Positions 1 through 64,000 of a stretch of 64,000 nt of DNA are shown piece after piece. Within the stretch, counting starts at the first letter, position 1; each line of letters starts with the position of its first letter. The notes under the pieces were generated by a model. The model worked only from the letters and a program-made list of their open reading frames with translations, had not been told where the DNA came from and did not search any database. This DNA comes from Salegentibacter agarivorans. Its GTDB lineage: Bacteria > Bacteroidota > Bacteroidia > Flavobacteriales > Flavobacteriaceae. The DNA lies in NCBI RefSeq assembly GCF_900113135.1, contig NZ_FOOH01000018.1:1-64000 (forward strand), written 5' to 3'. A program made the position numbers and the translations under genes.

Positions 1-320
1 ATCCTTGTCTCTCGACTTGTTTCTGCTTAGCCTGGAAAGGCGAATAATCAGGCTTCCCCCGTTAAGCAAACATTCCTGTTAGTGAAGCCATCCGTTTTAA
101 CATATATTGCTATTCGGATTTTGGGCATCGGCACTTTTTGCAACCTTACCCCCAATATATGCCAGAATCGGTTCGATTTCTCTATGTTCCACTAACTTGC
201 TAGGTCTTCCTTCACACCCCACCGTTGCCAGTGACGCACTTGACTTTACATTGCTCTTCCCTCCGATCAGGTGAGCGGGCTTTCTTTCAAGCCTCGGAAT
301 TGTTTGCATGCAGGGCAAAC
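1..320 (-). mobile_element. Group II intron, 5' part of domain I (continues past the window start)
   Basis: Read on the minus strand from 320 downward, the sequence begins GTTTGCCCTGCATG and later carries AAGAGCAA and GTGTGAAGGAAG. It matches block for block the start of the complete intron at 13328 (GTGTGCCGTGCATG, AAGAGCAA, TCTGAAGGAAG). It starts directly after the T-run of the aspartokinase terminator. The reverse transcriptase, domains V and VI and the 3' end would lie left of position 1. The first bases are GTTTG, not the common GTGYG, so the boundary may be off by a base or two or the intron may be altered. A 73-codon open frame inside it is RNA, not a gene. The match is by eye. Confidence 0.72.
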
Positions 321-350
321 AAAAAACCGCCGGTTAGCCTACCGGCGGTT
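321..350 (-). terminator. Intrinsic terminator of the aspartokinase gene
   Basis: AACCGCCGGT and ACCGGCGGTT pair perfectly around a 6-base loop, followed on the minus strand by six T. It lies 41 bases after the stop codon of the aspartokinase gene. The group II intron begins at the next base. Confidence 0.9.
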
Positions 351-391
351 CCACTACACAAAAGGAACAGTTGCCTGTTCACAAACAGAAA

Positions 392-1729
392 TCAAACAAA
401 TTGAGGTACTTCTCGTTCCTCAAACAATTTATGGTTTAAACCCTGCAGGGTTTGTATCTTGTTTTTAGTATCTACCAATAAAGAAATATTGTTATCGCTG
501 CCGCCGTAAGAAATCATTCTAACGGGAATATCATTTAATAGTTCAAAAAGTCGGCTTGTACTTTTATCTTCAATTAGGCCCTCGCCTACAATGCAAATGA
601 TACTGTGTTCTTTTTCCACTGTAATCTCACCGTAAGCGTTTAATTCTTCCAGGATCAGGTCTAAATTCCGGTCATCATCTATGGTGAGGGAAATTGCAAT
701 TTCTGAAGTGGTAATCATATCAATTGCTGTTTCGTATTTATCAAAAACCTCAAAGATTTTTTTCAGAAAACCGTGTGCCATCAGCATTCGGTTAGATTTA
801 ATCTTAATGGCAGTAATCCCATCTTTAGCTGAAATAGCTTTCAATCCACGAGAATGAATTTCAGCTGAAATTTTAGTTCCGGGAAGTTCCGGAGTAAAGG
901 TATTTTTCAGAAACAAAGGAATTTTCCTTTTTATAACCGGAGAGATCGTTTGCGGGTGCAAAATTTTTGCGCCAAAATAAGCGAGCTCGGCAGCTTCCTC
1001 AAAACTCAATTCGGCAATTGCATGGGTATTTTCAACATAACGAGGATCGTTATTATGAAATCCATCAATATCAGTCCAAATTTGAACTTCTTCGGCCTGA
1101 ACTGCTGCAGCAAGTATAGTTGCGCTGTAATCGCTTCCGCCTCGTTTTAAGGTGCTAATATTATTTTGCGCATCAATTCTTACAAAACCCTGGGTGATAT
1201 AAATATCTGAGGGTTCCAGGTTTTCTATATTCTGCTGAAATAATTTGCCAACTAAATCTGTATCAGGATTTTCCAGGTTTGAAACCTGCATAAAATCTTT
1301 GGCATCCAGAAAGTTATTTTGAATTCCTAAATTGGTAAGAAAAGTAGAGAAAATATAGGTAAGCATTGTCTCACCGGTAGTCACAACTTCAGCATAAACC
1401 TTTTCAGAATATGTATTGCGGCTAATTTCCTGTAAACCTTCAAGCACATTGTTCACAAAAGCTTTGGCATAAGAATTCAACCCAGGCTTATCTATAAGTT
1501 CATCTATAGTAGTTTCATGCTTTTGTTTTAATTCAGCAATAATAGAATTAATAGCTGAATGATCTTCAAGCTTAATGTTTTCGGTAATTTCTACCAGTTT
1601 ATTAGTCACCCCGGCCATTGCCGAAAGTACAAGAACTTTCTTTCCTTCTCTTGAAGCTAAAATGTTCTTAACATTCCTAATGCTTTCTACAGATCCTACT
1701 GAAGTACCACCAAACTTTAATACTTTCAT
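392..1729 (-). CDS. lysC: Aspartate kinase, monofunctional
   Basis: This is aspartokinase, which phosphorylates L-aspartate in the first step of the lysine, methionine and threonine pathway. The N-terminus MKVLKFGGTSVG is the family signature; RGGSDYSA (about residue 196) and the FGAKILHP stretch complete the kinase fold. The last 150 or so residues look like the tandem ACT domains that bind the allosteric amino acid. No homoserine dehydrogenase domain follows. I start at the ATG at 1729 because the protein then opens on the motif; an in-frame GTG six codons upstream is possible. It is divergent from the ACT-domain gene at 1897. The call to lysC as against another aspartokinase isotype is inference. 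Confidence 0.93.
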   Translation of the reverse strand: MKVLKFGGTSVGSVESIRNVKNILASREGKKVLVLSAMAGVTNKLVEITENIKLEDHSAINSIIAELKQKHETTIDELIDKPGLNSYAKAFVNNVLEGLQEISRNTYSEKVYAEVVTTGETMLTYIFSTFLTNLGIQNNFLDAKDFMQVSNLENPDTDLVGKLFQQNIENLEPSDIYITQGFVRIDAQNNISTLKRGGSDYSATILAAAVQAEEVQIWTDIDGFHNNDPRYVENTHAIAELSFEEAAELAYFGAKILHPQTISPVIKRKIPLFLKNTFTPELPGTKISAEIHSRGLKAISAKDGITAIKIKSNRMLMAHGFLKKIFEVFDKYETAIDMITTSEIAISLTIDDDRNLDLILEELNAYGEITVEKEHSIICIVGEGLIEDKSTSRLFELLNDIPVRMISYGGSDNNISLLVDTKNKIQTLQGLNHKLFEEREVPQFV

Positions 1730-1865
1730 TGCTAAATATTTACTCACTTAGTGAGATTTTTAATTTTAAATATTCTTTTTGTTATTCCGGTTTTACTAAC
1801 TGAAATAATTTGATGCATAATTAGAATTAAAGCTTCCTGCAACAAAAAATATCTATCAATTTATA

Positions 1866-1873
1866 TACATTTG
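1866..1873 (+). promoter_or_regulatory. Candidate -7 box for the ACT-domain gene
   Basis: TACATTTG matches the Bacteroidota -7 consensus TANNTTTG and lies 23 bases before the start codon at 1897. No clear TTTG is found 19-20 bases upstream, so this is a partial promoter match. Confidence 0.4.
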
Positions 1874-1896
1874 CACAAAATGTACAATATTTAACA

Positions 1897-2541
1897 ATGA
1901 AGACGATTACTACCTGTGTTCACGATATAATTAGACACCAACCCTTTTTGGATGATGCCATTGCCCGGGATATAGTAAATTTTAGCGGACTCGCGGAAGA
2001 CATCCAGCCGCAGGTAGAAAAAGAAATGCGGAAACCTGTAAAACAGGGTTCAATTATAATGGCGTTAAGACGCTATGCTCCCCGCCGAACCAAGATTAAT
2101 ATGCAGCATTTACGGGAACTGGGAGATATAGTAGTCCGCTCCGGCATTACCGAATATACTTTCTTAAACTCTAATACAATTATTGCTAATAAAGCTAAAT
2201 TACTGGATGCGGTAAAAGATCAAACCGGGGTTTACCTTAATTATTCCAGCAATTACCAGGAAAGTAATATTTTGGTGTCCTCCAGCCTTACAAATCTTGT
2301 TGAAGATTGCTTTAGAAACGAGAGACGGGTTTCTATTAAAGAAGAACTTTCTTCTATTACCATTGCGCTGCCAAAAAACAGTTCGCAATTTGTAGGCCTC
2401 TATTTTTATCTCTTTAAGCTTCTTGCCTACGAAGGAATACCAATTTTTGAAATGATCTCAACCTCAAATTATTTCGCGCTTTTCTTAGAAAAGGAATATG
2501 TAAACCAGGCGTTTTTATTGATTAATGAGATTAAGAAGTAG
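1897..2541 (+). CDS. Uncharacterised ACT-like-domain protein next to aspartokinase
   Basis: 214 residues, no signal peptide or membrane segment. Residues about 1-75 are helical and basic towards the end (ALRRYAPRRTK) and could be a small nucleic-acid-binding or winged-helix region. Residues about 150-214 read like an ACT domain: a strand (SITIALPK), a helix (FVGLYFYLFKLLAYEGI), a strand pair (FEMISTSNYFALFLEK) and a final helix. The ISTSNYFALFLE stretch resembles the ACT segment of aspartokinases. Placed head to head with an aspartokinase gene, it may be an amino-acid-sensing regulator of that pathway. Both the ACT assignment and the role are inference from pattern; I do not recognise the full-length family. 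Confidence 0.6.
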   Translation: MKTITTCVHDIIRHQPFLDDAIARDIVNFSGLAEDIQPQVEKEMRKPVKQGSIIMALRRYAPRRTKINMQHLRELGDIVVRSGITEYTFLNSNTIIANKAKLLDAVKDQTGVYLNYSSNYQESNILVSSSLTNLVEDCFRNERRVSIKEELSSITIALPKNSSQFVGLYFYLFKLLAYEGIPIFEMISTSNYFALFLEKEYVNQAFLLINEIKK

Positions 2542-2550
2542 ATAAAAGCT

Positions 2551-2571
2551 CCCCTCCTTTCAAAGGAGGGG
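2551..2571. repeat. Dispersed palindrome of the CCCCTCCTTT type
   Basis: CCCCTCCTTT and AAAGGAGGGG form a perfect 10-bp stem around one base, just behind the ACT-domain gene. A short GGGGTGGTTACCCC stem-loop follows near 2602-2615. There is no T-run, so it is not a classical terminator. From memory, very similar G/C-rich palindromes recur between genes in flavobacterial genomes; only this copy is in the window. Confidence 0.6.
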
Positions 2572-2665
2572 AGGGAATGAATTCAGCTTTGCGGAAAAAA
2601 GGGGTGGTTACCCCATTCAAAATTTTATAAGGAGAAACCTTCAGTTAGACGGTTTGTTATCCCCA

Positions 2666-2812
2666 TTACCAAAATTCAAAGTAAAAACCAGAGATCACTA
2701 CCGCTACTATAAGAATAAGTAAAATGGTAATAATAAAACCGATACCGAAATTAGTTTTCTTATTGTCTTTTAAAATATAATCTTTTTCTTCGTCGTCTTT
2801 TTTAAATTCCAT
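2666..2812 (-). CDS. Small single-span membrane protein (48 aa)
   Basis: An ATG at 2812 opens 48 codons ending in TAA. The first 20 residues are highly charged (MEFKKDDEEKDYILKDNKK), followed by an uninterrupted hydrophobic segment of about 20 residues (about 24-43) and a short aromatic tail ending FYFEFW. This charged head plus single-span layout is what real small membrane proteins look like, and the frame is clean. The function is unknown. It lies alone between the ACT-domain gene and the beta-propeller gene. Confidence 0.6.
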   Translation of the reverse strand: MEFKKDDEEKDYILKDNKKTNFGIGFIITILLILIVAVVISGFYFEFW

Positions 2813-2874
2813 TTGGTTAGTTTTTCTTCAAAATTAATATATCCAGAATTTAAGAATGATAAGGTATTCTTAAA

Positions 2875-3750
2875 TTATTGAAGCTGGTACCACCAAACGG
2901 AATTCTGAAAATTCATAGGTAAAACCAACTGATTTTTTTCAGCATCAAATAAAATATCTCCAGAGCTTTTTTCTGAAGTTAATACTTCTTTAAGTTCCCC
3001 GTCTTTCTTAATAAGATAAATTGTACCGGTAGCCCAATCTGAAATATAGAATGCATCATCACCAACCGGTTGAACGCCGTCTAAATTGCCAATTCCTTCT
3101 TTAGATACTTTTTCGATCTCGCGTGTATCCATATCAATTTTCAGGAAATTACCGTCGGAGTTTTCCCCCCAGGCAGCAGCATACAGATGATCTTTATGTG
3201 CGTAAAGTCCGTTTACATATTCTAACCTTGTAGTATTTAAATATTCAATAATTTCTCCTTTCTTATTGTCGGGAATCATCATATTAGCTGAATCGCCGGG
3301 CATTAAATAAATAGCACTTTTCCCAGAATCTGAAATAAAAATATTACCAACCGCATCTATAGTAATATCATTTAGAGACTTTGCGTCCTCAACTTCAATT
3401 CGCTTTGTGATTTCTGATTTTTCAATACTAATTTCTATAAGTTCGGTATTATTGGTAACATATACCTTATCCTCTTTTATCAGTAAACCTTTTGGGTCTT
3501 TTAAACCATCTATCCATTTTAAGTCGATTATTTCTCCATCAGCAGAAACCCTGGAAATAAATCCGTCTCCGGCTTCGTTATCGGCCATATTTGAAATATA
3601 ATACTCATTTTTTGCTTCGTTAAAAACCACAGATTCGGGATGGCTAAAACCTTCTACCTTTTTTATTAAAGTGGCAGATGTACTTTGGGCATAAAGGCCA
3701 CTACTAATAAACACGCTTAAAAGAAGTATTTTAATAGAATTTAATTTCAT
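2875..3750 (-). CDS. Secreted SMP-30/NHL-like beta-propeller protein
   Basis: 291 residues with a signal peptide (MKLNSIKILLLSVFISSGLYAQ). The mature part consists of repeated blade-like units such as NEYYISNMADN, NIFISDSGKSAIYLM and DAFYISDWATGTIYLI, typical of six-bladed SMP-30/gluconolactonase-like or NHL propellers. Members of this superfamily hydrolyse lactones or simply bind ligands. I cannot see enough metal ligands to claim lactonase activity. A periplasmic location follows from the signal peptide. It is monocistronic as far as can be seen. Confidence 0.75.
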   Translation of the reverse strand: MKLNSIKILLLSVFISSGLYAQSTSATLIKKVEGFSHPESVVFNEAKNEYYISNMADNEAGDGFISRVSADGEIIDLKWIDGLKDPKGLLIKEDKVYVTNNTELIEISIEKSEITKRIEVEDAKSLNDITIDAVGNIFISDSGKSAIYLMPGDSANMMIPDNKKGEIIEYLNTTRLEYVNGLYAHKDHLYAAAWGENSDGNFLKIDMDTREIEKVSKEGIGNLDGVQPVGDDAFYISDWATGTIYLIKKDGELKEVLTSEKSSGDILFDAEKNQLVLPMNFQNSVWWYQLQ

Positions 3751-3902
3751 AATATTTTTTGTTAGTTTTTATAAAGATACAAAATAGAAATCTTTAGAAT
3801 TTTTAAGGTTTGTACTAATATGCTGCTAAATATTTCCTAATTCTAAATTTTGAAATTCGATTTCAGCTAAATTAGAGCTACTTAACCTATAAATTATCAA
3901 TT

Positions 3903-4034
3903 ATGAAAAATATCATTAGGGCTATACTTGCCGGTTGGGGCGCCAAAAAACTTGGCGGCGGCTGCGGGTGTATAGGAATTATCGTGGTATTTATAATCCT
4001 TTGGATTATTCTTGGTTACCTTGGGCTCGGATAG
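3903..4034 (+). CDS. Small Gly-rich membrane protein (43 aa)
   Basis: ATG at 3903 begins a 43-residue protein: a basic amphipathic start (MKNIIRAILAGWGAKK), a Gly/Cys patch (LGGGCGC) and then one strongly hydrophobic segment (IGIIVVFIILWIILGYLG). Its TAG stop abuts the stop of the convergent channel gene at 4035. The composition fits a tiny inner-membrane protein and not chance coding. The function is unknown. The two cysteines in a glycine context are unusual. Confidence 0.6.
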   Translation: MKNIIRAILAGWGAKKLGGGCGCIGIIVVFIILWIILGYLGLG

Positions 4035-5105
4035 TTATTCGTACTCTGCCATAATAGTATTCCATTCCATTGTTTTCATTACTCCAATGAGAACAGGATC
4101 AATTTTATTCAATAGAGCTGAATTTTTAGGAAAACTATACCCGTAATAATCCTTTTTCAGGGTTTTGGGGAGAACTTCAATATCATTTTCTAAGCCTCTT
4201 CTTTTTAATTCGTAACGCAGAATAGGTTCATCGTAAACAAAAAGCTTTGTTTCTTTATTTTCTAAAAGTTCTATTCCTTCTTTTTCACTAATTACCTCGG
4301 TATGCTGAATATTATAAAGGTTTAGTAGTTCCTGGGCGCTACTACTTTTTACACTGGTAACTTCAAATTTAGATAAATCCTGAACGCCGGTGATTTCATC
4401 GTTCATTGTTTGAACGGTAAGTGATGATGCTATTCCAGCCGTTAAACTGGAAATAATAATTATGGCCATAAACATCCAGATTAAGCCAATTATACGTCCG
4501 CCGGTAGTTCTGGGCGATTTATCACCGTAACCCACTGTTGTCATTGTAACAGCACTCCACCAGAAACCTTCCAGGATTCCACGAGAACCACCGCCAAATT
4601 CTTCGGCATTCTTTTTACGTTCAAAAATCCAAACCAAAAAGCCGAAAACGAAAATTACGGCTAACAGAATAAGTATTGCTGAAATAAAATTCCAGCTAAA
4701 TAAATTGGCTAAATAACTAAAAACCTGAGATTCGCTCCTTTTGGCCACACCGGTATGAGATATGAAATATGGTTGGGAAAAATCCATTCGCTGCATCCTA
4801 TTATCGGTCACCGTAACGGGATTAATACTGAAATCTACTTCGTTATTTTCAATAGCAATTAATAATTCGCCAAGAGAAGCAAATTCTTTAAACTCGTAAT
4901 TAAAATCCAGCTCATCATTTACCAAATCCCACGCATCAATGCTCAGTCCGGCGTATTCACCGTTTTCGTTCATAACAAAAGGAGGAGTTGGTGTAACCCC
5001 AATTACAAAGGTTTTGTTGAGATCAAGACTATCTGAGGCTTGCTGGGCATTAAAACTGAAACTTGAAATTAATAAGATAAATAGAAAAAAGTATTTTTTA
5101 ATCAT
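4035..5105 (-). CDS. Glutamate-receptor-like potassium channel (GluR0 type)
   Basis: 356 residues with a signal peptide (1-20). Residues 30-135 are lobe one of a type-3 solute-binding domain (VIGVTPTPPFV, LSIDAWD). A membrane span follows at about 139-160, a pore loop with the K+ selectivity filter TVGYGD at 190-195, and a second span at about 205-225 ending SSLTAGIASSLT, which recalls the SYTANLAAF segment of ionotropic receptors. Residues about 240-350 form the second ligand-binding lobe. This is the split S1-M1-P-M2-S2 order of prokaryotic ionotropic glutamate receptors, so it should be a ligand-gated K+ channel of the inner membrane. The ligand is unknown. It starts 6 bases after the 3D-domain lipoprotein gene, so the two are probably co-transcribed. 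Confidence 0.9.
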   Translation of the reverse strand: MIKKYFFLFILLISSFSFNAQQASDSLDLNKTFVIGVTPTPPFVMNENGEYAGLSIDAWDLVNDELDFNYEFKEFASLGELLIAIENNEVDFSINPVTVTDNRMQRMDFSQPYFISHTGVAKRSESQVFSYLANLFSWNFISAILILLAVIFVFGFLVWIFERKKNAEEFGGGSRGILEGFWWSAVTMTTVGYGDKSPRTTGGRIIGLIWMFMAIIIISSLTAGIASSLTVQTMNDEITGVQDLSKFEVTSVKSSSAQELLNLYNIQHTEVISEKEGIELLENKETKLFVYDEPILRYELKRRGLENDIEVLPKTLKKDYYGYSFPKNSALLNKIDPVLIGVMKTMEWNTIMAEYE

Positions 5106-5111
5106 TAAGAG

Positions 5112-5561
5112 TTATTCTTTTATGTTTCTATTCTTTGAAATTGAATCTACCGGGACCTCATAGTAAATCTTTAATTTTTTCCTTCCAAATTCCCTGGCTT
5201 TTTGTACATCTTTATCCATATAGATGTCAATTTTATTCTTCCAGCGGTAATGCATTTTATCTTTCACCAGGAAAATGCTGTCAAAACCTTCAATTTTAAT
5301 CGGCGTATTATGGTCTAAGCCTTTTTTAATTAAATCCCGGGAAACAGCGATTGCTCTTAAACCTGGTTTTAAAGTATCTCCCCACGCAGTAATATTAGCA
5401 CCACCGGCGCCAGTTTGCCAGCTAAGGGAATTATAGGCCGAAGCTGTAACTTCCAGGGTGTCCCAGACTGTAGATGGTTCTTCGGAAATTTTATCATTAA
5501 AATTACAAGCTATAAAGCCGAAATAAATAATTATTAAAAAAACTATTATTCCGGCTTTCAT
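5112..5561 (-). CDS. 3D-domain lipoprotein
   Basis: 149 residues. The N-terminus is a lipoprotein signal (hydrophobic run ending GFIAC). The middle carries a 3D (Asp-rich) domain: AYNSLSWQTG, AWGDTLKPGLRAIAVSRDLI, then LVKDKM and KIDIYM. 3D domains are double-psi beta-barrels found in cell-wall-active proteins such as MltA- and RlpA-like enzymes. Here the domain stands alone on a lipid anchor, so a role at the cell envelope is likely and lytic activity is only a possibility. It lies between the oxidoreductase gene and the channel gene in one minus-strand run. Confidence 0.8.
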   Translation of the reverse strand: MKAGIIVFLIIIYFGFIACNFNDKISEEPSTVWDTLEVTASAYNSLSWQTGAGGANITAWGDTLKPGLRAIAVSRDLIKKGLDHNTPIKIEGFDSIFLVKDKMHYRWKNKIDIYMDKDVQKAREFGRKKLKIYYEVPVDSISKNRNIKE

Positions 5562-5585
5562 AACTTATAATTTTAAATTCTTATT

Positions 5586-7052
5586 CTAGCTTAACTTCCA
5601 GCCATCACGATAATCTCTACGTACAAATTGATTGGCTTCGTCAAAATTAGTAACTCTCATTTCTTCTGAATTCCAGAGCATTTTTATATCACGCCCGGGA
5701 TATTCAAAATATTTATCTCCATTATCACGCATCTTTTCATTTCTAACATCGTAGCCTCTAATAGCTAAATTGGCAATTAGTAAAGTTTCAGTTAGCGGTC
5801 CTGCAATTTCAAAAGGAGAACTCAGTTCTTTTTTTCCGTAGCCGGCAATTGCGCCTTCTACCCATTGTGCATAATGGCCTTCTTCCCCACCGGGAACGCG
5901 GTCATATTTCTCCGCAACATTTACTTCGTCGGTTTTTGAAGTTGGCAATAAACGTGGATTTCTACCATAGGTACCACACATCATTTTTCCTTTATCTCCA
6001 ATAAATAATACGCCGTTTCCACCATCGCCAAAAGTTTCGTTTGGTCCAAGTTCTTCCGGTCTCTTTGGTTTAATTCCACCGTCCATCCAATGTAAAGTAA
6101 CATCTTCACTGGTTTTTTCGGTTTTTGGGAAGGTCATTACTGCGTGGCTGGAAGGTGGGCAACTTTCGGGGAAATAACCTCTTTGAAATTCATCTACATA
6201 AACGCTTCCTACACTACATTGTACATCTTTTGGATGGCCAAGGCCTAAAACACGGTAAGGCGCTTCAATTAGATGGCAACCCATATCGCCAAGTGCCCCG
6301 GTACCATAATCCCACCAGCCACGCCAGTTAAACGGAACTAATCCTTCAATATAATTTTTATACGGTGCAGTATTTAACCATAGATCCCAGTCTAAACCTT
6401 CAGGAACCGAAGTGGTTTTTCCTTTGGGCCACGGAATTCCCTGTGGCCATACAGGTCTATCTGTCCACACATAAACCGTATGTACTTTTCCTATAAGGTC
6501 GGCATCATACCATTCTCGCATTTTTCTAACTCCGTCGCCAGAAGCTCCCTGATTTCCCATTTGGGTCACCACTTCATATTTTTTAGCAGCTTCAGTTAAT
6601 TGCCTGGCTTCATAAATATCGTGAGTAAGTGGTTTTTGAACATACACCGGTTTACCTAATTCCATAGCTGCCATTGCCTGTATTGCGTGGCCGTGATCTG
6701 GCGTAGAAATGGAAACTGCATCTATATTTTTGGCTTCTTTCTCTAGCATTTCCCTGTAATCGGTATAAAACTTAGCTTTTGGGAAACGGGCTATAGAGCG
6801 TGCCGCCCTTTTTTTATCAACATCACACAAAAAACCAATATCGGCTTTCCCAGATTGGTGAAAGCTATTAATATCACTTTCCCCTTTTCCTCCTACTCCA
6901 ATTCCGGCAATTACCAGCTTATCACTTGGGGCTAAAAAACCGGGCCCTCCCATTACGTGCCGCGGAATAATACTAATTCCCGCCGTGGCCAAGGCAGTTG
7001 TTTTTAAAAAACTTCTTCTGGAATTAGATTTAGGGGTTTCATCTTTTTTCAT
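5586..7052 (-). CDS. Gfo/Idh/MocA family oxidoreductase with Tat signal
   Basis: 488 residues. The start SNSRRSFLKTTALATAG is a twin-arginine signal, so the folded enzyme is exported. A Rossmann segment (VIAGIGVGGKG) and the KPLTHD motif with its conserved lysine identify the NAD(P)-dependent Gfo/Idh/MocA family. The C-terminal half holds the long substrate domain usual in Bacteroidota members. Such exported proteins act on sugars or are annotated as glycoside-modifying enzymes; the substrate cannot be told here. It is followed after 24 bases by the 3D lipoprotein gene, possibly in the same transcript. Confidence 0.88.
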   Translation of the reverse strand: MKKDETPKSNSRRSFLKTTALATAGISIIPRHVMGGPGFLAPSDKLVIAGIGVGGKGESDINSFHQSGKADIGFLCDVDKKRAARSIARFPKAKFYTDYREMLEKEAKNIDAVSISTPDHGHAIQAMAAMELGKPVYVQKPLTHDIYEARQLTEAAKKYEVVTQMGNQGASGDGVRKMREWYDADLIGKVHTVYVWTDRPVWPQGIPWPKGKTTSVPEGLDWDLWLNTAPYKNYIEGLVPFNWRGWWDYGTGALGDMGCHLIEAPYRVLGLGHPKDVQCSVGSVYVDEFQRGYFPESCPPSSHAVMTFPKTEKTSEDVTLHWMDGGIKPKRPEELGPNETFGDGGNGVLFIGDKGKMMCGTYGRNPRLLPTSKTDEVNVAEKYDRVPGGEEGHYAQWVEGAIAGYGKKELSSPFEIAGPLTETLLIANLAIRGYDVRNEKMRDNGDKYFEYPGRDIKMLWNSEEMRVTNFDEANQFVRRDYRDGWKLS

Positions 7053-7248
7053 GTGTTTCAGGATTTAAGTTAAGAGGGTTAAGCTTATTAAAATATTTCT
7101 AAATTTTGAGTTAATAAATGTATTTACTTATTCTGGGAATTCCAATTTAAATATTAAGCCCCTGTCTTTCAGAGTGTATGATTTCAAAATAAATCTCTCT
7201 GGCAAATGTTAAGATTTTTAAAAGATTTCCGGATTAAAGGGGTCATAA

Positions 7249-7279
7249 TTTGGAAGCGGATTTTATAACTGTACCTTTG
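7249..7279 (+). promoter_or_regulatory. Bacteroidota promoter of the SlyD-type gene
   Basis: TTTG at 7249-7252 and TACCTTTG at 7272-7279 are separated by 19 bases, an exact match to the TTTG/TANNTTTG housekeeping promoter of Bacteroidota. Transcription would start near 7285, about 50 bases before the ATG at 7337. Confidence 0.8.
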
Positions 7280-7336
7280 CACTCTTTAACGGGCAGATTG
7301 TTAATAAAGCCCATTATAATTTCGAAAAACAACATT

Positions 7337-7768
7337 ATGAGTCAAGTAAAAGCAAATGACACGGTAAAGGTACATTACACAGGTAAACTGGCTGACGGGC
7401 AGGTTTTTGACAGCTCGGTAGAGAGAGGTGAGCCTATAGAATTTACTATGGGACAAGGACAGCTTATCCCTGGTTTTGAAAAAGGCCTTATCGATATGAA
7501 AGTGAACGAAAAGAAAACCATAAATATTCCTAAAGAAGAAGCTTACGGAGAGCCAAGAGAAGAGCTTGTGCAAGAAGTTCAAAAGAGCCAACTTCCAGAA
7601 GAAATTAAGCCTGAAGTAGGAATGGGACTTGTTTCTAAAAGCCCTGATGGCCAGGAAATGAACCTTGTGGTTAAAGATGTGAAAGATGAAACTATAGTGG
7701 TAGATGGAAACCACCCACTAGCAGGAAAAGACCTGGTATTTGATCTTGAAGTAGTAGAGATCAAATAA
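7337..7768 (+). CDS. FKBP-type peptidyl-prolyl isomerase, SlyD-like
   Basis: 143 residues, cytoplasmic. The start VKANDTVKVHYTGKLADGQVFDSS and GQLIPGFEKGLIDMKVNEKKTI are FKBP signatures. An insert-in-flap domain (about residues 70-120) followed by HPLAGKDLVFDLEVVEI is the SlyD layout. The His/Cys-rich metal-binding tail of E. coli SlyD is absent. I start at 7337 because the recognised promoter lies inside the longer upstream reading. It should act as isomerase and chaperone for nascent proteins. It is a single gene with its own promoter and terminator. Confidence 0.93.
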   Translation: MSQVKANDTVKVHYTGKLADGQVFDSSVERGEPIEFTMGQGQLIPGFEKGLIDMKVNEKKTINIPKEEAYGEPREELVQEVQKSQLPEEIKPEVGMGLVSKSPDGQEMNLVVKDVKDETIVVDGNHPLAGKDLVFDLEVVEIK

Positions 7769-7787
7769 GTTTTTTTAACTTATATAG

Positions 7788-7820
7788 AAAGCCCGAAGCC
7801 TAATGGTTTCGGGCTTTTTT
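7788..7820 (+). terminator. Intrinsic terminator of the SlyD-type gene
   Basis: GCCCGAAGCC and GGTTTCGGGC pair (one G-U) around a TAAT loop, followed by six T, 20 bases after the stop. Confidence 0.92.
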
Positions 7821-7919
7821 ATTTATTAAATTTTAAGCTTTAGGTTAAGGTTTTGATAATAATTTGAGGTTGGGTACAATCATCTTTATCTTAGGAAGAA
7901 ATCAACAAAAAGTATTATT

Positions 7920-8333
7920 ATGAAAAGAAATGGAACCGCAGTTTGGAAAGGGAATCTTAAAGAAGGTAAAGGCACAGTAAGCACCGAAAGTGGTGTTTTA
8001 AAAGAATCGCAATATTCTTTTAAAACCAGGTTTGAAGATGGAATTGGTACCAATCCAGAAGAACTTATTGGTGCGGCCCATGCCGGGTGTTTTACCATGC
8101 AGCTTTCGGCTAATCTTACTGAAGAAGGTTTTGAGCCAGATAAATTAGAAACTAAATCTGAGATTACTTTTGCAGATGGTGCTGTGAAAAAGTCGCACTT
8201 AATTTTAAAAGCGAAAGTAAAAGGAATTGAGAAAACACAATTTGAAAAAATAGCCAAAGATGCTAAAGATAATTGCCCAATTTCTAAATTACTCAATACC
8301 GAGATCACTTTAGAATCTGAATTGATTCAATAG
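7920..8333 (+). CDS. OsmC family peroxiredoxin
   Basis: 137 residues, the usual OsmC length. The two redox cysteines are in place: [12 protein letters not shown] (about residue 59) and KDNCPISK (about residue 122). OsmC proteins are thiol peroxidases that reduce organic hydroperoxides, working as cytoplasmic dimers. The N-terminus [21 protein letters not shown] is family-typical. The gene is monocistronic and convergent with the amidohydrolase gene; a repeat element lies between the two. Confidence 0.93.
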
Positions 8334-8375
8334 ATTCTGAAATATTCCTAAAAGATGGAATAAATGAATATATGG

Positions 8376-8495
8376 GGTTGGCTAAAAGTCTACTTTCGTC
8401 AAGCTTAACTTGTTCAGTTTCTAATATATGTTTTTCTAACATCTTAGATCCTGAAACAATTTCAGGATGACGAGTAAAAAAACTTTTAGCCAACC
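8376..8495. repeat. 120-bp element with 14-bp terminal inverted repeats
   Basis: GGTTGGCTAAAAGT at 8376-8389 and its exact reverse complement at 8482-8495 bound the segment. Inside lie CGTCAAGCTTAACTTG and the palindrome ATCCTGAAACAATTTCAGGAT (8448-8468) with GACG after it. The right arm contains the last codons and stop of the amidohydrolase gene. A short open frame through it gives a peptide of the HPEIVSGS type, a hallmark of such repeats and not of a protein. It may serve as a long bidirectional terminator or be a miniature repeat that moved in. Confidence 0.7.
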
Positions 8496-9166
8496 TCTTT
8501 TAATGCTATAAACACTGCATTTTTAATCCTATATTCCATTTTGTTTTGCGGCACAAATTTCTGGTTTACTTCCAATTCAATTCCCAAATAATTTTCATGG
8601 AATTTTTTACGTAAATAAGTAGTAAACCCATCTGCTTTCCCCAAATAGGGATAATTAAATCTGATCTTTAATTCAGGATTTTGATTCTTTATATTCTGCT
8701 TAAATTTTTTACTGAATTCTTTTTCTTCACTCCTTGACGGATCGTAAAGTAGCCCAATATCTGTATTTCTAATCTCTTCGTCTAATTTTGGAGTAAACGT
8801 GTGCACCGAAAAATGTAGTACCTTCTCCCCTTTTTCTATTATACTTGAAATTTGCTTTTCTACCGAATCTCGATATGGAAAATAATATTGAGTTAAAATT
8901 TCATTTTTCTGCTTTCCTGATAAATTTTTAGTGAATGCAGAAAACAAATTAGAATGCCCTTTAGATCTATTTACTTCCACTAACAAACGCCCCGTTTCGT
9001 GATAAAATGAAAAATCGGATAAGTCCTTTAGCTCCTTAAACAGATCTAAGGCACCGGGATCATAGCCACGGTGTGATTCCAGAGTTTCCATGGCATTAGT
9101 AAATAAATTTTGATATTCCTGCGGAATTGTATTAAAAGCGTGTTCGCAGGTTAAGACCAGTTTCAC
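8486..9166 (-). CDS. N-formylglutamate amidohydrolase family protein
   Basis: 226 residues. Family motifs are visible: TCEHA near the start, SHRGYDPGALDL, HETGRLLVEVNRS and HFSVHTFTP, which include the presumed zinc ligands. Known members hydrolyse N-formylglutamate or related N-acyl amides; in this context a hydrolase for a peptide-like product is more likely than histidine breakdown, since no other hut gene is near. The start is GTG, overlapping the preceding TGA by four bases (GTGA), which points to translational coupling. It is the last gene of the ligase operon, and its 3' end lies in the inverted-repeat element. Confidence 0.85.
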   Translation of the reverse strand: MKLVLTCEHAFNTIPQEYQNLFTNAMETLESHRGYDPGALDLFKELKDLSDFSFYHETGRLLVEVNRSKGHSNLFSAFTKNLSGKQKNEILTQYYFPYRDSVEKQISSIIEKGEKVLHFSVHTFTPKLDEEIRNTDIGLLYDPSRSEEKEFSKKFKQNIKNQNPELKIRFNYPYLGKADGFTTYLRKKFHENYLGIELEVNQKFVPQNKMEYRIKNAVFIALKEVG

Positions 9167-10383
9167 GGCTTAAAGAATTTATTTTCTTCAAGACAATCGG
9201 CTAGCTTAAAATAGGTTTTTTGAATATTTTCATCTGAAAAATCATCACCTAAGGCCTTTAAAATACGGGTTGAAAGACTTCCATTATTCAGTAGAAACTT
9301 TATGCTTTCCTGTTGTTTTTCTGCAATATTTCTTTTCACTTTTGAAAACAAAATCCGCCAGATCTCTTTAATTTCAATGGTTTGTGAAAGTCCGAAGATC
9401 TTAAGATATTCTTTGTTACTGATTTTAGTATTTTCGGCGTCCTTTATTACGGCATCAAATATTTCAAAAAGATCATTCTCGTGCCATTTTTTCTGTTTAC
9501 TAATAGCAATCAAATCTTCGCTAACCAGCAATTTCAAACATTCAATAATAAAAATAGCAATTGCCATATCGGCTTTTGGACATTCCTGAACGTCTATTAC
9601 GCGAATTTCTATTGCATTTCTATCAAAACGAGCAATAGCTCCACGGGAATTCAAAAAGTGATGATCCAGGATATTTTCTGTATCGTGCGGTTTGATCTTT
9701 TTATTAATCGGTTCAAAAATGGTTTTGTAATAATCGTCTTTAGAAAAAACCTGTTCCGGAATAACTTTTCCCGTCATCTCCGGAATTTCCTTTTGATTGG
9801 TTTTATATACCTGCATCCTGGCATCTTTAAAACCGGTATCTTTTCCTTCAAAAATAGGAGAACTGGCACTTAAAGCAGGGATTATAGGTAAAAGTAAACG
9901 CACTGCAGCGTGCAGTTTTTCAAATTCAGTATCATCAAAAAACGGAAGGTTTATATGCATACTTTGCACATTGCTCCAGCCGTGGCCGCTGCAATCAAAA
10001 ATTCTATTATAAAGTGCGTATATTTTACTGGAACTGTGTTTCCACAATTCGGTTTCAGTAACGGGATTCATTAAAGGATGGGCTGCCGAAGGTAAAAGCC
10101 TGGTGTTCTTCTCCTTTAGCAAAAGATTTACTTCTTTAATATTTTCAGCAAAAAGAAGATCTAGATTTTCTATATCTCCGGTTGGACCATTGGTTTTTAA
10201 TTCTACAACGTGAGCCACTAATTCGTTGCTCCATTCAATTTCTCCATTTTCAATATCTGAGGTAATTTCCCCATTTTTACTAATAAAAAGTTGGTCTACA
10301 ATTGGATTTACCTTAAAACTGGACGTATCTACAAGCATATATTCCAGTTCAATTCCAAAAACTTCAAAAAGATGATATTTCAT
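9163..10383 (-). CDS. GCS2-type carboxylate-amine ligase (glutamate-cysteine ligase family)
   Basis: 406 residues. The start FGIELEYMLVD and later motifs (WSNVQSMHINLPF, RGAIARFDRNAIEIRVIDVQE) place it in the GCS2 family (YbdK-like) of ATP-dependent carboxylate-amine ligases. Members join the gamma- or alpha-carboxylate of an amino acid, often glutamate, to an amine. The real substrates are unknown. It starts 2 bases after the RimK-like gene and overlaps the hydrolase gene by 4, so the three are surely co-expressed. Glutathione synthesis is not implied: no GshB-type partner is seen, and the RimK-like neighbour has a different N-domain. Confidence 0.88.
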   Translation of the reverse strand: MKYHLFEVFGIELEYMLVDTSSFKVNPIVDQLFISKNGEITSDIENGEIEWSNELVAHVVELKTNGPTGDIENLDLLFAENIKEVNLLLKEKNTRLLPSAAHPLMNPVTETELWKHSSSKIYALYNRIFDCSGHGWSNVQSMHINLPFFDDTEFEKLHAAVRLLLPIIPALSASSPIFEGKDTGFKDARMQVYKTNQKEIPEMTGKVIPEQVFSKDDYYKTIFEPINKKIKPHDTENILDHHFLNSRGAIARFDRNAIEIRVIDVQECPKADMAIAIFIIECLKLLVSEDLIAISKQKKWHENDLFEIFDAVIKDAENTKISNKEYLKIFGLSQTIEIKEIWRILFSKVKRNIAEKQQESIKFLLNNGSLSTRILKALGDDFSDENIQKTYFKLADCLEENKFFKP

Positions 10384-10385
10384 AA

Positions 10386-11837
10386 TTACTTCTTTTCTAA
10401 TCTTTCTTTTAATGCCGAAATGATCTCCATATAAACCTGTTCCCCATAGTACCCGTCTTCTACACCAAAGTCGATATTCGGATTATCATTAATTTCAATA
10501 ACAAGCGGCTTTCCTCCTACTTCTTTGATATCTATGCCGTAAAGTCCTTTCCCCATTAATTTAGCCGATTTTAATGCAGCTTCTAATATTTTCTTTGGAA
10601 CCTTTTCTATAGGTAAGCAATCTGCATTTCCGTCCTGGTCATCTTTTTCTTTAGCGTCCCAGTTGTAGATTTGCCAATGGCCTTTTGCCATATAATATCT
10701 ACAGGCATAAAAAGGTTTATTATCCAGAATTCCTATTCGCCAATCGTATTCTGATGGTGAAAATTCCTGCGCAATCACTAATTCCGATTTTTTAAGCATC
10801 ATAGTAACCAGTTCATGATATTCTGCCGGGGTTGTTGCTTTTTTCACTCCGAAAGAAAAAGTAGAATCGGGAGATTTTAAAACTACCGGCAATCCGGTAA
10901 TTTCAAGAACTTTATCTTTATTTTCTTTATGAATTATCACCGTTTTTGGAGTTGGAATATTGGCATTTTCTAAAGCCTCGGCCATATAAACTTTGTTGCA
11001 ACATTTCAGAATAGCATCTGGGTAATCTATGATGGCGATACCTTCCTGCTGGGCTTTTCTTGCAAAGGCATAAGCTTCATTATTTACTTCGGTACTTTGC
11101 CTTATAAACAAAGCATCAAAAGCAGATAAACGCGAAAGATCTTTAGGAGCAATTATTTCTACATAGAAATCCATTTTTTCAGCAATTTCTACGAATTTCT
11201 TTAATGCTTTGGCATTACTGGGCGGGGCGGGATCGTCTGGCTGTACTAAAATTGCCAAATCATATTCCGTAGTATTTGCACGAGGAGTGTCGTAACGTTT
11301 TTTAGCAAAATATTGCGCCGCAAAATCGTACATACTTTCTAAGTGATCCTCAGGTATTTCGGCTTCAGAAATAGCTTTAATACTTTTTATATTCCATTTT
11401 GTGGTATAATTGAATTTTACCCGTAAAAACGGAATTTGAAAATGGCGGTGAAACATCGCACTCAACTCTTTATATTTTTGCGCTACGTTTTGCCCAAAAT
11501 ATATACTAAGGGTAAATTCCTGTGATTTTATACTTTTTAAGCTGGTTTGCATTAAATTGTCAAACTCTTCTGAAACTATTTTTACCAGTTTCGGCTCTCG
11601 TAAATCAACGATATTTTTTACCGTAGGAATTGCCAAATGCCCGCGAGCTTCGGCTAAAAGTGAGACGTAATAACCTTTTGACTGATAAGAATAATCTTTG
11701 CAGAGGTTGAAAATCCTTGCATTTTTTAGCTTAGCAAACTCCGGATTGGTTAGATAAGATTGCGCTGAAATTATCTCAACATTATCCAGTTTTAACTTCC
11801 ACTTTTCAGGGTGGTTTACAATTATATATTTATTCAT
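10386..11837 (-). CDS. RLAN-domain RimK-like ATP-grasp ligase
   Basis: 483 residues. Residues about 1-180 match the RimK-like ATP-grasp N-terminal (RLAN) region. A second alpha/beta segment follows (about 190-280, DLAILVQPDDPAPPSNAKAL). The ATP-grasp domain occupies about 285-480 with PVVLKSPDSTFSFGVK, VIAQEFSPSEYDWRIGIL and the metal-binding VIEINDNPNIDFG. ATP-grasp enzymes of the RimK group add amino acids, often glutamate, to a peptide or small carboxylate through an acyl phosphate. The first gene of a three-gene operon with GCS2 and N-formylglutamate amidohydrolase-like genes, it probably builds a peptide-like metabolite or modifies a protein. Confidence 0.88.
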   Translation of the reverse strand: MNKYIIVNHPEKWKLKLDNVEIISAQSYLTNPEFAKLKNARIFNLCKDYSYQSKGYYVSLLAEARGHLAIPTVKNIVDLREPKLVKIVSEEFDNLMQTSLKSIKSQEFTLSIYFGQNVAQKYKELSAMFHRHFQIPFLRVKFNYTTKWNIKSIKAISEAEIPEDHLESMYDFAAQYFAKKRYDTPRANTTEYDLAILVQPDDPAPPSNAKALKKFVEIAEKMDFYVEIIAPKDLSRLSAFDALFIRQSTEVNNEAYAFARKAQQEGIAIIDYPDAILKCCNKVYMAEALENANIPTPKTVIIHKENKDKVLEITGLPVVLKSPDSTFSFGVKKATTPAEYHELVTMMLKKSELVIAQEFSPSEYDWRIGILDNKPFYACRYYMAKGHWQIYNWDAKEKDDQDGNADCLPIEKVPKKILEAALKSAKLMGKGLYGIDIKEVGGKPLVIEINDNPNIDFGVEDGYYGEQVYMEIISALKERLEKK

Positions 11838-11977
11838 TTAGAAATTGAAAATTCTATCAAATGTAGGAGAAAATTAAATACGTTTTGAATGAATTTTATC
11901 AAAATAAGTCATTCAATTTATTTCTTTAATTTTTATTAGTAATTTCAGGGCTTCAATAAAAATGAAAACCCATATAT

Positions 11978-13267
11978 ATGAAATTAAATCTTCTTAGTCT
12001 TGCGCTAATTTTCACGGGAAATCTGGTAGTAGCCCAACAAAATAGCGATGATGCTTTACTGGAAAAAGCTAAAGAAATTCACGAAAAGGTAATCACCATA
12101 GATACCCACGCCGATATTAATATCAATAATTTCACTGAGGAAAGAAATTATACTATGGATCTTGAAAACCAGGTAACGCTGCCCAAAATGGAAGCGGGCG
12201 GACTCGATGTGGCCTGGTTTATTGTTTATACCGGCCAGGATGAGCTTGATGGTGAAGGTTTTAAAAATGCGTATAAAAATGCAATGAGCAAGTTTGATGC
12301 TATTCATAAACTCGTTAAAGATTTTGCTCCAAATCAAATAGGTTTGGCCACCAACTCTGAAGAAGTGCGAAAATTAACTTCTGAAGGAAAAAAAGTAGCG
12401 ATGATTGGGGTAGAAAATGGATATCCTATAGGAAAAGATATTGAAAATGTTGAGAAGTTCTACGATCTTGGTGCCAGGTATATGTCACTTTCTCACCAGG
12501 GACATAGCCAGTTAAGTGATTCTAATACCGGTGAGGAAAATGATGAATGGTTGCACAACGGTCTTAGTAATTTAGGGAAAGAAGTGATTGCAGAAATGAA
12601 TCGACTGGGAATGATGATAGATGTTTCGCATCCTTCAAAAGAAGCTATAAAACAAATGTTTGAGCTTTCTAAAGCACCGCTTATCGCTTCCCACTCCTCT
12701 GCTCGTCAACTTTGCAACCATAGTCGAAATTTAGATGATGAACTTCTAATGTTATTTAAAGAACACGGCGGGGTTGTTCAAACCGTTGCTTTCAGTGCTT
12801 ATGTAGATACCGAAAAAACCCAGGCATTTAATAAAGCAAGCGATAAAGTTTATGAGAAAAAGGCTGAAGAAATGAGTTTTGAAGTTTTGCCACGCGATGC
12901 TGTAAGGGCTTTAAGCAATGAAGATAGAAATACTTACTACGCCGATTTTCAAAAAGTACGAGCTGCAGCAGCACCTGAAGTTGAACTATTAAAACAAAAA
13001 ATTGAACCTGTAGGAGTTTCAGATTTTGTAGATCATATAGACTATATGGTAGATTTAATTGGAATTGAGCACGTAGGAATTAGCTCAGATTTTGATGGTG
13101 GCGGCGGAATTGACGGCTGGCAGGATGCTTCAGAAACTTTAAACATTACCAAAGAATTGGTAAAACGCGGTTATACCGAAGCGGAAATCGCTAAGCTTTG
13201 GGGAGAAAATTTACTAAGAGTGATGGATGAAGTTGATGCCGTAGCTGCAGAACTTAAAAAAGCATAA
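11978..13267 (+). CDS. Exported membrane-type dipeptidase (peptidase M19)
   Basis: 429 residues with a signal peptide (1-19, ending VVAQ). Zinc ligands of the renal-dipeptidase family are visible: TIDTHADI at about residue 41, GVENGYPIG, MIDVSHPS, LIASHSSARQLCNHSRN and VGISSDFDGGGG. M19 enzymes hydrolyse dipeptides, including those with D- or dehydro residues, here in the periplasm. It is divergent from the amidoligase operon with 140 bases between them, which suggests, without proving, a shared peptide substrate. It ends in a strong terminator, behind which a group II intron has inserted. Confidence 0.92.
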   Translation: MKLNLLSLALIFTGNLVVAQQNSDDALLEKAKEIHEKVITIDTHADININNFTEERNYTMDLENQVTLPKMEAGGLDVAWFIVYTGQDELDGEGFKNAYKNAMSKFDAIHKLVKDFAPNQIGLATNSEEVRKLTSEGKKVAMIGVENGYPIGKDIENVEKFYDLGARYMSLSHQGHSQLSDSNTGEENDEWLHNGLSNLGKEVIAEMNRLGMMIDVSHPSKEAIKQMFELSKAPLIASHSSARQLCNHSRNLDDELLMLFKEHGGVVQTVAFSAYVDTEKTQAFNKASDKVYEKKAEEMSFEVLPRDAVRALSNEDRNTYYADFQKVRAAAAPEVELLKQKIEPVGVSDFVDHIDYMVDLIGIEHVGISSDFDGGGGIDGWQDASETLNITKELVKRGYTEAEIAKLWGENLLRVMDEVDAVAAELKKA

Positions 13268-13287
13268 ATCCTAAAATACTAGCATGA

Positions 13288-13323
13288 AAAAAGCCTGTAA
13301 GGAATATTCCTTACAGGCTTTTT
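13288..13323 (+). terminator. Intrinsic terminator of the dipeptidase gene
   Basis: A perfect 36-bp palindrome, with AGCCTGTAAGG pairing with CCTTACAGGCT and A-run and T-run flanks. It lies 20 bases behind the stop codon. Group II intron 13328-15230 begins 5 bases after it. Confidence 0.93.
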
Positions 13324-13327
13324 AATT

Positions 13328-15230
13328 GTGTGCCGTGCATGGCGTATAACTCGACGGTGAAAGTCCGTTATGAGGGTTTATAGCTACCTATCATTAGCTA
13401 AGAGCAAGGGTGTCCACCGCGAGGTGGAATCTGAAGGAAGCTTAGGGCAAAGTTCCGGCCCGAGGAACACGAACATCATAAGGCATATTCAGTTTGGACG
13501 AGTTTGCAATACAAAACGAAATCCTAAAGCTATACGGAAACTGAAGTGTAGATGATGCGGGCAAATGGAATGAAAGTTATATGTCTTACCGCGGGAGGGC
13601 TCACAGACGCGTGGAAACAAAGTATGAAATGCGGTTGAAACAAGATTTGTTGTGAGCATTCAGCCGATGCCATAGTACCGGATGGCCGACATCTTCCGGG
13701 AAGGGCTGAACCTTAAGGAAGTGAATAGTAAATGACTGTTACCTTGTGAAGGAAAGAATGCAGAAAATATCGCAAGATACCTGGCTGCAAAAGGATAGGG
13801 CGGCACCCGAAAGTTATGCAGGAGGGCAGACCTTTATAGGGATAACTGAAAACAACTTCACTGATCCTGATTACCAAAATTATGGACTACTGGAACAAAT
13901 CCTATCTCCGGCTAACCTAAACCGAGCCTTTAAAAAGGTACGGAATAATAAAGGAAGTGCCGGGGTGGATAAGATGGATGTCGAATCCCTACAGGATTAT
14001 CTTATCACTAATAAAGAGTTGCTAATCCAATCCATACTGGAGGGGAAGTACCGTCCCAATCCTGTTCGCCGGGTACACATACCCAAGGCGAATTCTAAAA
14101 ACAAGCGCAGCCTGGGTATTCCATCGGTAGTCGATCGGGTTATTCAACAGGCAATGGCGCAGGTGTTATCTCCAACCTTCGAGAAACAATTTTCCCCACA
14201 GAGCTACGGCTTCCGGCCAAACCGGAGTGCTCATAAAGCTGTAAAACAATGCCAGGCATTTATCACTGCGGGATATAAATACGCGGTGGATATGGACTTG
14301 GAGAAATTCTTTGATACCGTAAGTCAAAGTAAGCTTATTGAAGTACTCTCCCGAACCATTAAAGATGGAAGGGTGGTCTCCCTGATTCATAAATACCTCC
14401 GTGCCGGAGTGATGGAACGGGGAAGACTTAAGTCGAGCAAAAGGGGAGTTCCGCAGGGAGGTCCTTTAAGCCCGCTATTGAGCAATATTATACTCAATGA
14501 GCTGGATCAGGAACTCCATAGAAGGGGACATCGCTTTGTCCGCTATGCGGACGATCTTGTGATTTTATGCAAGAGCAAACGTAGTGCGCAACGCAGTCTT
14601 CGCAATATCATTCCCTTCATAGAGAATAAATTGTACCTCAAGGTAAATCAGGAGAAAACCGCTGTAGGCTATATCTCCAGAATTAAATTTCTGGGCTATG
14701 GTTTCTATAAAAGAAAAGAAGGTTGCCGGCTTCGAGCCCATCCCAGCAGCATTACCCGAATGCGGAAGCGAATTAAAGAGCTTACCAATAGGAGTAATGG
14801 TTGGGGAAATGAGCACAGGAAGCAGGAGCTCCGGCAGTATATAAGAGGCTGGGTAAACTATTTTAAGTTGGCTGATATGAAAACGTTGATGCCTAGAATA
14901 GACGAGTGGTATAGAAGACGACTCAGGATGATTATTTGGAAGCAATGGAAACGGATTAGAACCCGTTTTAGCAATCTCTTAAAACTTGGTTTATCCAAAT
15001 CCAAGGTAAGGGAATTTGCAAACACTCGAAAAGGCTATTGGCATATTGCCAGTAGTCCCATCCTTAACCGAACTATTACCACGGAACGCCTGGCTAAAGC
15101 TGGATATACCTTCTTTACGGATTGCTATAGGAAAGTCAGGGTGAACTAAGGAACCGCCGTATACGAGAACCGTACGTACGCGTGGTGTGAGAGGACAGAT
15201 AGGGAATTAATCCCTATCTTCCTACTCTAT
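13328..15230 (+). mobile_element. Complete group II intron inserted behind a terminator
   Basis: The 5' end GTGTGCCGTGCATGG, followed by GGTGAAAGTCC, AAGAGCAAGGGTGTCC and CTGAAGGAAG, is the standard 5' region of bacterial group II introns. It runs through the reverse transcriptase gene. After the stop, 15150-15195 forms the domain V-like hairpin (CCGTATACG / CGTACGTACG, GTGTGAGAGG). Domain VI (AGATAGGGA / TCCCTATCT) and the end CTACTCTAT follow. The length is about 1.9 kb. Base composition is richer in G+C than the neighbours. Ends are assigned by eye; with all domains and an intact enzyme it looks mobile. Confidence 0.88.
13746..15149 (+). CDS. ltrA: Group II intron reverse transcriptase/maturase
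   Basis: 467 residues if read from the GTG at 13746; an ATG at 13758 with AAGGAAAG just before it is an equally good start. Reverse transcriptase motifs are intact: NNKGSAGVDKMDVE, QSYGFRPNRSAHKAV, VDMDLEKFFDTV, GVPQGGPLSPLLSN, and the catalytic YADD in FVRYADDLVI. The maturase (X/thumb) region follows with QYIRGWVNYF and WKQWKR. I see no H-N-H endonuclease domain at the C-terminus. It splices and mobilises the intron that encodes it. Confidence 0.95.
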   Translation: MKERMQKISQDTWLQKDRAAPESYAGGQTFIGITENNFTDPDYQNYGLLEQILSPANLNRAFKKVRNNKGSAGVDKMDVESLQDYLITNKELLIQSILEGKYRPNPVRRVHIPKANSKNKRSLGIPSVVDRVIQQAMAQVLSPTFEKQFSPQSYGFRPNRSAHKAVKQCQAFITAGYKYAVDMDLEKFFDTVSQSKLIEVLSRTIKDGRVVSLIHKYLRAGVMERGRLKSSKRGVPQGGPLSPLLSNIILNELDQELHRRGHRFVRYADDLVILCKSKRSAQRSLRNIIPFIENKLYLKVNQEKTAVGYISRIKFLGYGFYKRKEGCRLRAHPSSITRMRKRIKELTNRSNGWGNEHRKQELRQYIRGWVNYFKLADMKTLMPRIDEWYRRRLRMIIWKQWKRIRTRFSNLLKLGLSKSKVREFANTRKGYWHIASSPILNRTITTERLAKAGYTFFTDCYRKVRVN

Positions 15231-15250
15231 CTAAACTCTTAAATTTAGAA

Positions 15251-15799
15251 TTATGCGTGCTGTAAATCGTGTTTACCTTCTTTAATCTCTTCAATCATTT
15301 TAGCGTTAAACGCCGGTAGATCGTCAGGATTTCTGGAAGTTACAAAAGCTTCGTCTACAACTACTTCTTTATCTACCCAAAGTGCTCCTGCATTTTCCAG
15401 GTCTTTTTTAATAGAGTTAAAAGAAGTCATTGTTCGACCTTCTACAACTTCTGCATTAATTAAAGTCCAGGCTGCGTGGCAAATTGCGCCTACAGGCTTG
15501 CTTTGTTTAAAGAAGTCACGCACAAAAACTAAAACTTCGTCATGTCTTCTTAATTGATCTGGGTTAATCACTCCACCGGGAAGTACTAAAGCATTATATT
15601 CTTTAGCGCTTACCTCATTTATGCTGCGATCAACATCTATTTCTCCAGACCAGTCAGTTCCTTCCCAGCCTTTAATTTTTCCTTTTTCAAGGCTTACTAT
15701 ATCTACTTTAAAACCTTCGTTTTCTAAAGCCTCTTTTGGTGAAAATAATTCACTCTTTTCAAATCCGTTTGTAGCTAAAATTGCTATTCTCTTTTCCAT
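15251..15799 (-). CDS. PfpI/DJ-1 family protein
   Basis: 182 residues. ALVLPGG and the nucleophile elbow AICHAAW (Cys at about residue 105) define the DJ-1/PfpI type-1 glutamine amidotransferase fold. The short form without extra domains matches the PfpI/YhbO branch, whose members are described as proteases, deglycases or stress proteins; which applies is open. A -7 box TATCTTTG lies upstream at 15826-15833 on the minus strand. Its stop is 20 bases from the intron's 3' end. Confidence 0.9.
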   Translation of the reverse strand: MEKRIAILATNGFEKSELFSPKEALENEGFKVDIVSLEKGKIKGWEGTDWSGEIDVDRSINEVSAKEYNALVLPGGVINPDQLRRHDEVLVFVRDFFKQSKPVGAICHAAWTLINAEVVEGRTMTSFNSIKKDLENAGALWVDKEVVVDEAFVTSRNPDDLPAFNAKMIEEIKEGKHDLQHA

Positions 15800-15825
15800 A
15801 ATTTCATCTTCTTTTTTGGTTCAAT

Positions 15826-15833
15826 CAAAGATA
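15826..15833 (-). promoter_or_regulatory. Candidate -7 box for the PfpI gene
   Basis: TATCTTTG on the minus strand fits TANNTTTG and is 27 bases before the start codon. A TTAG lies 23 bases further upstream, a weak -33 element. Confidence 0.4.
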
Positions 15834-15929
15834 AAATTTGTTTAAGGGAGAGTGTGCTAAGGTCTTTATAAAAGAAAACCCGGTTAAAGTTAAACTTTAT
15901 TAATTCTCTTAAAACTGTTTAAAATGAGG

Positions 15930-16940
15930 CTATTTTTTATTTTTAGTCATTTGCTCATTTTCTCGGTTTTTCTCCCAGTTCATATTATTTTTAAGCGTAT
16001 CTATAATTTCCTTTTCTTCCTCTAATTGGGTGCGCTTTTGTTGTAATTTTTCCAGTTCCTGGTAAATTGCGGGTTCTCCATACTTATTGGGGACTACTCT
16101 TTCATTTTTAAGCAGGGCGTATTGTACGGTAAATTCGGCACCAAAAAATAAAATAAGACAGGTATAATAAACCCAGAGTAGAATTAACACTACCGAAGAA
16201 GCCCCGCCGTATACCGATGCCGGTTCACTTTTACCGAAGTAGAAACTTATTAAGGCTTCACCAACAAGGAATAAAATAGTAGTTACCGCGGCTCCTAAAT
16301 AAGTGATTCTCCAACGTAATTTAATATCAGGTAGTAACTTGAAAATGGCAGCAAATAAAGTGGTTATCACGAGAAATGATATACCAAAATTTACAGCCTC
16401 TACCATAAACGCGGTTACCTGAGGTGCATATTGTTCAATTTCATCTTTTAAAATTCGAATTAATGCTGAAATAACGAGGGAGAGCAAAAGTAAAAGACCT
16501 ATTACCATTACCATTCCAAAGGAGATAAGTCTATCTAATAAAATTCTAAGGAAATTGGTTTGTTTGGCCGCTACATTCCAAATATTATTCATGGCCATTT
16601 TAAGCTGAAAAAACACCCCGGTAGCACCAAAAAGCAACATTCCTATTCCAAATATAATTGCCCAGGTAGATTCGGTGGCCAGAGCGGCACTCGCAATCAT
16701 GTTTTCTATAGCATCTGCCGGCTCCTGCCCTACAAAACCACTAATCTCAGAAGTTAACCTTCCCTGTACGGCTTCCTGTTCAAAAAAATACCCGGCGATG
16801 GTTACCACAATAATTAATAAAGAAGGTAAAGAAAACAAGGCATAATAAGCTATGGTGGCGCTACGCGCATAGGGTTCGTTCCTATTCCAGCTTATGTAGG
16901 CCTGTTTAAAAAGTGACCAGGTAGTTTTGAGGAATTTCAT
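15930..16940 (-). CDS. YihY/BrkB family inner-membrane protein
   Basis: 336 residues with six or so hydrophobic segments; ARSATIAYYALFSLPSLLIIVV and the SVYGGASSVVLILLWVYYTCLILFFGAEF block near residue 250 are YihY/BrkB hallmarks. The C-terminal 60 residues are a charged coiled coil (ELEKLQQKRTQLEEEKEII). The biochemical role of the family is unsettled. The start codon overlaps the stop of the DinB gene by one base (TAATG). A paralogue is encoded at 44061-44954. Confidence 0.88.
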   Translation of the reverse strand: MKFLKTTWSLFKQAYISWNRNEPYARSATIAYYALFSLPSLLIIVVTIAGYFFEQEAVQGRLTSEISGFVGQEPADAIENMIASAALATESTWAIIFGIGMLLFGATGVFFQLKMAMNNIWNVAAKQTNFLRILLDRLISFGMVMVIGLLLLLSLVISALIRILKDEIEQYAPQVTAFMVEAVNFGISFLVITTLFAAIFKLLPDIKLRWRITYLGAAVTTILFLVGEALISFYFGKSEPASVYGGASSVVLILLWVYYTCLILFFGAEFTVQYALLKNERVVPNKYGEPAIYQELEKLQQKRTQLEEEKEIIDTLKNNMNWEKNRENEQMTKNKK

Positions 16941-17461
16941 TAAATCTGATATTTCTCTTTAAAAATTTCAATATGATGTTTGGTATGGCCCGCAGTAATA
17001 AAGCCCAATGCTCTGCAACTGGTAGAACTCCCGCTAACAAATCCCTGGCTTAACAACATTTCTTTTGAAAAACTTTGGTAAAGCGAAATCCCAGCATTTC
17101 TAACTGCTTTAAATTCCTTTTTGAGACTTTTTAAACTTCGCAGTTTTGCAGCGCTGGCAGGAACATAAGCTTCGTGATCAAAACCCGGTAATTTAATTTC
17201 CGGTTCTCTCGCGAGTGTAAGCGATCTGTATTGAAAAATTCGTTCTACATCTATAATATGCTGAATTACTTCAGCAACGGTCCATTTACCTTCAGCATAG
17301 CTATAACTAAGGTCTTCTAGTTTTATCGTATCTAATAATCCCAGGAACTCTTCTCTGTTTTCAAGAAGTAAAATCCCCAGCTCTAAATTGCCGGGGATTT
17401 TTTGTAAATATCTGTCGTAGTACGCATTGTACTCGTTATAATTTAGGTTTTTTGCTATCAT
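16940..17461 (-). CDS. DinB superfamily protein
   Basis: 173 residues, a four-helix bundle pattern. WTVAEVIQHIIDVERIF carries the first conserved His, and the end GFITAGHTKHHIEIFKEKY carries the HxxHH metal triad of the DinB/YfiT superfamily. Members bind a divalent metal; many are thiol-dependent transferases, others have no known role. It lies between PEP carboxylase and BrkB with a 1-base gap upstream and a 1-base overlap downstream, so it is likely read from the ppc transcript. Confidence 0.85.
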   Translation of the reverse strand: MIAKNLNYNEYNAYYDRYLQKIPGNLELGILLLENREEFLGLLDTIKLEDLSYSYAEGKWTVAEVIQHIIDVERIFQYRSLTLAREPEIKLPGFDHEAYVPASAAKLRSLKSLKKEFKAVRNAGISLYQSFSKEMLLSQGFVSGSSTSCRALGFITAGHTKHHIEIFKEKYQI

Positions 17462-17462
17462 T

Positions 17463-20036
17463 TTAAGCAGAATTTCTACTTGCGTTAATATTTCCGTAAA
17501 GGGAACGCGTTACCATTTTCTCATAAACTTCAAGCATTTTACCGGCACTTTCGCCTTGTTCCTGAAGTTCCTGAACTTTTCTAAGCGCGTGTTGCTGAAT
17601 GGTTAGCAATGGCAAAACAATTCTTTCACGTGCCTGAATTGACGCTCTACCGGCCGGCTGATTTTCCATAAGCTCATCATATCCAGTTACTTTTAAAAGC
17701 ATGGCGTGGGTACGCTTATATTCAGCATAAATAATCTTCCAAAAATCTCCGAATTCCTTATCCTGCTCCATATAAGCGGTTAGCGTAAAGAAAGACTTGG
17801 TAAGACTCATCATAGAATTCTCCAATAAGGTTTTAAAGAATACCGAATTTTTATAAAGCTGCTGAACTTTGTCAAACTCGCCAGCTTGCTCAAACTTCTC
17901 TAAAGCTGTACCTACCCCAAAGAATCCCGGAACATTTTGTTTTAATTGACTCCAGCTTCCTACAAATGGGATGGCTCTTAGATCGTTCAGGTTAAGTTTA
18001 GCATCCTTATTTCTTTTAGATGGTCTACTACCAATATTGGTTTTTGAGTAATATTTTAAAGTACTCATTTTTTCCAAATACGGGATAAACTTTTCGTGTT
18101 GTTTAAAATTGGTGTAGGTTTCGTAACTTATCTCAGCAAGATGCGTCATTGTTTCCCGATCTTCATCGGTTAACTGATTTTTTCCTTTGCTAAATATTTC
18201 GTTAGAAACCCCAGAACTAAGCAGTTGTTCCAGATTATATCTACAAGAATCACGAGTTCCAAAATTAGAACTAATGGTTTGCCCCTGTACAGTTAACTGG
18301 ATTTCTTCATTTTCAATTCCAGAACCAAGAGATGCATAGAATTGGTGGGTTTTTCCACCACCACGTGCCGGTGGTCCTCCTCTACCATCAAAGAATACAA
18401 CTTTTATGTCATATCTCCTGGAAACCTCGGTTAGCATTTCCTTGGCTTTATAAATACTCCAGTTGGCCATTAAATAACCACCATCTTTAGTACCGTCACT
18501 AAAACCAAGCATTATGGTTTGCTTGTTTCCTCTACTTTTTAAATGCTCACGGTAAACTGGATTGTTATATAAAGTCTCCATTACATCTGGAGAAGCTTTT
18601 AAATCTGGTACAGTTTCAAAAAGAGGAATAATATCTACAGTTGGTTTATTCCAGCCGCACATTCTCAAAAATGCAAAAGGCTCTAAAATACTTTGCGGTA
18701 CTTCACTGTGGCTAATTATATATCTATTAGCCCCATTTTCTCCATTTTTACTCTGAATTTCCTGCATTGCATATATTGAGGAAAGTGTAGATTTGGTGAT
18801 ACCGTCTTCATAACTTTCAAGATCTATATTACCTTCAACCTTTGTAAGCGCTTCTATTTGTTCTTCGTTAGAAAGCGAAGCATAGTTTTTAGGCAATAAA
18901 TTTGGCTGGGTTTTAATAATTTCCTCTAAAACTTCAGCGTGTTTCCCAGAATCCTGGCGTATATCTAAAGTAGCAAAATGATACCCAAAGATATTTGCTT
19001 TGTTAATAAGATCATCAATCTCTTCAACAAATAATCCCTGGTGTTTATTTTCAACTATATCTTTGATTTTATGCAATTTAGACTTGAAGTCTTCAAGTGA
19101 CATTTTAATCTTTCCGGTCTTGGATATTGCACTTTGATATAGCGGAGTTTCTATTTCAGAAATAATCGCGTCTACTTCGCTAAAGGTTACCCTTCTCTTC
19201 AGTTTTCTAATGTCGCGGTAATAGTTCATCAAAATAGTACTTCTTAACCTTTGTGCTACCTTTAAAGTAATTTCAGTAGTTACAAATGGGTTACCATCAC
19301 GGTCTCCACCGGGCCAAAATCCCAAATTGATTACCTGGTTACCAATATCTTCACCATCAAAAATATTCTGCTGAATATAATTATAAATCTTACTTACACT
19401 TTGGTAGAAAACATTCTCAAAATACCAGATCAAACTTACAGCTTCATCGTAAGGAGTTGGCTTCTCTTTTTTGAAAAACGGGGTTTTGCCAAGTTGAGCC
19501 AGTAATTTTTTAATAAGTGTAATATCATTTTTCTGAATAGCTTTATCCAAATCGGTGATTATTCCTAAAACGGCTCCCGGATAAAATTGTGTTGGGTGGG
19601 CAGTTAAAGTTGGCCTTACATTAAAACGCTTCAAATATTCCCGCAGCTCCGGTGTTTTGTCTTTAGCTTCGGCTTCCTCTTTTACATTTCTAAGGGTTCC
19701 GCGGCCATCCATATTGTTTACTATAGGAAAAGATGCATCTTCAATAGCATCAAAAAGCACTACCTGTCTTTCTATATATTGAATAAACCTGAAAAGTAAA
19801 CTGATTTGATGTTCTTCTGAAGGATCATCCTGATATTTACTGAAGAAGCTTTCAATAATTTCTGAAGGGTTTTTGTTTTCCTTAAAGCCTGCTTCACAAA
19901 TTTCCTGAAAAAGAGGCAGCAGCGATCCTGTTTTACTAATATCGTCAAAAGGCAGCGTTAAAAATATACTGTTATAAACCTGATATTTTGAAAGTACGCT
20001 TTCATTAAAACGTTCTAGTTTTGGTTCTCTGTGCAT
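17463..20036 (-). CDS. ppc: Phosphoenolpyruvate carboxylase
   Basis: 857 residues from the ATG at 20036 (MHREPKLERF). A longer in-frame start exists 57 bases upstream but extends towards the lrp terminator. Catalytic motifs are TLTAHPTQ, FWPGGDRDGNPFV, FDGRGGPPARGGGKTHQ and GSRPSKR. The enzyme carboxylates PEP to oxaloacetate and refills the TCA cycle. The length is slightly below the 880-970 of proteobacterial enzymes and fits the Bacteroidota form. The DinB and BrkB genes follow without a gap. Confidence 0.95.
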   Translation of the reverse strand: MHREPKLERFNESVLSKYQVYNSIFLTLPFDDISKTGSLLPLFQEICEAGFKENKNPSEIIESFFSKYQDDPSEEHQISLLFRFIQYIERQVVLFDAIEDASFPIVNNMDGRGTLRNVKEEAEAKDKTPELREYLKRFNVRPTLTAHPTQFYPGAVLGIITDLDKAIQKNDITLIKKLLAQLGKTPFFKKEKPTPYDEAVSLIWYFENVFYQSVSKIYNYIQQNIFDGEDIGNQVINLGFWPGGDRDGNPFVTTEITLKVAQRLRSTILMNYYRDIRKLKRRVTFSEVDAIISEIETPLYQSAISKTGKIKMSLEDFKSKLHKIKDIVENKHQGLFVEEIDDLINKANIFGYHFATLDIRQDSGKHAEVLEEIIKTQPNLLPKNYASLSNEEQIEALTKVEGNIDLESYEDGITKSTLSSIYAMQEIQSKNGENGANRYIISHSEVPQSILEPFAFLRMCGWNKPTVDIIPLFETVPDLKASPDVMETLYNNPVYREHLKSRGNKQTIMLGFSDGTKDGGYLMANWSIYKAKEMLTEVSRRYDIKVVFFDGRGGPPARGGGKTHQFYASLGSGIENEEIQLTVQGQTISSNFGTRDSCRYNLEQLLSSGVSNEIFSKGKNQLTDEDRETMTHLAEISYETYTNFKQHEKFIPYLEKMSTLKYYSKTNIGSRPSKRNKDAKLNLNDLRAIPFVGSWSQLKQNVPGFFGVGTALEKFEQAGEFDKVQQLYKNSVFFKTLLENSMMSLTKSFFTLTAYMEQDKEFGDFWKIIYAEYKRTHAMLLKVTGYDELMENQPAGRASIQARERIVLPLLTIQQHALRKVQELQEQGESAGKMLEVYEKMVTRSLYGNINASRNSA

Positions 20037-20073
20037 AATTAATTTTAGTTGATTAAGATTAAATTTAAAGTTA

Positions 20074-20113
20074 TAAAAAAACCCTTTAAACACGGAAGCC
20101 TAAAGGGTTTTTA
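20074..20113 (-). terminator. Terminator between the Lrp-type regulator and ppc genes
   Basis: AAAACCCTTTA and TAAAGGGTTTT pair around a 12-base loop with A/T tracts on both sides. It lies 20 bases behind the Lrp stop on the minus strand, and ppc starts beyond it. Confidence 0.85.
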
Positions 20114-20131
20114 TAATAAGTTTAGGCTTAT

Positions 20132-20611
20132 TTACATATCCTGAAAAATAGAGTGCATTAAACGTTTTTTATCATTTAAGCTCTCTTCTAGAGAAATCAT
20201 AGTTTCTGTTCTGTACACTCCTTCAATATCGTCTAATTGAAAGATTACTTCTTTAGCATGTTGGGTATTACGTGCTCTAATTTTACAAAACACATTAAAT
20301 TTACCTGTAGTCACGTGAGCAACAGTAACGAAAGGAATTTCGTTAATGCGTTCTAATACAAACTTGGTTTGAGAAGTATTCTTAAGGAATACGCCTACGT
20401 AGGCAATAAACGCATAACCCAGTTTCTTATAATCTAGAGTTAAAGAAGAGCCTTTTATAATACCTGCTTCTTCCATTTTTTTAACCCTTACATGAACCGT
20501 TCCCGCCGATATTAGCAGTTTCTTCGCTATATCGGTAAATGGAGTCCTGGTATTCTCAATTAACATATCGAGAATCTGGTGATCTGTTTCGTCTAATTTA
20601 AACTTGGCCAT
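20132..20611 (-). CDS. Lrp/AsnC family transcriptional regulator
   Basis: 159 residues. An N-terminal winged helix-turn-helix (DETDHQILDMLIENTRTPFTDIAKKLLISAGTVHVRV split over residues 6-45) is followed by a RAM/ACT-like ligand domain (GYAFIAYVGVFLKN to the TETMISLEES end). Such regulators bind an amino acid and act as octamers on amino-acid metabolism genes. The targets are unknown. The gene carries its own terminator, so it is not in the ppc operon. Confidence 0.93.
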   Translation of the reverse strand: MAKFKLDETDHQILDMLIENTRTPFTDIAKKLLISAGTVHVRVKKMEEAGIIKGSSLTLDYKKLGYAFIAYVGVFLKNTSQTKFVLERINEIPFVTVAHVTTGKFNVFCKIRARNTQHAKEVIFQLDDIEGVYRTETMISLEESLNDKKRLMHSIFQDM

Positions 20612-20686
20612 TTTTTAAATTTCTTTATTTATATGAAATTCAAAATTAATACAAAATCCTTGAATAATTGCTAAGGTTTTTGAGAA

Positions 20687-21850
20687 TTATTCACATTTAA
20701 GAGGTAATTCTACATCATTTAGAGTGATTTTATTAACTACAACGTTTTCGATAAGCTTAGATTCCCCATTAATTTTAATTTTTTTATTCTCACAATAGAA
20801 TTCTTTATGTGCGAACTTGTCAATTTTTGGTTCTATTTTTTCTATTTCCGGTAAAAACATCACTTTTTCCTCTTTCACCCCCTCTTTATATTGTATAGCG
20901 ATATCTACTACTCCACTTTCGGTTTTTGCCTCCCTTAAAATAATATCGTTGAACAATTTTTTGTTTTCGGGAATATTCTCGTAATCGCGATAATCTATGT
21001 CTTTAAAACTTTCTTCACTTATTCCTTTTAAAACCGAAATTAAAGCCAAAAACACATATTTCCTGCTTTCTTCGCGCTGGTAATCTTTGGGAAAATGCCC
21101 GGCTTCAAAAAGAATGGTTGGTGTTTTAGTACTTTGAAAAGTATCTCCCGTACAGTTAATATTAAAAGCATCGTCATACCTTCCTATTCTTCCAGGAAGT
21201 AATTCAGAAAGATCTGAAGCTATTTTAGCGATTAACTGCATACTTTTAATTCGTGATGAGAATATTTGCCTGTCTTTATCCATAGAAGGCGTTAGGAACG
21301 ACAAAACAGCTGCTTCTGCTTTATCCCCGGCGCTAAAAATAGTGCGTTGATCGTGTAGGTTTAGACAGAAATCAGGTTGAAAATTATCGAATTGTTCTCG
21401 TAAAATCCGGCTTTCCGGCTGACTTAAATCTTGTGCATCCCTGTTTAAGTCTATTTTATTTGCGTTAACCCGGGTGTAGGCTTCTGCTCCGTCTGGATTC
21501 AACATTGGAATTATACAAAAACTGCAATTGTTTAAAATAGATTTCACCAATTCACTCTCCTTATACTTATTCATATAATTAAGAAGATCAAAAACCGCTT
21601 TAGTGGTGGTAGATTCATTGCCGTGCATTTGTGACCAGGCAAGAATTTTAATTGTCCCTTTACCAAATTGAATACTATGAATTGGTTTTCCTAAAACCGA
21701 TGCTCCAATTTCTTTTAGCGAAAATTCTTCTCCCAATTTATCAAGTAAAAGCTGAATGTCTTTTTGCCTAATATACCTACCGGAAATTTCCTGGTTTTTA
21801 AATGAATTGTAGTCTTTATAAAGCTGGGTAAATAATGCTGATTTTTCCAT
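20687..21850 (-). CDS. M14 family zinc carboxypeptidase
   Basis: 387 residues from the ATG at 21850 (MEKSALFTQLY). Zinc and catalytic motifs of M14 peptidases are present: QMHGNEST (HxxE), VNANKIDLNRDAQ, LNLHDQRT (third ligand) and LFEAGHFPKD (catalytic Glu). No signal peptide is seen, so a cytoplasmic peptidase or amidase is likely. An earlier in-frame ATG at 21868 would place codons inside operator 1, so I prefer 21850. It is divergent from a small XRE regulator, and palindromic operators fill the space between the genes. The C-terminal 90 residues have no recognised motif. Confidence 0.88.
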   Translation of the reverse strand: MEKSALFTQLYKDYNSFKNQEISGRYIRQKDIQLLLDKLGEEFSLKEIGASVLGKPIHSIQFGKGTIKILAWSQMHGNESTTTKAVFDLLNYMNKYKESELVKSILNNCSFCIIPMLNPDGAEAYTRVNANKIDLNRDAQDLSQPESRILREQFDNFQPDFCLNLHDQRTIFSAGDKAEAAVLSFLTPSMDKDRQIFSSRIKSMQLIAKIASDLSELLPGRIGRYDDAFNINCTGDTFQSTKTPTILFEAGHFPKDYQREESRKYVFLALISVLKGISEESFKDIDYRDYENIPENKKLFNDIILREAKTESGVVDIAIQYKEGVKEEKVMFLPEIEKIEPKIDKFAHKEFYCENKKIKINGESKLIENVVVNKITLNDVELPLKCE

Positions 21851-22100
21851 GTTTACAAAAGTAAACAATACAAATTTTACAATTGTAAACAGTTAAAATT
21901 ACTTTTGTTTGTTACATATGTAAACATTCGTCCAACTGAATATACACGCGACATGGAATAAATCCTATGCACTTATTTTTAAAACATAAAATGTTTATTT
22001 TTAGTTATTTAATATATATTATATCAACTTAGAGTTTAAGTGCATTAAATAAATTACAATTGTAATTTGCAGGCTATTTAAGCTTTGATTACATTTGTAA
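21851..22100. promoter_or_regulatory. Array of five TTACA-N2-TGTAA palindromic operators
   Basis: Sites: GTTTACAAAAGTAAAC (21851-21866, directly before the peptidase ATG, one base off per half), TTTACAATTGTAAA (21876-21889), TTACATATGTAA (21912-21923), AAATTACAATTGTAATTT (22051-22068, perfect 18-bp palindrome) and TTACATTTGTAA (22089-22100). A poor sixth copy, TTCACAATGGTAA, spans the regulator's ATG. The sites lie between the divergent M14 and XRE genes and overlap both promoter boxes of the latter. They are most simply the binding sites of the XRE protein. Confidence 0.8.
22066..22097 (+). promoter_or_regulatory. Promoter of the XRE regulator gene
   Basis: TTTG (22066-22069) and TACATTTG (22090-22097) are 20 bases apart, matching the Bacteroidota consensus. 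The TTTG overlaps operator 4 and the TACATTTG is embedded in operator 5, the geometry of autorepression. The start codon follows at 22129. Confidence 0.75.
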
Positions 22101-22128
22101 ATACTAATTACACCCAATATAATTCACA

Positions 22129-22539
22129 ATGGTAAACACTGAAGATTTTTCTAAACGCCTGCATAGAATCCTTGAGTTTTATGAATTATCTGCCGCCGGT
22201 TTTGCCGATAAAATTGAAGTTGGACGGTCCTCTATTTCCCATATTTTATCGGGTAGGAATAAACCCAGTTTAGACTTTGTGATGAAAGTTGTAAAGTCTT
22301 TTCCTGAAGTTGAATTGTATTGGCTATTAAACGGAAAAGGAAGTTTTCCTCCTTCAGAAAAACCCACACCTCCACCTGTGACCAAACAGGAAATTAGCAA
22401 AACTCAACCACCACTGGAACATACTATCCAGGAGAAAAGTGAAATGCCTTTTCCTTTTCCGCAGCAAGGAAAAAGTAAACCCATTAGAAAAATTGTTATT
22501 TTTTATGAAGATGGCACTTTTGAGGCCTTTGAAAATTGA
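22129..22539 (+). CDS. XRE family transcriptional regulator
   Basis: 136 residues. Residues 1-65 are a Cro/C1-type helix-turn-helix (FSKRLHRILEFYELSAAGFADKIEVGRSSISHIL, then GRNKPSLDFVMKVVKSFPEVELYWLLNGKG). The middle is Pro-rich and probably flexible (SEKPTPPPVTK). The end IRKIVIFYEDGTFEAF is a short strand pair often seen in Bacteroidota XRE proteins. Five palindromes, two of them covering its own promoter, suggest it represses itself and the divergent M14 peptidase gene. Confidence 0.88.
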   Translation: MVNTEDFSKRLHRILEFYELSAAGFADKIEVGRSSISHILSGRNKPSLDFVMKVVKSFPEVELYWLLNGKGSFPPSEKPTPPPVTKQEISKTQPPLEHTIQEKSEMPFPFPQQGKSKPIRKIVIFYEDGTFEAFEN

Positions 22540-22588
22540 CAGTCCGGGGAAAATAGGTTTATTTTGCAGTTCAAAAGGAATTGCAATA

Positions 22589-22963
22589 ATGAAAAAGCTT
22601 TTACTACTATTAAGCCTGGTTTTTATTTTAACGGGCTGTTTTGAACCGGAAAGAAACTGCACCGATTTTAAAACCGGCACATTTGAGTATAAAACCTATT
22701 TAAATGGCGAATTAGCCACTTCTACCTTTATAAGGAACGATTCTATAGAAATTGATAAATTCCAGGGGAAATCAGACACCTCATCGGTTAGATGGATAAA
22801 CGACTGCGAGTATATTCTAAAAAATCTAAACCCTAAGAGTATGGCCGAGGAAAAACCCATTCATATGAAGATCTTAACCACCAATAAAGATGGTTATACC
22901 TTTGAATATGGGATTGTAGGCCAGGATAAGAAGCAACGTGGCTCTGTAAACCGCGTTAAATAA
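22589..22963 (+). CDS. Small lipoprotein of unknown function
   Basis: 124 residues. The ATG at 22589 opens a lipoprotein signal with lipobox LTGC. The mature part is short and beta-rich (GTFEYKTYLNGELATSTFIRND, VRWINDCEYIL) with two further cysteines. The sequence type is common in flavobacteria, where I recall homologues being labelled DNA topoisomerase IV, most likely because the gene sits near the topoisomerase genes; nothing in the protein supports that. It is convergent with mscL. Confidence 0.75.
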   Translation: MKKLLLLLSLVFILTGCFEPERNCTDFKTGTFEYKTYLNGELATSTFIRNDSIEIDKFQGKSDTSSVRWINDCEYILKNLNPKSMAEEKPIHMKILTTNKDGYTFEYGIVGQDKKQRGSVNRVK

Positions 22964-22965
22964 AC

Positions 22966-23421
22966 TTATTTTTTGTTTGGGTAGTTATTTTTAAACAACT
23001 GGTTTTGTTCTTCCATAAGCTGATTCATTTTTGATAAAAGCTCTATATCTTTTGGCGTAACTTCTCTTTTATCTTCGGGATCCTGGGCCTTTTTTCTAAA
23101 TCGGTTCATAAATTTTATCACCAGGAATATTGTAAAACCTATAATTAAAAAATCCAGGAAAGCTTCTATTAGCGCTCCATAGCCAATAGCAACTTCTTCC
23201 ACTAATTGCGTGCCTTCGGCTTCTGCAACACCTTCCCTAAGTACCCATTTCCTGTTAGCGAACTCAATACCATCGGTCATGAGGCTTAGTGGCGGCATCA
23301 CTACTTCCTTTACCAGAGTGTTTACCACCGAATTAAAGGCTGTACCTATTATGATACCCACAGCCATATCGACCATATTTCCTTTTATGGCAAACTCTTT
23401 AAACTCTTTTAAAATACCCAT
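22966..23421 (-). CDS. mscL: Large-conductance mechanosensitive channel
   Basis: 151 residues. The start LKEFKEFAIKGNMVDMAVGIIIGTAF gives the N-terminal helix and first span with the pore-lining Gly/Ala residues. The second span is ALIEAFLDFLIIGFTIFLVIKF, followed by a charged C-terminal helix. The pentameric channel releases solutes on hypo-osmotic shock. The stop of the upstream topoisomerase gene is directly adjacent to its start (23422/23421). Confidence 0.95.
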   Translation of the reverse strand: MGILKEFKEFAIKGNMVDMAVGIIIGTAFNSVVNTLVKEVVMPPLSLMTDGIEFANRKWVLREGVAEAEGTQLVEEVAIGYGALIEAFLDFLIIGFTIFLVIKFMNRFRKKAQDPEDKREVTPKDIELLSKMNQLMEEQNQLFKNNYPNKK

Positions 23422-26070
23422 TTACTCATCAAATAATGTTCCCTGGCTTTCAGAAGAATCACCTTTATCTTCCTTTTTGCCAACAATATTTAGCTTGGTT
23501 TTGTCATCTGAAACTGCTTCATCGTCTACCACTTCAATATCTTCTGCAGGTGTTTCTTCCTCCTCTTCGTATGGTAAAGGCTCTAACGGATTGATCTGTT
23601 TCACCTTATCTGTAGTTAATTGGTTTCCAAGAGCCTTAATACCCTTTACCGAAATGAATTCTTCAATATTAACTTCTTCGTTAGGACGCTGTTCTTTGCC
23701 ACGTTGTTTGGAGAAAACTATTTCCGCTTGCGGGTAATAATCGGTAGAAACCAGTTCTAAATAGGAATTTTCATGTTCACTGATAAACTTCTCTTCTTTA
23801 TCTGGATTTTCAATTAAAAAACGCTTCACATAAAAACGTTCTTTTTCCGGTTCCCAGTAAATTGCTGAAATTGGCTTTTTCGGCACCCATTTTTCCAACA
23901 CTACCATTTCTTCATCAAAACGAGTTGTAAGTTCAGGAATTATGGTTTTTGCAGTTCCGTCCTGGGTAACGATCAAAATTCGATCTTCTCCCCTAAATTC
24001 ACCAAGGAGTTCTCCACGTTCATCAACATTCAATCTTTTTACCGTTTCATCAAACCAGATTCTTCTTGGCTTTAAGGTAGAAACGCCTTCTTCTTTAAGC
24101 TCAACACGTTTTACAGCATATTTAGTAACAATATTTCCTTTTACATTTCTGCCCTTAATAAGCATATCGGCAAAGTCTACATCAAATTTTAATTTTTTAA
24201 TGCTACCAACCTGTCTTAGAAAAATAGTCACTACTTCAGCTTCACCATTAGGGTTTGCTGTAAAGTAATGCACTTTTGAATCTTTTTTCCCCTGAGATAA
24301 ATCGTATTCCCTATCCCGAGTCACAGAAGTTACCGAGAAACGTTTTATATATGAGGCACCGGATTTCCCGTCTCGGTAGATCATATTATAAATGGTGCGC
24401 TTATCTTTTTTCTTAAAAATGGCAACGTGAATAATATCTTTCCCAATAAAGGTTTTGGTATCCACCTTAGTGACCATCATCTTACCATCTGCAGTAAAAC
24501 AAATAATATCGTCTATATCACTACAATCGGTTACATATTCATCTTTCTTTAGCGCGGTACCAATAAAACCTTCTTTACGGTTTACATAAAGTTTTGAATT
24601 TCTAATCACCACCTTGGTAGCTTCAATATCATCAAAAATACGAAGCTCGGTTTTTCTATCTTTTTCTTTTCCGTAATCTTTCTTCAGTTTAGTGAAATAG
24701 GCGACAGCGTAATCTACCAAATGATCTAAATGATGTTTCACATTGGCGATTTCATCTTCTAAAGACTCAATTTTTTGCTGTGCTTTATCTAAATCGAATT
24801 TCGAAATTCTTTTGATCCTAATTTCGGTAAGCCTGGTAATATCTTCGCGGGTGACGGCGCGTTTTAAGTGTTTTATATGTGGTTTTAAACCTTCATCTAT
24901 GGCATTGATCACACCATCCCAGGTTTCTTCCTCTTCTATCTCACGATAGATCCGTTTTTCAATAAAAATTCGCTCTAAAGATGAAAAATGCCATTGCTCT
25001 TCCAGTTCGTCAAGTGTGATCTCTAATTCCCTTTTCAGCAAATGAAGCGTATGATCTGTAGAGCTTCTCAATATTTCTGAAACACCAAGGAAAATAGGCT
25101 TATTATCAATAATTACACAGCCAAGCGGTGCGATAGAGTTCTCGCAATAAGTAAATGCGTAAAGCGCATCAATAGTTCTATCTGGCGAAATATTATTTGG
25201 CAAATGAATAAGGATCTCAACTTCAGCAGCTGTATTATCCTCAATCTTCTTGATCTTAATTTTACCTTTATCGTTCGCTTTTAAAATGGAATCTATAAGA
25301 CTTGTAGTGGTAGTTCCATAGGGAATTTCGGTAATCGCCAAGGTGTTTTTATCATACTGGCTAATTTTAGCCCGAACTCTAACACGGCCTCCCCGCTTCC
25401 CATCGTTGTAGTTTGAAATATCTGCAATTCCGCCGGTTGGAAAATCGGGGAATAAGGTGAATTTTTTCCCTTTTAAATGCTTTATAGAAGCATCTATCAG
25501 TTCATTAAAATTATGCGGAAGCACACGAGTACTCAAACCTACGGCAATACCTTCGGCTCCCTGTGCAAGCAACATTGGGAATTTAACCGGTAGGTTTACG
25601 GGCTCCTTCTTTCTACCATCGTAAGAAAGTTGCCATTCAGTTAATTTCGGATTAAATAAAACTTCCAGTGCGAATTTAGATAAACGAGCTTCAATATATC
25701 TTGGAGCGGCAGAACGGTCTCCGGTTAAAATATTTCCCCAGTTTCCCTGGGTGTCTATTAAAATATCCTTTTGGCCCATTTGCACCATGGCATCACCAAT
25801 ACTGGCATCACCGTGCGGGTGATACTGCATGGTATGCCCAACGATATTCGCCACTTTATTATAGCGGCCATCGTCAAGATCTTTCATAGAATGCATGATA
25901 CGGCGTTGTACCGGTTTAAAACCATCTTCCATGGCAGGTACCGCACGTTCCAGAATCACATAAGATGCATAATCAAGAAACCAGTCTTTGTACATCCCGG
26001 TCACTTTTATAAGCTCTTCTTTTGGTTGTTCTAAATGTTCATCTTTAGCTTCTTCCTGGTTTTCTTCCAT
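23422..26070 (-). CDS. parC: DNA topoisomerase IV subunit A (GyrA/ParC family)
   Basis: 882 residues. DGFKPVQRRIMHSM, HPHGDASIGDAMVQMGQ and the active-site region APRYIEARLSKFA define the type IIA cleavage subunit. The C-terminal half forms the DNA-wrapping propeller, and the last 80 residues are acidic and low complexity. GyrA and ParC are hard to tell apart by eye; I choose ParC because the partner is a ParE-like ATPase subunit in the same operon. It separates sister chromosomes. It follows a small membrane-protein gene with a one-base overlap. Confidence 0.9.
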   Translation of the reverse strand: MEENQEEAKDEHLEQPKEELIKVTGMYKDWFLDYASYVILERAVPAMEDGFKPVQRRIMHSMKDLDDGRYNKVANIVGHTMQYHPHGDASIGDAMVQMGQKDILIDTQGNWGNILTGDRSAAPRYIEARLSKFALEVLFNPKLTEWQLSYDGRKKEPVNLPVKFPMLLAQGAEGIAVGLSTRVLPHNFNELIDASIKHLKGKKFTLFPDFPTGGIADISNYNDGKRGGRVRVRAKISQYDKNTLAITEIPYGTTTTSLIDSILKANDKGKIKIKKIEDNTAAEVEILIHLPNNISPDRTIDALYAFTYCENSIAPLGCVIIDNKPIFLGVSEILRSSTDHTLHLLKRELEITLDELEEQWHFSSLERIFIEKRIYREIEEEETWDGVINAIDEGLKPHIKHLKRAVTREDITRLTEIRIKRISKFDLDKAQQKIESLEDEIANVKHHLDHLVDYAVAYFTKLKKDYGKEKDRKTELRIFDDIEATKVVIRNSKLYVNRKEGFIGTALKKDEYVTDCSDIDDIICFTADGKMMVTKVDTKTFIGKDIIHVAIFKKKDKRTIYNMIYRDGKSGASYIKRFSVTSVTRDREYDLSQGKKDSKVHYFTANPNGEAEVVTIFLRQVGSIKKLKFDVDFADMLIKGRNVKGNIVTKYAVKRVELKEEGVSTLKPRRIWFDETVKRLNVDERGELLGEFRGEDRILIVTQDGTAKTIIPELTTRFDEEMVVLEKWVPKKPISAIYWEPEKERFYVKRFLIENPDKEEKFISEHENSYLELVSTDYYPQAEIVFSKQRGKEQRPNEEVNIEEFISVKGIKALGNQLTTDKVKQINPLEPLPYEEEEETPAEDIEVVDDEAVSDDKTKLNIVGKKEDKGDSSESQGTLFDE

Positions 26071-26552
26071 TAAGCTGTAGTTTTTTGATTTTCTACAATT
26101 TTCTGCATAGAAGCTATCATGCCACGCTTCTTTTTACGGCTGAGAAAAGTAGTATTAAAAGTATATTTTTTGTAACCGCGCCTTCTGCGCGAACTTATGT
26201 AAATTGTTACTGCGGAATAAAAAAAGTAATCGCTGAATTTAAATTTCCCAAGTTTTCTTTTTGGGAATTCAGCCTTCTTTACCCGGTATTCCATAAATTT
26301 TGAAAAGAAAACCCCGTTGTTCTTTAGATTCAGGGTTTCACCATCACTATCAAAGTCAAAACTCTGACCAATTTTATGCACATAGAAACCAAGTATAAGC
26401 ACCACAATATTTGGTACATAGTGGCTGAACCTTACCGGTTCTTCGCTGCTCATTAGCTCAATATTCACAAAAATATTGGTGACAAATATCGCCACCAAAA
26501 CAATGTACATTGAAGGAACTATTTTTACTTCATTTCTATTGGTGAATCTCAT
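26070..26552 (-). CDS. Membrane protein between the topoisomerase IV genes
   Basis: 160 residues. Two hydrophobic spans (about 13-31, and 48-62, [13 protein letters not shown]) are followed by a basic soluble part with a clear Lys/Arg patch ([20 protein letters not shown]). No family is recognised. Its ATG overlaps the parE stop by four bases (ATGA) and its stop overlaps the parC start by one, so it is translated together with both topoisomerase subunits. Confidence 0.8.
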
Positions 26553-28411
26553 AAGCCTAACTCTTCAATAAGGTCAAGTTCAACTTTAAGATTGTCAATA
26601 ATAAATTCCTGCCTATCAGGCGTATTTTTACCCATATAGAAATTAAGCATTTCGTCTATAGACTTTTCTTTGTCCAGCATCACGGGATCTAATCTAATAT
26701 CTTCTCCAATAAAATGCTGAAATTCATCTGGAGAGATTTCACCTAAACCTTTAAATCGAGTGATTTCAGCTTTTCCGGTTAATTTTTCTACCGCATTTCT
26801 TCTTTCGGTTTCGCTGTAACAGTAAATAGTTTCCTTTTTATTCCGAACCCTGAATAACGGAGTTTGCAGAATATATAAATGATTTTCCTTGATTAATTCA
26901 GGAAAAAACTGGAGGAAAAAGGTGATTAACAACAACCTAATGTGCATTCCATCTACATCGGCATCAGTTGCAATTACTATATTGTTGTATCTAAGATCTT
27001 CTAAAGATTCTTCAATATTTAATGCGGCTTGCAGTAAATTGAATTCTTCATTTTCGTAGACGATCTTTTTACTTAAACCGTAACTGTTCAATGGTTTTCC
27101 TTTTAAACTGAAAACCGCCTGCGTATTTACATCACGAGATTTGGTAATAGAACCACTCGCAGAATCTCCCTCGGTAATAAACAAAGTTGTTTCTAAATAG
27201 CGTTCTTTTTTACTGTCACCCAGATGAATACGGCAATCACGTAATTTTTTATTGTGAAGACTGGCTTTTTTAGCTCTATCCTTTGCAAGTTTTCTAATTC
27301 CCGACAGATCTTTACGTTCTCTTTCTGCCTGTAAAATCTTACGCTGAAGCCTATCGGCAGTTTCCTGGTTTTTATGCAAGTAATTATCCAGCTGTGTTTT
27401 TAGAAAATCGTTAATGTAAGTCCGTACGGTGGGCATTTTCCCACCCATATCTGTAGAACCCAGTTTTGTTTTAGTCTGACTTTCAAAAACAGGCTCCATT
27501 ACTTTAATACTAATAGCCGATACTATAGATTTTCTAATATCGCTGGCATCGTAATTTTTTCCGTAGAACTCGCGTACCGTTTTAACGATTGCCTCTCTAA
27601 AAGCCGCAAGGTGTGTACCACCCTGGGAAGTATTTTGCCCATTTACAAAAGAATGATATTCTTCACTGTATTGGGCTTTACTATGTGTTAGAGCAACTTC
27701 AATATCCTCACCGCGCATATGGATAATTTCATACAAACGCTCATCTTCGTGAATACTATCTTTTAAAAGATCTTTAAGTCCGTTTTCTGAATAGAATTTT
27801 TCGCCGTTAAAAATTATGGTTAACCCGGGATTCAGGTACACATAATTTTTCAGCATTTTTTCTATATACTCATTTCGGAATTTAAAATTCTTAAAAATAA
27901 CCTCATCGGGAACAAAGGTAACCTTGGTTCCGCGACGGCGGGAAGTTTCGTCAAGATGTTCTTCTTCTTTTAATTCTCCCTGCTCAAATTCGGCAGCGTG
28001 AGATTTGCCATCTCTGGAAGATTCTACTCTAAAATATGATGAAAGTGCATTTACTGCTTTAGTACCAACACCATTAAGTCCTACCGACTTCTTAAAAGCG
28101 CGGGTATCGTATTTCCCGCCCGTATTCATTTTTGAAACTACATCAACTACTTTTCCTAACGGAATTCCACGACCATAGTCACGAACAATAACACGCTGAT
28201 TTTGCACCGAGATCTCAATGGTTTTTCCAGATCCCATTACAAATTCATCAATACTGTTATCCAGCACTTCTTTTAGGAGAATATAAATCCCATCGTCTGC
28301 ACTGGAGCCGTCTCCCAGCTTACCAATGTACATCCCGGGACGCATTCTAATATGTTCTTTCCAGTCTAAAGACCGTATATTATCTTCGGTATACTTTGTT
28401 TCCTGGCTCAT
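26549..28411 (-). CDS. parE: DNA topoisomerase IV subunit B (GyrB/ParE family)
   Basis: 620 residues, the short ParE length. The GHKL ATPase motifs [18 protein letters not shown] and [14 protein letters not shown] lie in the first 130 residues; the Toprim motifs [16 protein letters not shown] and [10 protein letters not shown] lie at about 410-500, and [13 protein letters not shown] near the end. It supplies ATP hydrolysis for strand passage. It is the first gene of the parE / membrane protein / parC run. Confidence 0.93.
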
Positions 28412-28533
28412 AAGTGGTTCATGGAGTTGTGGCGCTAATATAAGGTATAGCGCAAAAAGTTAAAACAATGCAAGCGGATTTTAATTAACAAAAATTTAAA
28501 ATATAATGTTAATTATATTTTGAAGAAAAACGA

Positions 28534-28962
28534 CTATTTAGAGGGATGTTTTACCAAATTCACCCAAAACTCCTCAATTTGATTCACGGCTTTCATAAAA
28601 TCTTCTACTTCTATAGGTTTTGTGATATAACAGTTAGCATAATTCTGGTAAGAAATATCTATATCTTCTTTGGAAGACGAAGTAGTGAGCATAATTACGG
28701 GAATTTGTTTTAGGTCTTTATGCTGTTTAACAAATTTAAGAACCTCGTGCCCATTCATTTTTGGAAGATTTACATCCAGTAAAATAAGATCTGGGGTAAG
28801 TGCTTTTACATGCGTTCCTTTTTTATCCAGAAAATCCATCGCCTCTTTTCCATCTCTAACCACACTTAATTTATTTAGAATTTTACCGTCTTCAAGCGCT
28901 TCAGAAGTTAAAAGTATATCGCCTTCATTATCTTCAACCAAAAGTATGTGGATAGATTCCAT
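28534..28962 (-). CDS. Single-domain response regulator (CheY/Rcp1-like)
   Basis: 142 residues, one receiver domain and no output domain. LLVEDNEGDILLTSEAL supplies the acidic pocket, LILLDVNLPKMNG the phospho-acceptor Asp (about residue 62), MLTTSSS the switch Thr and YITKPIEV the Lys. The NEGD motif is typical of Rcp1-type partners of PAS or phytochrome kinases. It lies 208 bases downstream of a giant PAS kinase in the same orientation, so it is the likely phosphorelay partner. Confidence 0.92.
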   Translation of the reverse strand: MESIHILLVEDNEGDILLTSEALEDGKILNKLSVVRDGKEAMDFLDKKGTHVKALTPDLILLDVNLPKMNGHEVLKFVKQHKDLKQIPVIMLTTSSSKEDIDISYQNYANCYITKPIEVEDFMKAVNQIEEFWVNLVKHPSK

Positions 28963-29170
28963 AGCTATAAGAATTTATTTGAAAGTTTTAATAATAATCT
29001 ACCACATAGTAACTTATGGGTATTCATAATTGACAATTATTTAATGTTCTAAGCAATATTGGTACATTTATATCTCCATTGCCGAGTAGAATATACTGAT
29101 TTACGCAATAATTAACTAAAAAATATAAATCATTTTTAATGTAAATCTAATTATTAGAAACTATTTATTA

Positions 29171-32100
29171 TTATGAAATATATTTAGAAATGGTAAAGTG
29201 AAAAATACTCCCATTTCCTTCTTGAGATTCTACCCAAATGTTTCCACCCAGGTTCTCAATAATCTTCTTGGTTACCGCGAGTCCCATTCCGGTACCCGAA
29301 TATTCATCCCTATGATGCAGGCGCTGAAAAATCACAAAAATACGATCAAAATATTCCTTATCTATCCCAATCCCATTATCTTTTATGCTAAATTCCCAAA
29401 AATTTACAGTCTCCTGAAAATCAATGGTAATCGTAGGATTAACCTCTGGTTTGCTGTATTTAATAGCGTTGCTAATAATATTTTGAAATACCTGTCTTAT
29501 GGGACTTTTAGGCACTTTTAATACCGGTAAATTTCCATATATAATCTTCACATTTCTTTCCTCTATTCTTTTCCTGTACAGGTATTTAATTTCTTTTAAA
29601 ATATCATCTAGCGCAACAGTTTCAAGTTTATCTTCGGTTCTACCTACCCTAGAGAATTCTAAAAGATCTAAAATAATTTGTCGCATTCTTTTTGCTCCAT
29701 CTACGGCAAAATCTATATACAACAAACCTTTTTCGTCCAGAACATCTGCATATTTCTTTTCTAATTGGGTTAAAAAGCTTGTCACCATGCGCAATGGTTC
29801 CTGAAGGTCATGAGAGGCTACGTAGGCAAACTGTTCTAATTCTGCATTTGAGGTAGCCAGCTCTTTAGCTCTTTCTTTTAATTCTGCATTAAGTTTTTTA
29901 AGCGATATTTCGTATTGCTTTTTACGCGAAATATCCTGCATTGCACCAACTACCCTAAGGGCTTTATTATTTTTATCACGTACTACAAAACCCCTGTCAA
30001 AAACATCCAGATATTCACCCTGTGCATTTATATACCTATATTCTTCTTCCCAAATAGTATCTTCACTGTTAAGAAATTCCTGAAAGCTATTAACAATTCT
30101 TCCCTGATCTTCTGGATGAATTTTATTGTACCACGTAGAAAGTTTCGGTTTAAATTCGTTCAAATTATAACCGAATAAATTTTCGAATCCTGCACCCCAG
30201 AATAATTCCCCTTCCACTACATCATAATCCCAAATAGCATCAGATGTGGCTTTGGTTACATAACGATATCTTTCGTTTGCATTTTCCAGCTCCTTTTCAT
30301 AAGCTCTAATGTCTGAAACATCACGAAGTACTCCAATCATTCTTACCGCTAAGCCTTCCTCATTCCTAATAATATAGCCGTTATCAATAATATTTAAAAA
30401 ATCTCCGTTGGCTTTTCTAAATAAATATTCAGAACTCCATTTGTTTTTACTCTTATCTTTTAAACTATTTTCCAGACTTTCATATACTTCAGCTATATGA
30501 TTGGGGTGAACGCCTTCGCTCCATTTTCCGAGTGAAAACTTTGCATCCTCCCTATCGGCGCCAACCATTTTATAAAACCCATCTCCCCATTTAAGCTCGT
30601 CCTTAACCACATCCCAATCATAAATAGCATCTTCGGTAGCTTTATTTACAAATTCGTAGCGTTGATTGCTGCGTTTCAAGGCGAGTTCATTTATCTGAAA
30701 TTCAATAATTAACTGTAGCAATCCAACCGCTCTTTTAATACTTCTTTGCTCCTTTTTTTCTTCAGAAAAATGCTCTTTTTTATAAAAAACCGTAAAAATA
30801 CCCAGTCTTTCGCCTTTTGAATCTATAATTGGGTAAGTAGAGCAGGATTCAATTTCATTTTCTAATGCCAGTGCTTTTAAGTTGGAATCTGGAATTTTAT
30901 TTATTTTTAAATTAACAGGTTTCCCCTCGTCAAATACAGAAAATATTTTTTCTCTTTTTTCAATTCCCAGCTCATTTAAAGCTTCTACAAGTGAGGGCTG
31001 AATTTCACCGGAAGCCCAATAAGATAAATTCTCGTTTTCAAACTTTTGAATAACAAAAAATGCATTAGGATTTATCTTTTCCAGGCTCTCCACATAAAAA
31101 TTAAGGATTTCCTTTAATCGGGAGGTTTTTTTAAAATTCATTTCCAGGACTTTTCGCTCTAAATTCTCTAATTCCTGAAAACGCTTCTTATCGGTAATAT
31201 CCCTGGCATTAGAAACATATCCATTTACTGCGGGATCATCAGAAAGATTGGTTAAGGTAGTTTCCAACCATCGCCAATCTCCATTTTTGTGCTTAAACCT
31301 AAAGCCACTAATTTCTATTCTTTTTTGCTGTTCTATTTTTGCAAATTCCTTTTGAACCTTTGGGAGATCGTCAGGATGAATAAAATCAAACGCATTTCTA
31401 TTTTTAAAATCTTCCTGGGTAAAGCCTAAAACAGAAACTGAAGTAGGGCTTGCATAGATATAATCTCCATTTTCATCTAATATGGCAATTAAATCGCCAC
31501 CTTCCTGCACCAAACCTTTAAAGCGCTGCTCGCTTAACTGAATTTGTTCTTCAGCTCTTTTTCTTTTCGAGATATCTGTCATAATACCTCTTAGCCATTT
31601 GATTTCCCCGTTTTCTCTTATTACCGAAACCACATCACTTAACCACACATAACTTCCATCTGCTTTTTGCATTCGGTATTCAAAGCTGTGGTTATTTCCT
31701 TTTTTTACCTGGTTAGAACAAAAATTTACCGCGTATTCACGGTCTTCAGGATGTATATGGTTTTGCCAAAAGTCTGCATCGTGATACCAATCTTTGGGCT
31801 TAATTCCTATTAAATCTTTTGCTTGTTCACTTACAAAGGTAAACTCAAAGGTTTTTGCATCCATTTCCCAAAAAACACCTTCTATGCTGTTTATTAATCC
31901 TTCATATTGCTTTTTGGCTTCATTGAGCGATAACTCTGCTTCCTTTTTTTCTGAAATATCAATCCCTATACACTGAATTTCATTTGGATTTCCTTCGGCA
32001 TCACATAAGGCAATAAAATCCCATACCGTAGTTCGGGTTTTACCGTCCCTTCGGGGTTTTCCTATCTCTATTTGAAATGTTTCATTAGGATTCTCCAGGC

Positions 32101-33502
32101 ATTTAATAGCGGTTTCCTGCACTTTTGGCCTGTCTTCTTCCACAACCGCTATCATACAACTATTTCCAATTAAACCCTCCTCTGTATCGATCCACCCAAA
32201 ATCTTCTTTAAATTTTGAATTGTAATAGGTGTAATTTCCTTCGGTATCGGTTCTAATAACATAATTGGTTTGAGACTCGAGTAAACTACGCTGCCTGGAT
32301 TCATTAATTTCTAATAATTCATACGCCAATTTTTTTTCGGTTACATCTAAAACAATGCAATCCCAAACAACACTTTCGTCTGCCATTTTCTGCGGAGTTC
32401 CAAATCCTCTATTCCAACGCAAACCTTTTTCGGGATGTTTTACCCGCCACTCATAGGTCCACATATTTAAATTACCGGCAGATTCATTGATTGTTTTTTT
32501 AAGTCCCGGCACGTCATCTTCATAATACAAATCCCATACAACGCTATTGTCTCGCGTAGCTTCCTGTGGGGTTATCCCCCAAACATTCCGAACCCCTTCG
32601 CTTATGTACATTAATTGATCATCACCATTTGGTTTAAGTTTATATCTAAAAACAACGCCGGGAATATTATCGTTAATGTTTTCAAGTCTAATTTGAGCAA
32701 GTTTACGGGAAGTAATATCCTGGGTGGCTCCAAATACTCTAACACATTTTCCGTTTTTAAAATGTGGTTTGCCCGTAGCTCTTATCCATTTATCATTATT
32801 TTTAGCAGTAATAATTTCCAGTTCAAGATCAAAAGTTTTACCGATTTCAATGGCATTAGAAACTGCATTTTTTATGGTGGTCCTATCTTTTTCTGTTTTA
32901 TAAAAACCTATCGCAGCATCAAGACCCGGTGTAAAATCTTGCGGAACCTCGTGAATTTCTTTAAGCATATTAGACCAGGAAAGCGTATTTTGTTCAATAT
33001 CCAACTGCCAGCTGCCAATTTTTGCAACTTCCTGAGTTTCCTTTAGAAATTTTTCATTTTCCTTTAAGCTTTTCAGCGAAGCCTGCCCCTCTTCTCGGGT
33101 TCTAATTACTTGAGTTATATCACGTACCCGGTGTAAAATAAATTCAATTTCACCGTTTTCATTTTTAATAGGAATATTATCTGCTTCCCAAATTTTTCGC
33201 TGTAGTGTACCCTTTTCATCTGGGAGGTCATATCGTACCTGGTGAATATGATTTGGTTCGCCAAATTCTATAGCTTCCCTAAGAAATTTAGTAATTATTT
33301 TAATAAAATCGTGATCTTTATTTTCTTTACCAAAAACCTCCAGCATACCATTTCCCACCAATTGTTCGCGCTTCATTCCAGAAGTTTTCATAAAGGCACG
33401 ATTAACTTCAATAATTGTAAATTTTGGATCATCTGGTAGTAATAAGAAACAATTGTCAGGAAAAGACAGGAATACTTCTTTTTGTTGCGTGAGGTTAATC
33501 AT
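29171..33502 (-). CDS. Multi-PAS sensor histidine kinase (8 PAS, 1 GAF)
   Basis: 1443 residues with no membrane span seen. I count PAS domains at about residues 10-130, 150-275, 275-395, 400-525, 530-655 and 660-785, a GAF-like domain at 800-955, then PAS at 960-1080 and 1085-1205. The HisKA box is at about 1230 (YVASHDLQEPLRM) and the ATPase domain at the end (NAIKYSKP, DNGIGID, GTGMGLAV). Several PAS units carry the PAC signature and KKRFQE-type linkers. It is a soluble, multi-input kinase; the signals are unknown. The standalone response regulator lies downstream. Confidence 0.93.
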   Translation of the reverse strand: MINLTQQKEVFLSFPDNCFLLLPDDPKFTIIEVNRAFMKTSGMKREQLVGNGMLEVFGKENKDHDFIKIITKFLREAIEFGEPNHIHQVRYDLPDEKGTLQRKIWEADNIPIKNENGEIEFILHRVRDITQVIRTREEGQASLKSLKENEKFLKETQEVAKIGSWQLDIEQNTLSWSNMLKEIHEVPQDFTPGLDAAIGFYKTEKDRTTIKNAVSNAIEIGKTFDLELEIITAKNNDKWIRATGKPHFKNGKCVRVFGATQDITSRKLAQIRLENINDNIPGVVFRYKLKPNGDDQLMYISEGVRNVWGITPQEATRDNSVVWDLYYEDDVPGLKKTINESAGNLNMWTYEWRVKHPEKGLRWNRGFGTPQKMADESVVWDCIVLDVTEKKLAYELLEINESRQRSLLESQTNYVIRTDTEGNYTYYNSKFKEDFGWIDTEEGLIGNSCMIAVVEEDRPKVQETAIKCLENPNETFQIEIGKPRRDGKTRTTVWDFIALCDAEGNPNEIQCIGIDISEKKEAELSLNEAKKQYEGLINSIEGVFWEMDAKTFEFTFVSEQAKDLIGIKPKDWYHDADFWQNHIHPEDREYAVNFCSNQVKKGNNHSFEYRMQKADGSYVWLSDVVSVIRENGEIKWLRGIMTDISKRKRAEEQIQLSEQRFKGLVQEGGDLIAILDENGDYIYASPTSVSVLGFTQEDFKNRNAFDFIHPDDLPKVQKEFAKIEQQKRIEISGFRFKHKNGDWRWLETTLTNLSDDPAVNGYVSNARDITDKKRFQELENLERKVLEMNFKKTSRLKEILNFYVESLEKINPNAFFVIQKFENENLSYWASGEIQPSLVEALNELGIEKREKIFSVFDEGKPVNLKINKIPDSNLKALALENEIESCSTYPIIDSKGERLGIFTVFYKKEHFSEEKKEQRSIKRAVGLLQLIIEFQINELALKRSNQRYEFVNKATEDAIYDWDVVKDELKWGDGFYKMVGADREDAKFSLGKWSEGVHPNHIAEVYESLENSLKDKSKNKWSSEYLFRKANGDFLNIIDNGYIIRNEEGLAVRMIGVLRDVSDIRAYEKELENANERYRYVTKATSDAIWDYDVVEGELFWGAGFENLFGYNLNEFKPKLSTWYNKIHPEDQGRIVNSFQEFLNSEDTIWEEEYRYINAQGEYLDVFDRGFVVRDKNNKALRVVGAMQDISRKKQYEISLKKLNAELKERAKELATSNAELEQFAYVASHDLQEPLRMVTSFLTQLEKKYADVLDEKGLLYIDFAVDGAKRMRQIILDLLEFSRVGRTEDKLETVALDDILKEIKYLYRKRIEERNVKIIYGNLPVLKVPKSPIRQVFQNIISNAIKYSKPEVNPTITIDFQETVNFWEFSIKDNGIGIDKEYFDRIFVIFQRLHHRDEYSGTGMGLAVTKKIIENLGGNIWVESQEGNGSIFHFTISKYIS

Positions 33503-33601
33503 TACAGATTGGGATTACTGGACTTGAATTTAATTATTTAAAATAAAGCGCTAATTGTTTTGGAAAATACTTAAAATTTGTGAGACTATTTTAATAGGAA
33601 T

Positions 33602-33633
33602 AAAAAAACCGAAACTGGAGAAACCAGTTTCGG
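33602..33633 (-). terminator. Terminator of the 190-aa exported protein gene
   Basis: CCGAAACTGG and CCAGTTTCGG pair around five bases, followed by seven T on the minus strand. A second hairpin, GCAGGAATTT / AAATTCCTGC (33650-33675), lies between it and the stop at 33701. Confidence 0.9.
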
Positions 33634-33700
33634 CCTTTAAATAATAAAAGCAGGAATTTTAGGTGCAAATTCCTGCTTTAGGTTGAATTAATAAACTAAC

Positions 33701-34273
33701 TTAAATTGAAAGTTTTTCTGTAACTGTTTTGTCAGCAACGTTTAGTGTAAAAGTGTATTCTCCTTTTGGCATTTTAGAGAAATCCAGGGTTTTGTTCATT
33801 GTGTACCCTTTTCCTTTAACTTCTCCTACCAGTTTTCCTGTAGCATCATATACCTTTAAAGTGGCATTAGTTTCTGCCGGATTAGTTAGAAAAAATTTCA
33901 CTTTTTTAGATTCCACTCTGTAAATTGGTTTAAAAACAACCGCAGCAGTTTTATCTTCAATGCTTATTCCGGTAGAAGATTTCTTAATTTCTGTAGTGTA
34001 AATCCCATTAAGATCTTCTGTATTTAAAAAGTAAGTTCCAGCAGGAATACGACTAAAATCTATTTGTTTCTTATAATTCCCATCAAGAGCCGGGCTATCC
34101 TTAAATAGAATAAATCCTGAAGCATCTTCTAGGCTTACTGTACTTACATTATCTAATTCTACAATTAGCGTTTGCCCTTTATCAACACTAACTTCCACAC
34201 GGTCAGCTGCGTACATGTTTATTCCGGTTACCAATACTACTAGTAATAACGAATTTTTCAATAGTTTTTTCAT
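33701..34273 (-). CDS. Exported protein with C-terminal sorting-like beta domain
   Basis: 190 residues with a signal peptide (1-22, ending MYAA). The mature protein appears to be two small beta-sandwich units: IPAGTYFLNTEDLNGIY in the first and ATLKVYDATGKLVGEVKG with KMPKGEYTFTL in the second. The latter resembles the por-secretion C-terminal fold and DUF3244-type proteins, but true type 9 cargo is usually far larger, so a periplasmic or surface beta protein is the safer call. A -7 box TATCTTTG is seen on the minus strand at 34315-34322. It is divergent from an AraC-type regulator gene. Confidence 0.65.
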   Translation of the reverse strand: MKKLLKNSLLLVVLVTGINMYAADRVEVSVDKGQTLIVELDNVSTVSLEDASGFILFKDSPALDGNYKKQIDFSRIPAGTYFLNTEDLNGIYTTEIKKSSTGISIEDKTAAVVFKPIYRVESKKVKFFLTNPAETNATLKVYDATGKLVGEVKGKGYTMNKTLDFSKMPKGEYTFTLNVADKTVTEKLSI

Positions 34274-34491
34274 AATTTTGATTTTTAATTGTTAATACCC
34301 CTTGTTTACAATTACAAAGATAGCGCACTTTTACCCTGCTGAATAGTAGTGGATAAACAAGAAAATGTGCTATATTGATCTTTACAATAATTTAATGTTG
34401 AATTATTGTGCATATAGCATATTTTTGAGTTAATTTTGTATTACAAACCTATATTATGTCCACATTAACTAAATGTTAATTTGTTGAGAAT

Positions 34492-35370
34492 ATGCTAAAA
34501 ACAAGTAAACCTTCTTTTGAAAAAGTAGACCCAAGCTTTGGAAGTTCATTTTCTTTTAAAAATTTTAACCAGGATCATCAAAACAAAAACCACACATTTT
34601 GGCATTACCATCCCGAAATTGAACTTGTTTATGTAAACGGAGGATCTGGCAAAAGACAAATTGGAAGCCACGTCTCTTATTATCAAAACGGTGATCTTAT
34701 TTTAATTGGTGCCAATCTTCCGCACTGTGGCTTTACCGATAGTTTAACCAATAACGACCGGGAAACCGTTATTCAGTTTAGCCCAGATTTCCTCGGAAAA
34801 AATTTCTGGGAAATTCCTGAAATGAGAAATGTGCGGGTTTTACTTGAGCGGGCCAAAAATGGAATTGTTTTTCATGGGGAAGATAAAAACCTTATTGGGG
34901 AAAAGATAGAAGCCTTAAGCTCATTAACTAACTATAAGAGGCTGCTGGGTTTGCTAGATGTTCTTAATATGCTGGAAAATGCAAAAGATTTTACGCTTTT
35001 AAATGCCGAAGGCTTTGTACTGGATACCGAACTTGAAGATCACAATAGAATTAACGTGATCTTTAATTTTGTAAAGAACGAGTTTAAAAGAAATATTGCC
35101 CTGGAAGAAATTGCCGATGTAGTGAGTATGACGGTGCCGGCTTTTTGTAGATATTTCAAAAAAACGACTGGAAAAACTTTTGTACAATTCGTGAACGAAT
35201 ATCGCCTGGTACATGCTGCAAAATTACTACACGAAAAGCAAATAAGTATCACCGATGTGTGCTTTGAAAGTGGCTTTAATAATTTTAGTCACTTTAATAA
35301 GCAGTTTAAAAAGTTTACCGGTAAATCACCTTCGATTTATCGTAATGAGATTAAGTTCGCGGTTTCATAA
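34492..35370 (+). CDS. AraC family transcriptional regulator with cupin domain
   Basis: 292 residues. The N-terminal cupin (HTFWHYHPEIELVYVNGGSGKRQIG, residues about 27-55) should bind a small ligand. The C-terminal double helix-turn-helix is typical (NIALEEIADVVSMTVPAFCRYFKKTTGKTF, then ITDVCFESGFNNFSHFNKQFKKFTGKSPSIYR). A TAATTTTG -7-like box lies at 34431-34438. Cupin-AraC proteins of this type often control sugar use genes, but the nearby divergent gene encodes a small exported protein. The target is unknown. Confidence 0.93.
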   Translation: MLKTSKPSFEKVDPSFGSSFSFKNFNQDHQNKNHTFWHYHPEIELVYVNGGSGKRQIGSHVSYYQNGDLILIGANLPHCGFTDSLTNNDRETVIQFSPDFLGKNFWEIPEMRNVRVLLERAKNGIVFHGEDKNLIGEKIEALSSLTNYKRLLGLLDVLNMLENAKDFTLLNAEGFVLDTELEDHNRINVIFNFVKNEFKRNIALEEIADVVSMTVPAFCRYFKKTTGKTFVQFVNEYRLVHAAKLLHEKQISITDVCFESGFNNFSHFNKQFKKFTGKSPSIYRNEIKFAVS

Positions 35371-35385
35371 GCAATTCTATTATAT

Positions 35386-35422
35386 AAAAAAAGATCCCAT
35401 TTCAACTGAAACGGGATCTTTT
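35386..35422. terminator. Bidirectional terminator between the araC-type and ferredoxin genes
   Basis: AAAGATCCC and GGGATCTTT pair with a short inner stem, with A-run and T-run on either side. It serves the convergent genes at 35370 and 35448. Confidence 0.9.
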
Positions 35423-35447
35423 ATATTCTAAATTCAGCAGAATTTAT

Positions 35448-35819
<372 letters not shown>

Positions 35820-35935
35820 TTAATTATCATAAAACTTAGTTGGTATTTCCCGTCGTTTTTTAGGAGTTTGCCGCCTTAAGTTTTAATTTCGCGCTACAAA
35901 TTTAAAGCCATTGGCTATCATAACCAAATAAGGAA

Positions 35936-36985
35936 ATGACAATCGAAGAAAGAAAATCATATTTTGTTCAAGTGGGAAAATTCCTGAGTCTTTTTGGGGA
36001 TGCGACTAATAATTCAATAAAAATAACGCCTGAAAACGAAAGATTTTTTAATGAATTAAATAATAAAATTGATCAGGCTGTTCATTATAACGGCTGGTTT
36101 ACTCGAGAAAACGTGATTTTTTCACTTCAGCAATGGAGCAAAGCGCTAACGCAAAGCAATTTGGATCAATGGCTTGAACCTTATAAATTCGATAAACCAG
36201 AACAAAAAACAGTAGCCATTATTATGGCAGGCAATATCCCATTAGTTGGATTTCACGATTTTGTTTCGGTTTTAATTTCAGGGCATAAAGTACTGGTAAA
36301 ACAATCTTCTAACGATAAACAATTGTTACCAGTAATTGCCGGGTTTGTAATGAATATAGCGCCAGAATTTGAAGAACGAATAAAATTTACTGAAGAGAAA
36401 CTTACCAATTTTGATGCGGTAATCGCTACCGGAAGCAATAATACCGCCCGCTATTTTGAGTATTATTTCTCGGGGAAACCTAATATTATAAGAAAAAATC
36501 GAAATTCGGTAGCCATACTTACCGGTAATGAAAGTAAAGAAGAACTGGAAGCTCTAAGCGAAGACGTTTTTAGATATTTTGGTTTAGGTTGCCGTAATGT
36601 TTCTAAACTTTATGTGCCCAAAGCATATGATTTTGATTCTTTCTTTAAGGCGATGTACCCGTGGAATACTTTATTAAATTCAGCTAAATACGCCAACAAT
36701 TACGATTATAATAAAGCGGTGTATTTAATGAGTGAATTTAAATTACTGGAAAACGGGTTTCTTATTCTGAAAGAAGATGAAAGCTTCGGCTCTCCTATCG
36801 CCACTTTATTTTATGAAAAATATGAAGGTGAAAAAGAATTACAGGAAAAACTTGAGCAAAATAAAGAAAACCTGCAATGCGTTGTAGGAACCAATGCCGA
36901 TGTTAATTTTGGCCAAACCCAACAACCAAAATTATGGGATTATGCTGATGGCGTAGATACTTTAAAATTTTTAGAAGAACTTTAA
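35936..36985 (+). CDS. Acyl-CoA reductase (LuxC domain)
   Basis: 349 residues. The LuxC-type aldehyde-dehydrogenase-related fold shows IIMAGNIPLVGFHDFVSVLISGHKVLVKQSS, IATGSNNTARYFEYYF and the catalytic cysteine in FGLGCRNVSKLYVP (about residue 220). The reaction is NADPH-dependent reduction of an acyl-CoA or acyl thioester to the aldehyde. There are no luxA/B genes here, so it is not for light production; in flavobacteria the gene recurs beside serC and serA. The start of serC follows 32 bases after its stop. Confidence 0.88.
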   Translation: MTIEERKSYFVQVGKFLSLFGDATNNSIKITPENERFFNELNNKIDQAVHYNGWFTRENVIFSLQQWSKALTQSNLDQWLEPYKFDKPEQKTVAIIMAGNIPLVGFHDFVSVLISGHKVLVKQSSNDKQLLPVIAGFVMNIAPEFEERIKFTEEKLTNFDAVIATGSNNTARYFEYYFSGKPNIIRKNRNSVAILTGNESKEELEALSEDVFRYFGLGCRNVSKLYVPKAYDFDSFFKAMYPWNTLLNSAKYANNYDYNKAVYLMSEFKLLENGFLILKEDESFGSPIATLFYEKYEGEKELQEKLEQNKENLQCVVGTNADVNFGQTQQPKLWDYADGVDTLKFLEEL

Positions 36986-37017
36986 AACATAAGACTAACC
37001 ACTTTTATAAACCAACT

Positions 37018-38082
37018 ATGAAAAAACATAATTATAGCGCCGGACCCTGTATTTTACCACAGGAAGTTTTTAAAGAAGCGGCGCAAGGTATTTTAAATTA
37101 CCAGGATTCAGGCTTGTCTATTATGGAAATTTCGCATCGCAGCGCTGCTTTTGTAGATGTGATGGAAGAAGCCCGAAGCCTTTCCCTTGATCTTTTAGGA
37201 CTTCAAGATAAAGGCTACAAAGCCCTTTTTCTGCAAGGCGGTGCCAGCATGCAATTTCTAATGACTGCTTATAATTTATTGAATAAAAAAGCAGCTTATC
37301 TCAATACCGGTACCTGGTCTACCAAAGCGATAAAAGAAGCGAAACTTTTTGGTGAAGTATTTGAAGTTGCCTCTTCAAAGGACAAGAACTTCAACTATAT
37401 CCCAAAGAATTATCAAATTCCCTCTGATGTAGATTATTTTCACTGCACCAGCAATAACACTATTTTTGGGACCCAAATTAAAGATTTTCCGCAAATGGAT
37501 GCACCAGTTGTTTGTGATATGAGTAGCGATATTTTTTCCCGTGAACTCGATTTTTCAAAATTTGATCTTATTTATGCAGGAGCTCAAAAAAATATGGGCC
37601 CGGCAGGAACTACACTCGTTGTGCTCAAAGAAGATATCTTAGGAAAGGTTGAGCGCGAGATTCCTTCAATGTTAAATTACAAAGTACACCTGGAAAAGGA
37701 TAGTATGTTCAATACCCCGGCTGTTTACGCGGTTTACGTTTCGCTATTAACCCTAAAATGGATTAAAAATAACGGCGGAATTGCAGCCATGGAAAAACGA
37801 AATAATGAAAAAGCCGATTTACTTTATAAAGAAATAGATAGAAATCCGCTTTTTAAAGGTTTTGCTGAAGTTGAAGATCGTTCGGTAATGAATGCCACTT
37901 TTAATCTTACCGATGAAAGCAAAAAAGAAGCTTTTGATAAACTTTGGAAAGATGCGGGCATTAACGGACTTAACGGCCACAGGAGTGTTGGCGGTTACCG
38001 TGCTTCTATGTACAACGCTTTAGATATTGAAAGCGTAAAAGTCCTGGTTGAAACAATGCGGCAGCTGGAACAGCAGTCGTAA
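37018..38082 (+). CDS. serC: Phosphoserine aminotransferase
   Basis: 354 residues. The start KKHNYSAGPCILPQEV and the PLP lysine in YAGAQKNMGPAG (about residue 190) are diagnostic, as is HRSVGGYRASMYNAL at the end. It converts 3-phosphohydroxypyruvate and glutamate to O-phosphoserine. The serA gene follows after about 110 bases, so two steps of serine synthesis sit side by side; serB is not in the window. Confidence 0.96.
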   Translation: MKKHNYSAGPCILPQEVFKEAAQGILNYQDSGLSIMEISHRSAAFVDVMEEARSLSLDLLGLQDKGYKALFLQGGASMQFLMTAYNLLNKKAAYLNTGTWSTKAIKEAKLFGEVFEVASSKDKNFNYIPKNYQIPSDVDYFHCTSNNTIFGTQIKDFPQMDAPVVCDMSSDIFSRELDFSKFDLIYAGAQKNMGPAGTTLVVLKEDILGKVEREIPSMLNYKVHLEKDSMFNTPAVYAVYVSLLTLKWIKNNGGIAAMEKRNNEKADLLYKEIDRNPLFKGFAEVEDRSVMNATFNLTDESKKEAFDKLWKDAGINGLNGHRSVGGYRASMYNALDIESVKVLVETMRQLEQQS

Positions 38083-38191
38083 ATCAGAATCCAAAACCCG
38101 GCCTGAAACTGGATAAATAAATTGAAAACGTACAGGAAAAAAAATATAATCCTTTACAAAACTCCCATAAGAGGGATTAAATAATAAATAA

Positions 38192-39199
38192 ATGAAACCT
38201 GAAGATTTTTTTAATAAACCCACTACTCCAACTCAACCTGAAAGGATTAAAATCCTGGCCAACGACGGTCTTGCAAAAGCCGGGATAGAACAACTTGAAA
38301 AAGCAGGTTTCGAGGTCATAAGTACAAAAGTAGCTCAGGAACAACTTGCTGATTATATAAATTCAAAAAACATTCAGGTTTTACTTGTTCGAAGCGCTAC
38401 CAATGTAGACAAAGCAATTATTGATACCTGTAAAAATTTAAAATTAATTGGCCGCGGTGGTGTTGGCTTAGACAATATTGCGGTAGAATATGCTGAAAGC
38501 AAAGGCATACAAGTCATTAATACGCCACAGGCAGCTTCAGGATCGGTGGCAGAACTTGTTTTTGCGCATCTTTTTAGCGGAGTAAGGAAATTGTTTGATT
38601 CTAACAGGAATATGCCTTTAGAGGGAGAATCAAGATTTAAGGAATTAAAGAAATCCTATTCCGCAGGAATCGAACTGCGAGGAAAAACCCTTGGAATTAT
38701 AGGTTTTGGTAAAATTGGTCGTAAAGTTGCTAAAATTGCTTTAGGCCTGGGAATGAAGGTTATTGCGAGCGATAAAGAAGATGGGGAAGTAAAAATTACT
38801 TTAGAATTCTATAATCATCAAAGTATAGAAATCCCTATAAAAACTGAACCTGTAGAAGGACTTATAAAACATTCAGATTTTATAACGCTACATGTACCTG
38901 CTCAAACTAAACCATTAATTGGAAAAAAGGAACTGGAAGCGATGAAACCGGGAGTGGGGATCATTAACACTGCTCGTGGTGGCGTTATAGATGAAGTAGC
39001 GCTTTTGGATGCTATAGAAGATGGTAAAGTTGCTTTTGCAGGCTTAGATACTTTTGAAGCCGAACCAAGACCGGCCATTAAATTATTGATGAACGAGAAA
39101 TTGTCTTTAAGTCCGCATATAGGTGCATCTACTTTAGAAGCCCAGGAACGTATAGGTTTAGAACTTTCAAAACAAATTATTTCTTATTTTAAAAAATAA
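38192..39199 (+). CDS. serA: D-3-phosphoglycerate dehydrogenase
   Basis: 335 residues, short form without a C-terminal ACT domain. LIGRGGVGLDNIAV, the Rossmann motif GIIGFGKIGRKVA, TARGGVIDEVAL with its Arg, and SPHIGAST with the catalytic His are all present. It oxidises 3-phosphoglycerate to start serine synthesis. The annotated start gives a 22-residue Pro/Thr-containing leader before the usual IKILANDG opening; no other common start codon is closer, so the leader seems real. Lacking an ACT domain, it is probably not inhibited by serine. Confidence 0.93.
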   Translation: MKPEDFFNKPTTPTQPERIKILANDGLAKAGIEQLEKAGFEVISTKVAQEQLADYINSKNIQVLLVRSATNVDKAIIDTCKNLKLIGRGGVGLDNIAVEYAESKGIQVINTPQAASGSVAELVFAHLFSGVRKLFDSNRNMPLEGESRFKELKKSYSAGIELRGKTLGIIGFGKIGRKVAKIALGLGMKVIASDKEDGEVKITLEFYNHQSIEIPIKTEPVEGLIKHSDFITLHVPAQTKPLIGKKELEAMKPGVGIINTARGGVIDEVALLDAIEDGKVAFAGLDTFEAEPRPAIKLLMNEKLSLSPHIGASTLEAQERIGLELSKQIISYFKK

Positions 39200-39276
39200 A
39201 CAACCTGAGAGCAAGCTTAGTAGCCATTGATAGCGAATAGTTGTTTAATTATAACGGAGGTCTTTTGAGCATCTAA

Positions 39277-39294
39277 TCTCCATTATCGAGCAGA
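39277..39294 (+). repeat. Copy of the TCTCGATTATCGAG dispersed motif
   Basis: TCTCCATTATCGAGCAGA, preceded by GAGCATCTAA. It resembles segments at 49330-49347, 62578-62597 (minus strand), 29073-29090 and, less well, 45107-45123 (minus). All are between genes or just upstream of one. Confidence 0.5.
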
Positions 39295-39362
39295 TTATAA
39301 TAAAGCTTTAACGTGACTTACTATTTAAAAGCCGTAAATTCATTTTAATAAAAAATAAAATC

Positions 39363-39983
39363 ATGGCTTCAATATTAGATTTACTTAATACCCAAACGGG
39401 AGATCAGCTGGTGAATAAAGCCAGCGAAAAAACTTCAGAAGAGAAAAGTAAAATTACCTCGGTATTGGGAATGGCTATGCCGTTAATTCTTGGCGCGATG
39501 AAAAGAAACGCTAAAGATCCTAAAGGTGCCGAAAGTTTAGATAAAGCTTTACAGGATGAAAAACATAATGGAGAGGTTTTAGATAATTTGGGAGAAAAAG
39601 ATCCTGAAGACCTTACTAACGAGGGTAGCAAGATTTTAAACCACGTTTTAGGAGCAAAACAAAGCGGAATTAGTAAAACCATTGCCGGAACATTAAATAT
39701 TGATGAATCTACGGTGAATAATATCCTGGAAATGGCTGCCCCGGTAGTTATGGGCTTATTAGGACAGCAAAAAAGAAAAGATAATGTAGGTTCTTCAGGT
39801 TTATCTGGTTTATTAGGTTCGGTTATGGGATCTGATGATTCTCACGACCAATCTTTACTGGAAACTTTATTAGACGCCGATGGTGATGGCAGCGTAATAG
39901 ATGATGTTGCCGGAATGGCATTTGGAGGTAAAAAAGGCAAAAAAGGGGGTAGTCTGCTTGGTGGTATGTTAGGCGGAAAATAA
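39363..39983 (+). CDS. DUF937 family protein
   Basis: 206 residues. A helical domain of the DUF937 type (SILDLLNTQTGDQLVNKASEKTSEEKSKI, then GMAMPLILGAMKRNA, then LGAKQSGISKTIAG) covers most of the length. The end is Gly/Lys-rich low complexity (GKKGKKGGSLLGGMLGG). No signal peptide is seen. The function of the family is unknown. The 160 bases before the start hold no gene, only the short repeat motif at 39277-39294. Confidence 0.85.
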   Translation: MASILDLLNTQTGDQLVNKASEKTSEEKSKITSVLGMAMPLILGAMKRNAKDPKGAESLDKALQDEKHNGEVLDNLGEKDPEDLTNEGSKILNHVLGAKQSGISKTIAGTLNIDESTVNNILEMAAPVVMGLLGQQKRKDNVGSSGLSGLLGSVMGSDDSHDQSLLETLLDADGDGSVIDDVAGMAFGGKKGKKGGSLLGGMLGGK

Positions 39984-40099
39984 ATTAATTTAAAGAATAT
40001 TATATTTTTCAGCAGATAAGATTTTAATATATTCCTTTTTGTTTGATGAAAAGGAATAGATTGAAAAATTTAGTCTCGATTTTAGAATAAAGAACAGGC

Positions 40100-40519
40100 A
40101 TGAAAAACTTCATTTATATTTTACTACTGGGTTTATTTATTTATAGCTGCGGAAGCTCAAGAAATAGAAACCTTGGAGATTCTCAAATAAATGAGGATAC
40201 AGTGCGCATTGCAAACGATAGCCTGGAATATGAAATTATAATTATTGAACCGGGTTTTAATCTTTTTATAAATTCCATAGCTAAACCTGAAGGTTATTAT
40301 TCTCAACAATACCTGGAAAACAAAAACCGAATTTTAGTTTCAGATTATAATCAGCGCGTTAGGCAACCCCAGGTATATAATTCCGATCTGTATTTGCAGG
40401 AAATTAATTACGATCCTAATATAGATTACGGGTACGAGGTAAATTATTTGCTATACAATTACTTTGTGTTTTTCAGCAGGCATTATAATCAGCGATTCTC
40501 TGTACCTACGCGTATTTAA
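40100..40519 (+). CDS. DUF6146-like lipoprotein
   Basis: 139 residues. The signal MKNFIYILLLGLFIYSCGSS has a lipobox ending in Cys, so it is lipid-anchored. The rest (EYEIIIIEPGFNLFINSIAKPEGYYSQQYLE and a Tyr/Asn-rich second half) matches my memory of a short flavobacterial lipoprotein family, DUF6146. No catalytic motif is visible. It lies between DUF937 and a small membrane protein gene, all on the plus strand. Confidence 0.75.
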   Translation: MKNFIYILLLGLFIYSCGSSRNRNLGDSQINEDTVRIANDSLEYEIIIIEPGFNLFINSIAKPEGYYSQQYLENKNRILVSDYNQRVRQPQVYNSDLYLQEINYDPNIDYGYEVNYLLYNYFVFFSRHYNQRFSVPTRI

Positions 40520-40563
40520 CACTCATTATTTTAATTCTTCGAAGCTTTTAGTATTTTTGCGGC

Positions 40564-40866
40564 ATGAATAAGTTAAAAGCACGTTGGGGTATAGATTCTA
40601 ATTGGCAAATATTTATAATATTTATAGTGTTTGCTATTACGGGATCTACTTCAGCTAAATTAGCTGAGCCTCTATGTAATTTCCTGGGTATCTACCAGGC
40701 ATCCTCTCATTGGGCGGTTTACTGGAGCGCTAGAATATTCCTGATTTTTCCTATTTACCAGGTTCTATTGGTTAGTTTTGGCTGGATTTTTGGCCAGTTT
40801 CAGTTCTTTTGGGCCTTCGAAAAGAAAATGCTAAGTAGAATGGGCTTTGCTAAATTATTCCAGTAA
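40564..40866 (+). CDS. Small membrane protein (DUF6787-like)
   Basis: 100 residues with three hydrophobic segments (FIIFIVFAITGSTSAKLAE, a middle one around WSARIFLIFPIYQVLL, and GWIFGQFQFFWAF). The end RMGF is retained in homologues as I recall. A TATTTTTG box at 40552-40559 lies only 4 bases before the ATG, so the transcript may be nearly leaderless. The function is unknown. Confidence 0.7.
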   Translation: MNKLKARWGIDSNWQIFIIFIVFAITGSTSAKLAEPLCNFLGIYQASSHWAVYWSARIFLIFPIYQVLLVSFGWIFGQFQFFWAFEKKMLSRMGFAKLFQ

Positions 40867-40872
40867 TTATTC

Positions 40873-41190
40873 TTGAAATTCCTTAAACACATATTCGCTA
40901 TATTATTGGGAGCATTACTTTTGCTTCCGGTTGTAATAAGTTTCTCGCATATTTTTAGCGGTCACGGCCACGAATTATGTGTAAATTATGCTGATAAGCA
41001 TTTTCACGAAAGTAGCCTGGACTGTGAACTCTATTCTTTTCATCAAAGTCCGGTACTTGCTGCCGGTTTTATAAATTTTGAGCCGCTTGTAGAAAAACAG
41101 ATCAAAAAACAATTCTTCGATTTTTATCAATTTTTAAGTGATTATCAAAAGCTCCCTTTCGAGCTTCGCGGTCCTCCACTGGCTGCCTAA
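40873..41190 (+). CDS. Exported His/Cys-containing small protein, partner of the TonB receptor
   Basis: 105 residues starting at TTG, 6 bases after the preceding stop. A hydrophobic leader (LKHIFAILLGALLLLPVVISF) is followed by HIFSGHGHELCVNYADKHFHESSLDC, a string of His and Cys able to bind metal, and the protein ends RGPPLAA. The layout recalls small flavobacterial proteins that precede metal-related TonB receptors. The receptor gene follows after 45 bases in the same direction. A periplasmic metal sensor or carrier is a guess. Confidence 0.7.
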   Translation: MKFLKHIFAILLGALLLLPVVISFSHIFSGHGHELCVNYADKHFHESSLDCELYSFHQSPVLAAGFINFEPLVEKQIKKQFFDFYQFLSDYQKLPFELRGPPLAA

Positions 41191-41235
41191 CATCCGTTTT
41201 TATTTGTTAGAATTTTAATTATTTAAAAATAATAT

Positions 41236-43575
41236 ATGAAAAGTTTACTTTTCTCATTGCTTTTTATAGCAGTGAGTCCAATTATATATGCTCAGAATAA
41301 CTTCTCGGGCAAGGTTACCAATGCTGAAACCGGAGAACCGGTATTTAGTGCCAATGTTTATTTTCCTGAATTAAGTAAAGGTGCTATGACCGATCTTGAT
41401 GGCAACTTTACAGTTGAAAATATCCCTAACGGAAAATTTAAAATTATAGTTTCTTCAGTAGGTTTCGGCACATACTCCAACGAATTAGATTTTCCTGAAA
41501 CTTCTACTTTAAGTATCACTTTAGAAAAATCGGCTATAGAGATGGAAGAAGTGATAGTCTCTACTCCTTTTCACCAGTTACAAAGTGAAAATGTAATGCG
41601 TGTAGAGCGGGAGAATGTAGCAGAATTAAACCGTAAAGGAGCCGTTACTTTAAGCGACGGGATAACCCAAATTGCCGGCGTGGAAAGTTTAACCACAGGA
41701 GTTGGAATTGGAAAACCGGTAATTAGAGGTTTAAGTTCTAATCGTGTTTTGGTTTATACACAGGGAGTTAGATTAGAAAATCAGCAGTATGGAGATGAGC
41801 ACGGGCTTGGTATTAGTTCTAAAGGAATTGAAAGTGTTGAGATTATAAAAGGCCCTGCTTCCCTGCTCTATGGAAGCGATGCCATTGGTGGTGTACTTTA
41901 CCTTAACCCAGAACGTTATGCAGCAGCAAACAAAACTAACGCTGAAGCAGATGTAAATTATTTCAGTAATACCCAGGGATACCAGGGAAGTGTGATGGCC
42001 AAAACATCTGGAGAAAAATTAAAATTTCTGGCTCGCGGTAGTTATGCCGCACATAGTGATTATGAAACCGGGGATGGAGAAAGGGTTACTAATACCCGAT
42101 TTAATGAAACCGATTTTAAAGCGGGCATCGGCTACCAGGATGCTAAATTCAAAACCGATTTAAGGTATAATTTCAATAAATCGAATATTGGAATTCCGGA
42201 AGAAATAGGGGTACAATCTACAGATAAAGATCCCCTTCTTCCCTACCAGGAAATTGATAATCATATTCTAAGTTTAGAAAATAAACTTTATTTCAGCAAT
42301 TCAAGTCTTGATTTTAAAGTAGGTTATCAATACAATAACCGGAAAGAGTTTGAAGAACACCACCACGAAGGAGAGCACGAAGAAGAAAATGCAGAGGAAG
42401 AACATCTGGAAGAGAATGAAGGTACCGACCATCCTGCTTTAGAAATGCACCTTGAAACCTTGAATTATAATCTAAAATATAATTTACCAAGAACAGGGAG
42501 ATTTGAAACAATTTTGGGAGTTCAGGGAATGCACCAAACCAATACAAACTATGGCGAAGAAATTTTAATCCCAGATGCCACTACTACAGATTTTGGTTTT
42601 TTCGCGACTACCCACGTTCATTTTGACCGATGGGATTTCCAGGGAGGTTTACGTTTTGATACCAGGAGTATAGACAGCAAAGCAGTAGAAGCTCACGAAG
42701 AAGAACATATAGGAGACGAGCATGAAGGGGAAGAACATGAAGAGGAACACGATCACGACCACGAAACAGGCGAAATTGCAGCAATAAATAATTCGTATAA
42801 AAGTATAAACGGTGCGCTGGGGGCAAAATATAATGTTACCGAAAATTTAAGCGCAAGATTAAACCTGGCTACCGGTTTTAGAGCGCCAAATTTATCTGAA
42901 TTAACTTCTAACGGTTCTCACCACGGTACCAATAGGTATGAGGTTGGAGATCAAAATCTTGAAAATGAACAGAATTTCCAGGTAGATCTTTCTTTAGAAT
43001 GGCGAAATAAGCATTTTGAAGCTTTTGTGAACGGCTTTCATAATTCAATAAGCGATTATATTTATTTACAGCCTACGGGAGAATTAATAGATGATAATCC
43101 TGTTTTTGAATACACTCAGAATAATGCTGAATTATACGGTGGTGAAGTTGGAGTTCATATTCACCCGCACCCTTTAGACTGGTTACACCTTGAAAGTAGT
43201 TTTGAGACCGTAACGGGAAAAAGAAGGAATGGAGAATATTTACCGCTAATTCCAGCAAATTCCTTAACCAATACTTTAAGATTAGAATTTGACAATCCAG
43301 AAGATAAAATATATAGTAAGTATTCTTTCTTAAGATTGAAAAATGTATTTAATCAAAATAATGTAGATGCTTTTGAAACCCGTACCGGTGGTTATGGTCT
43401 ATTAGGTGCAGGATTTGGAGGGCAATTCGCTATTAATTCCAGTGAAATGAGAATTGGCATAAGTGCAAACAATATTTTGAATAAAGATTATATCTCCCAT
43501 CTTTCGCGTTTAAAACCCGACGGTATCTCTAATATTGGTAGAAATATTTCTGTTTCAGTAAGGTGGTTGCTTTAA
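41236..43575 (+). CDS. TonB-dependent receptor with His/Glu-rich loops (probable metal uptake)
   Basis: 779 residues. Signal peptide to YAQ (residue 20), a carboxypeptidase-regulatory-like beta domain (21-105), a plug domain with VIRGLSSNRVLVYTQGVRLENQQYGDEHG (about 155-190) and ASLLYGSDAIGGV, then a 22-strand-type barrel ending NISVSVRWLL. Two predicted outer loops, residues about 372-410 and 485-515, are packed with His, Glu and Asp (EEHHHEGEHEEE, EHDHDHE). Such loops are known from zinc receptors such as ZnuD, so zinc or another soft divalent metal is the likely cargo. It is paired with the His/Cys small protein upstream. Confidence 0.88.
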   Translation: MKSLLFSLLFIAVSPIIYAQNNFSGKVTNAETGEPVFSANVYFPELSKGAMTDLDGNFTVENIPNGKFKIIVSSVGFGTYSNELDFPETSTLSITLEKSAIEMEEVIVSTPFHQLQSENVMRVERENVAELNRKGAVTLSDGITQIAGVESLTTGVGIGKPVIRGLSSNRVLVYTQGVRLENQQYGDEHGLGISSKGIESVEIIKGPASLLYGSDAIGGVLYLNPERYAAANKTNAEADVNYFSNTQGYQGSVMAKTSGEKLKFLARGSYAAHSDYETGDGERVTNTRFNETDFKAGIGYQDAKFKTDLRYNFNKSNIGIPEEIGVQSTDKDPLLPYQEIDNHILSLENKLYFSNSSLDFKVGYQYNNRKEFEEHHHEGEHEEENAEEEHLEENEGTDHPALEMHLETLNYNLKYNLPRTGRFETILGVQGMHQTNTNYGEEILIPDATTTDFGFFATTHVHFDRWDFQGGLRFDTRSIDSKAVEAHEEEHIGDEHEGEEHEEEHDHDHETGEIAAINNSYKSINGALGAKYNVTENLSARLNLATGFRAPNLSELTSNGSHHGTNRYEVGDQNLENEQNFQVDLSLEWRNKHFEAFVNGFHNSISDYIYLQPTGELIDDNPVFEYTQNNAELYGGEVGVHIHPHPLDWLHLESSFETVTGKRRNGEYLPLIPANSLTNTLRLEFDNPEDKIYSKYSFLRLKNVFNQNNVDAFETRTGGYGLLGAGFGGQFAINSSEMRIGISANNILNKDYISHLSRLKPDGISNIGRNISVSVRWLL

Positions 43576-43616
43576 TTAAATAATCCACAAAAAGACCCAA
43601 TCTATTTTATGCAAAT

Positions 43617-43662
43617 AAAAAGACCTCACATTACCGCATCTGCGGAATTGTGAGGTCTAATT
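43617..43662. terminator. Bidirectional terminator behind the TonB receptor gene
   Basis: AGACCTCACA and TGTGAGGTCT pair with an inner CCGC/GCGG stem (43621-43658), A-rich on the left and T-rich on the right. It separates convergent genes. Confidence 0.88.
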
Positions 43663-43679
43663 TTAAGTATTTGGGGTAT

Positions 43680-43922
43680 TTAAACTATAATTTTCTTTTT
43701 CCCTTTAACTTCGGGATTATTGTCTTCTATATTATCTATATGGGTTAGATCATTTTTCTTTCGTTTTTTAAGAAAACTATAGGCTGCAATTCCCGCTCCG
43801 GCTGCTACTGCTCCTACTCCAAGGGCACTTGCCGGTTTTCTCATAATCATTTTTCCTGCTTTGAAGATCACAGCTCGTTTAAGCCATTTTATTCCTTTCT
43901 GTATTGCTTCTTGGTTATTCAT
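43680..43922 (-). CDS. Small Lys-rich membrane-associated protein
   Basis: 80 residues. A basic amphipathic N-terminal half (IKWLKRAVIFKAGKMIMRK) precedes one Gly/Ala span (SALGVGAVAAGAGIAAYSFL) and a charged tail (KKRKKNDLTHIDNIEDN). The GxxxG-like spacing could favour helix packing. No family is recognised. It lies alone between the TonB terminator and the BrkB gene. Confidence 0.65.
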   Translation of the reverse strand: MNNQEAIQKGIKWLKRAVIFKAGKMIMRKPASALGVGAVAAGAGIAAYSFLKKRKKNDLTHIDNIEDNNPEVKGKKKIIV

Positions 43923-44060
43923 AATATTTTTTTATTGGTTTAAGCCCGAAATTTTTCGGTTTATATAAATATCGTGGTAATTCTAAATACCTAACGTTAA
44001 AGAGATTTCAAATAACACAGTTTTAACGCTCTTAGATCGAGAGAATATTCAGTTGAAATT

Positions 44061-44954
44061 TTATTCAAAAGCGGTAACTTTCTTAGCATATCTCTCTGAA
44101 GCTGAATTTAGTTGCGCTCCTAAAAGCACGGTAAAGCAACTAATAAAAAGCCATAGCATCATAATAACCACTGCGGCAATAGAACCATAAACTTCCCCAT
44201 AACTTCCAAAATTACTAACATAAAAAGAGAAACCCCATGAAGCGATTAACCAAAGAATAGTGGCGACCAACGCCCCGGGAACCACCCATTTTAATTTAGG
44301 GTTATTCCGCGCAGGAGCATATTTATAAATAATGCAAAGAAAAAATCCAACAATTAATGCTAGAATTGGCCAGCGTAACCAACTAATAAGGTTTTCAATA
44401 TTTTGAGGCAAGCCTAATTCCCCTACTACGGCGGGAAAAACAACTATTAAGCCCATACTTAAAATCACCAGGATAATAGCGGCAAAAGTAAATAATAAAG
44501 TAAGTGCATTCTGTTTTATAAATCCCCGGGTGCTGCGGGTTGCATAAGCAATATCAATACCGGTAAATAAAGATTTCATTCCTTTATTCGCACTCCAAAT
44601 ACTAAATAAAATACCTATTGCCATTCCCCAACCTAATGTTTTACCCGAAGTGGAGATAAATGCTTCCAGCCTCTTTTCAACAATCCCAAAGGCTTCCTCT
44701 GGCACCATGGAAGCAAGCTGGTTTAATTGATATTCAATTTGCTCAGGATTTACCGCCAACCCGTAAATTGAAACCAGCGCCATTACAGCTGGAAAAATCG
44801 CTAAAAATGCATAAAAAGCTACACCGGCAGATACTATACTTAAGTTATTCTCATCTATTTTATCTTTTATTATAATTGCTATTTTCTTCCAGCCGGAAAA
44901 TGAAATTTTTGACGGATTGGAAATAGTGTTTCGGTCCTGTTCAAACTCTGCCAT
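44061..44954 (-). CDS. YihY/BrkB family inner-membrane protein
   Basis: 297 residues from the ATG at 44954 (MAEFEQDRN). Six hydrophobic segments; SIVSAGVAFYAFLAIFPAVMALVS and YGEVYGSIAAVVIMMLWLFISCFTVLLGAQLN are the two family signatures. It lacks the coiled-coil tail of the paralogue at 15930-16940. The role is not settled for this family. It is monocistronic. A longer start 39 bases upstream adds residues without family support. Confidence 0.88.
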   Translation of the reverse strand: MAEFEQDRNTISNPSKISFSGWKKIAIIIKDKIDENNLSIVSAGVAFYAFLAIFPAVMALVSIYGLAVNPEQIEYQLNQLASMVPEEAFGIVEKRLEAFISTSGKTLGWGMAIGILFSIWSANKGMKSLFTGIDIAYATRSTRGFIKQNALTLLFTFAAIILVILSMGLIVVFPAVVGELGLPQNIENLISWLRWPILALIVGFFLCIIYKYAPARNNPKLKWVVPGALVATILWLIASWGFSFYVSNFGSYGEVYGSIAAVVIMMLWLFISCFTVLLGAQLNSASERYAKKVTAFE

Positions 44955-45053
44955 ATTATAAATTTTGCATTCAGCATAAATTACATAAAACATTTAAAAC
45001 CAAAGAGTACCCGCTGTTAAAGAGTTTTTAAATAATTTACAACAAATGCAAAA

Positions 45054-45086
45054 AAAAGCGGAATCCCGATAAGGAATTCCGCTTTT
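45054..45086 (-). terminator. Terminator behind the 102-aa membrane protein gene
   Basis: AAAAGCGGAAT and ATTCCGCTTTT pair around an 11-base loop, continuing into A/T-runs. It lies 50 bases after the stop at 45137. Confidence 0.85.
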
Positions 45087-45136
45087 ATAAAGTTTTGAAA
45101 GAGTTTTACTCGTTAATCGAAAATTAGCTTTAGGCT

Positions 45137-45445
45137 TTACTCTATTATTTCAACTTCAATTACCCGTTCTTTAGGTTGCTTCTTTTTACTCCACACAAAA
45201 GTATAGAAATACATTAGCGTAAATGTTGGAATAATATCGGTTCCCGGTAAAATCTCTTCAATAAATACAAGTACAGATGCTACTTTTCCTTTTCTCCCGG
45301 GGTACATTTCGCCCATTTTTCTGGCTGCATAAGGTGCCCATAATAAATCAAGAAACGGACCCACTAAAGGAATTGCCATAGTAGCCATACCAATAGCATC
45401 GTACATTAGGCCTTTTATAAATAGTTTATCTTTTAAAAGTTTCAT
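45137..45445 (-). CDS. Uncharacterised small membrane protein
   Basis: 102 residues with two hydrophobic stretches: GLMYDAIGMATMAIPLVGPFLDLLWAP (about 12-38) and IIPTFTLMYFYTFVW (about 70-85). A basic link (RKMGEMYPGRKGK) joins them and the tail is charged. I do not recognise the family. It is separated from folE by 44 bases and may share its transcript. Confidence 0.65.
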   Translation of the reverse strand: MKLLKDKLFIKGLMYDAIGMATMAIPLVGPFLDLLWAPYAARKMGEMYPGRKGKVASVLVFIEEILPGTDIIPTFTLMYFYTFVWSKKKQPKERVIEVEIIE

Positions 45446-45489
45446 TTTGATTGCTTTTAGCCAAATAAAGCAAATAAAGTGCCAGTTTG

Positions 45490-46086
45490 TTATTTAAGAT
45501 CTGAGCTAATGAGTTTTAAAAACTCATTTCTGGTTTCTATCTTCTCAAATTGCCCCCTAAATCCTGAAGTTGTAGTCGCACTATTTTGCTTTTGCACTCC
45601 TCGCATCATCATACACATATGTACGGCTTCTATAACTACTGCTACTCCTTTTGGTTTAAGGGTGTTGTTTATACATTCTAAAATATCATGCGTTAAACGC
45701 TCCTGCACTTGTAGCCGGCGGGCAAAAACATCTACCACTCTGGGTAATTTGCTTAAGCCAACAATATGGCCGTTAGGAATGTAGGCAATATGAGCTTTTC
45801 CAAAAAAAGGCAACATATGGTGTTCGCATAATGAATATAATTCTATGTCTTTTACCACCACCATCTCATCATAACTCTCCTTGAACATCGCTTTTTCTAA
45901 AATGGTTTTAGCATCCATTTTATAACCCTGCGTTAAGAATTGCATAGCTTTTGCCGCGCGTTCTGGAGTGTTTTCTATGCCTTCACGGCTAATATCCTCC
46001 CCTATCCCTTCAAGGATATTTTTATAATTTTGCTGAAGTCCGTCAGTAACCTCAATATTATATTCTTCTTTAAATTTATAAGCCAT
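45490..46086 (-). CDS. folE: GTP cyclohydrolase I
   Basis: 198 residues. [20 protein letters not shown], with the zinc Cys and His, [22 protein letters not shown], and the second zinc Cys in VHMCMMMRG are diagnostic. It makes 7,8-dihydroneopterin triphosphate, the entry to tetrahydrofolate and related pterins. Its start lies 7 bases after the msrA stop, so the two are probably co-transcribed. Confidence 0.96.
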
Positions 46087-46093
46087 CTTTTTA

Positions 46094-46636
46094 TTATTTC
46101 AGTTTATCTGAAAAAACTTCAGTTAGTTTTTTTATTTTAGGATCTATAATAAACTGGCAATATGGCTGCTGTCTATGCTGGTTATAGAAATCCTGGTGCT
46201 CTTTTTCTGCAATATAAAAATCTTTTGCCGCAGTTATTTCGGTAACAATTTTATTCTCAAATATCTTTTTTTCTTCAAGTTCTTCAATCACCTTCTCTGC
46301 GGTTTCTTTCTGTTTTTCAGAATGATAAAAAACAGCGCTACGATATTGGGTTCCCACATCGTTTTGTTGTCTATTTAATGTGGTGGGATCGTGTGTGGCA
46401 AAAAATACATACAGCAAATCCTGAAAACTAATTATTTCTGGATTAAACCTTATCTGTATGGCTTCAGCGTGACCTGTTCTGCCCGTTATAATTTCACGAT
46501 AAGCAGGGTTTTTTATATTTCCGCCGGTAAATCCCGAATGTACCTGTTCTACTCCTTTTAAACGTTGAAAAACAGCTTCGGTACACCAGAAACAACCTCC
46601 TGCCAAAGTTGCCAGTTCTAAATTTTCTGTATTCAT
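46094..46636 (-). CDS. msrA: Peptide methionine sulfoxide reductase A
   Basis: 180 residues. The catalytic motif [17 protein letters not shown] lies at residues 13-29, followed by the family blocks HSGFTGG and [10 protein letters not shown], and [23 protein letters not shown]. It reduces the S-epimer of methionine sulfoxide in damaged proteins. No signal peptide, so cytoplasmic. No fused MsrB domain. Confidence 0.96.
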
Positions 46637-46712
46637 AGATTAATTTTGTTTAGCAAATTTAAGGTAATAATAAACAAATTAGATATAGTTTAACTTGAAT
46701 TTAAATCAAAGC

Positions 46713-46743
46713 TTTGACTGCATTGAGAACTATGATATATTTG
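46713..46743 (+). promoter_or_regulatory. Bacteroidota promoter of the DUF5916 gene
   Basis: TTTG (46713-46716) and TATATTTG (46736-46743) are 19 bases apart, an exact consensus match, 28 bases before the ATG at 46772. Confidence 0.78.
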
Positions 46744-46771
46744 AACTTATTTTCAATCAAATTATCAATTA

Positions 46772-49212
46772 ATGCCTGCAAAAATCCGGTTAATTTTAAT
46801 ATTCCTCATTTTTACTCAACAAATTTCGGCTCAAATTGAGAGTCTTCCGCGTAAAAATTATACGGCAACAAAAATTCAGGAATCTCCGGTAATTGACGGA
46901 ATCTTAGACGATAAAGCCTGGAATAACCTTACCAACGCTAAGAACTTTGTGATGTATTATCCTGGTGATGGTAATCTTATTCCCCAAAGTCATAATACCG
47001 AAGTGAAAGTAGTTTATACCAATGAGGCGCTGTATATCGCCGCATATTTATATGAAAATAGACCGGAAAAGATTGTAAAACAGTATACCCAACGGGATAA
47101 TTTGGAGCAAAGCGATTATTTTCAAATAGATATTAATACCTATGACGATGGTGAAAATCAAATAAGGTTTGCCGTTACCGCTGCGGGTACCAGAGCCGAT
47201 GCTAAAATAACCGGAAATAACGAGGATTTCGGGTTTAATATAGTTTGGGAAGCAGAAGTTTCTCAAGATGAAAGTGGATGGTATGCCGAAGTTCGCATTC
47301 CTTACGCTGCCTTGCGTTTTTCCTGAAAAACAGGAACAGGAATGGGGAATTCAGTTTTTAAGGCAAATTTCGCACAGAAATGAAAGTTACACCTGGAATT
47401 ATGTAGATAAAGCTGTGGGTTTAATGAGTCAACAAACCGGTTTGCTTACAGGTATTAAAAATATTGAACCTCCTACCCGACTGAGTTTTTATCCATATAC
47501 TTCGGCTGAAATAGACATATTTGATGGTCAAACTGAAACTAATTTTAATGCCGGCCTGGATGTAAAATATGGAATTAGCAAAGCCTTTACTTTAGATATG
47601 ACTTTAGTGCCAGATTTTGGCCAGGTTGCATATGATGATGTAGAATTAAATTTAGGCCCGTTTGAACAAATCTTTGGGGAAAACCGCGCATTCTTTACCG
47701 AAGGAACAGAACTTTTTACAAAAGGAGATCTTTTTTATTCGCGCCGAGTAGGAAATACTCCCATTGGTTTTAATAGCGCCCAGCGGGAAAAACTCGATAA
47801 TGAAGAAATTCTTGAAAATCCTGAAAGAACCGATCTTATTAATGCTTTAAAGATTTCTGGAAGAACCGAGAGAGGCCTGGGCGTAGGTTTTTTTAATGCT
47901 GTTACCGCTGAAACTAAAGCGATTTTTAGGGACATTCTCACCGGCAATCGCAGCGAAAAAATTACAGAACCACTGGCCAATTATAATATCCTGGTGCTTG
48001 ACCAACGTTTTAATAAAAATTCTTCTATTAGTTTAATTAATACTAATGTTACCAGGGAAGGGAATTTTAGGGATGCCAATGTTACCGGATTTCTATTTGA
48101 TATTTTTAATAAAGCTAACTCCTTTAATTTTGTAGGAGAAGCAAAAATGAGCAATGTGAATTTACCGGGCCAAAATGAAACGGGCTTCGCTTCTTTATTT
48201 TCAATAAACAGAACCAAAAGAAATCTTAGGTATGGAGTTTCTCACGAATTCGCTAACGAAACTTATGATATTAATGATCTTGGAATAAGTTTTACAAACA
48301 ATTACAACAATTTTTATCTGAATACTTCTTATCAAACTTTTGAACCCACCGGCATTTTTAATCAATATAACATAGAGTTATATGCAAATCACCAACGGCG
48401 TTACCGTCCCGATGTGAATGTGGCAAGCGGCGGCGGTCTAAGCATTTTTTGCTATGACCCGAGATCGATTTGCCTTTGGAGGTTTTGCTGAAGTAAATTC
48501 AGCTTTTAAAGACTTTTTTGAACCAAGCAGGGAGAATACTTTTATCACCTATCAACCAAATATTGCGGCAAACGGCTGGATATCTTCAGATTATAGAAAA
48601 AAGTTAGCTGTAGATGTTCGAAGCACCTACCAAACTTTTAGTAAAAGTTCCCGGGAAAGTTTTAATTTTATTTTTGAGCCCAGAATACGTATAAACAATA
48701 AGTTTTTAGTGATTTATGGTTTTGAATACGATAACGAAATAAATCGTCCCAGCTTTGTAGGCCTTCAACCGCGAGATGTTATTTTTGGAAACAGGGATAT
48801 GAAAAGTTTTGAAAATTCGCTTCAGGCAAATTATAATTTCACCAAGAAACAGGGTTTAAATTTAAGTTTTAGAAATTTTTGGTCGTTGGCGCAGTTTCAA
48901 GATGGAAGCTTTTCAAAATTAAACGAAGATGGAAGTTTAACTTCAATAAATTACAACAGGGAAGAAAATTATAATCCCGATGCTAATTTTAATATCTGGA
49001 ACCTGGATCTAAGCTACCGCTGGCAGTTTGCTCCCGGCAGTGAAGCTATTTTACTCTATAGAAATTCTATTTTTAACCAGGATGAATTAAGTTATCTAGA
49101 TTTTCAGCAAAGTTTGGATAATTTATTCAACAGGCCGGCACGACATAATTTTAGCCTACGAATAGTGTATTATATAGACTACAACCGGGTAAAAAACATA
49201 TTCAATTCTTAG
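46772..49212 (+). pseudogene. DUF5916 / CBM9-like outer-membrane protein, two frameshifts
   Basis: Three overlapping frames (46772-47326, from about 47268 to 48491, from about 48454 to 49212) join into one protein of about 810 residues. Signal peptide to ISAQ, a CBM9-like domain (VIDGILDDKAWNNL to EVRIPYAALRF), then a DUF5916 beta-barrel ending YIDYNRVKN. The joins are at T-runs: removing one T from 47317-47321 restores ALRFPEKQEQEWG, and removing one from 48445-48450 restores LSIFAMTRDRFAFGG. Either the gene is dead or phase-variable, or the sequence has two homopolymer errors. A good promoter precedes it. Confidence 0.85.
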
Positions 49213-49329
49213 CTTGGGGGTTTTGCTGAATTTGGCTAATTTTCACGAGCCTAATAAATCTCTCTAACCAGGTGAAAAGACGTTATCAGTAATAAATTAA
49301 TTTCCGGGGAAAGTCCTGGAGCTCTTAAA

Positions 49330-49347
49330 TCTCGATTATCTAGCGAA
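49330..49347 (+). repeat. Copy of the TCTCGATTATCGAG dispersed motif
   Basis: TCTCGATTATCTAGCGAA, preceded by GAGCTCTTAAA much as at 39277, placed directly before the LolD-like gene start at 49350. Confidence 0.45.
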
Positions 49348-49349
49348 CA

Positions 49350-50024
49350 ATGATAATAGCCAAAAATATTCATAAATACTACGGAGACCTGCACGTACTA
49401 AAAGGGCTCGACCTTCATATTAAAAAAAGCGAAATTGTTTCTATTGTGGGGGCTTCGGGAGCGGGTAAAACCACTTTACTTCAAATTTTGGGAACGCTGG
49501 ATAAACCAGAAAAAAACAAAGATTCTACGCTTCAGATTAATAATACAGATATTTATAAACTTTCGTCCCGGGATTTATCTAAATTCAGGAATAAGAATAT
49601 TGGGTTTATCTTTCAGTTTCACCAATTATTGCCTGAATTTACTGCCCTGGAGAATATTTGTATTCCGGCATTTATTAATAATACGCCAAAAGAAAAGGCC
49701 GAAGAACGCGCAAAAGAACTTTTAGGGTTTTTAGGCCTTAAAAACCGGGCACATCATAAACCCGCTGAACTTAGTGGCGGCGAGCAACAACGCATTGCGG
49801 TTGCAAGGTCTCTAATTAATAATCCCGCAGTGATTTTTGCCGATGAACCCTCGGGAAATTTAGATACCGAATCTGCCGAAAACCTTCACAAATTATTCTT
49901 TAAACTTAGGGACGAGTTTCAGCAAACTTTTGTAATTGTAACCCATAACGAGGAACTCGCCGATATGGCCGACCGGAAAATCACTATGCAGGACGGAAAA
50001 ATTATTGACAAAAAGGAAATTTAA
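49350..50024 (+). CDS. ABC transporter ATP-binding protein, LolD-like
   Basis: 224 residues. Walker [10 protein letters not shown] (about residue 35), Q-loop [15 protein letters not shown], signature [15 protein letters not shown], Walker [13 protein letters not shown] and the H-loop VTHNEE. The length and the [10 protein letters not shown] region fit the MacB/LolD/FtsE group that works with FtsX-like permeases. No permease gene is next to it here. The gene for a TIGR02757 protein starts 5 bases later. Confidence 0.9.
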
Positions 50025-50029
50025 GCAGT

Positions 50030-50794
50030 TTGAAAAAAAGTGAACTCAAATCTTTTCTCGATTTTAAAGTCGAACAATACAATACGCCAGAATTTATAGA
50101 ATCAGATCCTATTCAAATTCCGCATCAATTCAGTAAAAAGGAGGATATTGAAATTGCCGGTTTTCTTACCGCTACAATTGCCTGGGGAAACCGAAAAAGT
50201 ATTCTCAAGAACGCAAATCGCTTAATGGAAATGCTGGACCGCAGTCCGCACGATTTCATTATTAATCATTCTGAAAGCGATTTAGAAAGCTTAACGGGAT
50301 TTGTTCACCGCACTTTTAATGATATTGATCTTATTTATTTTATTTCATCATTAAAAAATATCTACTTAAACCACGGTGGTATTGAAACTGTTTTTACACA
50401 ATATGCTGAAAAAGATTCCCTTCAACCCGCTATTCACGAATTCAAGAAAATATTTTTTGAAATCTCGCATCCTCCACGAACCCAAAAACATGTAAGTGAT
50501 CCGCTGAAGAATTCGGCTGCAAAACGAATAAATATGTACCTGCGGTGGATGGTGAGAAAAGACCAGGCCGGGGTAGATTTTGGCCTTTGGAACAACCTTA
50601 ATGCTTCGCAATTAAGTTGCCCTTTAGATGTACATTCTGGAAATGTAGCCAGGAAATTAAAACTCTTGAAACGCAAAACGAGTGATGCCAAAGCTTTAAA
50701 TGAATTGGATAAAGCGTTACGAAAGTTAGATGCAATAGATCCCGTTAAATACGACTTTGCATTATTTGGATTAGGAGTCTTTGAAAAGTATTAG
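50030..50794 (+). CDS. TIGR02757 family protein
   Basis: 254 residues starting at TTG, 5 bases after the ABC gene. FLTATIAWGNRKSILKNANRLMEML and MYLRWMVRKDQAGVDFGLW, and the Asp/Lys-rich LDKALRKLDAIDPVKYDFALFGLG end identify TIGR02757. The helical layout recalls helix-hairpin-helix DNA glycosylases, and a nucleic-acid role is often assumed; there is no direct evidence here. Confidence 0.88.
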   Translation: MKKSELKSFLDFKVEQYNTPEFIESDPIQIPHQFSKKEDIEIAGFLTATIAWGNRKSILKNANRLMEMLDRSPHDFIINHSESDLESLTGFVHRTFNDIDLIYFISSLKNIYLNHGGIETVFTQYAEKDSLQPAIHEFKKIFFEISHPPRTQKHVSDPLKNSAAKRINMYLRWMVRKDQAGVDFGLWNNLNASQLSCPLDVHSGNVARKLKLLKRKTSDAKALNELDKALRKLDAIDPVKYDFALFGLGVFEKY

Positions 50795-50855
50795 CAAAAG
50801 TTTAACAGGTTACACTTAATTTTGTTAAATTTGTTTTAATGCAATCTTCAAATAT

Positions 50856-52067
50856 ATGTTAAGTCCTGCTATTCCAGATAACGAAAGCCAACGATTAAAA
50901 GCGCTTGAGGACGCCAACATTTTATACAGTCCCACCGAAGAGGAATTTGATAATATCACTCAACTTGCGTCTTTTATTTGCCAAACACCAATTTCCTTAA
51001 TTTCCCTTGTAGGGGAACACGAGCAGTGGTTTAAATCTAAATATGGTACAGATATGTGCACCTCAGAACGGGATATTTCGTTTTGTAGTCACGCCATTCT
51101 GGAACCGGAGAAACTAATGGAAATTGAAGATACCCGCTTAGACGGGCGGTTTTTAGATAATCCTTTTGTACTTGCCGATAATGATCCTATAATTTATTAT
51201 GCCGGTATGCCTCTAAAAAACTATGATGATATGGTTTTGGGCACTCTTTGTGTAATTGATACAAAACCGAATAAACTAAGCCAGGAACAAAAAAAGGCAT
51301 TAAAATCATTGGCGAAACAGGTAGAAATTCTATTGGAATTGAAACGTAAAAACGATTACCTGGAGAATATTAAAAAGCAATTAAACGAGCATAATGCAAT
51401 GCTCAAGGATTTTGCCGGGGTGGTTTCACACGATATGAAAATGCCCCTGGCCAATATGATTATCTCTGCAGATATTTTAAAAGCAAAATTTGGTAGTAAA
51501 CTTGGAGAAGAAGGTTTAGATTATTTAAAAAACCTAAAACAAGCCGGATTAAAGCTTAGCAGCTACATAAATGGCATTTTAGATCATTATGAGAGTGATA
51601 ATATTGCCGCTTCAAACAGCGAAGAATTTGATGTGCACCAACTGCTGGAAGAAATTATAGACCTTTTAACTATTACAGAAGATTGCGTAATTAACCTTCC
51701 AGAAGATAATAGCATTATTAGTTCTAACCGTGCAGCCCTGGAACAAATCTTTTTAAATTTATTAGGGAACAGCCTTAAATACAACGATAAACCCAAGATT
51801 GTTATTGATATTGAATTCTCTCAAAACCCCGATTTTTATTACTTCAGCATACAGGATAACGGGATAGGTATTCCAAAAGAGAAAGAAGATGATATTTTTA
51901 AACTTTTTACCACCGTTGCCAAAAGTGATCGCTCTGGAAATAAGGGCAATGGTATTGGGCTTTCTACAGTAAAAAGATTGGTGGGTAATTTAGGAGGGAA
52001 TTTAAAAGTGACTTCGGAAATGGGAAAAGGTACCAGATTTGATTTTTCTATTAGCCGAAAAGCTTAA
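50856..52067 (+). CDS. GAF-domain sensor histidine kinase (first of a tandem pair)
   Basis: 403 residues. The GAF domain covers about 25-165 (ICQTPISLISLVGEHEQWFKS, DISFCSHAI, AGMPLKNYDDMVLGTLCVID). A short coiled coil leads to the HisKA box at about 190 (FAGVVSHDMKMPLANMI) and the ATPase domain (NSLKYNDKP, DNGIGIP, GNGIGLSTVKRL). No membrane span, so cytosolic sensing. There is no receiver domain and no nearby response regulator. A paralogue lies 66 bases downstream. Confidence 0.93.
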   Translation: MLSPAIPDNESQRLKALEDANILYSPTEEEFDNITQLASFICQTPISLISLVGEHEQWFKSKYGTDMCTSERDISFCSHAILEPEKLMEIEDTRLDGRFLDNPFVLADNDPIIYYAGMPLKNYDDMVLGTLCVIDTKPNKLSQEQKKALKSLAKQVEILLELKRKNDYLENIKKQLNEHNAMLKDFAGVVSHDMKMPLANMIISADILKAKFGSKLGEEGLDYLKNLKQAGLKLSSYINGILDHYESDNIAASNSEEFDVHQLLEEIIDLLTITEDCVINLPEDNSIISSNRAALEQIFLNLLGNSLKYNDKPKIVIDIEFSQNPDFYYFSIQDNGIGIPKEKEDDIFKLFTTVAKSDRSGNKGNGIGLSTVKRLVGNLGGNLKVTSEMGKGTRFDFSISRKA

Positions 52068-52133
52068 ATAGCAAGCTTTTTCATCAAAAATCGAAGATTT
52101 TTTTATATATTATTGTATTAATTGCAAAAAAGT

Positions 52134-53336
52134 ATGCAACAAAAAAAATTTTCTTCAAATGAGAGATTACGTCGGGCAGCGCTTGCTGAATATGCAATTT
52201 TTAAATCGGGAGAAGACAAGGACTACGATCAGCTTACTTTTTTAGCGGCAAAGATTTGCCAGGTTCCAGTAGCAAAAATTAGTATTATTGGTAAAAATAA
52301 TATCTGGTATAAATCGGCTTACGGTACTCAACTGGCCGAACTTCCCCGGGAAAATGCTTTATGCGAGCATTCCATTCACACAAGCGAAGAAATCTTTATA
52401 ATTAATAGCGGCGAGCATCCAGGGTTATTTGAAAATGCCAGGAATATTTACGATCGTGAGTATCATTTTTATGCAGGGGTGCCACTTTTAAATGCAAATG
52501 GCCACGCAATAGCCGTTTTCTGCATTTTTGATACACGAATTAGGGAGTTAGATGAAGATCAGAAAAAATCTTTACTGGCTTTAGCGAACCAAAGTATGAA
52601 CCTCTTTGAATCGCGAAAACATAAAAACAAACTTCAACACGTACAGCGAAAGTTGAAGCAAAAATATAAGGAACTGGAAAAATTTGCCAGCCTGGTTTCT
52701 CACGATATTAAATCGCCTCTCGCCAATATTATTTCCTTAACCGAATTGCTTAAAGACGAAAACAAGGAAAAACTTGATAAACAAAGCAGGCAGTATCTCG
52801 ATTTTTTAGTAGAATCGTCTTATTCCCTTCGCAATTATGTAGATGGAATTTTAAGTTTTTATCGCAGCGATCATGTTTTAGAAAAAGATTATGAAGATGT
52901 GCACCTCCCTACCCTTTTAAAGCGAATTACAGATCTTTATAAACTGGAAGAAAATGTAGAAATCACCTACCCCAATAAAGGTCATCTTAAAAATATAAAC
53001 AAAGCTGCGCTTAGCCAGGTTTTTATGAATCTAATAAGCAACGCTTTAAAATATAATACTTCAGAAGTTAGAAAAGTGGATATTAATTTCAAAACTACTT
53101 CAACTTATTATTGTTTTGAAGTTAGCGATAATGGCATTGGAATTTCTGCTACCGATAAGGAAAAGATCTTTCAGCTTTTTGCTACTTTAGATGCCAAAGA
53201 CAGGTACGGCAATCCCGGTAGCGGCATAGGCCTTGCCACGGTTAAAAAACATATAGAACAAATGAATGGCAGTATTGAAGTGATTTCTGAAAAAGGTAAA
53301 GGCTGTACTTTTAAATTCAAAATTAAACGGCCTTAG
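52134..53336 (+). CDS. GAF-domain sensor histidine kinase (second of a tandem pair)
   Basis: 400 residues from the ATG at 52134 (a TTG four codons earlier is possible). Same architecture as its neighbour: GAF (ICQVPVAKISIIGKNNIWYKS, ALCEHSI, AGVPLLNANGHAIAVFCIFD), HisKA (FASLVSHDIKSPLANIISL) and ATPase (NALKYNTSE, DNGIGIS, GSGIGLATVKKH). Overall similarity and order point to tandem duplication followed by divergence of the sensor part. Output partner unknown. Confidence 0.93.
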   Translation: MQQKKFSSNERLRRAALAEYAIFKSGEDKDYDQLTFLAAKICQVPVAKISIIGKNNIWYKSAYGTQLAELPRENALCEHSIHTSEEIFIINSGEHPGLFENARNIYDREYHFYAGVPLLNANGHAIAVFCIFDTRIRELDEDQKKSLLALANQSMNLFESRKHKNKLQHVQRKLKQKYKELEKFASLVSHDIKSPLANIISLTELLKDENKEKLDKQSRQYLDFLVESSYSLRNYVDGILSFYRSDHVLEKDYEDVHLPTLLKRITDLYKLEENVEITYPNKGHLKNINKAALSQVFMNLISNALKYNTSEVRKVDINFKTTSTYYCFEVSDNGIGISATDKEKIFQLFATLDAKDRYGNPGSGIGLATVKKHIEQMNGSIEVISEKGKGCTFKFKIKRP

Positions 53337-53379
53337 CTTAAATTCCATTTCATATATTTGAAAAACTTTTTAAAGCTTT

Positions 53380-55305
53380 ATGGAATTTAAACAGCCGGAA
53401 TTACTTTATGCCCTGTTTTTACTACTCATACCGCTGGCTGTTCACTTATTTCAACTACGCCGCTTTCAAAAAGAAGATTTTACCAATGTAAAATTTCTAA
53501 AAAAAGTAATTCGCCAAACCCGTAAGAGCTCTCGCTTAAAAAAATGGTTGGTACTGGCTACAAGAATGCTTATGCTCACCGCTTTAATTTTAGCGTTTGC
53601 TCAACCCTATTTTCCTGCTAAAAACCCTGAAGCAACCCAAAGTGCTCAGCTTATTTTTCTAGATAATTCTTACAGTATGCAAGCCACCGGCAGAAATGGC
53701 GAACTACTGGCCGCCACCATTCAGGATTTGATTAAAAATCTTCCTGAAGATAAAGAAATAAGCCTGTTTACCCATACTAACGAGTTTAAAAACCTTACTG
53801 CGGAAGAATTAATCACCGAACTTCAAAACATCGATTTTGCAGAAAATTCATCCGAATTTAATACGCTGAATTTAAGAGCTCAACAACTTCTGAAAAGTTC
53901 TACCGGAGACAAAAATGTCATTTTTATTTCTGATTTTCAGCAAAATTTGAAGCCTGAAGACTTATCATATAAGTCCAATATAAATTACCATTTAATTCCT
54001 GCAATTCCCGAAAATACTCAGAATATCAGTATAGACTCTGTATCTATAAGCAATCGCGAAGCTTCTGAAATTAGCTTAAAGGTCTTATTAAGCAGTTCTG
54101 TGGAAATTTTAGAACCTGTAAGTGTTTCGGTTTATAACGGGGAAGAACTTTTTGCAAAAACTGCCGTAAATTTTAAGGAAAATCAAACAACGGAAACCAA
54201 TTTTAAAATAAATGAAGAAGAAATTTCTAAAGGAAGAATAAGTATTGAAGACGCCTCTTTGAATTACGATAATTCGATGTTTTTTAGCTTAAATAAGCTT
54301 GAACCAGCCAATGTAGTGGTTATAAGTCAGAATACAGATGCCAGTTTTCTTAGCCGCATCCTTACTCCTCCTGAATTTAATACTGAAATCTTTGAAATAG
54401 ATCAACTTGATTTTAATACTTTAAACTCCGCAGATTTGGTGGTGCTAAATGAGCTAGAAACTATCTCGAGCGCTTTAGAATCTAACCTTTTAAACCTTCA
54501 AAAGAATGGGGTTCCACTGGTAATTGTTCCTGCAGAAAACTTAGATATAAATTCCTACAATAACTTTCTTAGTCGAATAAATGCACCAGGAATTTCTGAA
54601 TTAAAAACCCCGGAAACTTTAATAACCGATCTTGCTTTTGATCATCCTTTGCTTACCGGAGTTTTTGAAGAAAGAATTAAGAATTTTGATTATCCTAAGG
54701 TGCAGACTTATTATAATTTGAACGGAGGAAATAAAGTGATTTCATTTCAAAATAATTCAGGCTTTTTACTGGAAAGTAATGGAGTATTTCTTTTTTCCGC
54801 AGCCTTAAATTCCGAAAATTCAAACTTTAGAAATTCTCCATTAATTGTTCCTGTTTTTTATAATATAGGTCTTAGTGCTTTAAAAACGCCAAATTTATAC
54901 TACGAAACGGGGCAAGAGAATGAGATCAATATTCCGCTTCAAACGCAGCAAGACGAGGTTGTTCATATTGTTTCAGATACCGAAGATTTTATTCCGCAGC
55001 AACGAGCCCTGGGCGATAATCTGGAGATTTTAACTTCCGGCCTCGATATAGCTTCAGGAAATTATTCGCTGGTATACAAAAACGAAAACCAGGGTTATAT
55101 AAGTTTTAACTCGCCAAGGACCGAAAGTGAATTGGAATATAATATTCCCCAGGAAGCAGAAAATGTAAAAATACATTCCAACATAGCATCTTATTTTAAT
55201 GAAATAAATGCGGCGGGGCAAAGCAACGAGCTTTGGAAATGCTTTGTTATTTTTGCACTTATATTTTTAACCGCGGAGATGTTTCTTTTAAAATATTTAA
55301 AATAA
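53380..55305 (+). CDS. BatA-like membrane protein with VWA-type domain
   Basis: 641 residues. The N-terminal BatA/aerotolerance region holds two spans (YALFLLLIPLAVHLF; WLVLATRMLMLTALILAFA) with the RRF motif between them. A von Willebrand A-like domain follows (LIFLDNSYSMQATG with the metal-site DxSxS, VIFISDF). Then come beta-rich extracellular or periplasmic parts and a last span at the C-terminus (CFVIFALIFLTAEMFLL). It probably scaffolds envelope complexes; the exact function is unknown. A TATATTTG box at 53353-53360 precedes the start. The pseudo-dihydroorotase gene follows after 54 bases. Confidence 0.87.
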   Translation: MEFKQPELLYALFLLLIPLAVHLFQLRRFQKEDFTNVKFLKKVIRQTRKSSRLKKWLVLATRMLMLTALILAFAQPYFPAKNPEATQSAQLIFLDNSYSMQATGRNGELLAATIQDLIKNLPEDKEISLFTHTNEFKNLTAEELITELQNIDFAENSSEFNTLNLRAQQLLKSSTGDKNVIFISDFQQNLKPEDLSYKSNINYHLIPAIPENTQNISIDSVSISNREASEISLKVLLSSSVEILEPVSVSVYNGEELFAKTAVNFKENQTTETNFKINEEEISKGRISIEDASLNYDNSMFFSLNKLEPANVVVISQNTDASFLSRILTPPEFNTEIFEIDQLDFNTLNSADLVVLNELETISSALESNLLNLQKNGVPLVIVPAENLDINSYNNFLSRINAPGISELKTPETLITDLAFDHPLLTGVFEERIKNFDYPKVQTYYNLNGGNKVISFQNNSGFLLESNGVFLFSAALNSENSNFRNSPLIVPVFYNIGLSALKTPNLYYETGQENEINIPLQTQQDEVVHIVSDTEDFIPQQRALGDNLEILTSGLDIASGNYSLVYKNENQGYISFNSPRTESELEYNIPQEAENVKIHSNIASYFNEINAAGQSNELWKCFVIFALIFLTAEMFLLKYLK

Positions 55306-55359
55306 TCGCATTATTACTGAATCGGGATTAGCAACAGATTTGGATAAAAACATAACTAA

Positions 55360-56610
55360 ATGAAACTACTTTTAAAATCGGCAACAATAATAGATAAACA
55401 CTCAGCTTACCATAAAAAAAAGCTGGATATTCTAATAGAGAATGGGATTATAATAAAAATAGGAAATGATATTTCTACCAAAGCCGATAAAGTGATTTCT
55501 GAAGAAAATCTTCACGTTTCCCGGGGCTGGTTTGATAGTAGTGTGAGTTTTGGAGAACCCGGTTTTGAAGAGCGGGAAACAATTGCCAACGGCCTTGATA
55601 CAGCAGCAAAAAGCGGATTTACCAATATTGCATTAAACCCTAATACGTATCCGGTTCTTGACAATAACGGCGCAATTACTTCGGTAAAATCAAAGGCAGC
55701 ACATCACCCGGTTAAAATGTTTCCTACAGGAGCTTTAACCATTAAAAGTGAAGGCGTAGATCTAGCCGAACTTTATGATATGAAACAGGGAGGCGCCATA
55801 GCTTTTGGAGATTATAAACGTGCTGTAAAAAATCCAAATTTGCTGAAAATCGCGCTTCAATATGCTCAAAATTTTAACGGATTAGTGCAATCTTTTCCGC
55901 AGGAAGATCGTATTGCCGGTAAAGGAATGGTAAACGAAGAACAAAGCAGTACCTCGTTAGGATTAAAAGGAATTCCCAACCTAGCCGAAGAATTGCAAAT
56001 TACGCGAGACCTATATCTTCTGGAATACACCGGTGGGAAGTTGCATATTCCTACAATTTCTACTAAAAAATCGGTTTCCTTAATAAATGAAGCTAAAAAG
56101 AAAGGCCTGGATGTTAGCTGTAGTGTAGCTATTCATAATCTAATATTTACCGATGAACTACTGCAGGACTTTGATACCAATGCTAAGGTTTTGCCTCCGC
56201 TTAGAACTAAAGAAGATATAAAAGCGCTCATAAAAGGCTTAAAGGACGGAACTATAGATATGATTACCAGCGATCATACTCCTATTGATACCGAGCATAA
56301 AAAAGTAGAATTTGATAATGCTTTATATGGAAGTATTGGTTTGGAATCTGCTTTTGGAGCATTAAGCACAATTTTTTCTACCGAAGAAGTTATAGAAATA
56401 CTTTCTAAAGGAAAACAAAGATTTGGGTTGGAAGACATAGAAATTAAAGAAGGAAATCCTGCAGATCTTAGTCTTTTTATCCCAAATGAAAAATATGAAT
56501 TTAACGAAGCCCATATTTTTTCGACTTCAACAAACAGTATTTTTAAAGGGCATCAAATAAAAGGAAAAGCTTTGGGAATAATTACCAAAGCGGGAGATTT
56601 TGGTTTATAG
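55360..56610 (+). CDS. Dihydroorotase homologue lacking the metal ligands
   Basis: 416 residues of the amidohydrolase fold, clearly dihydroorotase-like (FGEPGFEERETIANGL, LNPNTYPVLDN, TSDHTPID). The HxH ligand pair of active enzymes is replaced by S61-V-S63 (DSSVSFGEPG), the next His region reads LVQSFPQED, and the HVST ligand is PTIST. The last Asp is kept. It should therefore not bind the zinc pair. Such pseudo-dihydroorotases act as structural partners of aspartate carbamoyltransferase in some bacteria. It sits behind the BatA-like gene, not with other pyr genes. Confidence 0.88.
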   Translation: MKLLLKSATIIDKHSAYHKKKLDILIENGIIIKIGNDISTKADKVISEENLHVSRGWFDSSVSFGEPGFEERETIANGLDTAAKSGFTNIALNPNTYPVLDNNGAITSVKSKAAHHPVKMFPTGALTIKSEGVDLAELYDMKQGGAIAFGDYKRAVKNPNLLKIALQYAQNFNGLVQSFPQEDRIAGKGMVNEEQSSTSLGLKGIPNLAEELQITRDLYLLEYTGGKLHIPTISTKKSVSLINEAKKKGLDVSCSVAIHNLIFTDELLQDFDTNAKVLPPLRTKEDIKALIKGLKDGTIDMITSDHTPIDTEHKKVEFDNALYGSIGLESAFGALSTIFSTEEVIEILSKGKQRFGLEDIEIKEGNPADLSLFIPNEKYEFNEAHIFSTSTNSIFKGHQIKGKALGIITKAGDFGL

Positions 56611-56654
56611 ATTTCACTATAAATTTAATACCTTTACAACCTAGAAAACCAGCT

Positions 56655-56981
56655 ATGAAAACAGTGGCCGAAGAAGGAAAAACCCCAGCTATAGTTGCCT
56701 ATCTCACGATTATTGGCACCATTATAGCCTATTTTATGAACAACGAAAATAAAAATCCGTTTGCTTCATTTCATATTAGGCAAGCTTTTGGCATCCACGT
56801 CACTTTCTATGTTTTAGGAGTGTTAGTAGGATTATTTGACAGCTGGTTAATTTCATCTGCCTTTTATATTTTTATTGCGGTTTTGGGTATTTATGGCCTG
56901 GTAACAGCAATTCAGGGCGAACAAAAAGAAGTGCCAATTTTAGGCGCATATTTTCAAAAATGGTTTAGTACAATAAATTAA
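56655..56981 (+). CDS. DUF4870-like membrane protein
   Basis: 108 residues. AIVAYLTIIGTIIAYFMNNENKNPFASFHIRQAFGIH is the typical DUF4870 start, with the FHIRQA motif between spans one and two. Two more hydrophobic segments follow. Function unknown. The carboxylesterase gene starts at the base after its stop, so the two are co-translated. Confidence 0.85.
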   Translation: MKTVAEEGKTPAIVAYLTIIGTIIAYFMNNENKNPFASFHIRQAFGIHVTFYVLGVLVGLFDSWLISSAFYIFIAVLGIYGLVTAIQGEQKEVPILGAYFQKWFSTIN

Positions 56982-57641
56982 ATGAATACCAAAGAACTTT
57001 CTCTCCACCACCTTATAAGAAAACCGAAAACCCAAACTGAAAAGACCCCATTGCTCATTATGCTTCACGGCTATGGAAGTGATGAAAACGATCTTTTCTC
57101 TTTTGCTGAAGAATTACCCGATGAATTATTCGTGATTTCGGTAAAAGCACCTCACGCGATGCAACCTTACGGTAACGCCTGGTACGCGATTCACTGGGAT
57201 AACCAGAATGGAAAATTTAGCGACGATGAGCAGGCCAAAGAATCCCGGGAGAAAATTACAGGTTTTATAGATGAAGCGATTGAAGCCTATAATTTAGATG
57301 CGGAAAATGTTACTCTTTTAGGCTTTAGCCAGGGTAGTATTTTAAGTTATGCGGTAGCCCTCTCCTATCCTGAAAAGGTTAAAAATATTGTCGCTCTTAG
57401 CGGTTATATAAATAAAGAAATTATAAAACCTGGATTTGAGAAAAATGATTTTTCTAAACTATCATTTTATTGTTCGCACGGTTCTCAAGACCAGGTGATT
57501 CCTGTAGAATGGGCTAGAAAAACCAAACCTGTTCTGGATAAACTTAATATTGAAAACAGTTATTCAGAATTTCCTGTAGGTCACGGGGTAGCGCCACAAA
57601 ATTTCTTTGAATTAAGAGAATGGCTTAAAAAGCGAATTTAA
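56982..57641 (+). CDS. Phospholipase/carboxylesterase family hydrolase
   Basis: 219 residues, alpha/beta hydrolase. LLIMLHGYGSDENDLFSFAEEL provides the oxyanion loop, LGFSQGSILSYAVAL the Ser nucleophile (about residue 117), SHGSQDQVIPVEWA the Asp region and FPVGHGVAPQNF the His. The family (Abhydrolase_2) cleaves short acyl esters or lysophospholipids. Cytoplasmic. The end overlaps the convergent gene at 57638 by four bases. Confidence 0.92.
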   Translation: MNTKELSLHHLIRKPKTQTEKTPLLIMLHGYGSDENDLFSFAEELPDELFVISVKAPHAMQPYGNAWYAIHWDNQNGKFSDDEQAKESREKITGFIDEAIEAYNLDAENVTLLGFSQGSILSYAVALSYPEKVKNIVALSGYINKEIIKPGFEKNDFSKLSFYCSHGSQDQVIPVEWARKTKPVLDKLNIENSYSEFPVGHGVAPQNFFELREWLKKRI

Positions 57642-58138
57642 TTGGCTGCCGGGTAGATAAAAGACTTTTCGGCAATTAGCTCGGGCTTTCCGTTTTCATC
57701 AATAAAATAGGTGAAAAATACTTCTCCCCAGTAAGTGCCATCGGTAAAATCGGCAATAACCCACTTATGGTTTAAAACCTTGATGTTGTTGATATGCATA
57801 TTACCTTCTATCCCGTCAAATGGAACATAAGAATTATCAACATCTACCTTATTCTGGTTCATTAATTCATTTTCTATAGCTTCACGAACATCTTCAGCTT
57901 CAATTCCCTTATTTTCAAAATAAGTCATAGCATCTTCGTTATCCATCAAAGAAAAATAACTTTCATTTTGGTTTAAAGCAGCTGCAGATTCATTCTCTAA
58001 TTCCAGGCGTTCTACTTCGGCTTTCAATTTTTGAATTTCAGCATCGCGGGCATCAAGAATCTTTTTATCGTTCACATAAATAAAAATGGTAAACAAAAGT
58101 GAAAAGATAAAAAGGTAAAGTAATAAATTTTTACGCAT
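57638..58138 (-). CDS. Uncharacterised membrane-anchored coiled-coil protein
   Basis: 166 residues. One N-terminal span (LLLYLFIFSLLFTIFIYV), a coiled coil (about 30-55, AEIQKLKAEVERLELENES), then a globular part (HKWVIADFTDGTYWGEVFFTYFIDENGKPEL) that may face the periplasm. No known family comes to mind. Its start is one base from the stop of the MBL hydrolase gene, so the two form an operon. Confidence 0.75.
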   Translation of the reverse strand: MRKNLLLYLFIFSLLFTIFIYVNDKKILDARDAEIQKLKAEVERLELENESAAALNQNESYFSLMDNEDAMTYFENKGIEAEDVREAIENELMNQNKVDVDNSYVPFDGIEGNMHINNIKVLNHKWVIADFTDGTYWGEVFFTYFIDENGKPELIAEKSFIYPAAN

Positions 58139-58139
58139 C

Positions 58140-58901
58140 TTAAATGGTGATTTTTAGGTTATCGTAGGCCACGAATACATTTTCGGGAAGTTGTTGCTGC
58201 ACTTCATCATGAAAGCCCAGTAAATGACTAATATGGGTTAAATAGGCTCTTTCGGGTTTAACTCTTGCTATAAATTCTAAGGCTTCCTCGAGGTTTAAGT
58301 GAGAATGGTGCGGCTCTATTCTTAGAGCGGTTACTACCAGCACCTTTACGCCATCCAGTTTTTGAACTTCTTCTTCCTCAATAGATTTAAGATCGGTAAG
58401 ATAAGCGAAATCTTTAAGCCTAAACCCAAAAACCTGCAAGCGGTTGTGCATATAGTTTATGGGAGTAATTTTTAAATCTTTAAAGTAAAAATTTTCATTT
58501 ATAATTTCATTCTCCTGTACTCCCGGCGCCCCGGGATATTTATTTGTTGAAGTAAATATATATTCAAATCGTTTTCTAAGAGATTCCAGCACTCTTTTAT
58601 GAGCAAAAACCGGTATATCGCCCTGGCGGAAGAAAAAAGGCCTAATATCATCTAAACCTGCAGTATGATCGTTGTGTTCGTGGGTATATAAAATGGCATC
58701 AAGGCTTTCTACAGGGTTTGCCAGCATTTGCATCCTAAAATCAGGACCGCAATCTACTAGAATATTATATTCTTCCCATTTTACCAAAACCGATACCCGC
58801 AAGCGTTTATCTTTGGGATTATCACTAAGGCAAACCGGGTGTTTACTACCTATAATAGGGATTCCCTGTGAGGTGCCTGTACCTAAAAATATTACTTCCA
58901 A
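58140..58901 (-). CDS. MBL-fold metallo-hydrolase, PhnP-like
   Basis: 253 residues. FLGTGTSQGIPIIG, the zinc motif THEHNDHTAGLDDIRPF (about residues 75-91), MHNRLQVFGFR, and LTHISHLLGFHDEV place it near PhnP/RNase Z-like phosphodiesterases. The second-half ligands HHSHLNLEEA also fit. It probably cleaves a cyclic or linear phosphodiester; PhnP itself acts on cyclic ribose phosphates, and no other phn gene is near. Cytoplasmic. Confidence 0.9.
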   Translation of the reverse strand: MEVIFLGTGTSQGIPIIGSKHPVCLSDNPKDKRLRVSVLVKWEEYNILVDCGPDFRMQMLANPVESLDAILYTHEHNDHTAGLDDIRPFFFRQGDIPVFAHKRVLESLRKRFEYIFTSTNKYPGAPGVQENEIINENFYFKDLKITPINYMHNRLQVFGFRLKDFAYLTDLKSIEEEEVQKLDGVKVLVVTALRIEPHHSHLNLEEALEFIARVKPERAYLTHISHLLGFHDEVQQQLPENVFVAYDNLKITI

Positions 58902-58960
58902 GAATTCTATGTTTTAGGCAAAAGTAAAGATATTTTTTTTCAATACCTTACCGATTTTAG

Positions 58961-58968
58961 TACCTTTG
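58961..58968 (+). promoter_or_regulatory. Candidate -7 box for the 486-aa conserved protein
   Basis: TACCTTTG lies 38 bases before the ATG at 59007. No TTTG is seen 19-20 bases upstream, only a T-run. Confidence 0.4.
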
Positions 58969-59006
58969 GATTAAGCAAAAAAGAAACCACACATAAAAGA
59001 AAAATT

Positions 59007-60467
59007 ATGCCAATTACAATAATGGGCGATAAGGAATTTGAAAATGTTCCTTCAATTAAAAGCAAAGCACTTCGCATTAATTTAAATGAAAATATCTACG
59101 GAACTTTTTCTGAAATTGGTGCCGGCCAGGAAACGGTAAGAAATTTTTTTAGAGCCGGTGGCGCCTCCGGTACTATCGCAAAAGCCATGAGTGCCTACGA
59201 TAAAGATTTTAGTGATGCAATCTACGGAGTGGAAAATGACAGGAGATATGTTACTGAGGCACGCTTAAAAAAGATGCTTTCTCACGAAATTGGCCTGATT
59301 GAGCAGCGAATTTCCCGTGAAAAACACCCTAATAAACTTTTCTTTAGTTACGCTAACACCGTTGCTACCATAGATTTTGCTAAGAAATATAAAGGTCACG
59401 GTTGGGTAGGAATTAGATATCAGGTGAGTCCTGAAGAAGATTATAACGAGATTAGCTTGCACGTTAGATTTCACGAAAACGATGCACGCCATCAACAAAA
59501 TACGCTTGGAATACTTGGTGTAAATCTTATTTACGGGGCTTATTATAAATATGACAATCCTAAGAAACTTTTACGTTACCTCTACGATCATATAGATAAA
59601 GATCAAATAGAAATTGATACCATAAACTTTAGCGGTCCACGATTTGAAGGTGTAGACAACCGATTAATGAGTTTACAACTGGTTAAAAACGGAATGACAG
59701 ATGCCGTTATGTTTGCTCCAGATGGTAACAACGTACTTCCTGCTAAAATACTTTACAAAAAGAATATCCTTGCGCTGCGCGGAAGTTTTAGACCGGTAAC
59801 TAAGGTTAACATGGATATGTATGAGCGTTCGCTGGAATTATTCCTGAAAGAAAGCAAGGTAGAAAAAGAAAATACAGAAGTTATTTTTGAAATCACCCTT
59901 TCTAACCTAAGGGCCGAAGGTGAAATTGATGAACGCGATTTTATGGACCGGGCAAAACTTTTATGCTCCCTGGGACAAACCGTAATGATTTCCAATTTCC
60001 AGGAATATTATCGTGTAGTTGAATACTTCTCAAGATATTCTAAGCAAAGAATGGGCTTAACTATGGGTGTAAATAACCTGGTAGATGTGTTTGATGAGAA
60101 ATATTATAGGCATCTAAGCGGTGGTATTCTGGAAGCTTTTGGTAAATTATTCTTTAAAGACCTTAAGGTTTACCTCTACCCGCTTAAAGATCCAGAAACC
60201 GGAGAAATTACTACCAGCGATAACTTAAAAGTTCATCCTAGAATGAAAGAATTGTATAAATTCTTTAAGTATAATGGTAGAGTTGAAGATATTGAGAATT
60301 ACAATCCTGAAATTCTGGATGTTTATTCAAGAGAAGTTTTACAAATGATTAGTGAAGGAAAAGAAGGCTGGGAAGATATGTTGCCTGAAAAAACCACGAA
60401 AATGATTAAGGAACATAACCTTTTCCATTATAAAGAAAACAAGAAAAAAGCTGAAACTGAAGTTTAG
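59007..60467 (+). CDS. Conserved 486-aa protein of unknown function
   Basis: 486 residues, no signal peptide or membrane span. Blocks such as RINLNENIYGTFSEIGAGQETVRNFFRAGGASGTIAKAMSAYDK (split), INFSGPRFEGVDNRLMSLQLVKNGMTDAVMF and LRGSFRPVTKVNMD are strongly conserved in my memory across Bacteroidota and some other phyla. Homologues are often labelled as nicotinate-nucleotide adenylyltransferases, but I see no nucleotidyltransferase HxGH motif. Read alone, it looks like a two-domain alpha/beta enzyme. It has a promoter-like box and its own terminator, so it is a single gene. Confidence 0.8.
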   Translation: MPITIMGDKEFENVPSIKSKALRINLNENIYGTFSEIGAGQETVRNFFRAGGASGTIAKAMSAYDKDFSDAIYGVENDRRYVTEARLKKMLSHEIGLIEQRISREKHPNKLFFSYANTVATIDFAKKYKGHGWVGIRYQVSPEEDYNEISLHVRFHENDARHQQNTLGILGVNLIYGAYYKYDNPKKLLRYLYDHIDKDQIEIDTINFSGPRFEGVDNRLMSLQLVKNGMTDAVMFAPDGNNVLPAKILYKKNILALRGSFRPVTKVNMDMYERSLELFLKESKVEKENTEVIFEITLSNLRAEGEIDERDFMDRAKLLCSLGQTVMISNFQEYYRVVEYFSRYSKQRMGLTMGVNNLVDVFDEKYYRHLSGGILEAFGKLFFKDLKVYLYPLKDPETGEITTSDNLKVHPRMKELYKFFKYNGRVEDIENYNPEILDVYSREVLQMISEGKEGWEDMLPEKTTKMIKEHNLFHYKENKKKAETEV

Positions 60468-60484
60468 TTTCATAAAATTCTAAC

Positions 60485-60520
60485 AAAAAAATCCAGATGA
60501 ATTAATCATCTGGATTTTTT
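60485..60520 (+). terminator. Terminator of the 486-aa protein gene
   Basis: AATCCAGATGA and TCATCTGGATT pair around TTAA with flanking A-run and T-run, 18 bases behind the stop. Confidence 0.92.
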
Positions 60521-60529
60521 ATTTATTAG

Positions 60530-60554
60530 TCATCCTGAATTTATTTTAGGATCC
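60530..60554. repeat. Copy of the ATCCTGAA palindromic repeat
   Basis: TCATCCTGAA and TTTAGGATCC pair imperfectly around TTTAT. The core matches the palindrome inside the 8376-8495 element. It lies between two convergent genes. Confidence 0.55.
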
Positions 60555-60576
60555 AGGGTTTTTCTTTGCAAAAGCT

Positions 60577-61890
60577 TTAAGCTACACGCTCTATTTTAGC
60601 GCCAAGTGCTTTAAGACGTTCATCTATATTTTCGTAACCTCTGTCTATTTGTTCAATATTGTGTATGGTAGAAGTTCCTTTTGCTGAAAGTGCGGCAATT
60701 AATAAGGAAATTCCGGCCCTAATATCTGGAGAAGTCATTGTGGTAGCTTTTAACTGCGATTGAAAGTCGTGCCCAATTACCGTAGCCCGGTGCGGATCAC
60801 AAAGAATAATCTTCGCTCCCATATCTATCAGTTTATCCACAAAGAATAATCTACTTTCAAACATTTTTTGGTGAATAAGTACACTTCCACGAGCCTGAGT
60901 AGCAACCACCAGAATAATACTCAATAAATCTGGCGTAAAACCTGGCCAGGGAGCATCGCTAATATTCATTATAGAACCATCTATAAAACTCTGAACCTCG
61001 TAGCCATTGGTGTGCGCAGGAATAAAAATATCGTCTCCTTTGCGTTCTATGGTGATTCCTAATTTTCTAAAAGTTGTTGGAATAATCCCCAACATGTCCC
61101 AGTTTACATTTTTAATGGTAAGTTCACTCTTGGTCATCGCCGCCATCCCAATCCAGGAACCGATTTCAACCATATCTGGAAGAATTCTATGTTCGCAACC
61201 TTTTAAGGAATCTACACCTTCAATAGTTAAAAGGTTAGAACCTACGCCACTAATTTTTGCGCCCATTGAATTCAGCATATTGCAAAGTTGCTGTAAATAA
61301 GGTTCACAAGCGGCGTTATAAATAGTAGTAGTTCCTTCAGCAAGAACAGCTGCCATTACAATATTTGCCGTACCGGTTACCGAAGCTTCTTCCAAAAGCA
61401 TATAACTGCCTTTCAATCCGTTTGGAGCTTCTACGCCGTAAAAACGTTCTTCTTTATTGTATCTAAATTTAGCACCTAGTTTAATAAAACCTTCAAAATG
61501 CGTATCCAGCCTTCTTCTACCAATTTTATCGCCACCCGGTTTCGGAACAAATCCCTTACCGAATCTTGCCAGTAATGGTCCCACAATCATAATTGATCCT
61601 CGTAAACCACTACCGTCTTTTTTAAACTGGTCACTACTTAGATAATCTAGATCCAGATCATCACTTTTAAAAGAATAACTTCCTTTTCCAAGTTTTTTAA
61701 TCTTTACTCCAAGATTTTCAAGAAGCTGAATTAATTTATTCACATCCAGGATATCTGGAATATTATTAATCACAACTTCATCTGAAGTTAATAATACGGC
61801 ACATAGAATTTGCAGGGCTTCGTTTTTGGCTCCCTGTGGCTGAATTTCGCCACTAAGTTGCTGCCCGCCTTCAATTTGGAAAGTTCCCAT
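60577..61890 (-). CDS. murA: UDP-N-acetylglucosamine 1-carboxyvinyltransferase with Asp at the Cys115 site
   Basis: 437 residues. QGAKNEALQIL carries the substrate Lys and Asn, and two EPSP-synthase-like halves follow; RGYENIDERLKALGAKIERV closes the protein. It transfers enolpyruvate from PEP to UDP-GlcNAc, the first committed step of peptidoglycan synthesis. In the loop that holds Cys115 in E. coli, this protein reads KPGGDKIGRRRLD, with Asp121 in the Cys place. MurA forms with Asp there (as in Mycobacterium and Chlamydia) work but do not react with fosfomycin. The DUF4290 gene lies just upstream in the same direction. Confidence 0.95.
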   Translation of the reverse strand: MGTFQIEGGQQLSGEIQPQGAKNEALQILCAVLLTSDEVVINNIPDILDVNKLIQLLENLGVKIKKLGKGSYSFKSDDLDLDYLSSDQFKKDGSGLRGSIMIVGPLLARFGKGFVPKPGGDKIGRRRLDTHFEGFIKLGAKFRYNKEERFYGVEAPNGLKGSYMLLEEASVTGTANIVMAAVLAEGTTTIYNAACEPYLQQLCNMLNSMGAKISGVGSNLLTIEGVDSLKGCEHRILPDMVEIGSWIGMAAMTKSELTIKNVNWDMLGIIPTTFRKLGITIERKGDDIFIPAHTNGYEVQSFIDGSIMNISDAPWPGFTPDLLSIILVVATQARGSVLIHQKMFESRLFFVDKLIDMGAKIILCDPHRATVIGHDFQSQLKATTMTSPDIRAGISLLIAALSAKGTSTIHNIEQIDRGYENIDERLKALGAKIERVA

Positions 61891-61906
61891 GAAAGTAAAA
61901 TATTAT

Positions 61907-62554
61907 TTAGTAACGCTTGCGGCCACCTCCACCTTTGCGGTTGGATTTTTTAGGATTATTGTTTTTACCGGTGTGCTTCTTCTTATTTCTAATAAGGCTT
62001 GAAGCATCACTAAGATCTTCATCGGCATTTTTTAAATTAATTTTCCCGCCGCTAAGTTCCCGAAGATGTTCAAAAATTATCTCATCTTCTACAGTATCAC
62101 GATTCCAATTAAGGTAAGATTTTTTCATATGGTTGGCTATCGTCAAAACCAAACCTTCTTTTAAAGGACCTTCTTCCCAATCTTTAACCTCATTAATCAT
62201 TCGGTTAATATTATTTCCGTAGAAACGATATTTCGGAAAGTTTTGAGGATAACCTAACATTTCAGGACGCTCTTCCAGCATTTCCCGGGTTGGTTTAGGA
62301 AAAGGTGATTCTACATCAAGCTTAAAATCACTAATTATAAATAATTGATCCCATAATTTATGTTGAAAATCGGGTACATCGCGAAGATGCGGTTGCATAT
62401 TACCCATTACGGCAATAATAGACTTTGCTACCTGGTTTCGTTCTTTATCATCTTCAATTTCAATGGCTTCTTCTACCATTTTTTGAAGATGTCTCCCGTA
62501 TTCGGGAATAATTAAGTGTCTCCTTTCGGAGTTATATTCTAATGCGTGTGTCAA
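61907..62554 (-). CDS. DUF4290 family protein
   Basis: 215 residues. LIIPEYGRHLQKMVEEAIEIEDDKERN, FQHKLWDQLFIISDF and YPQNFPKYRFYGNNI identify DUF4290, a Bacteroidota family. The last 40 residues are Lys/Arg/Gly-rich (KKKHTGKNNNPKKSNRKGGGGRKRY) and could bind nucleic acid. It lies 16 bases upstream of murA, a gene order I recall as common in the group. Function unknown. Confidence 0.88.
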   Translation of the reverse strand: MTHALEYNSERRHLIIPEYGRHLQKMVEEAIEIEDDKERNQVAKSIIAVMGNMQPHLRDVPDFQHKLWDQLFIISDFKLDVESPFPKPTREMLEERPEMLGYPQNFPKYRFYGNNINRMINEVKDWEEGPLKEGLVLTIANHMKKSYLNWNRDTVEDEIIFEHLRELSGGKINLKNADEDLSDASSLIRNKKKHTGKNNNPKKSNRKGGGGRKRY

Positions 62555-62577
62555 AATTGAAATTTATAAGATGATAC

Positions 62578-62597
62578 TTTACTCGATAATCGAGACT
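62578..62597 (-). repeat. Copy of the TCTCGATTATCGAG dispersed motif
   Basis: On the minus strand AGTCTCGATTATCGAGTAAA, with the perfect palindrome CTCGATAATCGAG at 62582-62594, 24 bases upstream of the DUF4290 start. This is the best copy of the motif in the window. The rest of 62598-62831 holds nothing I can recognise. Confidence 0.5.
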
Positions 62598-62831
62598 TAA
62601 ATACTTTGAGGCCAGGCTCAAAATCAAAAAAATCTTCCCTTTAATGCCTCATAGGCTTCCCCCAGAGGTAATTTACTGTAGAAGTTATTCGCTGCAAAAT
62701 ACTAAATATTATCGGGATAGATAAAATTTTTGAAAAATTAAAAAATCTACAGTTTCGGGGAAGATAATTCAGAAGATAATTTTTTACAATTTGCGGTCAG
62801 CCCTTTTTTTTATTCCTCCCTTCTGAAAGGA

Positions 62832-63125
62832 TTAAAGAGAGATTACACCCTCTACTTTTTCTGCCACTTCTTTATATTTTTCAATTACAGCATCGGGATT
62901 CTTCATTCGCACATTTACCGATGTACTTATATAAGTTCCTTTTTTAGACTTCCTGGTAGTAATAACAGCTCCCATATTATTGAAGATCTCCTCAATAATT
63001 TTCACCTGGTTCGATTTTGCAGGAACTATAAATTTATATAAATATTCAGATGGCCAAAGAGATGTATCCTGTAATTGCGCTCTTAATTTGTTATAAAACT
63101 CTTCCTGATCTTTCGCTCCACTCAT
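62832..63125 (-). CDS. DUF493 family protein
   Basis: 97 residues. WPSEYLYKFIVPAKSNQVKIIEEIFNNMGAVITTRKSKKGTYISTSVNVRMKNPDAVIEKYKEV is a typical DUF493 (YbeD-like) ferredoxin-like fold related to ACT/regulatory domains. E. coli YbeD is of unknown function. It is divergent from the AAA ATPase gene at 63210. Confidence 0.9.
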   Translation of the reverse strand: MSGAKDQEEFYNKLRAQLQDTSLWPSEYLYKFIVPAKSNQVKIIEEIFNNMGAVITTRKSKKGTYISTSVNVRMKNPDAVIEKYKEVAEKVEGVISL

Positions 63126-63209
63126 AATTTTCTAACTTAATTTTAGGCTGCAAAGATACATGGATTGCATACATTTTTATAATCAATTTCAAATGTCGAA
63201 ATTTGCAGC

Positions 63210-63746
63210 GTGAAAAAACAGAAAATAGTAATTACCGGTGGCCCCGGTACCGGAAAATCTTCTATAATACGCCAGTTGGAAAAACATGGACATGAATGTC
63301 TTCATGAAATTTCCAGGCAGGTAACTTTAGAAGCCCAAAAACAGGGTATAGACCAATTATTTCTTGATAAACCCGTACTTTTTAGTGAAAAATTACTGGA
63401 AGGTCGAAAAATTCAGCATCGTGAGGCCGATATGCTACCGGCTTCAACCATTTTTATAGACCGTGGCCTTCCAGATGTATTGGCTTATATGGATTATTTT
63501 AAAACCGAATATTCTACTTATTTTACCAATACCTGTAAAGAATATTCTTATGATAAAATATTCTTTTTACCGCCCTGGGAAGAAATTTACCAAAGCGATA
63601 ACGAGCGTTACGAGTCTTTTAAAGAAGCTAGCTTAATCTCTAAGTATCTCTTTGAAACCTACAAAACTTACGGTTATACCCCTATTGAAGTTCCTAAAAC
63701 CTCTATTATTGAAAGAACTCAGTTCATTTTAAATAAAATTGAATAA
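63210..63746 (+). CDS. AAA_28-type ATP-binding protein
   Basis: 178 residues from a GTG start. Walker A GGPGTGKSSII lies at residues 9-19; IFIDRGLPDVLAYMDYF supplies the acidic Walker B-like segment, and FFLPPWEEIYQSDNERYESF is a typical AAA_28/NadR-kinase-like block. The fold is P-loop kinase-like, so phosphorylation of a small molecule is possible. The substrate is not known. recQ starts 5 bases after its stop. Confidence 0.88.
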   Translation: MKKQKIVITGGPGTGKSSIIRQLEKHGHECLHEISRQVTLEAQKQGIDQLFLDKPVLFSEKLLEGRKIQHREADMLPASTIFIDRGLPDVLAYMDYFKTEYSTYFTNTCKEYSYDKIFFLPPWEEIYQSDNERYESFKEASLISKYLFETYKTYGYTPIEVPKTSIIERTQFILNKIE

Positions 63747-63751
63747 GCTAT

Positions 63752-64000
63752 TTGCAGGATGCACATTACATATTAAAAAAATACTGGGGACACTCGTCTT
63801 TCAGGCCGCTGCAGGAACCTGTTATAGAAAAACTCCTGGAGAAAAAAAATGTACTGGCGCTAATGCCAACCGGAGGTGGGAAGTCACTTTGCTTCCAGGT
63901 ACCTGCATTAATTAAAGACGGAATATGTATTGTAATATCCCCGTTAGTTGCATTAATGGAAGATCAGGTAAATGCGCTTCAGCAAAAAGGAATAAAAGCA
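63752..64000 (+). CDS. recQ: ATP-dependent DNA helicase RecQ, N-terminal part (cut by the window end)
   Basis: The visible 83 codons read from a TTG at 63752: a leader with ILKKYWGHSSFRPLQEPVIE (Q motif with RPLQ), Walker A MPTGGGKSLCFQVPAL and motif Ia ISPLVALMEDQV. This is the RecQ superfamily 2 helicase start. The frame is open to position 64000. No ATG fits the frame closer, and a stop codon lies four codons upstream of the TTG. It lies 5 bases after the AAA ATPase gene, likely in one transcript. Confidence 0.9.
   Translation, partial: MQDAHYILKKYWGHSSFRPLQEPVIEKLLEKKNVLALMPTGGGKSLCFQVPALIKDGICIVISPLVALMEDQVNALQQKGIKA

Follow-up and report, generated by a model that had tools for sequence, protein, structure and literature searches.

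RLAN ligase genes are paired with either a GCS2 ligase or a GNAT gene: an amidoligase operon of Salegentibacter agarivorans and its relatives

We found that the RLAN/ATP-grasp ligase is paired either with a GCS2 ligase or with a GNAT protein, and in no sampled locus with both, which is the main new result of this analysis. Out of 128 non-redundant RLAN loci, 63 carried GCS2, 55 carried GNAT, 10 carried neither and 0 carried both. The N-formylglutamate-amidohydrolase-like protein (FGase) was encoded in 38 of the 63 GCS2 loci and in 0 of the 55 GNAT loci, and no GCS2 of this subfamily was matched at E 1e-5 in any of the 11 GNAT-type genomes searched whole (11/11). Locus labels were assigned by tblastn over all 197 loci, with GNAT detection queries taken from RLAN neighbours only. 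Locus L167, with a GCS2 stub at the contig end, was classed as 'neither', and left out of the counts were L084 (a split, divergent RLAN below 300 bits, beside a GNAT-C39 fusion) and L099 and L100 (no full RLAN).

On the RLAN tree, a GNAT clade of 8 rows was nested in the GCS2 part with an SH-aLRT of 98, and the GCS2/GNAT labels needed only 3 changes, which indicates few independent events behind the alternation. Since one of these changes depends on L160, where the GNAT lies two genes off, beyond an opposite-strand gene, the alternation may be little beyond two old lineages and one switch. In addition, 41 of the 55 GNAT loci came from a single Pseudomonadota sample, the GNAT was on the opposite strand in 22 of the 55, and GNATs can acylate unrelated targets.

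In the window (the whole stretch of DNA that was analysed, 64,000 nucleotides), the GCS2 type is represented by the genes listed in Table 1. The RLAN and GCS2 ORFs are separated by the 2 bases 10384-10385, and the GCS2 stop and FGase start overlap by 4 bases (9163-9166, GTGA on the minus strand); ORFs and sequence thus confirmed the packing described in the first-pass annotation. Among the fetched loci, with duplicates kept, spacings from -60 to +30 nt were observed in 83 of 97 RLAN-GCS2 pairs and in 63 of 71 GCS2-FGase pairs, and this tight spacing across loci is more than chance. A scan of sigma-70 promoters and terminators gave chance levels (16 versus 13.6 and 2 versus 2.4, respectively), and neither a carrier protein nor a transporter was present in the window's gene list.

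Table 1. Position and strand of the operon genes and the adjoining features in the window
Feature	Coordinates	Strand	Description
RLAN/ATP-grasp ORF	10386-11837	-	483 aa, ATG; operon's first gene (ORF calling, Pfam)
GCS2 ORF	9163-10383	-	406 aa, ATG; carboxylate-amine ligase, distinct GCS2 subfamily (Pfam)
FGase ORF (N-formylglutamate-amidohydrolase-like)	8486-9166	-	226 aa, GTG start (Pfam)
M19 dipeptidase ORF	11978-13267	+	429 aa, ATG; neighbour, judged outside the system
Divergent intergenic region RLAN(-)/M19(+)	11838-11977		140 bases; C39-like peptidase gene absent here

Gene order and strand of the trio recurred across phyla, and the window shows the order, strand and close spacing that RLAN, GCS2 and FGase have in the C39-RLAN-GCS2-FGase operon (C39 is discussed below). 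When GCS2 was found within 3 kb of RLAN, all 100 loci (63/63 non-redundant) had it downstream in the same orientation, and it was the immediately next gene after RLAN in 59 of 59. Moreover, the trio was missing as a unit from one same-genus genome that retains the flanking genes. Together with the close spacing, these results support the earlier proposal that both ligases form one unit with the amidohydrolase. Among 80 taxon-assigned loci, representatives of 16 phyla had the RLAN-GCS2 pair and representatives of 10 had all three genes; these loci were the top 80 of at least 580 when ordered by similarity to the window, and are therefore biased toward GCS2 loci. FGase was missing from 25 and C39 from 13 of the 63 GCS2 loci, some of them on cut contigs, and thus neither is essential.

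RLAN was detected in 44 of 395 genomes sampled from the window's phylum and in 72 of 398 Pseudomonadota genomes. The former include the window's own genome; wide loci were taken from 32 others, plus 8 chosen loci, while all 75 matches of the Pseudomonadota sample were covered (74 loci and L161). The expectation that homologues would lie next to each other held for RLAN of the window type and failed in Pseudomonadota, where 0 of 74 loci had GCS2 and 72 had GNAT, so that RLAN-GCS2 is one of two combinations.

The first gene encodes a member of the RLAN-type RimK-like ATP-grasp ligases. The RLAN domain (PF14401, 164.4 bits against a cut-off of 25) spans approximately residues 1-185 and is followed by a RimK/LysX-type ligase module at approximately residues 190-483, with ATP-grasp families also matched in Pfam. 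In an AlphaFold model of the protein (pLDDT 88.5, pTM 0.69), the ATP-grasp half matched LysX 3vpd best (Z 28.4 over 265 residues), with Z scores of 26.5-28.4 for LysX, ArgX and RimK and of 22.3 for glutathione synthetase 1gsa. The 50 best structural matches all left residues 1-185 uncovered, a comparison made with the whole-protein model that has no bearing on the novelty of the fold. The protein resembles the RimK/LysX/ArgX alpha-L-glutamate ligases in this ATP-grasp half and differs from them in its extra N-terminal domain, in its gene neighbours and in its scores, which were below the NCBIfam cut-offs for the RimK family (TIGR00768, 66.1 versus 143.4 bits) and LysX (TIGR02144, 57.8 versus 275.6 bits). 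An alignment of 51 sequences including the window's had 41 invariant columns, among them K282, K321, D365, R367, E448 and N450.

The second protein belongs to the GCS2 superfamily (PF04107, 94.5 bits against a cut-off of 21). E12, E14, H143, N145, R189, N245, R247 and E259 were invariant and R261 nearly invariant in 34 sequences including the window's, and the motifs ELE, HxN and ExR, as read in the alignment, were conserved. It shares the GCS2 family and a weak profile match to YbdK 1r8g (23.4 bits) with the YbdK/GshA-type ligases, but scored below their cut-offs (63.6 versus 176.4 for TIGR02050 and 64.5 versus 371 for NF010039); as for RLAN, it was under every cut-off of the curated functional models in NCBIfam. 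The third protein, judging from its score (PF05013, 65.7 bits against a cut-off of 28.9) and its conserved EH and H...H residues, is an FGase family member. Its nearest solved relative in a profile search was 2odf (Atu2144, E 7e-35), NCBIfam models gave no match at E 0.001, and E8, H9, R60, N66, R67, H118, H122, R133, E197 and E199 were invariant in 28 sequences including the window's. The conserved residues of the three proteins are active-site candidates.

Besides the alternation, the first-pass annotation had overlooked a C39-like gene before RLAN outside Flavobacteriaceae. Among the same 80 loci, again the top-ranked part of at least 580, RLAN was preceded by a gene for a papain-like C39 peptidase in 42 of 46 cases outside Flavobacteriaceae, and this gene was absent in 24 of 24 Flavobacteriaceae loci; of the 63 non-redundant GCS2 loci, 50 had it upstream of RLAN in the same orientation. 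At the window's locus no C39 gene lies upstream of RLAN. A move of the gene to another place in Flavobacteriaceae genomes was rejected, since neither the window's genome nor the other 99 of 100 genomes searched in the family gave a full-length C39 match. Partial matches were obtained in 6 of the 100; the matched ORFs measured about 740 aa in five cases and 124 aa in the sixth. A separate observation concerns a family of 576-591 aa, encoded on the same strand one to four genes upstream of RLAN in 10 loci, including Bizionia, Olleya, Winogradskyella, Lacinutrix and one unplaced Flavobacteriaceae; one member scanned gave no Pfam match. As an upstream replacement gene this family was discarded, given that it does not occur in Salegentibacter.

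The divergent M19 dipeptidase gene (Peptidase_M19, PF01244, 321.6 bits against a cut-off of 26), with an N-terminus that reads like a signal peptide, had been proposed to process or recycle the product. This role could not be maintained, and M19 was rejected as a partner of the system: among the loci compared, only those of Salegentibacter and Gramella have it next to RLAN, it is kept in the same-genus genome without the trio, and relatives that gave no full-length match to RLAN also encode it.

The absence of a precursor peptide nearby, also part of the earlier description, holds within 600-nt flanks at 28 Flavobacteriaceae loci, which yielded 239 short ORFs for comparison. Of the 18 short-ORF clusters that recur between loci, 17 were situated entirely or for the most part (at least 77%) on larger called ORFs; the 18th was a 16-aa ORF in 3 Salegentibacter loci. 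With no conserved short peptide in these flanks, a ribosomal precursor, as in graspetides (ATP-grasp RiPPs), was rejected. Beyond RLAN's own partners, the commonest neighbour family, DUF155, reached 9 of 128 non-redundant loci. As side observations, DUF2817, a possible hydrolase, recurred in 5 of the 128, and several smaller neighbour clusters were not assigned to families.

We give about even chances to the interpretation that the operon is a non-ribosomal maker and dismantler of a small amide-bonded amino-acid conjugate. In the scheme that we infer, with regard to all reactions, to the direction in which the hydrolases work and to the small-molecule acceptor, GCS2 would use ATP to couple a glutamate-like carboxylate to an amine through an amide bond, and an amino compound would thereby receive a gamma-glutamyl-type cap. 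With a free carboxylate as the acceptor, the RLAN/ATP-grasp enzyme would then attach another amino acid, in the manner of RimK, LysX/ArgX and NAAG synthetases, and the FGase-like enzyme would hydrolyse the cap amide or a by-product. C39, present in most of the other lineages of the GCS2 type, would cut the RLAN-made bond; Flavobacteriaceae, including this genome, have no C39. The structural matches of the ATP-grasp half, and those of the C39 partner model given below, are counted in favour of this scheme. As a GNAT can replace GCS2 and FGase, the N-cap would be exchangeable (gamma-glutamyl or acyl) and the RLAN step kept. More tentatively, these loci could make a group of bacterial non-ribosomal peptides with an N-cap, in which a lineage-swapped cap (GCS2 with its own amidohydrolase, or GNAT) is built around a conserved RLAN and papain-like peptidase, a counterpart of the NAAG/NAGGN logic that, counting no more than the RLAN-GCS2 pair, would reach at least 16 phyla.

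The main rival, which we judge rather unlikely, is protein or carrier tagging, in which RLAN would extend the C-terminus of a protein or carrier, GCS2 or GNAT would cap the tail and C39 would remove the tag. RimK acts on ribosomal protein S6 and LysX/ArgX on the carrier LysW, the closest structures to the model are LysX, ArgX and RimK, and the C39 peptidase and the RimK/LysX similarity suit tagging as well as a small conjugate. The two GNATs scanned also scored best against RimI (68.5 and 76.7 bits, under the cut-off of 86.4). The translation-linked family DUF155/RMND1 occurred in the vicinity of RLAN in 17 of 197 loci, a figure that includes one duplicate locus, and the two co-occur in Pseudomonadota (21 genomes with both versus 6.9 expected of 398). 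However, DUF155 was unmatched in the window's genome, its excess was not significant across the phylum of the window (4 with both versus 1.9 expected), RLAN scores far under the RimK and LysX cut-offs, and no short ORF is conserved in the flanks of the operon in Flavobacteriaceae. DUF155 as a partner is retained as a side lead only.

Improbable in our estimation is a glutathione-like low-molecular-weight thiol, for which GCS2 would make gamma-Glu-Cys, the ATP-grasp enzyme would add a third residue like GshB, and C39 would be a primitive phytochelatin synthase-like enzyme. GCS2 family membership and the 1gsa match agree with this, as does a C39 partner modelled from another genome, which matched C39 peptidases (6mpz, Z 16.2, 134 aligned) and tied with the phytochelatin synthase Alr0975-glutathione complex (2bu3, Z 16.0, 158 aligned); the Pfam matches of the two C39 proteins scanned included no phytochelatin synthase family. 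Nevertheless, the structural match denotes a common fold only. The GCS2 subfamily lies below the GshA and YbdK cut-offs, GST_N, the sole test of glutathione use, had no match in the window's genome, and the substitution of GCS2 by GNAT is ill-suited to a fixed thiol. Finally, salvage or detoxification, with ligases inactivating a noxious amine or acid by an amide, hydrolases reversing it and no dedicated product, seems very improbable: the patchy spread and the absence in a same-genus genome show that the cassette is dispensable, but four proteins are conserved across many phyla and, several smaller clusters notwithstanding, no neighbour family beyond RLAN's partners exceeds 9 of 128 loci.

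For the small conjugate, NAAG and NAGGN provide precedents of an analogous kind. Neighbourhoods of ATP-grasp, GCS2-like and GNAT amidoligases were reportedly surveyed by Iyer, Abhiman, Burroughs and Aravind in 2009. No paper on the operon or the RLAN product was found in the literature searched, the coverage of which did not extend to that survey, and part of our findings may already be contained in it. Rimkla is, by its name, presumably RimK-like. In the vertebrate NAAG pathway (Nat8l, Rimkla/NAAG synthetase, GCPII), as far as excerpts of the source describe it, NAAG synthetase uses glutamate and N-acetylaspartate, and Rimkla and Nat8l are the synthetase and precursor genes; the likeness, by analogy only, would be that a RimK-like ligase extends an amino acid already N-acylated and that a peptidase reverses this step (PMC8836185). 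According to excerpts of a second source, Ngg, termed a GNAT-family acetyltransferase, N-acetylates one glutamine and forms a peptide bond to a second, and the ngg operon includes a predicted peptidase; this N-capped dipeptide made by a bond-forming GNAT-family protein (asnO-ngg plus peptidase) is analogous to GNAT-RLAN fusions, but RLAN, GCS2 or FGase are not described in those excerpts (PMC8070244). The NAGGN synthetase model TIGR03103 was unmatched at E 0.001 by the 9 window proteins scanned, and the GNAT part of the L084 fusion matched it weakly (38.1 bits versus 569). In excerpts of citing papers, the 2009 survey is quoted for GNAT-fused DUF3335 papain-like proteins as possible peptide ligases or acetylases (PMC10318531) and for operons joining ligases of different folds (PMC4431377).

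The pairing of RLAN with a gamma-glutamyl-type ligase or an acetyltransferase, in none of the sampled loci with both, leads to a predicted product shape, an N-capped amide, and its either-or character gives two natural variants for comparison. RLAN is present in 44 of 395 and in 72 of 398 genomes of the two phylum-level samples, yet its product is unnamed in the literature found, and the presence or absence of the trio within one genus constitutes a natural knockout for metabolomics.

The first-pass annotation had described the genes for RLAN (an RLAN domain with a RimK/LysX-type ATP-grasp ligase), GCS2 (a glutamate-cysteine ligase family 2 ligase) and an N-formylglutamate-amidohydrolase-like enzyme (FGase) as tightly packed. 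This was borne out by the open reading frames (ORFs) and the window sequence, where RLAN, GCS2 and FGase follow in succession with a 2-base gap and then a 4-base GTGA overlap, and Pfam confirmed the families. Both ligases scored under the cut-off of each curated NCBIfam model matched, while zero models were matched by the FGase and M19 proteins at E 0.001. In the scan of named genomes, RLAN showed 95% identity to the Salegentibacter salinarum and S. lacus proteins, so the window, which opens a contig of a 4.3 Mb genome, very likely comes from a Salegentibacter. Compared with S. salinarum, identity is 95% for RLAN and 94% for GCS2 but drops to 74% for the FGase-like protein, which therefore evolves faster than its partners.

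Features of the window, and RLAN loci of other genomes with DUF155 nearby
Feature	Position or loci	Strand	Evidence or remark
GFO/IDH/MocA oxidoreductase	5586-7052		weak TAT-signal match
FGase-like	8486-9166	-	ORF, Pfam
GCS2	9163-10383	-	ORF, Pfam
RLAN/ATP-grasp	10386-11837	-	ORF, Pfam
M19 dipeptidase	11978-13267	divergent from RLAN	ORF, Pfam
Group II intron	13413-15149	+	between M19 and DJ-1/PfpI genes
Intron Rfam domains	13413-13584; 13627-13706	+	Rfam, 148 and 43.7 bits
Reverse-transcriptase/maturase ORF	13746-15149	+	RVT_1 148.2 bits, GIIM 70.5 bits
DUF155 near RLAN	L064, L065, L211, L217, L218, L221, L226, L227		among 17 loci

Of 14 further genomes in the genus, 13 carry a full-length RLAN protein. 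So do 2 of 22 genomes from other genera of the family (plus one contig-end fragment) and none of 23 from other families of the order. By profile, RLAN was detected in 44/395 genomes of the phylum sample and in 72/398 Pseudomonadota genomes. Among the best 80 of at least 580 named RLAN loci, ranked by nearness to the window, 70 had GCS2 within 3 kb, 3 had a GNAT acetyltransferase instead and 7 had neither; in these 80, the RLAN-GCS2 pair was present in 16 phyla and the trio with FGase in 10 (Bacteroidota, Balneolota, Ignavibacteriota, Fibrobacterota, Omnitrophota, Planctomycetota, Verrucomicrobiota, Thermodesulfobacteriota, Acidobacteriota and Pseudomonadota). The same three genes are annotated consecutively in a Legionella record. 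All 100 GCS2-type loci have GCS2 downstream of RLAN and in the same orientation. With duplicate loci kept, median spacing was -1 nt for RLAN-GCS2 (83 of 97 pairs within -60 to +30 nt), -4 nt for GCS2-FGase (63 of 71) and 2 nt for C39-RLAN (58 of 64), C39 being a papain-like peptidase gene upstream of RLAN in other lineages.

Again among the best 80 of at least 580 loci, a C39-like gene preceded RLAN on the same strand in 42 of the 46 named GCS2-type loci that lie outside Flavobacteriaceae and have over 800 nt of upstream sequence, and in none of the 24 named Flavobacteriaceae loci, one of which has 717 nt upstream only. When 100 Flavobacteriaceae genomes, that of the window among them, were searched by profile, six gave matches, all of them partial: five fall within ORFs some 740 aa long and the sixth in an ORF of 124 aa. 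Since C39 is missing at these loci and matched only partially in the genomes, this lineage appears to operate the system without it. Elsewhere the protein is highly conserved: Gln9, Cys15, His172 and Asp190, which we take to be the papain-type residues, are invariant in 12 sequences, and two scanned proteins match Peptidase_C39_2. For one C39 partner, taken from the L072 locus of a different genome, the predicted structure (pLDDT 88.8) matched C39 peptidase domains and, equally well, the glutathione-bound phytochelatin synthase Alr0975, which gave the longer alignment. In the RLAN model (pLDDT 88.5, pTM 0.69), the ATP-grasp half was closest to LysX, ArgX and RimK (Z 28.4, 27.7 and 27.2), with D-Ala-D-Ala ligases and glutathione synthetase as more distant matches. 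Such fold matches are no proof of function.

The proposal that the families act together agrees with the recurrence of the closely spaced unit over phyla, but in the Pseudomonadota sample RLAN is nearly always paired with GNAT. Every RLAN match in that sample was examined: 72/74 loci had GNAT within 3 kb, as a single protein or as a fusion with a C39-type DUF3335 domain, and 0/74 had GCS2. GNAT was missing from L191 and from L227, a truncated locus next to a DUF3335 gene; L161, from the centre genome and counted apart, has GCS2. All 197 RLAN loci comprised 100 with GCS2, 87 with GNAT, none with both and 10 with neither; after clustering at 80% identity (n=128), the counts were 63, 55, 0 and 10. 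In this non-redundant set, FGase occurred in 38/63 GCS2 loci versus 0/55 GNAT loci, and DUF3335 in 30/55 GNAT loci; the one FGase away from GCS2 is at an unlabelled locus (L142). GNAT lay within 400 nt of RLAN in 39/55 loci, including 13 fused or overlapping, and on its strand in only 33/55. Whole-genome searches found the GCS2 subfamily in 2/20 genomes, both with the GCS2 operon, and in 0/11 GNAT-type genomes. On the RLAN tree, partner labels change at least three times: in a supported GNAT clade of 8 rows nested in the GCS2 part, in a single weak locus (L160), and in a large, mainly Pseudomonadota group. The alternation is thus backed by few independent events, which is the main caution. GNAT-DUF3335 fusions and mixed ligase operons are credited in passages of PMC4431377 and PMC10318531 to Iyer et al. 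2009, a survey that may already include the four-gene operon. The present analysis yielded the alternation, the loss of C39 and the absence of the cassette from one genome, any of which may have been published earlier.

Upstream of the GNAT-C39/RLAN pair of L248 (6441-7846) lie two ORFs, one of 263 aa that matches no Pfam family and one of 205 aa that contains domains of sigma-70 regions 2 and 4; similar-sized ORFs hold that place in several related loci, and a link between the pair and a dedicated sigma factor is possible. A protein cluster beside RLAN recurs in five non-redundant loci, all GNAT-type or unlabelled, among them L209 (2490-3605); its scanned member is DUF2817 (PF10994, 380 bits).

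The M19 dipeptidase, previously proposed to process or recycle the product, is a bystander, and we rejected it as a system partner. It adjoins RLAN in Salegentibacter and Gramella loci only, and has relatives (64-65% identity) in two genomes without a full-length RLAN match (G015 and G027). In G005, of the same genus, M19, OsmC and the surrounding genes are kept in order, and the stretch from M19 to OsmC gave no match to any gene of the trio (RLAN, GCS2, FGase). The oxidoreductase beyond the trio, which resembles the BT_2158 glycoside 3-dehydrogenase family well under cut-off (462 vs 750 bits), had no match in the corresponding region of G005 either; hence, this stretch was altered in more than one way. 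Neither S. salinarum (L093) nor G005 gave a match to the intron maturase ORF in the corresponding region.

Tagging of a protein or carrier, instead of synthesis of a small capped amide, is a serious rival. It is strengthened by DUF155 (PF02582, of the RMND1/Sif2-Sif3 family), which is a near neighbour of RLAN in 17/197 loci, drawn from both types and with one locus fetched twice; 21 of 398 Pseudomonadota genomes have both versus 6.9 expected (Fisher p 4.5e-8, kinship uncorrected). However, DUF155 had no match in the window's genome, and co-occurrence in its phylum was not significant (4 of 395 versus 1.9 expected, p 0.11).

Whichever the locus type, the RLAN ligase has beside it an enzyme that may add an N-cap, either GCS2 or GNAT, and often a papain-like peptidase. 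While the genes are linked, the reactions are each ones that we infer. NAGGN (PMC8070244) and NAAG (PMC8836185), as described in passages of these sources, are precedents with the same capped-amide logic. The shared pattern suggests that the product of the system is a capped amide: GCS2 or GNAT would cap an amino compound, RLAN would extend it as an amino-acid ligase, and the peptidase and amidohydrolase would recycle it.
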